From positions 1-44,548 of the IMG/VR virus record IMGVR_UViG_3300050821_003477: a stretch of DNA of 44,548 nucleotides, one strand, 5' to 3'. The notes under the pieces are model-generated. The model had not been told where the DNA came from, ran no database searches, and saw only the letters and a list, made by a program, of their open reading frames with translations. Below, in pieces: positions 1 through 44,548 of this stretch (positions within the stretch are counted from its first letter, which is position 1; every line of letters starts with the position of its first letter). Position numbers and translations under genes: made by a program. Source of the DNA: a virus.

Positions 1-292
1 TGATGTACGTGTGATCTGAATCGAGAAACGTAAACGCAATTGACGTTTGAACTTTGTTATCGCGGACGTATTTCTCGAACTGATCCTGCGGCCAGATCGT
101 GACTTCCCAATTGTCTACCATCGCTTGCTTGGTGAAGTCTAACGATTGCTCTGCGTGAATAACCCGCAGCTGTTCATAAGTCGTTGAGCCATTCACTGTG
201 AATCGTGTCGGCGCTGCGGCACCTAATACAATTGCCAGCGTCAGAATCAGAACACCAAGTATGCCAGCCAGTGCCCACGAATTCAGTTTCAT
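1..292 (-). CDS. Partial membrane-anchored or secreted protein
   Basis: The leftward frame opens with ATG at 292 and runs off the left edge, so only about 97 residues are visible. Residues 7-28 (LAGILGVLILTLAIVLGAAA) form one hydrophobic segment after a short MKLNSW start, so this is a signal peptide or N-terminal anchor. The rest is polar and should lie outside the cytoplasm. The start overlaps the stop of the upstream 46-aa gene by 4 nt (ATGA), so the two are probably translationally coupled. No family was recognised. Being next to another small membrane protein allows a lysis or envelope role, but this is inference. Confidence 0.75.
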   Translation of the reverse strand, partial: MKLNSWALAGILGVLILTLAIVLGAAAPTRFTVNGSTTYEQLRVIHAEQSLDFTKQAMVDNWEVTIWPQDQFEKYVRDNKVQTSIAFTFLDSDHTYI

Positions 293-429
293 GACCAGAA
301 CGCCCTTCGCCGAAGCTCATCGTCAAGCTCAGCCTTGAACATTCGCACATGACGCCGCATTGTGATGTAACGCGCAACGCGCCACGACACAATTACCAAC
401 GCAGCGAACAATAGGCCGATGATTTTCAA
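289..429 (-). CDS. Small single-pass membrane protein (46 aa)
   Basis: This short leftward frame starts with TTG at 429 and ends in TGA at 289, overlapping the next gene's ATG by 4 nt. The N-terminus KIIGLLFAALVIVSW is a transmembrane helix. It is followed by an Arg-rich amphipathic tail (RYITMRRHVRMFKAELDDELRRRAFW) that should stay in the cytoplasm. The start codon is not certain because no good SD is visible and the frame stays open upstream into the preceding gene. A Lys/Arg-rich tail after one helix fits many small phage membrane proteins. No function is assigned. Confidence 0.6.
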   Translation of the reverse strand: MKIIGLLFAALVIVSWRVARYITMRRHVRMFKAELDDELRRRAFWS

Positions 430-443
430 AACTTGCGCTCGCT

Positions 444-695
444 TTAGAAGCTGTCTTTCTTGTCGGTTTCCATCGATTCGCTAGGCCCAACCGGTCCACC
501 CGTAGGCTTACGAACCTGCTTGGAACCACCGCGATTCAGCACGTCAGCATCCATCGGATTCAAAGACGTGTAGCTCGCCCAGTCACGGGCCACGCTGGGA
601 TCACTCGAAAGTTCCTCAGTCGGATAACCCTCGGCGAGAATTTTAGGCTCGACCGGAGTAAAATCCCGTGCGCCCTGATCATGTGACTTGTGCAT
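444..695 (-). CDS. Uncharacterised small protein (83 aa)
   Basis: The start chosen is ATG 695 (MHKSHDQGARDF), which has a clear SD (GAGGAG, 7 nt upstream). An ATG at 710 in the same frame lacks one. The protein is hydrophilic and rich in Pro, Ser, Asp and Gly, with no hydrophobic segment, cysteine or recognisable motif, so it is probably flexible. It lies between an acidic protein gene and the 46-aa membrane protein gene in a leftward operon. No family was recognised. Confidence 0.7.
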   Translation of the reverse strand: MHKSHDQGARDFTPVEPKILAEGYPTEELSSDPSVARDWASYTSLNPMDADVLNRGGSKQVRKPTGGPVGPSESMETDKKDSF

Positions 696-710
696 TGTAT
701 TTCTCCTCAA

Positions 711-986
711 TCAGAACCAACTCAAATCGTAAACTGGCGGCTCATCGCTGCCCTGTCCGTTTTGTGCATCGACGCCATGAGCTTCGATACCTTGCTCATC
801 GCCGCTCTGCTCAACCGGAACAATCTCGCTCGCCAGAGCATCGAGGTGATTAAACTCGTCCTCGATATCCAGCACTGTGTCAACAGCGTCTGCAAAATCT
901 TCTTTAAGATCGCTGATCACATTCACAACATCTTCGGACAACTCAACGTCCGATTCGATTGTCACTGCCCACGTATAAGTGAACAT
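711..986 (-). CDS. Acidic uncharacterised protein (91 aa)
   Basis: The ATG at 986 is preceded by a good SD (AAGGAG) and overlaps the stop of the SprT-like gene by 1 nt (TAATG). The protein is strongly acidic, with many Asp and Glu in residues 11-50, where the pattern (DVVNVISDLKEDFADAVDTV) suggests an amphipathic helix. The C-terminal third is Gly/Gln/Asp-rich and ends in a YDLSWF tail. No family was recognised. Translational coupling suggests it is made with the metalloprotein upstream. Confidence 0.72.
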   Translation of the reverse strand: MFTYTWAVTIESDVELSEDVVNVISDLKEDFADAVDTVLDIEDEFNHLDALASEIVPVEQSGDEQGIEAHGVDAQNGQGSDEPPVYDLSWF

Positions 987-1300
987 TAGAAAAATCTCCT
1001 TCCGAATTTCGTTTCTGCGGCCTTGAAATATACTGCATAAAATTTATCGTTGTGCTTGCTCTGGCGGCTCACAACATGCGTGATTTCATGAATCAGACAC
1101 TGAGCTACAAGTGCATTGCTGAATCGAAGCTTTTTCAGAACCTTGATTCGTAATCCCGAGATGCCTTCACCGCTTGGTCCTTGCCAATAATCTGCGCTCG
1201 CCAAAAGCTTCTTCAATTTCTTGAATCTGACCTGCGCTTTAATCGGCGAAATGTGAAACGCTTTCCGACACAAATTCTTGTAAAGCTTTTCGATGTTCAT
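986..1300 (-). CDS. SprT-like zinc metalloprotein
   Basis: Residues 68-72 contain the zinc-metallopeptidase signature HExxH (LIHEITHVV), followed by HNDKFYAVYFKAAETKFG. This matches the SprT/Spartan-like layout, in which a third ligand His and a K/R-rich C-terminus follow the HExxH helix. At 104 aa it is a minimal catalytic domain without the C-terminal zinc ribbon of full SprT proteins. The basic N-terminus (KAQVRFKKLKKLL) could contact nucleic acid. Spartan proteases cut DNA-protein crosslinks, but small phage members are mostly untested. It starts 4 nt after the upstream membrane protein gene stops and has no strong SD of its own, so it is probably coupled. Confidence 0.75.
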   Translation of the reverse strand: MNIEKLYKNLCRKAFHISPIKAQVRFKKLKKLLASADYWQGPSGEGISGLRIKVLKKLRFSNALVAQCLIHEITHVVSRQSKHNDKFYAVYFKAAETKFGRRFF

Positions 1301-1304
1301 GGCG

Positions 1305-1709
1305 TCACGGGAGCATCATCGTCAGACATGCAAAGCCGATCATGAAAAACGCAAAATCCAGAATCCCATCGGATATGCTTTGAACGCCTTCAGTCTCCCA
1401 AGGTGCCGATGACTTCCCGTGATACGGAATACACTCAATCGCTTCTTTCGCAAGCGGAATTAAAATGCTGAGCGCGCCGATCTGTCGAACCGATGTGATG
1501 TGAAAAATTCTGTGCTCTAAAAGCAGTGTCGTCGGGATGAATGCACCCCATGCAAAATGTGCAAGCTGGGCGACTGATGTTTCCCGAATTCTTTTGAGCA
1601 CGCTCATCGGTTGTTCCAAAGGCCATCGGCCCGTCTTCCAGCGGCACATCAAAGCAAGCCAGCTGTAGGTCAAACCTGCGTACGCCAGCACCGCTGCGAA
1701 AAGAGTCAT
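1305..1709 (-). CDS. Multi-pass membrane protein (about 4 helices)
   Basis: From ATG 1709 the protein has hydrophobic segments at its start (TLFAAVLAYAGLTYSWLAL), middle (AHFAWGAFIPTTLLL and ALSILIPLAKEAIECI) and end (ILDFAFFMIGFACLTMMLP), consistent with four membrane helices. Charged and His residues within helices 2-3 (H, K, E) are unusual for a simple holin and hint at an enzyme or channel. The frame is open upstream, with in-frame ATGs at 1832 and 1874. I prefer 1709 because the extra N-terminus reads as low-complexity non-protein sequence, but no start has a good SD. The gene heads the leftward operon. Function unknown. Confidence 0.6.
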   Translation of the reverse strand: MTLFAAVLAYAGLTYSWLALMCRWKTGRWPLEQPMSVLKRIRETSVAQLAHFAWGAFIPTTLLLEHRIFHITSVRQIGALSILIPLAKEAIECIPYHGKSSAPWETEGVQSISDGILDFAFFMIGFACLTMMLP

Positions 1710-1830
1710 GTGGCTGCTCGGTTTACCACTGGGGTTTCGAGACACCGGCCACAGCGATGTTTTGATCCTTACGCTTCCGCGCCGGATCGCTCTAGTATTG
1801 CCGAGATATCTTGGAGGCTTGTACCCTCCC

Positions 1831-1860
1831 ATTAAATGGCATGGCTTACCCCTCGAATTT
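1831..1860 (-). repeat. Copy A of GAGGGGTAAGCCATGCC repeat
   Basis: Read on the minus strand this is TTCGAGGGGTAAGCCATGCC followed by ATTTAAT. It matches copies at 12441-12460, 12841-12869 and 31328-31356. Here the ATG opens only a 16-codon frame (starting MPFNGR), unlike the copy at 31344. An SD-like GAGGGG lies 6 nt before the ATG. Confidence 0.7.
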
Positions 1861-1882
1861 CGTAACACCATCATTAAGGTAT

Positions 1883-1921
1883 GGTGACACTATGTGGTGA
1901 CACAATAAGGTGACAGCTTTT
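1883..1921 (+). repeat. Three tandem 13-bp iterons (GGTGACAC)
   Basis: GGTGACAC starts at 1883 and 1896, and GGTGACAG at 1909, an exact 13-bp period. Two more copies of the octamer lie in the arms of the nearby inverted repeat (GTGTCACC at 1989-1996 and GGTGACAC at 2117-2124). Regularly spaced short repeats of this kind usually bind an initiator or repressor protein. Confidence 0.8.
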
Positions 1922-1960
1922 CGAGTACCGTGTAAGAAGTTCTAGTCCCTTTATATAATA

Positions 1961-2152
1961 GGGAGCGTTACGAAAATAGGTCAAAATTGTGTCACCAGCA
2001 GACGGTGTATATTCATGTCTATTAAGAAAACTACTCAGTATGCTATGTAAATAATATATAGTAAAGGACTTAAAGATAGATTTCTGGATTTTTCTCTCCT
2101 TTCACCTCCGTCCGCTGGTGACACCATTTTCGGGTCTTTTCGTAACGCTCCC
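1961..2152. repeat. 45-bp imperfect inverted repeat around AT-rich core
   Basis: The arm at 1961-2005 begins GGGAGCGTTACGAAAA and ends GTGTCACCAGCAGACGG. The reverse complement of 2108-2152 begins GGGAGCGTTACGAAAA and ends GTGTCACCAGCGGACGG. Most of the 45 positions match. The 102 nt between the arms are AT-rich (for example AATAATATATAGTAAAG), as expected of a DNA-unwinding element or an intrinsically melting promoter. Each arm carries one GTTACGAAA motif and one GTGTCACC octamer. Confidence 0.85.
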
Positions 2153-2209
2153 ATTAGTCAATGAGGACATTGTATAGCACCTTTAAGGCATCATGCTGTT
2201 ATATCCATA

Positions 2210-2223
2210 AAGGAACGTTCCTT
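2210..2223. repeat. Perfect palindrome AAGGAACGTTCCTT
   Basis: This 14-bp perfect dyad lies in the control region about 60 nt right of the large inverted repeat. It is an operator-like site for a dimeric regulator. No protein can be matched to it from the sequence. Confidence 0.6.
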
Positions 2224-2543
2224 AAGCTGTTATGCCTATACGATACGTGCCACGGTACACGTCTACCTCCCAAAATTACCTGTTACGAAAATCGAGACCT
2301 TGGGGACACAATTATCAACAACTTAGCCTTTGGCACGCCCGCCTCCGGCAATCCTGCCGATCTATATCCCGATCAGGAGCGCCCCAGCACGTCCTGCGCA
2401 ATCTCACCACATTCGCCCCAACAATCTCACCATGCTGCCCAGTCTATAGCGCATTCGGCCAGCAAACCGCCGCGCTGCCTATTATACGATGCGCCCGAGG
2501 TGTCGCCGGTCGCAGACATTCCGCCCGGTCGCCCAGCGCTGAC

Positions 2544-2578
2544 ATATGAGATTTCATATATTCGGGTATATTCTACCC
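2544..2578. promoter_or_regulatory. Two small dyads upstream of the first rightward promoter
   Basis: ATATGA/TCATAT with a 4-nt centre (2544-2559) is followed at once by GGGTA/TACCC with a 5-nt loop (2564-2578). Both lie 65-100 nt upstream of the TTGACA at 2643, a usual place for operators. Confidence 0.45.
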
Positions 2579-2642
2579 AATCTATGAGATTCGGGATGCG
2601 GAGATCAGGCCGGTTATTCTCCGCAAATTCTGATGCGAGCGC

Positions 2643-2671
2643 TTGACATTCGCCTCAAATTCCTTTAGACT
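2643..2671 (+). promoter_or_regulatory. Sigma70-like promoter for the rightward block
   Basis: TTGACA at 2643-2648, a 17-bp spacer and TAGACT at 2666-2671. Transcription would start near 2678, leaving a short leader with an SD (GGAGG) before ATG 2691. Confidence 0.65.
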
Positions 2672-2690
2672 CTTCTGCATGGAGGCACCA

Positions 2691-3104
2691 ATGATCAGCC
2701 AAAAACTTCAAGATCAGGTGAATTACATTCTGGGCGCGACCGATGTCAATCCTGAAATTGAAAAGCAAGCTGAAATTACGGAGAATCGAATCAAAGAGAT
2801 TCTCCACAATTGGCACGAAGCTGGCCGGGCAGAATTCGAAAGGTCTTATCCGAATTTGAATTTTGATTCCCCGGATTACTCCACACACTTTCACGTCGGC
2901 TCGAAATACATTCGTCTGGATGTCGGAAGCTCCGGCGCATTCTTGCTCGATTCCACCACCGGCCTGATCTACGGAATCAAAGGCTACGGCCAAGTAGACA
3001 AGAAAAAGATCGCGGGCGATGCCTCCGATCCGAATTTCACCGGTGCCTCACTCTACAATCTCCGCTTCAAGCGCGGAGCATTCAATTTCGCGGGGAGGAG
3101 CTAA
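2691..3104 (+). CDS. Uncharacterised protein (137 aa), first rightward gene
   Basis: ATG 2691 follows GGAGG with good spacing and lies about 13 nt after the predicted transcription start. An in-frame ATG at 2679 is less well placed. The N-terminal 50 residues are Gln/Glu-rich and helical. The C-terminal half (SKYIRLDVGSSGAFLLDSTT, then GLIYGIKGYGQVDKKK) looks like a small beta-rich domain of a kind seen in phage hypothetical proteins that read out a few residues then a Gly turn. It is the first gene after the control region and so probably early. No family was firmly recognised. Confidence 0.75.
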   Translation: MISQKLQDQVNYILGATDVNPEIEKQAEITENRIKEILHNWHEAGRAEFERSYPNLNFDSPDYSTHFHVGSKYIRLDVGSSGAFLLDSTTGLIYGIKGYGQVDKKKIAGDASDPNFTGASLYNLRFKRGAFNFAGRS

Positions 3105-3247
3105 TGAAGACGAAAATTTTCGACACTGCCACGCTGGCTGGAATCCGCCGCGCTGAGGCTTTCAAGCGAAAGATGGAAAATGAATTCGACAAAGTCGCCG
3201 TCATCCCGGTAGGTCTGGACCGGATTCAAATCACGGGGAGGAACTGA
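3104..3247 (+). CDS. Small basic protein (47 aa)
   Basis: The start overlaps the previous stop by 1 nt (TAATG) and has SD GGGGAGGAG. The first half (TLAGIRRAEAFKRKMENEFDKV) is a charged helix. The second (VAVIPVGLDRIQITG) is a short beta-like stretch. Its stop overlaps the next ATG (TGATG), so it sits in a tightly coupled operon. No family was recognised. Confidence 0.65.
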   Translation: MKTKIFDTATLAGIRRAEAFKRKMENEFDKVAVIPVGLDRIQITGRN

Positions 3248-3915
3248 TGAAGGCTAAAAGCACTGCTGCCGGGTCCTGCCAAGCTTGCGGTCGCATTCAG
3301 AAGCTCCCGAACGATCTGTTGGCGCTGCATGGCTACTCAGTGCGATGGAATACGTTTATCGGCCAGTGCCCCGGCTCGAAGCACGAACCCTACGAACAAT
3401 CGTGTGCGTTGATCAAGCGATTCATCGCCAGCGCAAAGGAACAGCGCAAGACCATTCAGGCGCGCATCGATGAACTCAACAAGCCTGCCACGGAACCCAA
3501 GGCATGGTTCGCCGAATATGTTCCGGCAACATGGCAGAATCGTCACAGTCGTTACGAAGACAGGGAAGTCACGCTGTTCGCTGAAGCTGCGGAACCTGTC
3601 ACACCCGAGATTGCAGAGCGAAACAAGCAATGGGTTGCTTTGATGAACGAGGGCATCGCGGTTAAGAAGTATGACGACTACGTTCCCCAGCCGACAATCT
3701 TTTGGTTCGATTTACAGGGTAAGCGCGTCAATGCATTCACTCACAGCGTAAACTCTAACAGCACGCTCGAAACTGCCACGAAGATGAATCAGAAGTTCGC
3801 TGAGCACCAATTGGTTCCCCGTGTTAAGCAACTCGACGAGTACATTCGCTGGCAACAACAGCGCGTCACTGACTGGAAACTTGCGCCACTGCGCGATCTC
3901 AAGGAGGTTCGCTAA
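3247..3915 (+). CDS. Uncharacterised protein with N-terminal Cys cluster (222 aa)
   Basis: Residues 10-16 (SCQACGR) and later Cys at about 41 and 53 with His near 47 suggest a small zinc site at the N-terminus. A helical middle (residues 55-75, IKRFIASAKEQRKTIQARID) follows. The C-terminal half is mixed, ending in a helix with WQQQRVTDWKLAPL. Start by TGATG overlap and SD GGGGAGG. No function can be assigned. Confidence 0.75.
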   Translation: MKAKSTAAGSCQACGRIQKLPNDLLALHGYSVRWNTFIGQCPGSKHEPYEQSCALIKRFIASAKEQRKTIQARIDELNKPATEPKAWFAEYVPATWQNRHSRYEDREVTLFAEAAEPVTPEIAERNKQWVALMNEGIAVKKYDDYVPQPTIFWFDLQGKRVNAFTHSVNSNSTLETATKMNQKFAEHQLVPRVKQLDEYIRWQQQRVTDWKLAPLRDLKEVR

Positions 3916-3916
3916 A

Positions 3917-4258
3917 ATGGATAACTTCGAAATCGGTCAGCAGGTTCGGGCTCGATTCACCAACAGCCACCGCGTATTTGAATTCACCGGCAAGATCGTC
4001 GGCAAGACGAAAAATTACTGGAAGGTCGAAGCCGTCACGTCGCCTTATCCACAGGAACAGCCGGGCCGGGTCTTCCACATTGCCACGCTCGAATCGCGGA
4101 CCTATAGTCCAAACAATAAGATCGTCGCCATAGATCGAGTGTGGGCGCAGCAAAACGGATGCAGCGGCGATATGGAGGTAAACGGATCGGAGGAAATGGC
4201 ATTCCGCGTGCAGGCAAATAGCTGGAATCGAAAGATTTGGCTACCGGAGGTGAGCTAA
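3917..4258 (+). CDS. Uncharacterised beta-rich protein (113 aa)
   Basis: ATG 3917 has SD AAGGAGG and follows the previous stop directly. The sequence QVRARFTNSHRVFEFTGKIV and GRVFHIATLESRTYSPNNKI alternates in a pattern typical of a small beta-barrel such as an SH3-like or Tudor-like fold. That is inference from pattern only. It ends in TAATG, overlapping the next gene. Confidence 0.7.
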   Translation: MDNFEIGQQVRARFTNSHRVFEFTGKIVGKTKNYWKVEAVTSPYPQEQPGRVFHIATLESRTYSPNNKIVAIDRVWAQQNGCSGDMEVNGSEEMAFRVQANSWNRKIWLPEVS

Positions 4259-4500
4259 TGCCTTACACCGCGCCGAAAACACCTGAAGAACGCGAGCACG
4301 CTAAGAATACAGAGCACGGCTGGCGCTGGGAGCTAGTTGTCGGCAAAGAGCTAAAAGACTGGGCCACCCGTGTCATGGTCCGCGACGGGATATCACGCAA
4401 GGAGGCGCGGCAATACCTCCTCAAGAAGATCGAGCGAATGGATAGACCGTGGAGCGAACGAATAGCGAACCTGTTTTCTCGGTTCGATTTTAGGTGTTGA
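4258..4500 (+). CDS. Uncharacterised basic protein (80 aa)
   Basis: ATG 4258 overlaps the previous stop (TAATG), with SD GGAGGTGAG. The sequence is Lys/Arg/Glu-rich and helical (KEARQYLLKKIERMDRPWSE). Its stop TGA lies inside the -35 box of the promoter at 4497. No family was recognised. Confidence 0.68.
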   Translation: MPYTAPKTPEEREHAKNTEHGWRWELVVGKELKDWATRVMVRDGISRKEARQYLLKKIERMDRPWSERIANLFSRFDFRC

Positions 4501-4525
4501 CATCGGTCGAGCAATTTCGTAACAT
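4497..4525 (+). promoter_or_regulatory. Sigma70-like promoter with GTTACGAAA motif
   Basis: TTGACA at 4497-4502, a 17-bp spacer and TAACAT at 4520-4525. AATTTCGTAAC (4513-4523) overlaps the -10. The flanks TAGGTG before and AATTTCGTAACATT after the -35 are shared with the promoter at 7221. Confidence 0.68.
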
Positions 4526-4543
4526 TGGTCTATTGGAGGACTG

Positions 4544-5971
4544 ATGCCGATCTACCAAATACCTGAAGAGAATCTCGACAAGCTCACCGCGCAGATTGCG
4601 AAATTGCAGAAGCGCGCCGCGAAGCTCCATGTCGGCGACATCACTTTCACTTTGCTTGACTACCGGGAAGTCGAGTACATGAAGAACGGTTTCCCGCGCA
4701 TCCGGAGGATACACAATGTCGAAATCAACGGCCCTGCTCCAAAGATTGGTGGATGGACTTTTGTTGCTACGCTTGAACCAGTGGAGGATGAAGAAGGCAA
4801 TCGCCTTGGCAATATTCTGCGGAATGTCCCTGCAACAAACTTTTCAATTCCCGAGAAGTTTCGTGGCGCTGGGAACAATTGTGATCATTGCCACTTGGAT
4901 CGTCGCCGAAACGATACATTCATTCTTGCCAGTGATTCGAACGAATTCAAACAAGTAGGTCGGAACTGCCTCCGCGACTTTCTCGGCCATCAGTCGCCGG
5001 ATGCCTACGCCACGATGGCACAACTCCTGATCGATGCCGCAGCGTTGGGAGAACTCGCAGGGGATGATGGTTACGACGGCATGGGAGGCTCGCGCCGTCA
5101 GGAACGCTTTGCTGCTGAGGAATTCCTTTCGCTGGCAGCTTGCGCAATTCGTACGTACGGCTTCCGCAGCAACAAAGTCGCGCAGGAATTCGGCGGTCAG
5201 TCTACCTCTGGCCTGATCAACGAATGGCTTAATGCGAACGCAGAGACCCGTAAGAAGAACTTCAAGGAGCCGCTGGTCATCAACGACACCGACAAACAGC
5301 AAGCCGCTGATGTCTATGCATGGCTTCAGGAACTCGGTCAGCGCGAGAATCTCAACGACTATCTTTACAACCTTTCACTGCTGGGACAGGGCGCAACGTT
5401 CACTTCGCGCAACTTCGGGCTCGCGGTCTCTGCAATTCCGACATGGGCCAAAGAGCAAGAGCGCGAGATCAATCGCCGCAAGCGTTTCGCGGATGACTTG
5501 AACAGTCAGTTCATCGGCACCATCGGTGAGCGCATCGTGTTCACTGCCACGGTTGTTTACACAAACGTTTACGAATCGGACTTCGGCAAATCTTATTTCT
5601 ACAAGATGAAGACGGACGAGGGCAACATTCTCGGCTACTTCGCATCGAATAACATGGGCTGGGAGACTGGTGCCAAGGTCGCGCTGAAGGGCACGGTTAA
5701 GAAGCAGGAGGATCGCAAGGGCGTTAAGACTACCACGGTGACGCGCTGCTCTCTGTTCGTTCCGAAAGACGCGGAAAAAGCAATTAAGAAGCTACAGCAC
5801 GCGATCTCGAAGGGCGTCTGGGGTGGCCTTAACGAATCCGGAGTCTGGGACGACACCTTCTACTATCGCAATGGCGAATACTTTGGGCTGATGCAGGATG
5901 CAGAGAAGGCGATTCAGAAGCTGATCGACGAACTCAAACAAAGCGGGCAACCGCAACCGGAGGCAAAATGA
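4544..5971 (+). CDS. Uncharacterised zinc/OB-fold-like protein (475 aa)
   Basis: It follows its own promoter, with SD GGAGG. Residues about 108-150 contain NNCDHCHLDRRR, then TFILASD, then FKQVGRNCLRDFLG, a Cys cluster likely to bind zinc. Residues about 325-405 (TIGERIVFTATVVYTNVYES, then FGKSYFYKMKTDEGNILGYF, then GAKVALKGTVKKQEDRKG) have the strand pattern of an OB-fold of the kind that binds nucleic acid or nucleotides. Proteins of this two-part design recur in large phages without known function. The C-terminal helix is charged. A role in DNA handling is plausible but not shown. Confidence 0.8.
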   Translation: MPIYQIPEENLDKLTAQIAKLQKRAAKLHVGDITFTLLDYREVEYMKNGFPRIRRIHNVEINGPAPKIGGWTFVATLEPVEDEEGNRLGNILRNVPATNFSIPEKFRGAGNNCDHCHLDRRRNDTFILASDSNEFKQVGRNCLRDFLGHQSPDAYATMAQLLIDAAALGELAGDDGYDGMGGSRRQERFAAEEFLSLAACAIRTYGFRSNKVAQEFGGQSTSGLINEWLNANAETRKKNFKEPLVINDTDKQQAADVYAWLQELGQRENLNDYLYNLSLLGQGATFTSRNFGLAVSAIPTWAKEQEREINRRKRFADDLNSQFIGTIGERIVFTATVVYTNVYESDFGKSYFYKMKTDEGNILGYFASNNMGWETGAKVALKGTVKKQEDRKGVKTTTVTRCSLFVPKDAEKAIKKLQHAISKGVWGGLNESGVWDDTFYYRNGEYFGLMQDAEKAIQKLIDELKQSGQPQPEAK

Positions 5972-6495
5972 AGCGTCAGAATTTCTTCACGGAAGTTATT
6001 GTACACGACACTCGGATGGGCGATCTCATTTCGCTTGGCGGCACCGGACGAGATGGCAATCGCTATCACATATGGATCAACCACGATCTTTCAATCCCCG
6101 ACTATAGCGAGCACGAATTTGTGCTCTATAAGAATCCTCCGCTATCTGTTAAGTTTCGTGGTGAAGGATGGTTTCGAACACGGCAGCTTGACGCGGCCAA
6201 CGCTGTTAACATTCAACTGGTGGGAGAACTGATCGAAGCCGCAAAGAAGAATAATCTGGTCCGTCAGGCCGATGAACGTCTGGACGCCAGCAATCACGCA
6301 GAAGAGAATGAGCGAGACCGGCGTTATCGTGAGTACCTGAAGCAACAGGCCGGGCCATCACTGTACGCGGCGCTCAAAGACCTTTTGGCAATGATCGAGG
6401 GGGAGGCTCCGTCATTGCTCGAAGACGACATCAATGCGGAGCACGCTTACGCGGCGCTTCGAGAAGCTGAGCCGAAACCCAAGACAGGAGAGTAA
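5968..6495 (+). CDS. Uncharacterised protein (175 aa)
   Basis: It overlaps the previous gene by 4 nt (ATGA), with SD GGAGG. The N-terminal 60 residues form a strand-rich domain (VIVHDTRMGDLISLGGTG, YHIWINHDL). The C-terminal half is a charged helix (HAEENERDRRYREYLKQQAG) followed by an acidic tail. No family was recognised. Coupling with the 475-aa protein suggests linked function. Confidence 0.75.
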   Translation: MKRQNFFTEVIVHDTRMGDLISLGGTGRDGNRYHIWINHDLSIPDYSEHEFVLYKNPPLSVKFRGEGWFRTRQLDAANAVNIQLVGELIEAAKKNNLVRQADERLDASNHAEENERDRRYREYLKQQAGPSLYAALKDLLAMIEGEAPSLLEDDINAEHAYAALREAEPKPKTGE

Positions 6496-6496
6496 A

Positions 6497-6691
6497 ATGA
6501 ATCTCTTTGTGAAAGGCAAACTGAACTACTTCGAAGCACTGCGGCGAATGGCTCACTGGATTGAGTGTGTAGAGAATCACAACGATCCGGGTGGACATTG
6601 TATCGGTCGTGTAAAGATTTTGCAGAAGACACTCGTGAAGTATGCCTTGTCGAATGATCTGTGGATCGATCCGTTCTATATTGACAACTGA
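6497..6691 (+). CDS. Small uncharacterised protein (64 aa)
   Basis: ATG 6497 follows SD GGAGAG and the previous stop. The sequence contains KLNYFEALRRMAHWIECVEN and a GGHCIGRVKILQKTLVKYAL helix. It is predicted to be mostly helical with Cys and His, but without a clear metal motif. No family was recognised. Confidence 0.65.
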   Translation: MNLFVKGKLNYFEALRRMAHWIECVENHNDPGGHCIGRVKILQKTLVKYALSNDLWIDPFYIDN

Positions 6692-6701
6692 GGAGGATGA
6701 C

Positions 6702-7217
6702 ATGAGATACGGACAACTTTTGCTGATGGCGATTCTGATTCCGTGGTTCAACATGAAGCCTGCGCCGGTTGTCACGCCAACACCCGATCCTTACCAGAGC
6801 AGCGAATTCCGCACGGCGCTCTTCGAGGCTTCGAAGGTGTACGGCAAAGGCGGATGCGGCGATGCTAAGCTCGCGGAGATGACAGCGCGCAATGCGGTCC
6901 GCACCGGCCTGCCAGCGAATCTAATCGCCAGCATCGTTGTGATCGAATCAACATGCAATCCGCTGGCGATCAACAAGACCACGGGCGACGTGGGGATAAT
7001 GCAGCTGGACCTATCCGCGCAGGGCGCTGCGTACGATTTCCAGTCAGTCAATCCCTTCAACCCAGAACGAAATATGGAGATGGGTTCGAACATTCTTGCG
7101 GCGTCAGTCAAGACGTATGGCGTGCGCAAAGGTGTGGGGCGCTATAATGGCGTTGGGCCGAACATGGACATCTACAGCGCGAGGGTACTGGCGATGGCCG
7201 GGCCGTTACGAAAATAG
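6702..7217 (+). CDS. Secreted lytic transglycosylase-like protein
   Basis: The N-terminus MRYGQLLLMAILIPWF is a signal peptide or anchor, followed by a Pro-rich linker (KPAPVVTPTPDP). The rest carries the SLT-domain pattern: catalytic Glu in VVIESTCNP, then GDVGIMQLD (the GxMQ motif), then RYNG near the C-terminus. At 171 aa it is the size of a compact soluble lytic transglycosylase domain. This family cleaves peptidoglycan between MurNAc and GlcNAc to give 1,6-anhydroMurNAc. In phages such proteins open the wall for DNA entry or assist lysis. SD GGAGG. The gene is followed by a promoter. Confidence 0.88.
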   Translation: MRYGQLLLMAILIPWFNMKPAPVVTPTPDPYQSSEFRTALFEASKVYGKGGCGDAKLAEMTARNAVRTGLPANLIASIVVIESTCNPLAINKTTGDVGIMQLDLSAQGAAYDFQSVNPFNPERNMEMGSNILAASVKTYGVRKGVGRYNGVGPNMDIYSARVLAMAGPLRK

Positions 7218-7249
7218 GTGTTGACAAAGACAGGGTAATTTCGTAACAT
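7205..7249 (+). promoter_or_regulatory. Promoter flanked by inverted GTTACGAAA motifs
   Basis: TTGACA at 7221-7226, a 17-bp spacer and TAACAT at 7244-7249. GTTACGAAAAT (7205-7215) and its near-inverse AATTTCGTAAC (7237-7247) bracket the -35, as expected of an operator pair. The first motif overlaps the end of the transglycosylase gene. Confidence 0.7.
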
Positions 7250-7267
7250 TTAGGCATGGAGGAACTG

Positions 7268-7507
7268 ATGACAAACCCTGAGACGTTCATTGCAACGTAC
7301 CGCGAGCAGTTGCGCATTGCCATCGAAACGCATCCGGAAGAGTACGCCTACCCTGTGAGTGAACTCGATTTTGTCGTAGCGCGGATGACTGCGGCCATCG
7401 AACGGGGTTCGTTCAACAAAGACTCCCGTGCCTTTCGGGCGACGTGCAAAGTTCTCGGCATCAAGCACACCTATCAGGCGATCAAAGCCTACATGGAGGC
7501 ACAATGA
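7268..7507 (+). CDS. Small uncharacterised protein (79 aa)
   Basis: Transcription from the promoter at 7221 should start near 7256. ATG 7268 has a good SD (GGAGG), while the in-frame ATG at 7256 would be leaderless. The sequence is helical with Phe, Tyr and Arg, ending in a helix GIKHTYQAIKAYMEAQ. No family was recognised. It overlaps the next gene by 4 nt. Confidence 0.7.
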   Translation: MTNPETFIATYREQLRIAIETHPEEYAYPVSELDFVVARMTAAIERGSFNKDSRAFRATCKVLGIKHTYQAIKAYMEAQ

Positions 7508-7779
7508 AGGTTCGCGCTGGCAAGCAGTACATCTTCTATCCGAATCTGCTGGATCGTTATGACGGTCGCACGCAGCTTGTTCCGGGTTCCGTGGTGACAG
7601 TCGTGAACCTCCCCGGCGCTCCGCCAGCGAACACGATGCAACACGCGCACGTCAATTACGATGGCAAATTCGCCGGATTGGTTCATACGAATTCGCTGTA
7701 TGCGCTGTCCGATGCGCAGCTGGTGATCGATGCCATCAAGCACGATCTTGAATTTCGAAAGGGAGCGAAGCATGAATAA
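7504..7779 (+). CDS. Small beta-rich protein (91 aa)
   Basis: ATG 7504 overlaps the previous stop (ATGA), with SD GGAGG. Alternating hydrophobic strands (KQYIFYPNLLDRY, GSVVTVVNLPGAPP, HVNYDGKFAGLVHTNSLYAL) suggest an SH3-like barrel, a common small phage protein shape. The C-terminal helix is basic. Function not assigned. Confidence 0.7.
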   Translation: MKVRAGKQYIFYPNLLDRYDGRTQLVPGSVVTVVNLPGAPPANTMQHAHVNYDGKFAGLVHTNSLYALSDAQLVIDAIKHDLEFRKGAKHE

Positions 7780-8275
7780 GCGCGCACCATTTCAGTACGT
7801 TAGCTCCCGCTGGCTTCGAGCAAAGGGCGGTCATCCGGACGAGAGTCGGGATTGCAGCGTTCGTGCGCTAGCGACTGCTACCGGCCTGCCATACGCAGAG
7901 GCACATGCAGTGATGGCGGCAAGCGGTCGCCTTCCGAAGCAGGCATGGTGGACTGACCGGGGTCTTAAATTTCTTGCAGAACTCGGAGCAATTAAATTTG
8001 AAGAAGTCAAGTTGATCGACTGGTCGGATCGCGTTGAATCTAAGGCGTTGTTTCGTAGCTATGAACTCGACAAAGGGGACGTTTATGACAGACGGCAGCG
8101 TAGCAGATTCAAGGCGGTTACAATCGGCGCTTTGCTACGTCGTTTGCCAGCTGGTCATTACGTCTGCCATACCAGAGATCACGCCTTTGCTCTGATCGAT
8201 GGAGTAGTTCACGATGGCCGCGCACCCGGTCTTAATACTGCAATTGAACAATGCTGGAGGGTTGAACGTGCGTAA
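7772..8275 (+). CDS. Papain-like cysteine-peptidase-fold protein
   Basis: The N-terminal motif DCSVRALATATGLPYAEAHA has the candidate nucleophile Cys at about residue 28 on a helix. The C-terminal YVCHTRDHAFALIDGVVHDG carries the candidate catalytic His in the usual His-x-hydrophobic strand. This pairing matches the small C39-like/papain-like proteins common in phages. Most are untested and some may not be proteases. The 167-aa length fits the single-domain type. The start overlaps the previous gene by 8 nt, with SD GGGAG. Confidence 0.72.
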   Translation: MNKRAPFQYVSSRWLRAKGGHPDESRDCSVRALATATGLPYAEAHAVMAASGRLPKQAWWTDRGLKFLAELGAIKFEEVKLIDWSDRVESKALFRSYELDKGDVYDRRQRSRFKAVTIGALLRRLPAGHYVCHTRDHAFALIDGVVHDGRAPGLNTAIEQCWRVERA

Positions 8276-8483
8276 GCACCTATGTTCGATCTGTCATGAT
8301 TTCTGGCGCTGCGGTTGTCCTGACTGTGCGCCGGAAGGTGCGACTGATCCAGTAGTCGATGGCATGCGTGTTATTCCCGAAATGAAAGACCTAAAGCCGG
8401 GCCGGGAGATACTCTTCCCGCCACACTTTGTTGCGTCACTGAGGATAGCCAATGTGGGAATCAATCGGCCTCTGGCTCGATAG
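8268..8483 (+). CDS. Small zinc-ribbon-like protein (71 aa)
   Basis: GTG 8268 has SD GGAGG and overlaps the previous gene by 8 nt. The N-terminus has CSICHDFWRCGCPDC, a dense Cys/His cluster likely to bind one or two zinc ions. The C-terminal part (MKDLKPGREILFPPHFVASL) is not recognised. Such proteins usually bind nucleic acid or a protein partner. Confidence 0.7.
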   Translation: MRKHLCSICHDFWRCGCPDCAPEGATDPVVDGMRVIPEMKDLKPGREILFPPHFVASLRIANVGINRPLAR

Positions 8484-8589
8484 CCTGAATCAAGAACAGT
8501 GGCTCTATATCTTTTTGCTTGTGATGTGCTGCGCCGTTGTGCTAGGATTGAATATCTTAATTGAGCGAGGCGACGATGGGCACAAATGA
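8452..8589 (+). CDS. Small single-pass membrane protein (45 aa)
   Basis: SD GAGGATAG precedes ATG 8452, which overlaps the previous gene. Residues 17-36 (QWLYIFLLVMCCAVVLGLNI) form one membrane helix and the tail LIERGDDGHK is polar. The next gene starts inside it in another frame. No family was recognised. Confidence 0.65.
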   Translation: MWESIGLWLDSLNQEQWLYIFLLVMCCAVVLGLNILIERGDDGHK

Positions 8590-8761
8590 AGGCAACTGGT
8601 TCCCAGCGAACGGCGGCACCGAAACCGAATTCAAAACTCGTACTGGTCGCCGTCTGCTGTATGTTTGGCAACCCACCACGGGCAATCACGCCTACCTTGA
8701 TCTCGACAGCGATATCATTTTGACAACGGAGGAGGCTGAGGCTGCGCTGGCCTTGTACTGA
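8576..8761 (+). CDS. Small uncharacterised protein (61 aa)
   Basis: SD GAGG precedes ATG 8576, which overlaps the membrane protein gene by 14 nt. Strand-rich sequence: TEFKTRTGRRLLYVWQPTTG and HAYLDLDSDIILTTEEAEAA, typical of a small phage beta-sheet protein. No function assigned. An in-frame TTG at 8561 is an alternative start. Confidence 0.68.
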   Translation: MGTNEGNWFPANGGTETEFKTRTGRRLLYVWQPTTGNHAYLDLDSDIILTTEEAEAALALY

Positions 8762-8762
8762 T

Positions 8763-8975
8763 ATGCCGATCACTGCCACAATAATCCTAGCTGCTGCACT
8801 GACAACTGGCCCGATCTATCCGCAGCAATGGGCCTGCGTCAAACAATGCATGCAGCATCCGATTGCGCCAGAAGTCGCCGATACATGGCTTCAGGTTGTA
8901 CCGTACGACAAGATCGCAACGAAACCGAATATCGAAATCGGAATCAAAATCACTTTCGGAGGGAAACACAAATGA
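8763..8975 (+). CDS. Small exported protein (70 aa)
   Basis: ATG 8763 follows the previous stop almost at once (TGATATG). The N-terminus MPITATIILAAALTTGPIYP looks like a signal peptide, followed by a Cys-containing mature part (WACVKQCMQH). It has no recognisable SD, so it may rely on coupling. No family was recognised. Confidence 0.55.
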   Translation: MPITATIILAAALTTGPIYPQQWACVKQCMQHPIAPEVADTWLQVVPYDKIATKPNIEIGIKITFGGKHK

Positions 8976-9568
8976 CTGACGAACGCGGCGCAATCTATTA
9001 CACTCCGGCGATTATAGACACGATGGCGAAGGCACTGGACATCGACGATGTCGTGTCAGCGTCGCCAAAGGGTCCGGCCTATCAATATCCGACGCACCTC
9101 CGACCTGCCATGAATCGTGAGGAGCGCAAAGAGACGGTCGAGGAGTGCATTCAGAAGTTAAGCAAAGAGGAATTCGACACGATTGCATTTTCCGGTATCA
9201 GCGGATCGTCAATCGGTTTCATTCTCGCGCACATGATGAACAAAGAAGTCATCAGCGTTCGCCAGCCGGGTGTAAAGCGTCGCGCTGGCAATCAATACAC
9301 CGAAGAGGGGTATCGTCATGCTCTGAAGTACATCGTCGTTGACGATCTTATTTCGACGGGGACTACAGTGGCTCGTGTTATTCGTGGTGTGCGCAAGATT
9401 GCGCCGCAGGCTGGACTTGCCGGGATTCTTGTATATTATAATCGTGTGAAAGTGATTCATCCGCCGACTCCATTCGATGACGAATATGCTTATGAGTGGA
9501 GCAGCGTAACTCGGGAGCTTCAGGATCAGGACTTTGCCGAATCTCAAGGGAAACATCCGGAGAGATAA
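8972..9568 (+). CDS. PRPP-dependent phosphoribosyltransferase
   Basis: ATG 8972 follows SD GGAGGG. Residues about 125-140 (YIVVDDLISTGTTVARVIR) are the PRPP-binding motif of type I phosphoribosyltransferases: two acidic residues then STGTT. Upstream, FSGISGSSIGFILAHMMNKE fits the alpha-beta core that precedes it. Such enzymes transfer the ribose 5-phosphate of PRPP to a base such as adenine, hypoxanthine or orotate. The substrate cannot be told from sequence. 198 aa is typical length. In this cluster it may serve nucleotide salvage or counter a nucleotide-based host defence. Confidence 0.85.
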   Translation: MTDERGAIYYTPAIIDTMAKALDIDDVVSASPKGPAYQYPTHLRPAMNREERKETVEECIQKLSKEEFDTIAFSGISGSSIGFILAHMMNKEVISVRQPGVKRRAGNQYTEEGYRHALKYIVVDDLISTGTTVARVIRGVRKIAPQAGLAGILVYYNRVKVIHPPTPFDDEYAYEWSSVTRELQDQDFAESQGKHPER

Positions 9569-9569
9569 A

Positions 9570-9752
9570 ATGACAACACTAATCCTTATCGGCCTGATGT
9601 CAACCAAAACGGGAAGCGCTCTTGTGACTCGGATTCTTTCGACGATATTTCCGCCAGAGGAACCGAGCTATCACCTCTATCGATATGCGACGAAGGGCAT
9701 CGCGGTGCCGCGCCGCTATCCTGATCGAATCTGGACATGGAAGGAGAATTGA
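9570..9752 (+). CDS. Small protein with hydrophobic N-terminus (60 aa)
   Basis: The first helix TLILIGLMSTKTGSALVTRI is moderately hydrophobic. The rest is basic and aromatic, with YHLYRYATKGIAVPRRYPD. SD GGAGAG. No family was recognised. It overlaps the next gene. Confidence 0.6.
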   Translation: MTTLILIGLMSTKTGSALVTRILSTIFPPEEPSYHLYRYATKGIAVPRRYPDRIWTWKEN

Positions 9753-9877
9753 AATTGGATGACGATGACTTGATCACTAACGGCCCAGAGGAGGAGTCTG
9801 TTGAATCGGAGGACGAGCAAGCCAAGATCGCGGATGCAATTCGGCGTTGGCACTGGATTATAGACGGAATGGATTAA
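9737..9877 (+). CDS. Small acidic protein (46 aa)
   Basis: ATG 9737 lies inside the end of the previous gene, in a different frame. A TTG downstream at about 9755 has a better SD (AAGGAG) and may be the true start. Two acidic runs (LDDDDLIT and PEEEEVESEDE-like, including GPEEESVESEDEQ) precede a helix DAIRRWHWIIDGMD. No function assigned. Confidence 0.55.
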   Translation: MEGELKLDDDDLITNGPEEESVESEDEQAKIADAIRRWHWIIDGMD

Positions 9878-10114
9878 ATGACAAATCAAACTCCATCTCA
9901 GAACTACGGTGCTCTGCGAAAGCTTGGGCACTCGATGGAGTGTGCCTACGAAATGGCCTTTAATGACGCGCAATGTTCTTGCGATCCAGATCGAACTCAC
10001 GGTAAGCTCATTGAAGTAGAGCGTAAGCGCGGACGGCCTCGGCAGTATGCCAGCAATGCTGAACGGCAGGCAGCGTATCGTAGAAGAAAGTTTGAGGATG
10101 CAGCGAATGTATGA
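9878..10114 (+). CDS. AT-hook-type small DNA-binding candidate (78 aa)
   Basis: The C-terminal part KRGRPRQYASNAERQAAYRRRK contains an AT-hook-like RGRPR followed by a basic helix, a design common in small phage and plasmid proteins. AT-hooks bind the minor groove of AT-rich DNA. The N-terminus has Cys at about 22 and 32-34 (CSCDPD). TAAATG start. Confidence 0.65.
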   Translation: MTNQTPSQNYGALRKLGHSMECAYEMAFNDAQCSCDPDRTHGKLIEVERKRGRPRQYASNAERQAAYRRRKFEDAANV

Positions 10115-10283
10115 CTTGCCACATCGGATGTTTTTCTTCTTGCGTCGGTGTTCCTGCGGCGGTATAATATGGCCGTTCACTAAGGAGCACTGGAATTCTC
10201 AGGGTGAACGGAGACCGAACAAACCACGGCCCGACGTATTCAGTAAGCATGACAGCGGACCGGACCCAAGGAGGATAAATAGC

Positions 10284-10649
10284 ATGTACATCGGAAAGAT
10301 AATCGACAAAGATGGTATACGCGACTATGACCGAATCGTCACTCGCAGCGGTGAGCAGAAGCCAATCGATCCGCGATTCGATCTCGTCAATCACTCTCCG
10401 ACTGGTTTTTGCTGGGGTTATCACGGCTCCGGCCCGGCGCAGCTGGCTCTGGCAATCTTATCAGACTACCTCAAAGATGATGCGAAGGCTCTGAGTCTCC
10501 ATCAGGATTTCAAGTCTCGCGTTATTGCTCGCCTGCCGATGGACGAAGACTTCACCTTAACCGATGGCGAGATTGAGCGCGCACTCGAAAGCATTCGTTA
10601 CACGCGGGCGCTGCGTAATCCGCAATCGGACCCGGAGGCTGCGGCATGA
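10284..10649 (+). CDS. DUF6166-domain protein
   Basis: The start ATG 10284 (MYIGKIIDKDGIRDYDRIV) has the best SD (AAGGAGG, 8 nt). The sequence LVNHSPTGFCWGYHGSGPAQ LALAILSDYL and later ARLPMDEDFTLTDGEI match the DUF6166 pattern, a family found in phages and bacteria with unknown function. The frame stays open upstream to about 10098, with in-frame ATGs at 10098, 10107 and 10128. That extension holds a Cys cluster (RRCSCGGIIWPF), so the real protein may be longer or made from two starts. Confidence 0.78.
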   Translation: MYIGKIIDKDGIRDYDRIVTRSGEQKPIDPRFDLVNHSPTGFCWGYHGSGPAQLALAILSDYLKDDAKALSLHQDFKSRVIARLPMDEDFTLTDGEIERALESIRYTRALRNPQSDPEAAA

Positions 10650-11179
10650 ATCACATTCGACAATCCGGAGAGACTTGCTATCCCACAACCGTAGCGATGC
10701 TCAGCGGCCAGCCGGTCAATCAAGTTATTCAGACGTTGCTCCGACACACCCCGTTTAGATCATGGGACGAGATGATGGATACATCAGTTCGTTTAACTCT
10801 TGACGAAATCAATCACATAACAGATGTTGTTCACAACAATGCTCGATCAATTTTACCGTGGATTTCTCCTGAATCGCTTCGCGTTTCTTATAATCAGCCG
10901 CGTGTAAGTCTCTCGTCATCCGTTCTCAATGGACGCGGAACAATTTCTGTTCGTAGACCGGGCGCTGGTCATGTCGTTGCATTTGAGAACGGCACGATCT
11001 ACGATCCCGGTTTTGCGCAGCCGATTCCGTGGGAACTGTGGGAGATGATGCACGATATGTCGGGTGCTAAAATTGTCAATCTCACTGTCGATCCGGAGAG
11101 TGTACGCCATGAAGAAACGAAAGAAGCTGAAGAAACTGAAAGCGAAGTCGGTCGATATCCGCATTCCGAAAATTGGTGA
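10646..11179 (+). CDS. Second papain-like/C39-like fold protein
   Basis: ATG 10646 overlaps the previous stop by 4 nt. The candidate nucleophile is Cys in GETCYPTTVAMLSG near residue 11. The candidate His is in GAGHVVAFENGTIYDPG near residue 110. This is the same logic as the protein at 7772, but with different sequence. The C-terminal 30 residues are Glu-rich and low complexity and overlap another open frame (see 11109). No substrate is known. Confidence 0.65.
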   Translation: MNHIRQSGETCYPTTVAMLSGQPVNQVIQTLLRHTPFRSWDEMMDTSVRLTLDEINHITDVVHNNARSILPWISPESLRVSYNQPRVSLSSSVLNGRGTISVRRPGAGHVVAFENGTIYDPGFAQPIPWELWEMMHDMSGAKIVNLTVDPESVRHEETKEAEETESEVGRYPHSENW

Positions 11180-11218
11180 GGAGGAACAGCATGGCCGAAG
11201 ATGCCAAGATCGGGTATA
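11109..11218 (+). CDS. Possible overlapping Lys-rich microprotein (36 aa)
   Basis: In another frame inside the end of the 10646 gene, ATG 11109 opens a clean frame: MKKRKKLKKLKAKS, then VDIRIPKIGEEEQH. An SD-like GGAGAG lies 8 nt upstream. The sense codons are common ones and give a compact basic helix. It may be a real overlapping gene or an artefact of the Glu/Lys-rich reading of one repeat-like DNA tract. Confidence 0.3.
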
Positions 11219-11373
11219 GCCAAGATAAGTGTCACTTCTGCGGCAAGCTGAACGCAGGGTACCTACGTGCTGAGGATGCTAAGCCTCGCGGACCGTTCTT
11301 CGACTCGTGCGAAAAATGTGCGCGCAAGCCGTATCCTCAGCCGGAACAATTCAAACAAGGAGAGAAGTCGTGA
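11191..11373 (+). CDS. Zinc-finger-like small protein (60 aa)
   Basis: ATG 11191 has SD GGAGGA. Two CxxC pairs, KCHFCGKLNAG and SCEKCARKP, about 27 residues apart form a likely four-Cys zinc site. Such small proteins often bind DNA, RNA or RNA polymerase. No family was recognised. Confidence 0.7.
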   Translation: MAEDAKIGYSQDKCHFCGKLNAGYLRAEDAKPRGPFFDSCEKCARKPYPQPEQFKQGEKS

Positions 11374-11540
11374 ACGATCATGACCACTGGATTGCGCTCG
11401 GAGTACCGGCCACACTGGTTCACGCCTACGCATATTGTGTGAGCCAATCTACAAGCATGCACGACGACTGGGACTATGCGTCCCTGATTATATTTCGCCG
11501 CTTTGGCCTGCATCTCGGTGCGTGGCCGGAGGAGCTATGA
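11370..11540 (+). CDS. Small uncharacterised protein (56 aa)
   Basis: GTG 11370 overlaps the previous stop by 4 nt, with SD GGAGAG. Sequence features: NDHDHWIALGVPATLVHAYA and HDDWDYASLIIFRRFGLHLG. His/Asp-rich N-terminus and an aromatic middle. No family was recognised. Confidence 0.6.
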   Translation: MNDHDHWIALGVPATLVHAYAYCVSQSTSMHDDWDYASLIIFRRFGLHLGAWPEEL

Positions 11541-11692
11541 CACGACAGCTGAATGAAATCTGGAACTGCGGCGAGATGCCCCGGCCTTGGCGCGCACAAA
11601 TGAAGAACTACGTTGCGCAGTTTGAGACGGAGGATCAAGCTCAGCGTTATGTCAAGGCGCTGAAGATTATTGAGGATAGGAGACGAAAATGA
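11537..11692 (+). CDS. Small basic helical protein (51 aa)
   Basis: ATG 11537 overlaps the previous stop by 4 nt (ATGA), with SD GGAGG. The sequence FETEDQAQRYVKALKIIEDRRRK is an amphipathic C-terminal helix. No family was recognised. Confidence 0.62.
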   Translation: MTRQLNEIWNCGEMPRPWRAQMKNYVAQFETEDQAQRYVKALKIIEDRRRK

Positions 11693-12138
11693 TTAACGGA
11701 TTCAAAGGTGAGTACGAATTTCTTTCGAACTTCTTTCGGTATCCGATAGTTTGGAAGAACATGATTCTTCCGTCTGCGGAACATGCCTATCAATCTGAGA
11801 AGACCACTGACGAAGGCGAGCGCTTTGCAATCTATACAGCCTTTCTGCCAGCGGATGCTAAGCGGCTGGGCAGTCCGCGAAAGCTGAAGCACCTGAGACC
11901 GCGCTGGGATGCACTCAAGGATGATGTCATGCTCGATGTTCTGCGAGCGAAATTTTCTGATCCAGATATGAAGAAGGCTCTGCTCGAAACGGGGGATCAT
12001 CGATTGATCGAAGCTAATTGGTGGGGCGACATCTACTGGGGAGTTTCCAACGGCTTTGGAAAAAATCGTCTTGGGGAACTTCTGATGAAAGTTCGAGACG
12101 AGTTAAAGAAAGATGTTGACACCGGCCTGATGGAATGA
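11689..12138 (+). CDS. NADAR domain protein (YbiA-like)
   Basis: The start overlaps the previous stop by 4 nt. The sequence follows the YbiA/NADAR pattern: YEFLSNFFRYPIVWKNMILP SAEHAYQSEKT, then LGSPRKLKHLRPRWDALKDD VMLDVLRAKF, then LIEANWWGDIYWGVSNGFGK NRLGELLMKVRDEL. The conserved Glu of SAEHAYQ and the final GxNxLG-type motif are present. NADAR proteins act on ADP-ribose and related N-glycosidic bonds and are found with NAD or ADP-ribosylation systems. In phages they are suspected to remove host ADP-ribose marks (inference). 149 aa is normal length. Confidence 0.88.
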   Translation: MINGFKGEYEFLSNFFRYPIVWKNMILPSAEHAYQSEKTTDEGERFAIYTAFLPADAKRLGSPRKLKHLRPRWDALKDDVMLDVLRAKFSDPDMKKALLETGDHRLIEANWWGDIYWGVSNGFGKNRLGELLMKVRDELKKDVDTGLME

Positions 12139-12144
12139 TACGGT
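12116..12144 (+). promoter_or_regulatory. Sigma70-like promoter for the tRNA-like RNA
   Basis: TTGACA at 12116-12121, a 17-bp spacer and TACGGT at 12139-12144. It sits over the end of the NADAR gene, so transcription should begin near 12151, at the start of the gene-free stretch. Confidence 0.58.
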
Positions 12145-12317
12145 CTCTATGGTCGCCGCGATCAACCAGATCGACCGTACTGAACTACTAAGACGCGGCC
12201 ACGGCCAAGAGTGGAAAGCGAGCAACCAGCGTCATAGGCTATCAGCGGGTTAAACCGCTACCCGAAAGACGGACTGCTCCTCGCGCCATCGGTCGAGGCA
12301 AAGGGCCGCGCAGACTT
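12145..12317 (+). ncRNA. Structured non-coding leader before the tRNA-like domain
   Basis: No gene is seen here. Several stems are: an 8-bp stem of 12148-12155 with 12172-12179 (TATGGTCG/CGACCGTA), AGCGG/CCGCT (12244-12248 with 12255-12259), and CCTCG/CGAGG (12279-12283 with 12294-12298). With the promoter just upstream and no convincing ORF, this is probably the 5' part of one RNA that ends in the tRNA-like domain. I checked for group I intron core elements and did not find them. Confidence 0.5.
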
Positions 12318-12436
12318 GGCGATGAAACCTTCACCGAGGTTCAACAGGTGGCCCTCGGGCGTTGCTAGAGGTACCCCGCTTACGTGGCGGAATGGCGTAA
12401 CGTTGGATGCAGGTTCGAACCCTGCCATCGCCTCCA
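12318..12436 (+). ncRNA. tRNA-like domain with acceptor, T-arm and CCA
   Basis: GGCGATG (12318-12324) pairs perfectly over 7 bp with CATCGCC (12426-12432). The T-arm GCAGG-TTCGAAC-CCTGC is at 12409-12425. Discriminator U (12433) and encoded CCA (12434-12436) follow. The acceptor and U73 resemble bacterial tRNA-Cys. The 84 nt between acceptor and T-arm are too long for a tRNA and do not give standard D and anticodon arms. Instead they show hairpins AACCT/AGGTT (12326-12341), CAAC/GTTG with an inner GCCC/GGGC (12342-12364), and CCGC/GCGG with a 7-nt loop TTACGTG (12376-12390). This may be a degenerate or insertion-bearing tRNA or a new tRNA-like RNA. Confidence 0.62.
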
Positions 12437-12440
12437 ATTT

Positions 12441-12460
12441 ATTCGAGGGGTAAGCCACGC
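12441..12460 (+). repeat. Copy B of GAGGGGTAAGCC repeat (ACG at start position)
   Basis: ATTCGAGGGGTAAGCCACGC matches the other copies except that the ATG is ACG here, directly after the tRNA-like CCA. This ACG (12457) is in frame with the endonuclease gene. Confidence 0.7.
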
Positions 12461-12468
12461 ATTTATAT

Positions 12469-12933
12469 GTGAGCGCCCGAGAGTCGCATCTTAAACTTTT
12501 CAATCTCACCATCACTGAGTGGGATTTGATCGATGCCTTTCAGAATCATGTCTGCCCGATTTGTAAGCGCCCGAATCTCTCCGGCAATCGCCTCAGCACG
12601 GATCACTCTCATATCACCGGTTTAGTCAGAGGTTTGCTTTGCCAACGTTGTAATCGTATTCTGGGCAAGATCGAACAGAAGCGTTTTTGGGGTTCAGACG
12701 ATATCAAAGTTACAATTGCATTGCTGCGCGCCGCAGCTGATTTTCTTGAACATCCTACTGCTGTGCTTGCACTTGGCCGAGAGGTTTATACATTCCCCGG
12801 TAAGTTCGGAACAGATCGTCACCGCAAGTGGCTTAAGGAAAATCGAGGGGTAAGCCATGCCATTAAAGGAGGGAGTACAGATGATAATCGAAGCTCCCGG
12901 CGAAGAAGTAAAGCCCGCATCGAAGTGTCCTGA
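12469..12933 (+). CDS. Endonuclease VII (HNH) family protein
   Basis: Residues 27-69 have the recombination endonuclease VII pattern: VCPICKRPNLSG, then LSTDHSHITGLVRGLLCQRC NRILG. The CxxC/CxxC pair holds zinc and the DHxH-like segment with a later Asn holds the metal at the active site. T4 gp49, the type member, resolves branched DNA. Short relatives can be free-standing homing nucleases. The protein (154 aa) lacks the C-terminal dimer domain of T4 gp49. The start is uncertain: GTG 12469 lacks a good SD, while an in-frame ACG at 12457 sits where the repeat copies elsewhere have ATG. It lies after the tRNA-like RNA, a usual position for a mobile homing nuclease. Confidence 0.85.
   Translation: MSARESHLKLFNLTITEWDLIDAFQNHVCPICKRPNLSGNRLSTDHSHITGLVRGLLCQRCNRILGKIEQKRFWGSDDIKVTIALLRAAADFLEHPTAVLALGREVYTFPGKFGTDRHRKWLKENRGVSHAIKGGSTDDNRSSRRRSKARIEVS
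12841..12869 (+). repeat. Copy C of GAGGGGTAAGCCATGCC repeat
   Basis: 29 identical bases are shared with 31328-31356 (AATCGAGGGGTAAGCCATGC then CATTAAAGG). The repeat lies inside the end of the endonuclease gene and supplies the SD (AAAGGAGG) for the gene starting at 12881. Confidence 0.8.
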
Positions 12934-13039
12934 TTGCGACTTATCGGACGGAATTCGACTTTGTCCAAAACATTCAATTGCTGCTAAACGTGAGATCGCT
13001 CTAATGGCTGGATGGAGCGTCACAAGGAAATCAGCATGA
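12881..13039 (+). CDS. Small zinc-binding candidate (52 aa)
   Basis: The start is ATG 12881, with SD AAAGGAGG at good spacing. ATG 12857 in the repeat is an in-frame alternative. A CPDCDLSDGIRLCPKH motif forms a likely Cys3His zinc site. The rest is basic, ending AGWSVTRKSA. It overlaps the end of the endonuclease gene in another frame. Similar CPDC-type small proteins are common in phages. Confidence 0.65.
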   Translation: MIIEAPGEEVKPASKCPDCDLSDGIRLCPKHSIAAKREIALMAGWSVTRKSA

Positions 13040-13737
13040 TTTTACCGAGCCTCGAAAGTTACATCAAGTGGGTGAAAGCTCACGAGAAATTGGTCATCAT
13101 TGCAGTTCTAGTTCTCTTCAGTCTTCATGTCTACGATACGGCGCGTCAGGCGTACGTAGATCACCTCAAACGTCAGGATGATGTTGCGGCCCAGACCGCG
13201 CAGGCGTCCAACCTCCAAAATGCTCAAACCCTCGAACAGTTAGCCGATCTGAGAAAGCAAGTCACTGCGACAAATGCCGCTCTTGATGCTGCGAAAGCTC
13301 AGCGTGCTATTGACACGCAGAAACAAAAGCAGGCCGACGATGCACTTGCGGGACAGCAACTTGCTACGCGATTGCAGTCTCTTCTCAATGTTACTCCCGG
13401 CGATGTAACGTGGTCCCCTACTCCGGGGAACCTTACGTTCAGTCTTCCAGCTGCGCATGATGTCGCCGATGTAATTGACGACAAGAACAAATTGACAGCG
13501 GATGTTCAGGATTTGCAGACAAAGATAACAGGAGACGAATCTGTCATTGTGAAGCAGACGGATGCAATTGTTTCTGCGAATCTCGCACTTGCCGACGAGA
13601 AGAATTTTCATCAGAAAGATGTTGCGCTTTTGAAGGGTGAAATGCACGGCCAGTTCATGAAGGGATTTAAGTGGGGATACATTGCAGGTGTGGTCAGTAC
13701 AGTAGTCGTGGAAAAAATCTTTCACGTCAAGCTGTAA
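13036..13737 (+). CDS. Membrane-anchored coiled-coil protein (233 aa)
   Basis: The start ATG 13036 has SD AAGGAA. An upstream in-frame ATG at 13012 is possible. Residues about 18-36 (HEKLVIIAVLVLFSLHVYDT) form one membrane helix. It is followed by a long Ala/Gln/Leu-rich coiled-coil region with heptad-like repeats up to about residue 120, then a mixed C-terminus with a second long helix and a final hydrophobic segment (GYIAGVVSTVVVEKIF). This N-anchor plus coiled-coil shape fits i-spanin or other envelope-spanning phage proteins, but the motif is generic, so the role is not assigned. Confidence 0.7.
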   Translation: MILPSLESYIKWVKAHEKLVIIAVLVLFSLHVYDTARQAYVDHLKRQDDVAAQTAQASNLQNAQTLEQLADLRKQVTATNAALDAAKAQRAIDTQKQKQADDALAGQQLATRLQSLLNVTPGDVTWSPTPGNLTFSLPAAHDVADVIDDKNKLTADVQDLQTKITGDESVIVKQTDAIVSANLALADEKNFHQKDVALLKGEMHGQFMKGFKWGYIAGVVSTVVVEKIFHVKL

Positions 13738-13765
13738 CTGAGATTTACTCTCAAAGGATCGCGTC

Positions 13766-15373
13766 ATGATTTTAGATAAAACTCGGCCAACCCCGGAAGG
13801 CATCTTGGCCGTCTATGAGCGAAATGCTGGCAACGTGCGGGCCACCGCGAAAGAGCTAGGCATCGACCGTCATACTGTGACTCGAAACGTGCGCAAACTC
13901 GGCAAGGGCAAGAAGCCGATTGCGTCGGGTTCTATCACGGGTGTCGAAGCTGAGAAGATGAAGCTCCCGCCAGCTGGGAAGATCAAGCGATACATTATCA
14001 CCTCCGCTCAGAACAACACTCACGTCTATGAAGATGTTTGGAACAATCTCCTTGCACTCGCCGATCATTATGACGCTGAGATTCTTGTCGGCACGTATAC
14101 CTACAATCAGAATGCGTTCGGCGAGATGTCGGTTAAACGCGGCAAGAAGGCCGAATACGAACACGAGCTTTGGTACGATCCAAAACTCGAAGGCCACTTC
14201 TGCGATCATCGCAAACAGTTAGGCAAGGGCCTCGTATACTGCGGCGAGTACAATGCGTTGCCAACAGCTGTGAATCCGCTGGCCGGGCTCGAATCCTATA
14301 GTGGCCGTCAGTCTGCGATCTTCCCGCATGCTAAGCTGGCGATGCGTTCGATTGCGACGATGCAAGATGCTGGAACGAAGCTGAACTTCACAACTGGAAC
14401 CGTTACGCAGAAAAATTACATTCAGAAGCGTGCGGGCACTATCGCTGAATTCCATCACGTCTACGGCGCGCTCCTCGTCGAAGTCAATCACGAGGGTAAC
14501 TGGTGGGTTCGTCAACTGAACGCTGACACGGACACGGGCACCATTCAGGATTTGGATGTCTTAGTTAAGAACGGCGTCGTTACGACTGGCAATCGAGTTG
14601 AAGCAATTACGTGGGGAGATATTCACGCCACGATTGCCGACGAGAAAGTTGTTGAGACATCACTCGATATGCTCGACACTCTCAAACCCAAGTATCAATT
14701 CATGCATGATGTTCTCGAAGGCTCTTCAATCAATCACCATGTCAAAGATAATCCGCACTTCAAGTTCTATACGTGGCTTCGTGGACTTCACCGTGTCGAA
14801 GAAGAATTCAAACGAACAGCAGCGGTACTCGACCGTTATGACAGGCCATTCGCCAAGGCGATTGTGGTCGATTCTAATCACGATGATCCGTGGATTCAGA
14901 GATGGCTTCGTGAATACGACTATCGGAAGGACCCAGCGAACTCTGAACTGTTCTTAGAAGCACAAAGATATATCTACGCTCAGATTCGCGCTGGAAAGTT
15001 GCCGCGTGATGTCAATATGACGGGTTGGGGGTTACGAGCTTTTGGGGGTCTTAAGTCTGATCTTCAGTTCCTTATTGCGGACCAGAGCTTTCTGATTTGC
15101 GGCGACAAGATCGAATGCGGAATGCACGGGCACCTCGGACCGAATGGCCGCTACGGTTCGCCGGAGAATTTGTCGAAGATGGGACGCCGGTCGAACACCG
15201 CGCACACGCATTATGCCGGAATATATGACGGCTTGTACGTCGCGGGCACCTCGACGAAGTTCCGCTGGGACTATAACCGTGGCCCGTCGAACTGGACACA
15301 TTCACACATTGTCACGTACCCGAACGGGAAGCGTGCAATCATCACGATCTATGCAGATAAGTGGAGGGCGTAA
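13766..15373 (+). CDS. T5 A1-like metallophosphoesterase with HTH N-terminus
   Basis: 535 aa. Residues about 10-45 (PEGILAVYERNAGNVRATAK, then ELGIDRHTVTRNVRKLG) form a helix-turn-helix. Further on are the calcineurin-like signatures GDIHA, DSNHDD and GMHGHLGPNG, and late His motifs NTAHTH and GTSTKFR. This resembles T5 pre-early protein A1, which is needed for host DNA breakdown and second-step DNA transfer. The match is from motif order and style rather than a search. In T5 it is made first, whereas here it sits far from the left control region. SD AAAGGA. Confidence 0.82.
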   Translation: MILDKTRPTPEGILAVYERNAGNVRATAKELGIDRHTVTRNVRKLGKGKKPIASGSITGVEAEKMKLPPAGKIKRYIITSAQNNTHVYEDVWNNLLALADHYDAEILVGTYTYNQNAFGEMSVKRGKKAEYEHELWYDPKLEGHFCDHRKQLGKGLVYCGEYNALPTAVNPLAGLESYSGRQSAIFPHAKLAMRSIATMQDAGTKLNFTTGTVTQKNYIQKRAGTIAEFHHVYGALLVEVNHEGNWWVRQLNADTDTGTIQDLDVLVKNGVVTTGNRVEAITWGDIHATIADEKVVETSLDMLDTLKPKYQFMHDVLEGSSINHHVKDNPHFKFYTWLRGLHRVEEEFKRTAAVLDRYDRPFAKAIVVDSNHDDPWIQRWLREYDYRKDPANSELFLEAQRYIYAQIRAGKLPRDVNMTGWGLRAFGGLKSDLQFLIADQSFLICGDKIECGMHGHLGPNGRYGSPENLSKMGRRSNTAHTHYAGIYDGLYVAGTSTKFRWDYNRGPSNWTHSHIVTYPNGKRAIITIYADKWRA

Positions 15374-15672
15374 TGCTTTCGAGAGAACAGGTCTATCGCT
15401 TGATTGATAGTGAGCGAGAGTATCAAGATTACAATTATCAGCCGAACGCAGTCACGACTAGCGGGCTCACGCGACGCGAGCGCGATCTTGAAGTCGGCCC
15501 CGGCCTTACGATGCTGAGCGCATATGTACGCAAAGCTGAGGATGCATGGGTGAACACGAAGGGCGACGCGACGCCATCGTTGCAACAGATCGGAAAGCTT
15601 GCGGCGATTGCGGTTCGAATTCTTGAGCGAGCAGGCGGCAGTGAGGCTCTGCTGGCGAAGGGGCTCCGGTAA
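15373..15672 (+). CDS. Uncharacterised protein (99 aa), MazG-neighbour type
   Basis: ATG 15373 overlaps the previous stop by 1 nt (TAATG), with SD GGAGGG. The protein begins MLSREQVYRLIDSEREYQDY and continues with TMLSAYVRKAEDAWVNTKGD and a C-terminal helix LQQIGKLAAIAVRILERAGG. This is the style of small phage proteins found beside DUF5664 genes. No catalytic residues are clear. Confidence 0.7.
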   Translation: MLSREQVYRLIDSEREYQDYNYQPNAVTTSGLTRRERDLEVGPGLTMLSAYVRKAEDAWVNTKGDATPSLQQIGKLAAIAVRILERAGGSEALLAKGLR

Positions 15673-16184
15673 TGGACTCGATTGTAATTAGAGGAACGGC
15701 GTTAGCTACGAACCCATACGCCGATATAATTGAAAGGTTGCGCAACGTTTCAGATGACGCGGATGGCGCGGACCTTCGAAAGCTTGCGGCGGAAATTCGC
15801 ACGCAAATTCCGGAGAGCAGCAACCCAAAGGATCGTATCGGCCAAGCCAAGGTATCGATTTCGACGATTCCGGGTGTTGCTCTGCTGTACGAATCTTGTG
15901 CAATGGCGAACGGGAAAATGAAATACGGCCCGTTTAACTGGCGCGAGCACAGTGTCAGCGCGATGATCTATATCGACGCGATGCTTCGGCACATCTATTC
16001 ATGGGTTGAACGAGAAGAGGATGCACCGGACTCCCATGTACATCATCTCGGCCATGCTCGTGCGTGTTCGGGAATAATTCTCGACGCGCAGGTTCACGGG
16101 AATTTGATCGATGATCGGCCTCAAGGCAGCGGCCAGTTTGTTAAACTGCTGAGCGAACTCAACGCGAAAGGGTTAAAGGCATGA
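15672..16184 (+). CDS. DUF5664 protein (dATP/dGTP diphosphohydrolase N-terminal domain)
   Basis: 170 aa. The stretch SNPKDRIGQAKVSISTIPGV ALLYESCAMANGKMKYGPFN, then WREHSVSAMIYIDAMLRHIY SWVEREEDAPDSHVHHLGHA RACSGIILDA matches the DUF5664 family pattern, listed in some databases as the N-terminal domain of dATP/dGTP diphosphohydrolases. Helices with E, D and H are arranged as in all-alpha NTP pyrophosphohydrolases. In phages with altered dNTP pools such enzymes remove dATP or dGTP. Whether this one does so is not known. The start overlaps the previous stop (TAATG). Confidence 0.75.
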   Translation: MDSIVIRGTALATNPYADIIERLRNVSDDADGADLRKLAAEIRTQIPESSNPKDRIGQAKVSISTIPGVALLYESCAMANGKMKYGPFNWREHSVSAMIYIDAMLRHIYSWVEREEDAPDSHVHHLGHARACSGIILDAQVHGNLIDDRPQGSGQFVKLLSELNAKGLKA

Positions 16185-16645
16185 ACATATATCTTGCAGC
16201 TTCTTGGTCTCGCCGCGACGAGATGCGGGCGTTGACGGCGGAGCTTGAGCGAGAGATTCCGGGGCTGAAAGTATCTTCTCAATGGGTCACGGAGCCCACG
16301 GGACTGGCCGGTGAGTTGCGATTTTTATCTCGTAAGATGAATGCATCACGTCGGGCTCGCGCTATTCAAGACCGTGAGAACATTTACAGATCGGATATTT
16401 TGGTCCGGTTCACGGACGATTTGAGCGCAAAGATGGTTCCTTCGCACCTTGCGACAGGTTCTCGTATGGGCGAAATGATGGTGGCATTAGAAAGGTCGAT
16501 CCCGGTTATTGTGGTGGGCGGAAAGCAGTGCATCTTTGACTATCTGCCGGAAGTTCAACACGTCAAGAATGTTGCCGCGCTGAAGCGTCATCTACGTCAG
16601 TGCCAAAAGTTGCAAAACGTGCAAACGTATGGGAAGGAGTTTTGA
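16181..16645 (+). CDS. DUF4406/nucleoside 2-deoxyribosyltransferase-like protein
   Basis: 154 aa. The N-terminus MNIYLAASWSRRDEM has the YLA motif and the middle has a DILVRFTDDLSAK strand. The second half has the GSRMGEMMVALERSIPVIVV segment typical of the nucleoside 2-deoxyribosyltransferase fold, with the Gly-rich turn and the E of the MGEM catalytic helix. The family cleaves or transfers the base of deoxyribonucleosides. Starts by a 4-nt overlap (ATGA). A second, shorter member is at 23799. Confidence 0.75.
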   Translation: MNIYLAASWSRRDEMRALTAELEREIPGLKVSSQWVTEPTGLAGELRFLSRKMNASRRARAIQDRENIYRSDILVRFTDDLSAKMVPSHLATGSRMGEMMVALERSIPVIVVGGKQCIFDYLPEVQHVKNVAALKRHLRQCQKLQNVQTYGKEF

Positions 16646-17013
16646 TGCCTTACATCACTCAGACGGCTCGTCAAGTTATTGCGGACGGCGGAGTAGTTGA
16701 GACGGGCGGCGAATTGAACTACTTGTTTACGCAATCGATCAAGGCGTATCTCGCCGGGGAGATCGACTATGTAGGACTGGCCGATCAAGTGATCGGGCGA
16801 ATCGAAAGATTTGTCGCTTTTCACGGGAAGAGCTACACCACGTTCAATACCATCCTTGGCGCGCTCGAAGGTGCTGTGATGGAACTTGATCGCCGAAAAG
16901 GTATAAGCGATGATGTTCACCGAGCTTTCGATGTTGTGAAAAAAGGTTTCTATCTCATTACAGTAGCACCGTATGAGGATCAAAAAATCAAAGAGAACGG
17001 AGACGTATACTAA
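16645..17013 (+). CDS. DUF6899-like protein (122 aa)
   Basis: The start MPYITQTARQVIADGGVVET with a GGELNYLFTQSIKAYL helix and the end FYLITVAPYEDQKIKENGDV Y match the layout of DUF6899: an MPYI start, GELNY in the first third and PYEDxKIxENGDVY at the end. Function unknown. SD AAGGAG. Confidence 0.75.
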   Translation: MPYITQTARQVIADGGVVETGGELNYLFTQSIKAYLAGEIDYVGLADQVIGRIERFVAFHGKSYTTFNTILGALEGAVMELDRRKGISDDVHRAFDVVKKGFYLITVAPYEDQKIKENGDVY

Positions 17014-17014
17014 C

Positions 17015-17407
17015 ATGCCGATGACCGATTCAGTATTTCGAACGATCAGTTGTGACGGGCCAAAGTGTGACAAAGTCGAGGTGATGGAAGCGAACAGCAG
17101 CAATCCGGAAGATCAGGCTCGGATTAAAGAAGCTGTGGACAAGAAGGTTGCTGAGACTCCTTGGCTTCAAGCTCCCCGTGTTGTTCAGGCGGCTGGGAAG
17201 GTTTTTCTCTTCTGCTCTGATACCTGTCTGGTGAACGCGGCAACAGCTGGTATGTTCATTCCGGCAGAACAAAAGAGGATCATCTCTCCGGAGGGAAACA
17301 TTAACGCGCAGATCAAGGCGGCTCTTGAGGCGAAGCTCCGTGAGAAGGCGGCTGACGAGGCTCTTCGTACGGGCGCGCCGGTTCAAATCAGCCAAAAGCA
17401 GGCGTAA
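17015..17407 (+). CDS. TRASH/zinc-ribbon-like protein (130 aa)
   Basis: The N-terminus has CDGPKCDKVEV and the middle has FLFCSDTCLVNA, an FCSxxC pattern like TRASH or MYM-type zinc sites. The remainder is helical and Lys/Ala-rich. Start ATG 17015 shortly after the previous stop. No function assigned. Confidence 0.65.
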   Translation: MPMTDSVFRTISCDGPKCDKVEVMEANSSNPEDQARIKEAVDKKVAETPWLQAPRVVQAAGKVFLFCSDTCLVNAATAGMFIPAEQKRIISPEGNINAQIKAALEAKLREKAADEALRTGAPVQISQKQA

Positions 17408-17788
17408 ATGAAGTGGTCACAAGCCGAGGGGCTGGCCGACTTCGACCGGCCCTGTAAGCGACGGTATTACGCATGGAGGAAGGATATGAGCGACAGCAAG
17501 AATATGTACCAAGTTCTTTTGGACCTTGGCTTAGAGGTTCAACGCGCCAAAGAGATGTGGGGAGACGAGTTTGATCAAAAGAATACTCTCAATGACTGGA
17601 TCACATACAACAATATCTACGCCTCGAAAGCGGCGGAGATGGGCAGGACAGTCGAGGAGCAAGAGAAATATCTTCGCAAGGCGGCGGGATTGTTGATCAA
17701 TGCGTTGGTCATGCTGAAGAGCACGGGATTTGCGCCACGGCATTATGAGAATCAGACTCGGCCGAAGTCGTTGCCGGAGATCGCATAA
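17408..17788 (+). CDS. MazG-like all-helical protein (candidate)
   Basis: The region LLDLGLEVQRAKEMWGDEFD followed by NTLNDWITYNNIYASKAAEM and EKYLRKAAGLLINALVMLKS resembles the helical core of MazG-related NTP pyrophosphatases, but the ExxE-type metal ligands are only partly visible. The start could be ATG 17408 or, better by SD (GGAGGAAGG), ATG 17486. The neighbours are also nucleotide-metabolism genes. Function is inference. Confidence 0.6.
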   Translation: MKWSQAEGLADFDRPCKRRYYAWRKDMSDSKNMYQVLLDLGLEVQRAKEMWGDEFDQKNTLNDWITYNNIYASKAAEMGRTVEEQEKYLRKAAGLLINALVMLKSTGFAPRHYENQTRPKSLPEIA

Positions 17789-17796
17789 GGAGCCCC

Positions 17797-18177
17797 ATGA
17801 AATATTTCATTCGATTCGTCGGCCACATCATTCAGGTACCCGGTCAGGCTCTGCCTCGTGAAGTGTACTACGACGTGATTCAGGACTTCGAGAAAGAAGA
17901 CATGGAGCCGACTGAAGATGGAAAGTGCGGCCTGAAACAATTCTGTAATATCGTGACCTTCCAGCTAATGGAGCACGGTATGGTTGTGCCGAAGAGTCCG
18001 AACACGATACAGGATGGCACGAAGGTCAAGTACAACCAGCGTATGGGAATTCCGAAGCATATGATCGCGTATGTGGACATCGTCGGTCCCAAGTTGCTCG
18101 AAGCACCAAAACCTGTTCTTCCAGAGCTTCAGATGTTCGGCCCTGAAGATGTTGCACTGACAGAAACGGTGAACTAA
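17797..18177 (+). CDS. Uncharacterised protein (126 aa)
   Basis: SD AAGGAG precedes ATG 17797. The N-terminus MKYFIRFVGHIIQVPGQALP is strand-rich. A Cys pair (CGLKQFCN) lies in the middle. It ends with a 1-nt overlap (TAATG) with the exonuclease gene. No family was recognised. Confidence 0.7.
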   Translation: MKYFIRFVGHIIQVPGQALPREVYYDVIQDFEKEDMEPTEDGKCGLKQFCNIVTFQLMEHGMVVPKSPNTIQDGTKVKYNQRMGIPKHMIAYVDIVGPKLLEAPKPVLPELQMFGPEDVALTETVN

Positions 18178-18926
18178 TGATTCTCGGCGTTCTCGATTTC
18201 GAAACAACCGGCACAGATTTGCTTCAGGATGAAGTCACTGAAGTCGGCATGATTACGTACATCACCGGCCAGAGACGTATTTGCGAAGCGAATAGCTTTT
18301 TCGTGGCAGGAGAACGCCGCATTCCGGCAGACGTTCAAGAGAAGACAGGAGTCACGAACGCGGCGAGAAATAAACTCGGATACGATGCTCAGGATTCTCT
18401 AATGAGTGTCCTTGAGTGGCTTCCGAAAGTCGAAGCTGTTCTCGGTCAGAACATCAATCAGTTCGACTGGGAGCTACTTCGAATCTGGGCGTCGCACTAC
18501 GGTCAAGTTCTTCCGCCGCTGCTGTTGATCGACACAATGTGGGACCTACCGGGTGTGCAAGGCCGGAAGCTCCTACACATGGCGGCGGAGGATGGCTTTC
18601 TACCTATGGGCCAGCATGGTGCTATGGTGGACTGTCTGACGACGCTGAAAATTTTTGAGAATCGATTGCAAAATCTCGACGCAATTGTCGAGCGCGCCAA
18701 ATCGCCACTCGTGATCCTTCAGAGTTTGCAGGACTTCGATCACAACGATCAGGCCAAGGATCGGGACGCTTTGTGGAATGAGATCGGCGGTGCCTTTCAC
18801 TGGTATGCGGACGGAAAAATCTGGTGGAAGGCCGTGAAGGAAATGGATGTGCCAGAGATCGTCAAGCGCGCACCGTTTGATGTGACGATCCGGCGTGATC
18901 TGAGCATCAAGGAGCTTTGGTCATGA
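18177..18926 (+). CDS. DnaQ-like 3'-5' exonuclease
   Basis: 249 aa. ExoI motif DFETTGTD (residues 7-14), ExoII QNINQFDWELL and ExoIII HGAMVDCLTT (HxxxxD) are all present, so the four acidic metal ligands and the catalytic His are kept. The family removes 3' nucleotides for proofreading or end processing. The C-terminal third (about residues 180-249) is extra and not recognised. The polymerase at 24134 has its own exonuclease domain, so this may act in recombination or host DNA degradation. The stop overlaps the next start. Confidence 0.86.
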   Translation: MILGVLDFETTGTDLLQDEVTEVGMITYITGQRRICEANSFFVAGERRIPADVQEKTGVTNAARNKLGYDAQDSLMSVLEWLPKVEAVLGQNINQFDWELLRIWASHYGQVLPPLLLIDTMWDLPGVQGRKLLHMAAEDGFLPMGQHGAMVDCLTTLKIFENRLQNLDAIVERAKSPLVILQSLQDFDHNDQAKDRDALWNEIGGAFHWYADGKIWWKAVKEMDVPEIVKRAPFDVTIRRDLSIKELWS

Positions 18927-19735
18927 AACCTTATTGCGGATTCACGGGAGGACACGATTGTACAGGGCCTGATCCTGTTACGGGAGGAATTTGCAAGACG
19001 GCTAGAGATGTAAATGCCAAATACGGGATCAAATTTCGTCAGTTGGGAGCAGTAGCTCGGCAGCTAGGAGGAAGTTTTCTCAGAGGATTCAAAGGAATTC
19101 GTCATGATTTTGTTATCGGAATGCTTTCTCCAGAAGATCAAGTTTTTCTTGAAGCTGAACGACAACGGCGATACGGCAACGGTCAAGATGACCCACCAAG
19201 GCATCGATACACCCAAGAGGAGATTCTTCAACTTTTGGCCCAAGGAACAAAGATCATCCTCCCCAGTGAGGATGAAGGAATTACAAACGGAAGACGAACT
19301 CAGAAAACTGTTACGCGAAAGGTTGCTATTCGTGAAGAGATGAAGATGGTAGCCGCTTTTGCGCTCACTGCAAAAGATAATGAGATCATCGTACAGCAAG
19401 AAGTAGCGGGCCGAAATGATGCGCTCTTTCAACTTGGTTCCGAGATTTATCTTGAGGAAGCCAAGTATATTCGCGGGGGTAGTGGCTGGCCGCAGGTTGA
19501 CGCTGTTCACGGGGACCTCGACGGTCATGCGTTCAAAAATTTCAAGGGGTTCAAACCACATCTAGTTGCGTTATTCAATCAGGAAATTTTGCCTGATCAG
19601 CTGGAATTCTTAACTCAGAAAGACACTTCAGTTCTTGTTCAGATAGGTCCAGAACAATTTGCGCTGAAGAATACTGTTCTCGCCAATGACGAACTGAATA
19701 AGCTTTTTCGTAGGGGGCCGTATGCTAACCTGTAA
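18923..19735 (+). CDS. Uncharacterised protein (270 aa)
   Basis: ATG 18923 overlaps the previous stop by 4 nt (ATGA). An in-frame ATG at 18917 is an alternative. The N-terminus has a Cys pair (CGFTGGHDC) and GGICKTA. The middle is Arg/Lys/Gln-rich and the C-terminal half is mixed, with FKNFKGFKPHLVALFN. No family was recognised. Confidence 0.75.
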   Translation: MKPYCGFTGGHDCTGPDPVTGGICKTARDVNAKYGIKFRQLGAVARQLGGSFLRGFKGIRHDFVIGMLSPEDQVFLEAERQRRYGNGQDDPPRHRYTQEEILQLLAQGTKIILPSEDEGITNGRRTQKTVTRKVAIREEMKMVAAFALTAKDNEIIVQQEVAGRNDALFQLGSEIYLEEAKYIRGGSGWPQVDAVHGDLDGHAFKNFKGFKPHLVALFNQEILPDQLEFLTQKDTSVLVQIGPEQFALKNTVLANDELNKLFRRGPYANL

Positions 19736-19880
19736 GCTCGACGGCGCGGAATTCGAAGATCACGACGAAGCAATGCAGCACATCTGCGATGCACACTCTG
19801 ATCTGATAACTGAAGAATTGCAAGAATTTACGCGGGAGGCAGAAGAGGCAGTTTTTACAGCACAAATTGAGGAGGAGTAA
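19722..19880 (+). CDS. Small acidic protein (52 aa)
   Basis: ATG 19722 overlaps the previous gene by 14 nt and has SD GGGGG. Strongly acidic helix: DHDEAMQHICDAHSDLITEE LQEFTREAEE. The end IEEE overlaps the next start (TAATG). No family was recognised. It may mimic DNA or bind a basic partner, which is inference only. Confidence 0.58.
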   Translation: MLTCKLDGAEFEDHDEAMQHICDAHSDLITEELQEFTREAEEAVFTAQIEEE

Positions 19881-20200
19881 TGATCACGTTAGGAGCAAAG
19901 GAATCAAACGCAGCAAAGGAAACGGGTATCGCGCAGGCCGCAGCGCATCGGGCAGAAATTCTTGCGAAGGCGCGAGAGGTTGCTCGTGATCTGGCGAGGC
20001 ATGCCGAATATCAGGAAACGAATGCGGACGAGGTAGCAGCACAGCTTGAATTGCAGGGCATCGATTCAACCGAACTCGGCAACGCAGCCGGTGCCATCTT
20101 CCGTGGCAAAGACTGGACGTTCGTCGGCTACAAGAAATCGGTTCGAGTCAGTCGCCATGCAAACAAGATCGGAATCTGGGCGTTTAATCCACAAGCCTAA
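19880..20200 (+). CDS. Uncharacterised protein (106 aa)
   Basis: ATG 19880 overlaps the previous stop (TAATG), with SD GGAGGAG. The first half is a long Ala/Glu/Lys-rich helix (KETGIAQAAAHRAEILAKAR EVARDLARHA). The second is strand-rich (FVGYKKSVRVSRHANKIGIW AF). It directly precedes the SSB-like gene. No family was recognised. Confidence 0.7.
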   Translation: MITLGAKESNAAKETGIAQAAAHRAEILAKAREVARDLARHAEYQETNADEVAAQLELQGIDSTELGNAAGAIFRGKDWTFVGYKKSVRVSRHANKIGIWAFNPQA

Positions 20201-20223
20201 AAGGCAAAGGAAACAAAACCAAT

Positions 20224-20811
20224 ATGTTGATCCCTGCTGGTGGTAAGAAGTTTGAGAAGCCGAGCGCTGGAATTTGGCTCGGTCGCGTCATCGATGTTGA
20301 GGAACTTGGGCTGGTGCAGTCGAAGGGTAACTTCGCCGCGCAAGTTCGGACGCGAATCGTCTGGGTAGTTGCCCCGGTGCCGGGCCAAGGTCTGCCGACT
20401 GTTGACAGCGAGGGCCGCGCATTTCGACACATGGAGCAGCCACCTTCAAAGATGACTCCGCCGACGAAGTATCAGGCCAGCCGTATGTACAAACTGGCGG
20501 AGCAAGTGTTCGGCGGTGCCGACAAGATTCCGGTGCCGTTCGACGATGAGTTTTTCATGGATCGGGTCAATCAGCTTGTGCTTGTCACCAATGGACCGAT
20601 GGGCGAGTTTCGTTCCATTGCGGCCATGATGCCGGTGCCCACCGCGATGCTGGCTCTTGTGCCAGCGGTTCCGACAGGCTTCCAGCGAGCGAAGGATCGA
20701 CCGAAGCAACCGGGCCAAGGCCAGCAGAACCCCGCGACGGCTAACACCGCAGCGGCGAATGTGCAGTCGGCCCCGGCGCAAGATATTTCGGACGAAGATA
20801 TTCCGTTCTAG
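20224..20811 (+). CDS. SSB-like single-stranded-DNA-binding protein
   Basis: 195 aa. Residues about 5-60 (KPSAGIWLGRVIDVEELGLV, then GNFAAQVRTRIVWVVAPVPG) have an OB-fold strand pattern. Residues 105-150 continue beta-rich. The last residues form a flexible Pro/Gln/Ala-rich linker ending in the acidic tail DISDEDIPF, the classic SSB C-terminal peptide that recruits partner proteins. Similar phage proteins protect ssDNA at the fork. It sits just before the prim-pol gene. SD AAAGGAAAC is moderate. Confidence 0.82.
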   Translation: MLIPAGGKKFEKPSAGIWLGRVIDVEELGLVQSKGNFAAQVRTRIVWVVAPVPGQGLPTVDSEGRAFRHMEQPPSKMTPPTKYQASRMYKLAEQVFGGADKIPVPFDDEFFMDRVNQLVLVTNGPMGEFRSIAAMMPVPTAMLALVPAVPTGFQRAKDRPKQPGQGQQNPATANTAAANVQSAPAQDISDEDIPF

Positions 20812-20902
20812 CGGTCTCCCGAAAGGGATGGTGAAAGCCGACCGTGACAAGACAAGGCTTGACTGTCGGGAGAGACCGGCTACGGATTTCGAGGTAAAAA
20901 CT
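20812..20902 (+). ncRNA. Structured intergenic element between SSB-like and prim-pol genes
   Basis: TCTCCCGA (20815-20822) pairs with TCGGGAGA (20866-20873), extended by CGG/CCG, giving an 11-bp stem with a 2-nt bulge. Alternatively CCC-GAAA-GGG (20818-20827) and GGT-GAAA-GCC (20830-20839) form GNRA-loop hairpins, and GAC...CAAG/CTTG...GTC (20840-20867) forms another. The two folds compete for the same strand, as in a regulatory switch. It may be a riboswitch, attenuator or mRNA processing signal. Confidence 0.55.
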
Positions 20903-23047
20903 TTGTCCTTCAAAGATATCGCGCAGCCGCTGATCGAACGCGGTGTACCGGTTATACCTCTTTTACCCCGCACTAAAAAAGCGTTTTCGGACGACTGGCC
21001 CGCTTTGGCCTCAACTGATCCTGCGCAGATATTGCGCTGGGATGCTCAGTATCCCGATGCAAATATCGGTTGCGCTGCCAAGGCTGAACCGAATGGCATC
21101 TGGTTTTTCGAAATCGACGATCCTAAACTTTTCACGCAGATCGAGCGTGAGACCGGCCAAAAATTCCCCAAGACATTCATCGTTCGCAGTCGCCCCGGTC
21201 GTGGTCATCTCTACTGGCGACACAACGCGGCCAGCGTTGCGCTTGCTACAGCTGCTGCCAAAGCGTATATCAGCATCAAAACTCCGGACGGCCACGAAGC
21301 ATGCAGCGCACGATTAAACCATGCTTACGTCGCCGGGCCGGGAAGCGTTCACCCCGATACGCTGGCGCTTTATGAGATTCGTTCGACTGCACCAATTGTC
21401 GAAGCTCCGCAGTGGCTTATCGATTGGATCAAGAAGAATCACACGGAGAATGAGAAGCTCCCGCTGACTGCACGCCTTGACGGTCCAAAAATTCCTCGCG
21501 GATCACATGACAACGAATTGACGCGCATTGCCGGTAAATTGCGGCAGGATGGTCTCGAAGAGGGAGCCATCGGCGACGCGCTCGTTGAGATATGCGAGAA
21601 GAGGTGCGAAGACTATGGCACAGACTACAAAGAAATGTGCGTCAAAATCGCGCACAGTGTCAGCCGCTACGCTATCGTCGATACCCGCGTCTTACATAAC
21701 GGTGTCCCAATTGAATCAACTCCGCAAGGAGTATATGCTGGAACGACGGCGACGCCGATCACGGCGCAGATTCCTCCGGAAGTTGAAGATGATGTTAAAA
21801 GAGAACCGCTAGTCCATCCGAAGTTCCCCGAATGGGTCATGGAAGGAACGAGCATCTACGATAATTTCGTGAAGCCGTACTGTGATGTGAACTGCCGTTA
21901 TCCGGAATTTATGTTCATGCCTGCGATGGCGTTGATGTTGAACTATCTTGGCACGAAGGTTCACATTGAAGGAAAGCAGAGCATGCCGCTGAGCATCTAT
22001 ATGGTGCTGATTGGTCGCAAGGGTAAGCTCTTTAAGTCGGCCAGCATCCGCGACGCGATGGAATATTTCCGGTTGATGGGCCTACTGGAACATGCGAGTC
22101 CGAATGTCCGTGTTGCCGACGCGAAGACTATGGTCTGGTCCGCTGGATCACCTGAAGGGTTTCTGCTCGGAGTGAACGCCGCGAATTGCAAGAACGCTGT
22201 GCTCTTCTACGATGAACTCGTTACACTCGTGAATAAGTCGGGAATCGATTCAAGTAACATGATTGGCAGTTTACTGAGTGCATATGAAGGTTCTAAGCTC
22301 CAAAACGCGGTTAAAGAGCGTAAAAACAACTATAGCTTCGAACCGCTTTCCTATTGCATCTCAGTCTTGACGTGCGTGACTGACCAAGATTTCCGGAAGC
22401 GATGGAGTAAGCTCGCCGGTGATGACAACGGCCTTGACGAACGATTTTTCTTTCTCTTTCAGCCAGAGACCTTTCGGTCGATGACACCACTCGAAGATGT
22501 GAACTTTGCCGAGGGCGCGCTGAAGACTCGGGCGCTCATCGATAAAGCGGTGCAGCAGAAGACATTCAAAATCACCGATAGTTCTCCGTTGCGAAGCGTG
22601 ATGAATGCGAACGATAAGAATCATGCCGTTTGCGTTGGTCGCTGGGGCAAGGTTACGGGCAGAGTTGAGCAGCGCGCAGAGAAGTGGGCGCTAGCCTTTG
22701 CGGTCGATCTGGGACGAGACGAGATCGACGAAGAATGTATCGAGCGAGGATTGGCTCTGTCCAAGTACGAACTCGAAGTTAAGAACTGGTTGAAAGTTTT
22801 CGAAGCGGAGACCCGTGAGGCTCGGAATCAGCAAGAGGCAATGTATTGGATCGAACGAATGGGCGGAGTCGTCGAGAAGCGCGCCCTCGAACGTCTGCTA
22901 CACGTCGAACGAATCGGCACCTACCAGTGGGCGATGGCCTATAAAGGAATGGTCATGGCCGGATGGATCGCAGAAACGGGAACGGGCACGAAGGGCGATC
23001 CGATTGTTGTGCATCAGCTAGTGCGAATGGAGCAGGAGGAGGAATAA
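20903..23047 (+). CDS. Prim-pol primase/helicase (DUF3987-like C-terminus)
   Basis: From TTG 20903 (SD GAGG at good spacing) the protein is 714 aa. The N-terminal 170 residues have the bifunctional primase/polymerase pattern: GVPVIPLLPRTKKAFSDDW, then WFFEIDDP (acidic metal site), then VRSRPGRGHLYW (sxH-type motif). The C-terminal half contains a degenerate Walker A (VLIGRKGKLFKSAS) and Walker B (AVLFYDELVTL), as in DUF3987-like phage ATPases. It therefore probably primes and unwinds DNA. ATG 20828 is an alternative start that would include the structured element. No SD is well placed there. Confidence 0.85.
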   Translation: MSFKDIAQPLIERGVPVIPLLPRTKKAFSDDWPALASTDPAQILRWDAQYPDANIGCAAKAEPNGIWFFEIDDPKLFTQIERETGQKFPKTFIVRSRPGRGHLYWRHNAASVALATAAAKAYISIKTPDGHEACSARLNHAYVAGPGSVHPDTLALYEIRSTAPIVEAPQWLIDWIKKNHTENEKLPLTARLDGPKIPRGSHDNELTRIAGKLRQDGLEEGAIGDALVEICEKRCEDYGTDYKEMCVKIAHSVSRYAIVDTRVLHNGVPIESTPQGVYAGTTATPITAQIPPEVEDDVKREPLVHPKFPEWVMEGTSIYDNFVKPYCDVNCRYPEFMFMPAMALMLNYLGTKVHIEGKQSMPLSIYMVLIGRKGKLFKSASIRDAMEYFRLMGLLEHASPNVRVADAKTMVWSAGSPEGFLLGVNAANCKNAVLFYDELVTLVNKSGIDSSNMIGSLLSAYEGSKLQNAVKERKNNYSFEPLSYCISVLTCVTDQDFRKRWSKLAGDDNGLDERFFFLFQPETFRSMTPLEDVNFAEGALKTRALIDKAVQQKTFKITDSSPLRSVMNANDKNHAVCVGRWGKVTGRVEQRAEKWALAFAVDLGRDEIDEECIERGLALSKYELEVKNWLKVFEAETREARNQQEAMYWIERMGGVVEKRALERLLHVERIGTYQWAMAYKGMVMAGWIAETGTGTKGDPIVVHQLVRMEQEEE

Positions 23048-23620
23048 ATGTACGGCGGAGAAGACAATACAACACATCCGATTTATATCGATCCGAAGAG
23101 TATTACCATCTATCCGTGGAAGCCGGGCGAAGTAATTCCGTCAGCGGATGCAAGTGGTTGTGCGCCGCAAGTCAGCTGGCAACTGCGCTGGCCGGAGCCA
23201 GAGCCGTTGTTCAAAGTGAAGCTGCTGAATCCAAAAGCTAAGGTGCCGACGAAAGCGTATGAAGGTGATCTTGGCTGGGACTTGTATTCGGTTGGACCTT
23301 ATACGCTTGAACACGGGCACATCACGATGATCCAGATCGGTATAGCAATTCAGCCGCGCAAAGGCTGGGGCTGGATCGTAAAAGATCGAAGCAGCATGGC
23401 GAAGGCACAGGTCTTTACGCATGGCGGTGTCGGCGACAATGGCTATCGCGGTGAAGTCAACGTTGGCCTGACGTGCGAAGACCCTCAGTTCTACATCAAT
23501 GGGGGCGACAGGGTTGCACAGATTGTCTTCGTCCCGATTGCGGAGGGTGGTCCGGAAGTCGTCAATGAACTCGATCCAAGTGAGCGCGGTGTCCGTCGCT
23601 GGGGCTCTAGCGGGAGGTAG
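23048..23620 (+). CDS. dUTPase (trimeric dUTP diphosphatase)
   Basis: 190 aa. The five dUTPase motifs are visible: DLGWDLYS (I), DRSSMA (II), GVGDNGYRGEVNV (III), GDRVAQIVFVPI (IV) and RGVRRWGSSG (V, with WGSS where FGST is usual). The enzyme hydrolyses dUTP to dUMP and PPi, keeping uracil out of DNA. The first 55 residues are an N-terminal extension not found in the core family. It is preceded directly by the prim-pol stop. Confidence 0.93.
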   Translation: MYGGEDNTTHPIYIDPKSITIYPWKPGEVIPSADASGCAPQVSWQLRWPEPEPLFKVKLLNPKAKVPTKAYEGDLGWDLYSVGPYTLEHGHITMIQIGIAIQPRKGWGWIVKDRSSMAKAQVFTHGGVGDNGYRGEVNVGLTCEDPQFYINGGDRVAQIVFVPIAEGGPEVVNELDPSERGVRRWGSSGR

Positions 23621-23622
23621 CA

Positions 23623-23802
23623 ATGCAGGCAATAACCGAAGGTTTTGAAGAAGAACTACGTCGAATGCTTTTGATTTTCCGTGGCATGGACATTCGTCGA
23701 GCATCGTTCGACTTAGGAAAAGAAGAAATCGTTTTGAATGATCGGCATTACAAATTCGAAATACGTCACAAGCTTGTACCTGTTCAAAGGATTGACGAAT
23801 GA
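23623..23802 (+). CDS. Small uncharacterised protein (59 aa)
   Basis: ATG 23623 follows the dUTPase stop by 2 nt, with SD GGGAGG. The sequence starts MQAITEGFEEELRRMLLIFR and continues with strands (DLGKEEIVLNDRHYKFEIRH). It ends in a 4-nt overlap with the DUF4406 gene. No family was recognised. Confidence 0.68.
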   Translation: MQAITEGFEEELRRMLLIFRGMDIRRASFDLGKEEIVLNDRHYKFEIRHKLVPVQRIDE

Positions 23803-24134
23803 AAGTTGTCTACATCGCAGGACCCTTTCGAGGGCCGAACCACTGGGTTGTTGAGAATAACATTCGACGCGCCGAAACGCTTGCGCTCGAAGTTTGGCGA
23901 CTAGGCGCTGCCGTCATTTGTCCACATACGAACACTCGTTTCTTTGACGGTGCTGCGGATGACGCGATCTGGCTCGAAGGAGATACGGAATTGTTGCGGC
24001 GCTCGGATGCGCTGATGCTAACTCCGGACTGGAACAAGTCATCCGGGGCGAGTGCTGAAAGACAGACAGCGATAGATGCTGGGATTCCTGTTTTCGATAG
24101 CCTTGTTGCTCTAAAAATTTGGCTGGGGAAATAA
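23799..24134 (+). CDS. DUF4406-like nucleoside deoxyribosyltransferase homologue
   Basis: 111 aa. VVYIAGPFRGPNHWVVENNI starts with the YIAGP motif. SDALMLTPDWNKSSGASAER QTAID contains the Gly/Ser-rich turn followed by an SAE helix with the conserved Glu (ASAERQTA) typical of this fold. The family includes nucleoside 2-deoxyribosyltransferases, though DUF4406 members are uncharacterised. The stop overlaps the polymerase start (TAATG). Confidence 0.8.
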   Translation: MKVVYIAGPFRGPNHWVVENNIRRAETLALEVWRLGAAVICPHTNTRFFDGAADDAIWLEGDTELLRRSDALMLTPDWNKSSGASAERQTAIDAGIPVFDSLVALKIWLGK

Positions 24135-26413
24135 TGATCGACTTCGCCAAAGAGATGCGAAAGAAGCGGCTCTTCATTGACTTTGAGTCGCGTAGCTATA
24201 CCGACATCAACGGAAAATATTCCGTCGGTCTCTATAACTATATGGCTGACCCCACGACTGAGCTTGTGGTTTGTGCGTACGCCTACGGCGACTGCATTCT
24301 TGAGCATCCCTTCGAAGTGAAGCTCTGGCGGATGTGGACCGGCGAACCGATGCCGGAGGATTTACGAGGCTACCTTGCAGACCCGGAGGTGGACATTGTC
24401 GCTTTTAATTCGAGTTTCGAACGTCACGGCTTCAACAAGCTGGGGACTTCCTTGTCCACCGTTCGATTTCAAGACCCACAACCTAGCGCTCGTATGCTCA
24501 GTTTACCAGCCGACTTGGAAGCAGTCTCCGATATCCTTGGACTGGACCGAGACCTCGGCAAAGACAAACGAGGCAAAGCTCTAATCAATCTGTTCTCCTC
24601 GCCGGTCATCAAGAAGGCGAAGAAACCCACCAAGAAAAATCCGGAAGGAACTCCCGGCAGCTGCCGATATAACGACTGGAACACACATCCGAAAGAATGG
24701 GACGAGTTTTGCGAGTATTGCAAACAGGACGTGCGGGCGGAGCGCGAAGTTGCGCGTCGAGAAATTTTGTTGCAAGTATTTCCGCTTCCGGAATTTGAGC
24801 GCGCTGTATGGCTCTTCGATCAGAAGGTGAATGATCGCGGTATCCATGTGGATCGACAGTTCGTCACGAACGGCCTAGAGCTAGGAACGCGGTCTAAAGA
24901 AGAAATCAAGCAAGCCATGAACCTGATCACCGGCTTGGAGAATTCGAATAGCCGCGATCAACTTCTGCCGTGGGTTCAGAAACGCGGATACGAAGACGAT
25001 ACACTTGAGAAGGATGCTGTAAAGGCTGCACTGAAATTTGGAAAGAACTTGACCCCGGAATGCCGAAAGATTTTGGAGATGCGCTTAAATGCTAGCTCAA
25101 CAACCTACACGAAACTGGCGGCGGTACTTCGGCAACTTTGTGCGGACGACCGTCTCCGGGGCCAGTTCATATACATGGGATCACCCAGATGCGGACGGTG
25201 GTCTGGAAACGCCGTTCAGATGCACAACATGGCGCGACCAATCCCGGCTTTTGAGGACGAAGACATAGTTGACGAAGCTCGCAAATTGATCTTTGCGCTC
25301 GACTACGATGGCATTATCAACCACTGGCCGATATGGACGAAGACTGAGAAGCCATCAGATCGTGATTGCGGCGCTGTTCTGGCAACGATCAAAAATACGA
25401 TTCGAACGATCTTCGATGCGCCGGAGGGGAAGCGTCTGAATGTCTGCGACCTGAACGCAATCGAAACTCGCAAGGCTGCGTATCTCTGCCAGTGCGAACC
25501 ACTGAATCAGGTGTTCATTCCTCGGCCCGGCAAGCCGAACGGTAACGATCCGTATATCGACTTTGCTGCCAGCATGAACGCCATGACCTACGAGCAGCTT
25601 GAAGCGAATTATCACAGCACCGACAAAATGATCAAGGCTATCGCTAAGAAGATGCGCCAAGACATGAAGCCTGCGGTGCTGGGTTGTGTATACATGCTTC
25701 GAGGCGGTAGCGTTGAAACGGACTGGAAGACTGGAAGGCCCACTTTAACCGGTTTGCTCGACTATGCATCGAAGATGGGGATAACACTCGATGAGAAAAC
25801 TGCAAATGAAGCTGTCCGATTCTTTCGTCAGAAGTACAGAGAGATTAAGCAAGGATGGTACGACCTTACTCGAATCGTATCTGAGGTGTTGGCAGACGGG
25901 GCCGTTCGTGTTAAGCGTGAATGGGGGCCGGGCGGAATCGTCAAGTTCGATAAGCTTACCATCAACGATCACGGAGCGCGGAGAAACATTCTCCGAATTC
26001 ACCTCCCGTCTGGGCGATGCTTGCACTACTTCAATGCTCGGATGGAAGAAACCAAGATGCGCTGGACGGATGGCGAAGGTAATGACGTATATCGGATGTC
26101 TTTTGTCTATGACGGCCAGAATCAGGAGACGCATCAGTGGGGGACAATCACCAATAATCACGGCGGAAAAATCCTCGAAAATATTGTGCAGGCATCAAGC
26201 CGGGATATTCTAGCATTGAAGCTTCTGATGTTCGAAGCCGCAAATCTTTTTGTGGTGGGTCACGTTCATGACGAAGGAATTGCCGAGACTGATGATGATC
26301 CGATAGCTCCGGGTCTCGCTGAGATGGACGCGATCATGCGGTTAGCTATCGAATGGTTGCCGGGGATGCTGCTCGGATGCGATGGGTTCGAAGATCGGTA
26401 TTACCATAAGTGA
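24134..26413 (+). CDS. Family A DNA polymerase with 3'-5' exonuclease domain
   Basis: 759 aa. Exonuclease motifs: FIDFESRS (I), VAFNSSFERHGF (II, with E where D is usual) and YCKQDVRAE (III). Polymerase motifs: A VCDLNAIETRKAAY (D-x-x-x-I-E form), B RQDMKPAVLGCVYMLRGG (R-x3-K-x6-Y) and C VGHVHDEGIAE (HDE). It copies the phage genome and proofreads. No N-terminal 5'-3' exonuclease domain is present. Motif A is the LNAIE type seen in several phage lineages. ATG 24134 is the coupled start (TAATG). Confidence 0.94.
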   Translation: MIDFAKEMRKKRLFIDFESRSYTDINGKYSVGLYNYMADPTTELVVCAYAYGDCILEHPFEVKLWRMWTGEPMPEDLRGYLADPEVDIVAFNSSFERHGFNKLGTSLSTVRFQDPQPSARMLSLPADLEAVSDILGLDRDLGKDKRGKALINLFSSPVIKKAKKPTKKNPEGTPGSCRYNDWNTHPKEWDEFCEYCKQDVRAEREVARREILLQVFPLPEFERAVWLFDQKVNDRGIHVDRQFVTNGLELGTRSKEEIKQAMNLITGLENSNSRDQLLPWVQKRGYEDDTLEKDAVKAALKFGKNLTPECRKILEMRLNASSTTYTKLAAVLRQLCADDRLRGQFIYMGSPRCGRWSGNAVQMHNMARPIPAFEDEDIVDEARKLIFALDYDGIINHWPIWTKTEKPSDRDCGAVLATIKNTIRTIFDAPEGKRLNVCDLNAIETRKAAYLCQCEPLNQVFIPRPGKPNGNDPYIDFAASMNAMTYEQLEANYHSTDKMIKAIAKKMRQDMKPAVLGCVYMLRGGSVETDWKTGRPTLTGLLDYASKMGITLDEKTANEAVRFFRQKYREIKQGWYDLTRIVSEVLADGAVRVKREWGPGGIVKFDKLTINDHGARRNILRIHLPSGRCLHYFNARMEETKMRWTDGEGNDVYRMSFVYDGQNQETHQWGTITNNHGGKILENIVQASSRDILALKLLMFEAANLFVVGHVHDEGIAETDDDPIAPGLAEMDAIMRLAIEWLPGMLLGCDGFEDRYYHK

Positions 26414-26415
26414 GC

Positions 26416-26444
26416 TTGACAAACTTTCTCTTTGGAGGTACAGT
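26416..26444 (+). promoter_or_regulatory. Possible promoter overlapping the start of the 26445 gene
   Basis: TTGACA at 26416-26421, a 17-bp spacer and TACAGT at 26439-26444. It fits the family seen elsewhere, but the -10 touches the ATG at 26445 and transcription would begin inside the gene. It may start at an internal ATG (26469) or be a chance match. Confidence 0.35.
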
Positions 26445-27764
26445 ATGGATAGCACAACATTCGTTCCGATGTATGATCTTGAACATCTGAACGAAGACCA
26501 AAAGGCCACCTACTACAGAGACGCCTGCAACTTTCTTGGCATCCCTGCCAATCTGAACCTTCTGGCGTATATCGAAATGGTAGTCGGCGACAACGGTCGC
26601 CACTTGGTGTTATACGCGAAGAAAGGCGCGACGGATTTGATCCGTCAAAACAGAGGCATCTCTACGATATCTCTTGAAGCTCTTCCCAAAGATTTGGTGC
26701 CCGGCCAAGTTTGCTTTATGGCTGCGGGCCGCGATAAGAATGGCCGCGAGGAGCGCGCTATCGGTGCTGCGGACATCGATGGGTTGCGCGGCAAAGCTCT
26801 GACGGATGCAGTCATGATTGCGCAGACTCGGGCGACGCGGAGAATGACTCTTCAATTTGTCGGCGGCGGAATTCTTGATGAAAGCGAAATTCCGGCATCG
26901 AATGCTCTCGTAAATAACGTGGCGCTCGACACGATCACGGCACAGCCGGTCGTAGTTCCGAATCCGGCACCGTCTATAGTCGAACCACCAGAGTACGTTC
27001 AGTATGTTCCGAAAGACCCGTGGCCTGATAAACCTGCCGTCGCGTTCTTAGATACTGTCGCCCAAAAGATAACGGAAACCACTCCGGCGCAGAAGGAAGC
27101 GCAGGCTGCACTTGTCGCAGTCAAGCCGGAGACGCTCGCAGTTGAAGCAGGTGAGAAGACAGTAAAGACTGTAGCGGAGCTTATTGCGACGCTCCCGGCA
27201 GACAATCCACTTGTGCAAGCCGCCGCAACTGTTGAGGCTCCGAAGCAACGGAAGCGTAAACAGGCCGGTCTCACACTGAATACGCCGCAGCAAGAAGCTG
27301 CTCCGATCTTGCAACCGGCAATTGTGAAAGCAGCAGATGACTTGGGAAAGGCGATGGCCGCGTCGATGCACGCTACCATAGCGCAAGCCATCACTGAAAC
27401 GCCCGCGCCAACACAAGCAAATTCTGCTGCGCCGACGCAAGCGCTTCCTGCTCAACCAGTCGAGCCGCCGAAGGTTGAAAAGTTGTTGAGTCCGGACGAA
27501 GAGAAAGCAATCAAGGAACGGCTGGCGAAGTACCGCAATGAAATTCTGCCGACAGGCGGAATGGTTCCAGTCGATAAAATCGGCGGAGTCGAGATTCAGT
27601 TGCGGAAGTTCGTCGGGAAGTTCAACGCGGAGAAACCCAGCAGCAAGACATGGAACTACACGGACTGGCTGAAGTTCGTGGACTTTCTCGATGATGTCAC
27701 CAAAGTTCGTGGTGCTGCCGGGCTCGTGAAGTACATGCAAGAAGTGATAGGAATCGCGCAATGA
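26445..27764 (+). CDS. Candidate ssDNA-annealing or recombination protein
   Basis: 439 aa, SD GGAGG. The N-terminal 180 residues are conserved-looking: YRDACNFLGIPANLNLLAYI, GRHLVLYAKKGATDLIRQNR, GADIDGLRGKALTDAVMIAQ and RATRRMTLQFVGGGILDESE. The ATRAxRRxxL-type helix and the position between polymerase and recombination nuclease genes resemble phage annealing proteins, but no Erf/RecT/Rad52 motif can be proven from this sequence. Residues 180-370 are a Pro/Ala-rich low-complexity linker. The C-terminal 100 residues are a second small domain. Confidence 0.7.
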   Translation: MDSTTFVPMYDLEHLNEDQKATYYRDACNFLGIPANLNLLAYIEMVVGDNGRHLVLYAKKGATDLIRQNRGISTISLEALPKDLVPGQVCFMAAGRDKNGREERAIGAADIDGLRGKALTDAVMIAQTRATRRMTLQFVGGGILDESEIPASNALVNNVALDTITAQPVVVPNPAPSIVEPPEYVQYVPKDPWPDKPAVAFLDTVAQKITETTPAQKEAQAALVAVKPETLAVEAGEKTVKTVAELIATLPADNPLVQAAATVEAPKQRKRKQAGLTLNTPQQEAAPILQPAIVKAADDLGKAMAASMHATIAQAITETPAPTQANSAAPTQALPAQPVEPPKVEKLLSPDEEKAIKERLAKYRNEILPTGGMVPVDKIGGVEIQLRKFVGKFNAEKPSSKTWNYTDWLKFVDFLDDVTKVRGAAGLVKYMQEVIGIAQ

Positions 27765-29425
27765 ACAACTGTTTCATCGGAGATTACGGTCCGGATGCCG
27801 ATCAACTCGTCTGTATTAACGCAGTCGAGGGGAAGTACGTCGTGGTAGCCGGACCGGGGTCTGGGAAGACGGCGACGTTGCTTCAGCGCTGGGTGAACAT
27901 GCTGATGCACGGAATTCAGCAGAGTCAGACGCTGAATGTGACGTTCACTCATGAAGCTGCGGAGGAGATGGTCAAGAGAATAGGATTCATGGATTCCGGA
28001 TCGATCTTTCGCACATTCCATAGCTACGCCTTGGAGCTTGTTCGAAAAGAGAGAATCTATCTCCCGTTCAAGACAACCGAAGATGTCCTCCCATTCTCCG
28101 GCGAGGACTATCAGCTTCTGTTCGATCTGGTCAAAACATATCGAGTCGGAGTGAAGAGCTTTCGCATGTTGAAAGAGCACATTGAGGGATGGAAATGCGC
28201 TGACGTATCGCCGGAGCAGGCAATCGATGAATCGATGGGCCTAGAGCGCTATTATGGGCTGGCCTACCGCGACTACGAGCGCCGCTGCCGTGAGCAGGGC
28301 TGGCTCGATTTCGACTCCCTGATGCACGAGACAGTTAAGCTGCTTGAAAACAACGATGATGTGAGGCAACGATGGCAGAGAGAGTACATATCAGTAGACG
28401 AATGTCAGGACACGAACGTCCTTCAATTTCGGCTACTTCAGCTTCTGTTCAAGAAAAACATCTTCGTAGTCGGAGACGAGAACCAGCTAGTGTACGAATG
28501 GAGGAACGCCCAAGCGGGAAGTCTATCGAACTTCGAGCGGGTGTTTCCCGGCGCGGAGAAATTGTACCTTGGCCGAAATTATCGCAGCAGCGGCGCAATC
28601 GTCGAATTCTTAAAGCGGATTCTGCCAGTGGACAACGGCCTCGGTTCACGTATGATGACAACGAACCCGTATGGCGTGCGGCCTGAGATTACGAGATACG
28701 GCGACGAGCTTGAAGAGGCTCACCAAGTTTTGGCACAGATTAAAGAGCCGGGTAAGACGGCTATTCTGGCGCGCACCAATCGCCAGCTTTTCGCGTATCA
28801 AAAGATATTGACGAAGCAAGGTCAGAAGTATCGGATTCTCGGCAAGAAAGATTACTGGGAACAGAATGAGGTAAAAAGTCTGCTTCGACTAGCGAAGGAT
28901 GATATAAGCCTGCGGCCTGCTCACGAGGTGCTCGCCGATATCATTGACCGGGAGCGATTCTTCGAGAAGTATCGCTATGCGCAGAATCCGATGGAGTCTA
29001 GTCCAGTGGAGAATTTGAATGACATCGTGAAGATGGCCGCTACCGAATCTCGATCAAAGACTGGCGAGGTTAAATGGTCTGGACGTGGGACAGTCAATGA
29101 ATTTCTGGGCTACTTGCGGCGATTGACATACGGACGTAAAGGTAAGCAGGGCGAGGCAATCACGCTCGCTACAGTTCATCAGGCGAAGGGTCACGAGTGG
29201 GATTACGTTTACGTCATCGGTGTGAACCAGAAAAAGATGCCGCATGCTGACGGCGAGCTTCCGGAAGAGAAAAGAATCTTCTACGTTGCGGCCAGCAGAC
29301 CGGCAAAAGAGCTTCACTTCAGCTATACGGGTCAGCGCAGTCAGTTCTGGCCGGATGAATATCCGAGCTTGATCTACACGAATCCAGAGGAGAAAGGGGA
29401 TGGCGTTTCTATATGTCAACAGTAA
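27761..29425 (+). CDS. UvrD/Rep-type (SF1) DNA helicase
   Basis: 554 aa. Walker A VVAGPGSGKTATL, motif Ia FTHEAAEEM, Walker B ISVDECQDTN, motif III GDENQLVYEWRNA, motif IV LGRNYRSS, motif V ATVHQAKGHEWDYVYVIG and motif VI EEKRIFYVAASRPAKEL are all present in order. SF1A helicases move 3'-5' on ssDNA in repair, replication restart or recombination. The next gene encodes a PD-(D/E)XK nuclease that overlaps by 26 nt, suggesting an AddAB-like helicase-nuclease pair. The start overlaps the previous stop (ATGA). Confidence 0.93.
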   Translation: MNNCFIGDYGPDADQLVCINAVEGKYVVVAGPGSGKTATLLQRWVNMLMHGIQQSQTLNVTFTHEAAEEMVKRIGFMDSGSIFRTFHSYALELVRKERIYLPFKTTEDVLPFSGEDYQLLFDLVKTYRVGVKSFRMLKEHIEGWKCADVSPEQAIDESMGLERYYGLAYRDYERRCREQGWLDFDSLMHETVKLLENNDDVRQRWQREYISVDECQDTNVLQFRLLQLLFKKNIFVVGDENQLVYEWRNAQAGSLSNFERVFPGAEKLYLGRNYRSSGAIVEFLKRILPVDNGLGSRMMTTNPYGVRPEITRYGDELEEAHQVLAQIKEPGKTAILARTNRQLFAYQKILTKQGQKYRILGKKDYWEQNEVKSLLRLAKDDISLRPAHEVLADIIDRERFFEKYRYAQNPMESSPVENLNDIVKMAATESRSKTGEVKWSGRGTVNEFLGYLRRLTYGRKGKQGEAITLATVHQAKGHEWDYVYVIGVNQKKMPHADGELPEEKRIFYVAASRPAKELHFSYTGQRSQFWPDEYPSLIYTNPEEKGDGVSICQQ

Positions 29426-30605
29426 AGGTGCCAAGTGGCGCAAGCATAGCTATTCTGCCGGGTCAGATTATGATCTTTGCCCCCTCAAATACTACCTGCG
29501 CCGCGTGCAAGGTTGGAAAGAACGGGACAACAAAGCACGATTGCTATTTGGCCGGGCTCTTGAGCAAGCTGTCCAATTTTTTCATGAGCACGACGGAACT
29601 GGCGGGCAAGAGGAGTTTCACCGATTGTGGTCCGTTTTCAAAGATCGAACTGACGTTGAGTACACCAAGACAGAAAAAGATTGGTCTACTCTTGACGCGG
29701 ATGGCGGCGATCTACTCCGATTGTACGCCATACGGCAGCCGTCACTGCCAATACCGCTACGAGGACAAATTGTCTTCCAGCGAGAAGTTACCAAAGAAGT
29801 TTTCCCCGGCGATCCTAACTATGGAGAGATTGAAGACGCCGGAAAGTTGGACATGATATGCTGGGTAGACCCAACTCACTCCATGCTTCCGCATATCGAC
29901 TGGAAGCCGGAGTACGGCAAGCTACGGGCACTGATCGTCGATATGAAGACATCAGGCCGTCCGTATCCCGAAGAGCAAGGAATGGCGGCATTCGATGAAC
30001 AACTGCGGCGCTACAGTTGGCTCAGCGGCATTCACGACGTTGCATTCGTGGTCTTTGTTAAGGCCGGACGCAAGTTGCAGAAAGGGTCTCGTGTGACGTT
30101 GCTTGAGAACTTCGTATTGCACAGCTTTCAGGCAGGCGACGAAGCCGTTGTTGCTAAGGTGGATGGCGACAACTCATGGATCGTGCGCAATGATTACATG
30201 CTTGAGCAGATGGATGCAGCACAGGGAGAGAAGAATGGAAAGACAGACCAAACTAACGCGGCGAAGGAGCGCGCTAGAGAATGGCTTCGAACAAACGGAG
30301 TCCTTGTTGCAAATTCAGCAATCACACGACAACGTATCCAATTTAACGCTGGATTTGTTACGACTGAGTCTCAACTCGACGCTGGGCAAGCCTGCGCGGA
30401 TCAAATTGTTCGAATCGTGAATTCGTGGAAGACCAAGAAGTGGACGAACAAGTTCGGCGTTCGATTTCCGCACGACAATAGATCGGACCCGTATTTTCAA
30501 GCATTCGTTTTGAAAGATGAAGCATTTCGAAAGCAGAATTTCGTAAAGGCCGACGAAGAGACAATGGAAGACCTTTTCGCGGAAGAGAGCGAGGCTGAAG
30601 AATGA
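29400..30605 (+). CDS. PD-(D/E)XK nuclease (RecB/Cas4-like)
   Basis: 401 aa. The N-terminus has KHSYSAGSDYDLCPLKYYLR RVQGWKERDNKARLLFGRAL EQAVQ, as in PDDEXK_1-type nucleases. The active site is AGKLDMICWVD (Asp) then LIVDMKTSGR (D-x-K). A QLRRYSWLSG-like motif follows (DEQLRRYSW). A Cas4-like iron-sulphur cluster is not visible. It overlaps the helicase gene by 26 nt, so the two are probably translated together. The C-terminal 150 residues are less conserved. Confidence 0.88.
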   Translation: MAFLYVNSKGAKWRKHSYSAGSDYDLCPLKYYLRRVQGWKERDNKARLLFGRALEQAVQFFHEHDGTGGQEEFHRLWSVFKDRTDVEYTKTEKDWSTLDADGGDLLRLYAIRQPSLPIPLRGQIVFQREVTKEVFPGDPNYGEIEDAGKLDMICWVDPTHSMLPHIDWKPEYGKLRALIVDMKTSGRPYPEEQGMAAFDEQLRRYSWLSGIHDVAFVVFVKAGRKLQKGSRVTLLENFVLHSFQAGDEAVVAKVDGDNSWIVRNDYMLEQMDAAQGEKNGKTDQTNAAKERAREWLRTNGVLVANSAITRQRIQFNAGFVTTESQLDAGQACADQIVRIVNSWKTKKWTNKFGVRFPHDNRSDPYFQAFVLKDEAFRKQNFVKADEETMEDLFAEESEAEE

Positions 30606-30940
30606 GAGTCAATTGTATCATGGAAGGTTGCAAGTCAGAATACACAAGCAACGAGACTCCATCACCGAATGGCGTGCGCTATGTTTGCGCGCATCACACC
30701 GACAAGGAACTTCGAGCAGCCGGAATTCTCAAAACAGCGCGAGTGGACAAGGATGTACATTTTCAGTCTGTTGCATTCGATGATGCACTCGACGGAAAAT
30801 ATCCTGCGCCGAAAAATCCCGGCTGGACACATCCGCTGCCTGAAGTACCCGATTTGTATCAATCTGGTCTGGACACAGACGGCTTGGATGAAGTGAGCGC
30901 TGGACTGGTGGAGATTCCATTCGATGACGAATCTAAGTGA
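30602..30940 (+). CDS. Small Cys/His protein (112 aa)
   Basis: ATG 30602 overlaps the nuclease stop by 4 nt. The N-terminus CIMEGCKSEY and VRYVCAHHTDKE give two Cys pairs and two His, a likely zinc site (treble-clef-like). The remainder is acidic with Pro. No family was recognised. Confidence 0.7.
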   Translation: MRVNCIMEGCKSEYTSNETPSPNGVRYVCAHHTDKELRAAGILKTARVDKDVHFQSVAFDDALDGKYPAPKNPGWTHPLPEVPDLYQSGLDTDGLDEVSAGLVEIPFDDESK

Positions 30941-31340
30941 ACGAATCGATAGCCGCGATTTGTTCATGTCCAATCACAGTGTGCGAAGTGGTGGACAAGG
31001 CGCAGTTGCTTCTGCTGAACGTCGTACAAACTCGCCGAAGTGGGCGCGAACGGATGGCGGTATTCGAGATGTAATTCGTCGAGCGTTTCCTCACTTCGAA
31101 ACAAACGAACGCCAGCGAAAATTTGCCGCCCGCTGGGCGCGAGTAATTTATCTCTACTTTCGTGTTGGCTATACTTATAGCCAAATTGCTGAAGAGATGA
31201 ATATTCACTCTCCGTCTAAAAAACGTCCCTACAGAGCAGTTGAACGGCTGATCGAGCACATTCAAAACGTAGCAAAGGGTTTGAATGAAAATGGAAAGCT
31301 ACGTAGACGACGAGGACGCCCTCCCAAAATCGAGGGGTAA
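30924..31340 (+). CDS. HTH and AT-hook-tailed DNA-binding candidate (138 aa)
   Basis: The middle GYTYSQIAEEMNIHSPSKKR PYRAVERLIEHI resembles a helix-turn-helix of the sigma/transposase type. The C-terminus RRRRGRPPKIEG is an AT-hook. Both suggest DNA binding. The stop codon is in the repeat copy D. SD GGAG. Confidence 0.72.
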   Translation: MTNLSERIDSRDLFMSNHSVRSGGQGAVASAERRTNSPKWARTDGGIRDVIRRAFPHFETNERQRKFAARWARVIYLYFRVGYTYSQIAEEMNIHSPSKKRPYRAVERLIEHIQNVAKGLNENGKLRRRRGRPPKIEG

Positions 31341-31356
31341 GCCATGCCATTAAAGG
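31328..31356 (+). repeat. Copy D of GAGGGGTAAGCCATGCC repeat
   Basis: Identical over 29 nt to 12841-12869. Its ATG at 31344 starts the 250-aa protein, and AAAGGTGG inside it could serve the ATG at 31368. Confidence 0.82.
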
Positions 31357-32096
31357 TGGTGAACAACATGGGACGAGACCAAACAGTTAAGGTGCATTTC
31401 TGCTTCAAACAGCACCTCGGGGAGCAGTTAACCCCCGAGAAGTGCAACTGCCGCAAATGGATCACTTACGAAGAGGCAGAGCAAAAGATTGCTGATGGCG
31501 TAGCGGACTGGCTGATTCTGAGCCGAACTCAAGTAGCCAGTCCTGACGAGATCGGAAAATTCAGCCCCGAACGCGGACGCTTTAATCCCGATCTGAAGGC
31601 GCTCGCCAATAAGAACTTTGTCAAAGTGTGTCCGCTTTGCGTTCGATTAAGCGAGTCACGGAAAAAGCTCTGCAAAAACTGTCATGGTCGCGGCCTCGAA
31701 CCCGTAGCGGTGTATTGGGAAGAGCTTAGCCGACATCAGGAACCGACGCCGGGCGGCACAATCGTTATGGTTGGCAGCGCGGATGAATCAGGCCGGTTCA
31801 ACTTGGCTCTTCACAAAAAGACACCTCGCGTTGCAACACTCGAAGGTCCCAATCCGGGGTCTGGGCCGAATCGTCTCGGCCATATCGTTCGCGCAATCAT
31901 CGGAAGTAAGTATGATCAGGAGCGCATCGAGGAATACGGCAGGGTCAACGACTTGGAGCTTTACGGAAAGCCGCAAGGTGCTCCCTTGACAGATAAGACC
32001 ATTTCGTTTACACTGGAACCAGAGGATGTACCCGGCGACATGACCCACGATGCTCAAGGCCGTCGTTATGATTACGGTGAGGCGATTTTTGTATGA
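31344..32096 (+). CDS. Protein with multiple Cys clusters (250 aa)
   Basis: ATG 31344 lies in repeat copy D (SD GAGGGG, 6 nt). ATG 31368 (MGRDQ) is an alternative with SD AAAGGTGG. Cys/His groups HFCF, KCNCRKW, VCPLCVRLSESRKKLCKNCH suggest one or two zinc sites. The C-terminal half is acidic with a GDMTHDAQGRRYDY end. No function known. Confidence 0.75.
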   Translation: MPLKVVNNMGRDQTVKVHFCFKQHLGEQLTPEKCNCRKWITYEEAEQKIADGVADWLILSRTQVASPDEIGKFSPERGRFNPDLKALANKNFVKVCPLCVRLSESRKKLCKNCHGRGLEPVAVYWEELSRHQEPTPGGTIVMVGSADESGRFNLALHKKTPRVATLEGPNPGSGPNRLGHIVRAIIGSKYDQERIEEYGRVNDLELYGKPQGAPLTDKTISFTLEPEDVPGDMTHDAQGRRYDYGEAIFV

Positions 32097-32233
32097 AACC
32101 AAGTCTCCGTGAAGAGCATCTTAGGCGTAGTGGTCCGGTGTTCATCGGTTTTGATTTATCACGGGCCGATATTCTGAAAGCAGTCGCGCAACGCAGAAAG
32201 GAACGCGAATGTCGCCAATCGAAGACGCGGTAA
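32093..32233 (+). CDS. Small basic protein (46 aa)
   Basis: ATG 32093 overlaps the previous stop by 4 nt. The sequence MKPSLREEHLRRSGPVFIGF is followed by a basic helix (DILKAVAQRRKERECRQSKT R). No clear SD. No family was recognised. Confidence 0.55.
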   Translation: MKPSLREEHLRRSGPVFIGFDLSRADILKAVAQRRKERECRQSKTR

Positions 32234-32703
32234 ACGATCAACATAGCTCAGAGTTAGCAGAGGCAGTTGAGAAATTCCAGAAGCAATTTGCCGAGCGAAG
32301 TTTTAGCCAGCGCCATGAAGAACTCGGCAAGATGATCAATTGTCGGCTCTGTGGCCGTCGCCATCGCGCAGGCGATCCGCTGATTAAGGAAAGTACCGCT
32401 CACGGTCCCCAGCCTTTTGCGGACCGCGAACTCCCCGCTCGCACTGCTTATTACGCAAAGCAGCGCGTCAATCAACGTCACAATTCCCGCGTCCACGAAT
32501 TCGCTCAACTCGCCGAAAAAATTTACAACGAAGAAATAGCGCCTTACTTTACTGCGGAGGGCGACAACCTTATTCGGCGCGCACAACGTCAAGCTGCGGC
32601 CATCTTGCGTAAGCGCTGGATTGCTGCGCGGGTAATCAAGAAGCATATGCAGTCGGCGAGTCGGCGCATTAACTGGGGCCTTCAACGCGGAGGATCGCGG
32701 TGA
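32209..32703 (+). CDS. Uncharacterised basic protein with Cys2 motif (164 aa)
   Basis: ATG 32209 (SD AAAGGAACG) overlaps the previous gene. CRLCGRRHRAGD gives a possible half zinc site. The C-terminal half is Arg/Lys/Gln-rich helical (RRAQRQAAAILRKRWIAARV IKKHMQ). It may bind nucleic acid, but no family was recognised. Confidence 0.68.
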   Translation: MSPIEDAVNDQHSSELAEAVEKFQKQFAERSFSQRHEELGKMINCRLCGRRHRAGDPLIKESTAHGPQPFADRELPARTAYYAKQRVNQRHNSRVHEFAQLAEKIYNEEIAPYFTAEGDNLIRRAQRQAAAILRKRWIAARVIKKHMQSASRRINWGLQRGGSR

Positions 32704-32909
32704 ACGAAAAGAAACCATATCTGCGCTGGCACCCGGCTGCGCCGGACCTGCACGGAACGTTTCGATCTGGCGATGCGCCTTTTCCGCGTCTCAATGAATT
32801 AACGTTCGAAGTTTTGTATGAGGAGGCTCTTGTTTATGCCATCGCTCAAAGCTTATCGTGCCCGCAAGCACGAGATCGAAGTGTTGGAGCAGCGTCTTGC
32901 GAATGCTGA
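32700..32909 (+). CDS. Small uncharacterised protein (69 aa)
   Basis: GTG 32700 overlaps the previous stop by 4 nt, with SD GGAGG. The N-terminal half (YLRWHPAAPDLHGTFRSGDA) looks like protein. The C-terminal 25 residues overlap the next gene and look less so. It may end earlier in the real transcript or be partly spurious. Confidence 0.5.
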   Translation: MNEKKPYLRWHPAAPDLHGTFRSGDAPFPRLNELTFEVLYEEALVYAIAQSLSCPQARDRSVGAASCEC

Positions 32910-33162
32910 GGCGGTGCTTCGAGAAACGCAGATTCATCTCTCTACCATGAATGAGGTGAAAGAAGCGCTGCTCGAAGAATGCAAGAAGCTGACAACTCGT
33001 TGCACTATCTTCGAAATGTACATCCGACATGCTTACTGGGACGATCCGGATTTGCCAGTCATCGTTCCGTCAACAATTCCTCGTTGCCTGAAGCCGTTCG
33101 ATGCAATCAAATTTGCTGGCGGTCCGGAGCCGATGATCTGCCCGCCAAAAGCGGAGGGTTAA
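32836..33162 (+). CDS. Coiled-coil protein (108 aa)
   Basis: The SD AGGAGG precedes ATG 32836. An in-frame ATG at 32818 is an alternative. Residues 5-60 (RARKHEIEVLEQRLANAEAV LRETQIHLSTMNEVKEALLE) form a coiled coil with heptad Leu. The C-terminal part has RCTIFEMYIRHAYWDDPDLP. No family was recognised. Confidence 0.72.
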   Translation: MPSLKAYRARKHEIEVLEQRLANAEAVLRETQIHLSTMNEVKEALLEECKKLTTRCTIFEMYIRHAYWDDPDLPVIVPSTIPRCLKPFDAIKFAGGPEPMICPPKAEG

Positions 33163-33309
33163 ATGCCGGATTCAACTAAACCGACGAATAAGCAATTTTT
33201 CTTCTATATGTATTTTTCTGGCGTCGCTGCCCTAGCAGCTGGGTTCCACAGTTACGGCGTAGCAACCTTTATGATCATGGCTGCTCTGGCCGTTAAAGAC
33301 GGATGGTGA
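33163..33309 (+). CDS. Small membrane protein (48 aa)
   Basis: ATG 33163 follows SD GGAGGG. Residues 12-32 (FFFYMYFSGVAALAAGFHSY) and 33-43 (GVATFMIMAALA) are hydrophobic, so one or two membrane helices are likely. It overlaps the DHH gene start region. Confidence 0.65.
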   Translation: MPDSTKPTNKQFFFYMYFSGVAALAAGFHSYGVATFMIMAALAVKDGW

Positions 33310-33311
33310 TT

Positions 33312-34289
33312 ATGAACGTCGATCTGATCATCTATCACAACAATTGTACAGACGGATTTTGCGCGGCCTACATTGCGCATCAGAAATGGCCGGAGGCAGA
33401 ATTGCTGGCGCAGGACTATGGCGTCGAACCGCCTTACGACAAAGTGAAAGACAAAGACGTGATCGTAGTCGATTTCAGCTGGGACAAACGCGAGTCCAAT
33501 GAGAAGCTGGCGAAGCTTGCACACTCTTTTCATATTTACGATCACCACAAGCAGGCCCAAGAGATGCTAGCGGGACAACCGTACGCAACATTTGATGTAA
33601 CGCGAAGCGGCGCGGGCATTGTCTGGGATGAATTGTTTGGAAAAGAAGAAATGTTCAAGGGCATCATTGTTCCCGGCCTACAGCGTCCGTGGTTTGTGAA
33701 CTACGCTGAAGACTACGACCTTTGGAAATTTCACTTCCCCGGCAGTCGAGAAGTCAATGCGTACCTTGCCACAGTTCCGAAAGATGTTAATTCGTGGGAT
33801 AAAATGGTTGCACCAATATCGATAGAACTCGCGGCGGAGTACGGCGCTGGCTCGCGTCGGCAGATCGAGAGCTACGTGCGACAGGGGAAGCGCGAGGCGA
33901 AGCCGGGCACCTTATTCTTTGTTGACGAAGAAGGTTTTGTTCACGAATACTGGGCGATGGTCATCAATGCTCTGGGAATAAATTCCAGCGAACTCGGCGG
34001 AGAGCTTGCTGACTTTCAAGGAATTGATGTTGCAATCGTCTGGTTCGAACGCGGCGACGGAAAAATACAATTTATGCTTCGAGCGCATCACGGCGCAGAC
34101 GCTGGCAAGCTCGCCAAGGCGAAGGGCGGCGGCGGTCACAAGCAATCAGCAGGATTTGAACTGAGCATCACCGAAGGCCGTGAACTGATCGACGCGATTC
34201 TCGGTCGCAATGGCGGTGAATCCGCAAAGGTCTTCTACGCGCCGATGGTCGTGAAGAATAAGCTTGACAAAGCGCCTCAGATCGGCTAG
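33312..34289 (+). CDS. DHH-family phosphoesterase
   Basis: 325 aa. NNCTDGFCAAY (motif I), VVDFSWDKR (II), IYDHHKQ (DHH, III), a later Asp-containing NYAEDYD and the DHHA1 part GGGGHKQSAGF (GGGH) are present. The family includes RecJ nucleases, oligo-RNases and cyclic dinucleotide phosphodiesterases. This short form could degrade short oligonucleotides or signalling nucleotides. Start ATG 33312, or 33303 just upstream. Confidence 0.88.
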   Translation: MNVDLIIYHNNCTDGFCAAYIAHQKWPEAELLAQDYGVEPPYDKVKDKDVIVVDFSWDKRESNEKLAKLAHSFHIYDHHKQAQEMLAGQPYATFDVTRSGAGIVWDELFGKEEMFKGIIVPGLQRPWFVNYAEDYDLWKFHFPGSREVNAYLATVPKDVNSWDKMVAPISIELAAEYGAGSRRQIESYVRQGKREAKPGTLFFVDEEGFVHEYWAMVINALGINSSELGGELADFQGIDVAIVWFERGDGKIQFMLRAHHGADAGKLAKAKGGGGHKQSAGFELSITEGRELIDAILGRNGGESAKVFYAPMVVKNKLDKAPQIG

Positions 34290-34292
34290 GCT
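34264..34292 (+). promoter_or_regulatory. Sigma70-like promoter inside the end of the DHH gene
   Basis: TTGACA at 34264-34269, a 17-bp spacer and TAGGCT at 34287-34292. It would drive the gene starting at 34327. Confidence 0.52.
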
Positions 34293-34326
34293 CGAAGCAT
34301 GTCACAACTACCGAAGGGAGAGCCCA

Positions 34327-34581
34327 GTGGACACGACGGCAATTGAATCCGAACTCATGGCTTCAGCATCTGAGTATGCAGTGGACAATCATCACACTCT
34401 CGGACCGTGGCAGAGTTACCTCGGCGGCGCGGTTCGGATTGCTCACTGTATCAGCTGCGACCGTCACGCTCTGACGGAAGTTCTCCCGAAGGGCGATGAC
34501 GACGCAGGCAACCAGATTTACAAAACTGACATTCGCGGGTCAGCAATCACGACTCAATGCGGACCCAGAAAGGTAAGCTGA
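34327..34581 (+). CDS. Small Cys/His protein (84 aa)
   Basis: GTG 34327 has SD GGGAGAG, and transcription from the promoter at 34264 should start near 34299. Sequence ELMASASEYAVDNHHTLGPW, then AHCISCDRHALTEVLPKG, contains CxxC and His groups. No family was recognised. Confidence 0.65.
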   Translation: MDTTAIESELMASASEYAVDNHHTLGPWQSYLGGAVRIAHCISCDRHALTEVLPKGDDDAGNQIYKTDIRGSAITTQCGPRKVS

Positions 34582-34928
34582 TGGCATCGAAGCCGAACAT
34601 CAATCCTTTGAAGTATCGCGGGGTCTTTGATTACCCCAATAATCAGAGCGCCAATCTACTCGGACCTATCCGTCATAAGGCGACGAAGGTTTATGACTCT
34701 TACACTGGTGAAGAGCAGAATGAAATTTATTCCGTCTCCGCGCCCGATCCGGCTGGTGCAAACCCTCCGTCCACCTCTGAGCACGTTCTGAAATTCCTCG
34801 GCTGGACTGGACGAGGAAAGCACACCCGATACACCGGAAAGATTTCAGAGAAAAGTGTCCTCGATCAAAAAGCAGCATGGATGTCTGAATGGCTGCGGAA
34901 AGGGCAATATGCGAGAGGAAACCGTTAG
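34581..34928 (+). CDS. Uncharacterised protein (115 aa)
   Basis: ATG 34581 overlaps the previous stop by 1 nt (TGATG) with SD AAAGG. The N-terminus is polar and Pro/Asn-rich. The C-terminal part (SVLDQKAAWMSEWLRKGQYA RGNR) is basic. No family was recognised. Confidence 0.68.
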   Translation: MASKPNINPLKYRGVFDYPNNQSANLLGPIRHKATKVYDSYTGEEQNEIYSVSAPDPAGANPPSTSEHVLKFLGWTGRGKHTRYTGKISEKSVLDQKAAWMSEWLRKGQYARGNR

Positions 34929-35070
34929 CAGTAAGAAGCAGAAAGCTACGAAGCGCCCGTACGAGCGAAAGAACGAGCGCAGCGCCGAACAGCAGCAAGA
35001 GGAACGTCACGCAAAGAACGCAAAAAGGCCCAAGCAAGTCTACGTGGCCGGAGAGGGATGGGTGCGGTAA
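34909..35070 (+). CDS. Small Lys/Glu-rich protein (53 aa)
   Basis: ATG 34909 has SD AAAGGG and overlaps the previous gene by 20 nt in another frame. The sequence is KKQKATKRPYERKNERSAEQ, then QQEERHAKNAKRPKQVYVAG, strongly charged and likely unstructured. It may bind nucleic acid. No family was recognised. Confidence 0.55.
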   Translation: MREETVSSKKQKATKRPYERKNERSAEQQQEERHAKNAKRPKQVYVAGEGWVR

Positions 35071-35375
35071 TGGGAGAACTCAGCAAGACGGCAAAAGCCA
35101 GCATGGTCAAAGAGGTTAAAAAGACCGAAGTCGAAACTCCGGAGCAGTCGATCAAGAAGCTTCGAGCAGATTTGGCTGCGGCGCTGTATGTTCCCAGTCA
35201 CCGGATCAAGGCGCTTCTGGACGCCTACGATAAGAGCAGAGAACAGATTCAGGTGGACTCGTGGGTTCGACTGCTCGAAAGCGGAAAGAGCTATCGCGTG
35301 ACTCTGGTTCACGATGAAGTCACGGTTCAAGAAATAGAGCGCGAACACTGCTACAGCAATCCGGCAGCGGTGTAG
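35070..35375 (+). CDS. Uncharacterised protein (101 aa)
   Basis: ATG 35070 overlaps the previous stop (TAATG), with an imperfect SD (GAGAGGGATGG upstream). An in-frame ATG at 35058 is possible. The N-terminal half is charged and helical (TPEQSIKKLRADLAAALYVP), the C-terminal half strand-rich (YRVTLVHDEVTVQEIEREHC). No family was recognised. Confidence 0.68.
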   Translation: MGELSKTAKASMVKEVKKTEVETPEQSIKKLRADLAAALYVPSHRIKALLDAYDKSREQIQVDSWVRLLESGKSYRVTLVHDEVTVQEIEREHCYSNPAAV

Positions 35376-35384
35376 GAGATAATC

Positions 35385-35924
35385 ATGGCTGAGCAGCTAC
35401 GCATCAATTTCTTCGGCGCGCCAGCAAGAGGCAAGTCGAATATGGCTTCATGGATTTATTCCCAGCTACGTTTTCAGCACTATAACGCTGAGTACGTGCA
35501 GGAGTGGATCAAGCTCTGGGCCTATCGGAAATATCAGATGAAGCCGTTCGATCAGATTTACGTCTTCGGCAAACAGCAGCACCTTGAATACGAGATGCTG
35601 AAGGCCGGAGTGAAGAACATCGTCACGGATTCACCTCTCTGGCTCAGCGTCTTCTATGCGCCGATTCAATTGAAACGCGGGCTCGCCGAACTAATCCGCG
35701 AATACGAAATGGTGTATCCGGCGCTCAATATCTTGGTGCTGAAAGATCAGGATGCTCCTTACGAGCGTGAAGGTCGGTATCAGGATCAGGACGGTGCTCA
35801 AGAACTCGAAAACAAGCTCGTTAGATTTATGCCGGAAGTTCTCGGCTACGGAAACTTTCAGGTTTACAAATTTGGTCAGCAAGAGGAAATTAAAAACGCG
35901 GTGCTTAGGGCCGCAATCAAATAA
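35385..35924 (+). CDS. P-loop NTPase, kinase-like
   Basis: 179 aa. The Walker A motif FFGAPARGKSNMA (GxxxxGKS) is at residues 9-21 and NIVTDSPLWLS is the Walker B-like acidic motif. A C-terminal GRYQDQDGA motif is typical of the small phage deoxynucleotide/nucleoside kinase-like P-loop proteins and may form the lid. It may phosphorylate a nucleotide or small molecule. The exact substrate is not known. SD GGAGA. Confidence 0.78.
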   Translation: MAEQLRINFFGAPARGKSNMASWIYSQLRFQHYNAEYVQEWIKLWAYRKYQMKPFDQIYVFGKQQHLEYEMLKAGVKNIVTDSPLWLSVFYAPIQLKRGLAELIREYEMVYPALNILVLKDQDAPYEREGRYQDQDGAQELENKLVRFMPEVLGYGNFQVYKFGQQEEIKNAVLRAAIK

Positions 35925-35934
35925 GGAGAATACA

Positions 35935-36840
35935 ATGAAGAAGTTTTTCGCAGCAGCACTTCTCTCGTTTGCATTGTACGCGGCCCCCGCTTACTTTGCA
36001 CAAACCACAAGTCCCGAGGTTCCGCAGGACAAGATCGCCACTGTAGCGAAGCCGTTCATCGGAAACTGGGCGGCGGTGTCGTGCGAATCGAGTCCGCTGG
36101 GCCTTCGCTTCTCTATCCGGATCGATTCTGTACCTGATCAGGATAACGGAACTCGACTGGCCCCGGTTCTGAAGCTAACTGGCGTTCAGGGATACAGTCT
36201 CACGAACGGCCCGTTCGACTTTCAGACGAGCGCATTCTTGAGCGTCCCCGGCGACACACCTGATAAGAGCTTTTTGCTTCTGCATGTTCAGAATTCGAAT
36301 TTGTTGCTCAGCTTGCAACCGACTCGTGTACAGGGAAAGATTCAGACTTCTTTGAACGGTTCGGTTCTGAGATTTCTGGATAATTCGCAAGCGCAAGTCT
36401 TCGTCATTCCCGATACCTTCAAGGCTGACGATTACTCGTATGTCACTCCGCTTTCGATGATGTGTCCGAAGGCCGACAGCAATGATGATGGTCCGCAGGC
36501 TCGATTGTTGCGGGCGGCGACAACTATGGTCGCTGTCGCAGCTGCACGACTCGACACCGACGAAACTCCTGAAGAGCAGACAGTGGCTCTGAACGAGCTT
36601 ACCAAGTTCGCGGCTAAGCACAGTCTGGTCGGAGCGTATCGGGACGGCACGAAAGAGGGCACATACGACATTGCGCTCTTTCTCACTGACGCGGACGGAC
36701 AAGCCACGGGTGAACCGAAGTGGGTTGTCTACGGTGAACCAACGTTGACCGAAGGTGTCATGCAGATCGAGTCCGACTACACGACGTATCCGGACGGACA
36801 TGATGTCCCCGGCGACGATCCCGAGAACGGCAAAGCGTAA
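35935..36840 (+). CDS. Secreted protein with signal peptide (301 aa)
   Basis: ATG 35935 has SD AAGGAG. KKFFAAALLSFALYAAPAYF AQT is a signal peptide with an AxA-type cleavage site. The mature protein is strand-rich and polar, with one Cys pair-like pattern (SCESS, MCPK). No family was recognised. A secreted phage protein of this size may act at the cell envelope, but that is inference. Confidence 0.75.
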   Translation: MKKFFAAALLSFALYAAPAYFAQTTSPEVPQDKIATVAKPFIGNWAAVSCESSPLGLRFSIRIDSVPDQDNGTRLAPVLKLTGVQGYSLTNGPFDFQTSAFLSVPGDTPDKSFLLLHVQNSNLLLSLQPTRVQGKIQTSLNGSVLRFLDNSQAQVFVIPDTFKADDYSYVTPLSMMCPKADSNDDGPQARLLRAATTMVAVAAARLDTDETPEEQTVALNELTKFAAKHSLVGAYRDGTKEGTYDIALFLTDADGQATGEPKWVVYGEPTLTEGVMQIESDYTTYPDGHDVPGDDPENGKA

Positions 36841-36842
36841 TC

Positions 36843-37004
36843 ATGAAACGGCTCTGCGTATTCTATAAGCACGCGGCACTCTATGTGGGCAAACCCATTG
36901 AGTGGATGGTCTGCAAAGAGTGCCGCAAAGAGCTTGACAAAGGCATCCTCCCTCTGACATTATTAGTCGAGGGATGCAAACGACAACGAACGAGGAATCT
37001 CTAA
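36843..37004 (+). CDS. Small zinc-binding candidate (53 aa)
   Basis: ATG 36843, 2 nt after the previous stop, without a strong SD. Cys residues at 5, 24, 27 and 45 (VCKECRKEL is a CxxC) suggest metal binding. Basic C-terminus. The TAATG end couples it to the ligase gene. Confidence 0.6.
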   Translation: MKRLCVFYKHAALYVGKPIEWMVCKECRKELDKGILPLTLLVEGCKRQRTRNL

Positions 37005-43346: not shown

Positions 43347-44015
43347 ATGCAGGACAACCCAACGCCTGAACAACGGGCAGATCGAATCTTACGCGGCTTC
43401 AATGCTGAATTGCATGACGGCAACCCAATGTGGCTGCACGCCAACATTAAAATGGAAATTCAGGATGCTATTGCCAAGACTGTCGTGATGAAATCCGACG
43501 AGAAACCTCGACACGCAGTTGGCGTTTCCGTTTTGCTTGTTGAAGATGGCCGGTTACTGCTGGGCCGTCGAAAAGGCAATACAGCGGCTGGCATGCTCAG
43601 CACGCCGGGTGGCCGACTCGAACTCGCAGAGCAGCCGCTTTACTGCGCCGTGCGCGAATTCTACGAAGAGACCGGCGCTCGCATCCATTCCGACGATCTC
43701 AAAGTGATGGATGTGAAGAAACTTTCTCGATTCGATGATCACTACATCATGTTCTATGTTCTGGCAACCGAACACACAGGTACGATCAAAAACATAGAGC
43801 CCGATAAATGCGAAGGCTGGCACTGGTATACGGGATTCGACCTCACTGGCCGAAAAGACATCACTGAGCCCGAAGATATACTGAAGCAACTTCCGCTAAC
43901 GTGGCCGTCCGAAGCCGCCACTGAGCAAGCGCGAGGATGGAACGCAGCACTCGTTGAACTTTATAAGCAAGGTCTTTTAAGTTCTGATCATGCGTCGAGT
44001 CTATTACGAAAATGA
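43347..44015 (+). CDS. Nudix hydrolase
   Basis: 222 aa, SD GGAGG. The Nudix box GGRLELAEQPLYCAVREFYEETGA (positions: G, x5, E, x7, R-E-F-x-E-E-x-G-A) is complete. The region before it, VGVSVLLVEDGRLLLGRRKG, is a normal Nudix strand. The enzyme hydrolyses a nucleoside diphosphate linked to X, such as NADH, ADP-ribose, capped RNA or damaged nucleotides. The first 50 residues are an extra helical segment. The substrate cannot be told. Start ATG 43347. Confidence 0.9.
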   Translation: MQDNPTPEQRADRILRGFNAELHDGNPMWLHANIKMEIQDAIAKTVVMKSDEKPRHAVGVSVLLVEDGRLLLGRRKGNTAAGMLSTPGGRLELAEQPLYCAVREFYEETGARIHSDDLKVMDVKKLSRFDDHYIMFYVLATEHTGTIKNIEPDKCEGWHWYTGFDLTGRKDITEPEDILKQLPLTWPSEAATEQARGWNAALVELYKQGLLSSDHASSLLRK

Positions 44016-44203
44016 GTCGGATCGTCTCATACACGATTGATTGCCAGAAGTGCGGCGCGGAGAACCGTCTGCCGCTGACGAATCAAGACATTCCGCGAGA
44101 CATGGTGCCGGAGGAAATTTTCGAATGCGGAAACTGCGGCGCAAATCTTAAACGGGAGCCCTTCGATCAGGGCGGATCATTCGAAATTACGAAGGAGGAA
44201 TAA
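44012..44203 (+). CDS. Zinc-ribbon-like protein (63 aa)
   Basis: ATG 44012 overlaps the Nudix stop by 4 nt. CQKCGAENRLPLTNQDIPRD and ECGNCGANLKRE form a two-CxxC zinc ribbon. No family was recognised. Confidence 0.72.
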   Translation: MSRIVSYTIDCQKCGAENRLPLTNQDIPRDMVPEEIFECGNCGANLKREPFDQGGSFEITKEE

Positions 44204-44473
44204 ATGAAAAACATTGCCAAAGTTTTAGATCAGCTAGTTGAGAAGAATGCTGCGGCGACAAAGACCGGAGATTATGTAGTTAGTCCGACACTGGTTGAAG
44301 CAGCGCAGAAAGAATTCCGAGCGCTTCTAGCTGCGGGAATCGGAGTTGAGATCGAAAACGTTGAGCGCGTCAAAGTCGTCAAGACAAAGATGCGTCACAA
44401 TGCACGGAAAGCAAAGAAGCCTCGTACACAGTGGGAAGCAGGAATGGAAGAATTGAACGCGGACAACAAATAG
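44204..44473 (+). CDS. Uncharacterised helical basic protein (89 aa)
   Basis: ATG 44204 with SD AAGGAGG, next to the previous stop. The N-terminal half is helical (NIAKVLDQLVEKNAAATKTG), the C-terminal half Lys/Arg-rich (KVVKTKMRHNARKAKKPRTQ). No family was recognised. Confidence 0.68.
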   Translation: MKNIAKVLDQLVEKNAAATKTGDYVVSPTLVEAAQKEFRALLAAGIGVEIENVERVKVVKTKMRHNARKAKKPRTQWEAGMEELNADNK

Positions 44474-44481
44474 GAGGAAAT

Positions 44482-44548
44482 ATGGGAAAGAAAAAGACAG
44501 TAACGGAAACACCAGAGCAGGGAGTCACGTTAGAGCCGAAGCATCACC
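44482..44548 (+). CDS. Partial protein at right edge
   Basis: ATG 44482 with SD AGGAGG starts MGKKKTVTETPEQGVTLEPK and runs off the edge. Only 22 residues are visible, so no function can be suggested. Confidence 0.6.
   Translation, partial: MGKKKTVTETPEQGVTLEPKHH

Follow-up and report, generated by a model that had tools for sequence, protein, structure and literature searches.

We have identified an array of short repeats (iterons) and nested inverted repeats (IRs) in an uncultured phage genome that we consider likely to be the phage's replication origin. The predicted origin occupies positions 1852-2296 of the window, by which we mean the whole stretch of DNA analysed, a viral record of 44,548 bases in which end repeats are absent. 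That this is an origin is very probable, given that an element of this kind marks the point where strand bias turns in the genomes of many relatives. On the best reading of the sequence, the candidate origin would be bidirectional, with promoter and operator sites layered on top of it. Found in a group of uncultured soil phages with genomes of about 100 kb, the element appears to be a variant of PrimPol/iteron origins rather than something entirely new. An earlier, sequence-only reading of this DNA had left the choice between an origin and a repressor-operator switch. The origin is now the better supported of the two; a switch layer is plausible, although no repressor gene was identified.

The window is rich in replication genes, including a PrimPol-helicase, a family-A DNA polymerase, a UvrD-like helicase, an exonuclease and a ligase, and it also encodes a T5 A1-like DNA transfer protein. 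Searches found no cultured phage close to the window, no database phage matching its DNA and no close PrimPol in any cultured phage, and a bacterial genome search with the neighbouring protein gave no match. Two related contigs served for close comparison: L005, which is about 95% identical to the window, and L004, which is 92 kb long and about 75% identical. The A1-like protein, used as a query, brought in about 80 contigs for a wider comparison, and an independent set of contigs was picked by PrimPol homology alone.

Table 1. Features of the candidate origin, its flanking genes and its putative initiator, in window coordinates.
Feature	Position	Strand	Remarks
Outer nested IR, left half CTCGAATTTCGTAACA	1852..1867	.	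partner at 2281-2296
Iteron 1 GGTGACAC	1883..1890	+	retained in L005
Iteron 2 GGTGACAC	1896..1903	+	13 bp past iteron 1; GGTGGCAT in L005
Iteron 3 GGTGACAG	1909..1916	+	13 bp past iteron 2; 7/8 match to GGTGACAC; retained in L005
Left arm of 45-bp IR	1961..2005	+	contains GTTACGAAAA (1967-1976) and GTGTCACC (1989-1996)
AT-rich core, candidate unwinding region	2006..2107	.	between the IR arms; AAAGGACTT at 2063-2071
Right arm of 45-bp IR	2108..2152	-	contains GGTGACAC (2117-2124) and TTTTCGTAAC (2137-2146)
Outer nested IR, right half TGTTACGAAAATCGAG	2281..2296	.	missing from L005, with a GIY-YIG ORF in that stretch
Degenerate iteron GGGGACAC	2302..2309		just after the right half of the outer IR
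First leftward gene	1305..1710	-	likely start ATG at 1710; possible start at 1874, but the upstream reading frame is not conserved
Sigma70-like rightward early promoter, TTGACA-17-TAGACT	2643..2671	+	counterparts TTGACA-17-TAGACT in L005 and TTGACA-18-TAGCAT in L004
First rightward gene, function unassigned	2691..3104	+	conserved in L005 and L004
PrimPol-helicase (DUF3987-like)-winged-helix replication protein, candidate initiator	20828..23047	+	PF09250, E 7e-21

Much of the layout agrees with what the sequence-only reading had described. Of its three identical iterons in a strict 13-bp period, the period is exact, whereas the third copy is GGTGACAG instead of GGTGACAC. Two further copies do lie in the arms of the 45-bp IR, at 1989-1996 (minus strand, left arm) and 2117-2124 (plus strand, right arm), around a core with an AT content of 0.68-0.76 per 50 bp (up to 76% AT), and the site does sit where transcription diverges, with genes running leftward from about 1710 and rightward from 2691. 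The arms are 84% complementary (38/45) and separated by 102 nt. Enclosing them is an outer nested IR, with halves 94% complementary and 413 nt apart, which is based on TTTCGTAAC, a word present four times in the region; similar outer IRs are present in G003, G029 and G004.

These repeats far exceed what shuffled sequence yields. The best 45-bp inverted match in 1800-2700 pairs at 38 of 45 positions, against a mean of 26.5 and a maximum of 31 in 60 dinucleotide shuffles, and the five copies of GGTGACA in the region were equalled in 0 of 300 shuffles. Across the whole window the 45-bp IR was the sole match at threshold, and its single strand has a fold z of -8.96. An Rfam search at the IR gave no meaningful match; plant miRNA matches from Rfam on a relative's IR were set aside as hairpin artefacts. 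A 161-aa ORF at 2161-2646 is probably no gene, as the L005 sequence differs there.

The same layout, which the sequence-only reading proposed to look for in related phages, was found, and the two closest contigs show how it changes. L005 retains the iterons, their 13-bp spacing and the 45-bp IR. Between the window and L005, 18 positions in the IR arms have changed, three double compensatory changes among them, yet each sequence keeps 38/45 Watson-Crick pairs, and the 102-bp core carries 7 substitutions; this retention of pairing despite arm changes is suggestive, in a comparison of two sequences only. The corresponding gap of L004 has a sequence dissimilar to the window's, with its own 33-nt IR (79%) enclosing an AT-rich core and with 17-nt iterons arranged in tandem, 23 bp apart, more copies of which lie within the IR arms. 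Because L004 has its own IR and iterons in the same gap, the layout has been kept while the sequence changed. Conservation of the iteron spacing is narrower than that of the layout, with 13 bp kept only in the closest relative, L005, and different spacings used elsewhere. The PrimPols of the window and L004 are 44% identical, against 73-86% for the polymerase, helicase and nuclease, a low value that appears to be in step with the diverged repeats.

The flanks of the element hold features of their own. Window positions 1709-1810, about 100 bp upstream of the first leftward gene, are 89% identical to L004, whereas neighbouring coding DNA is about 70-80% identical. This stretch looks like a conserved non-coding leader, since L004 has a different gene behind it and the changes would be mostly nonsynonymous. 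By eye a hairpin is possible there (GGAA in the window, GCAA in L004), although the fold z is only -1.3. A GIY-YIG endonuclease-like ORF (7774-8069; Pfam E 4e-4, just under the cut-off) adjoins the origin-like region of L005, and the first rightward genes of G005 (L158) and G004 (L160) are small ORFs that by eye are GIY-YIG-like and HNH-like, with no Pfam match.

The wider survey, in which contigs were scanned whole for IRs with 32-bp arms and a span of up to 500, indicates that such elements recur. The strongest IR was usually the single outstanding one and lay in the divergent gap (G001, G029, G010, G006, G003 and G004); arms are 113 nt in G004 and G006. Words including GATTGTGTCA and AAGTCCTTTA are common to these gaps beyond shuffle level. 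Tandem arrays of GATATC palindromes, with 22-bp and 33-bp periods, lie beside the IR in G010 (L151 18885-18990) and G006 (L139 4903-5066), and short tandem repeats with telomere-like CCCTAACCCTAACC adjoin it in G034 (L234 1-135). A hairpin-like word, TTGCTGGGGGAGCAA, occurs in the left gap flanks of G004/G006, G005, G010 and G029, twice in some, and its location may be that of a leftward-operon leader.

A change of GC skew, named by the sequence-only reading as a check on an origin, is present at the IR region of the window and in relatives. Five genomes have their skew minimum 1-3.5 kb from the IR, and the top IR lies 0.4-4.2 kb from the minimum in 11 of 13 scorable contigs. The two lie near each other in 5/5 of the discovery set, and in the independent set the top IR is no more than 3.3 kb from the circular GC-skew minimum in six of the eight scorable contigs (binomial p 6e-6; Fisher p 2e-4). 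The exceptions, with the top IR far from the minimum, are G039, a fragment in which the motif cluster is nevertheless present, and G045, which has ties; an outstanding IR of this type is absent from G033. G009 and G012, from a distinct PrimPol clade, have other repeats at the skew minimum. In G003 and G006, whose contigs close circularly, the skew maximum falls roughly opposite the IR. When skew was regressed over 705 sequence windows, side of the IR (t 10.8) outweighed ORF direction (t 1.6), and those windows that are mostly non-coding likewise track the side of the IR. Transcription may still be a cause of the skew, since almost every gene is directed away from the IR and the ORF calls are simple and noisy; the skew is no clean proof of an origin.

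The iteron-like motif gives a second view of the same gaps. Written as [GC]TGTCA[CT][AC], a consensus that is partly post hoc because it was broadened after some test sequences had been seen (G036 and G038 were unseen beforehand), it forms the genome's densest cluster on the IR in 10 of 15 PrimPol-family members and in neither of two outgroups. G044 contains GGTGACAC itself; the cluster of G005 is 10 kb off, and the motif is missing from G001, G029 and G040. Because G029 is without the motif even though its PrimPol is 80% identical to that of G010, a simple link between motif and PrimPol is opposed. A strict link through TTGTGTCAY was rejected, as that word is unclustered in most of the independent set, where only the wider consensus clusters. 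Another word, AAAGGACTT, has only 12 occurrences in the 873 kb searched, yet recurs in origin-like gaps (the window, G001, G006, G009, G029, G040 and G042), including that of G009, which is without the other motif.

Which protein acts at the candidate origin is a more evenly balanced question. The PrimPol-helicase, encoded 18 kb from the IR, has about an even chance of being the initiator. It fits better than the 30924 protein, which the sequence-only reading had put forward as a binder and which is now disfavoured. The predicted structure is confident for the PrimPol domain and the C-terminal winged helix and of low confidence for the helicase, a domain for which the underlying 10-sequence alignment is too thin and whose assignment comes only from a weak match to DUF3987. 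The nearest solved structures to the PrimPol domain are those of the pRN1 ORF904 PrimPol (PDB matches 3m1m, 9aam and 1rni). We envisage that this protein, or a partner encoded with it, would bind the TGTCAC-type iterons, and that binding together with supercoiling would cause the IR/AT-rich core to extrude or melt. Once the helicase part had enlarged the bubble, the PrimPol part would make primers, and the family-A DNA polymerase of the phage would drive two outward-moving forks towards a terminus on roughly the opposite side. The TTTCGTAAC sites and adjacent promoters would probably allow a regulator to influence early transcription at this site.

Signs of such a regulatory layer extend beyond the gap. 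Of the seven TTTCGTAAC copies in the window, four are in the IR region and three at the promoters at 4497 and 7221, where the word overlaps the -10 hexamer. These early promoters (4497-4525 and 7205-7249) have TTGACA-17-TAACAT and GGTGTTGACA in common, and a facing pair of TTTCGTAAC copies brackets the -35 at 7205-7247; judged from its placement, TTTCGTAAC here looks like the operator of a putative regulator. By reading, GATATC palindromes lie between the -35 and -10 of the rightward promoter in G004, G010 and G029, and ACCTATATAGGT does so in G005, the same sites also flanking the origin core in those phages. They look like the sites of a separate, exchangeable regulator because they differ between phages with similar PrimPols. 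An SP6-like promoter was considered for GGTGACACTAT (1883-1893), which we take to resemble the SP6 promoter core, and rejected: a 13-bp spacing of copies leaves too little room for promoters, and no copy stands at other genes. The PF00940 profile for single-subunit RNA polymerase matched nowhere, controls included. It is conceivable, though we hold the idea only tentatively, that these phages represent a distinct class of tailed-phage origin in which nested IRs and TGTCAC-type iterons serve a PrimPol-helicase-winged-helix initiator, and changeable repressor operators (TTTCGTAAC, GATATC or ACCTATATAGGT) in origin and early promoter co-control early transcription and replication.

Could the gap serve transcription control only, with divergent early/late promoters, GGTGACAC and TTTCGTAAC as operators, and replication starting elsewhere? 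Its position between divergent gene clusters, its conserved rightward promoter, the coincidence of the GC-skew minimum with the transcription pivot, the presence of TTTCGTAAC over the -10 of ordinary promoters too and the GATATC or ACCTATATAGGT sites in the rightward-promoter spacer of four relatives are all compatible with this. We nevertheless find it unlikely: GGTGACAC was not found at other window promoters, an IR of 100-200 bp around an AT-rich core exceeds what operators need, PrimPol phages that were selected independently have IRs at their skew minima, and skew depends less on gene direction than on the side of the IR.

Much less probable is another repeat-bearing cis-site, such as a centromere-like partition site, a packaging or attachment site or a hairpin telomere. 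Direct iterons and IRs occur at partition and attachment sites too, and several contigs end near the IR. Against attachment, the tyrosine integrase profile PF00589 found nothing in the window, L004 or L005, contigs that may be incomplete, while controls matched. The contig ends, with overlaps of 119-127 bases, look like circular assembly cuts and other contigs traverse the IR; arms 102 nt apart are also unlike a telomerase palindrome. A 192-bp element with 45-bp inverted ends could recall a MITE-like mobile element with terminal inverted repeats, but by eye no target-site duplication was seen and the copy is single. This explanation and that of a chance structure are the most improbable of all, as elements of different sequence occupy the same place in relatives and the repeats lie far beyond shuffles.

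If the origin reading is right, it bears on a sparsely charted area: few origins of large tailed phages have been mapped, and PrimPol-type initiators have received little study beyond archaeal plasmids. The signature of a unique long IR and motif cluster at the GC-skew minimum, together with one PrimPol family, gives a testable origin prediction for uncultured soil phages of 80-120 kb, and the system allows initiator and origin sequences to be compared over many diverged pairs.

Several known systems share parts of this arrangement. Phage immunity and operator regions likewise have divergent promoters and repeated operator-like sites, but here no repressor was identified and the motif is confined to the IR region. 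Direct iterons beside an AT-rich region recall iteron plasmid and lambda-type origins, from which the element differs in its 13-bp period, its dominant long IR and the lack of a detected Rep or O-type initiator. The iteron of satellite phage P4 may resemble GGTGACAC. P4 also joins primase, helicase and winged helix in one protein, alpha, and has origin repeats (PMC4234260), although its primase is of the Toprim type, unlike the window's PrimPol. The pRN1 family of Sulfolobus plasmids, with its ORF904 PrimPol-SF3 helicase-winged helix protein, has a similar PrimPol-type replication protein with a C-terminal winged helix. The pRN1 stem-loop is about 100 nt, without iterons, and lies directly 3' of the replication gene, whereas the phage IRs span 140-450 bp with a long AT-rich loop and iterons, and that of the window (1961-2152) is at the transcription pivot, 18 kb from 20828-23047. 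In pRN1 the origin is a long stem-loop whose structure is conserved but whose sequence is not, and the authors of that work proposed the same origin type for Bordetella phage BIP-1 (PMC4234260); the phage element described here likewise has a long stem-loop-forming IR whose shape is conserved without conservation of sequence.
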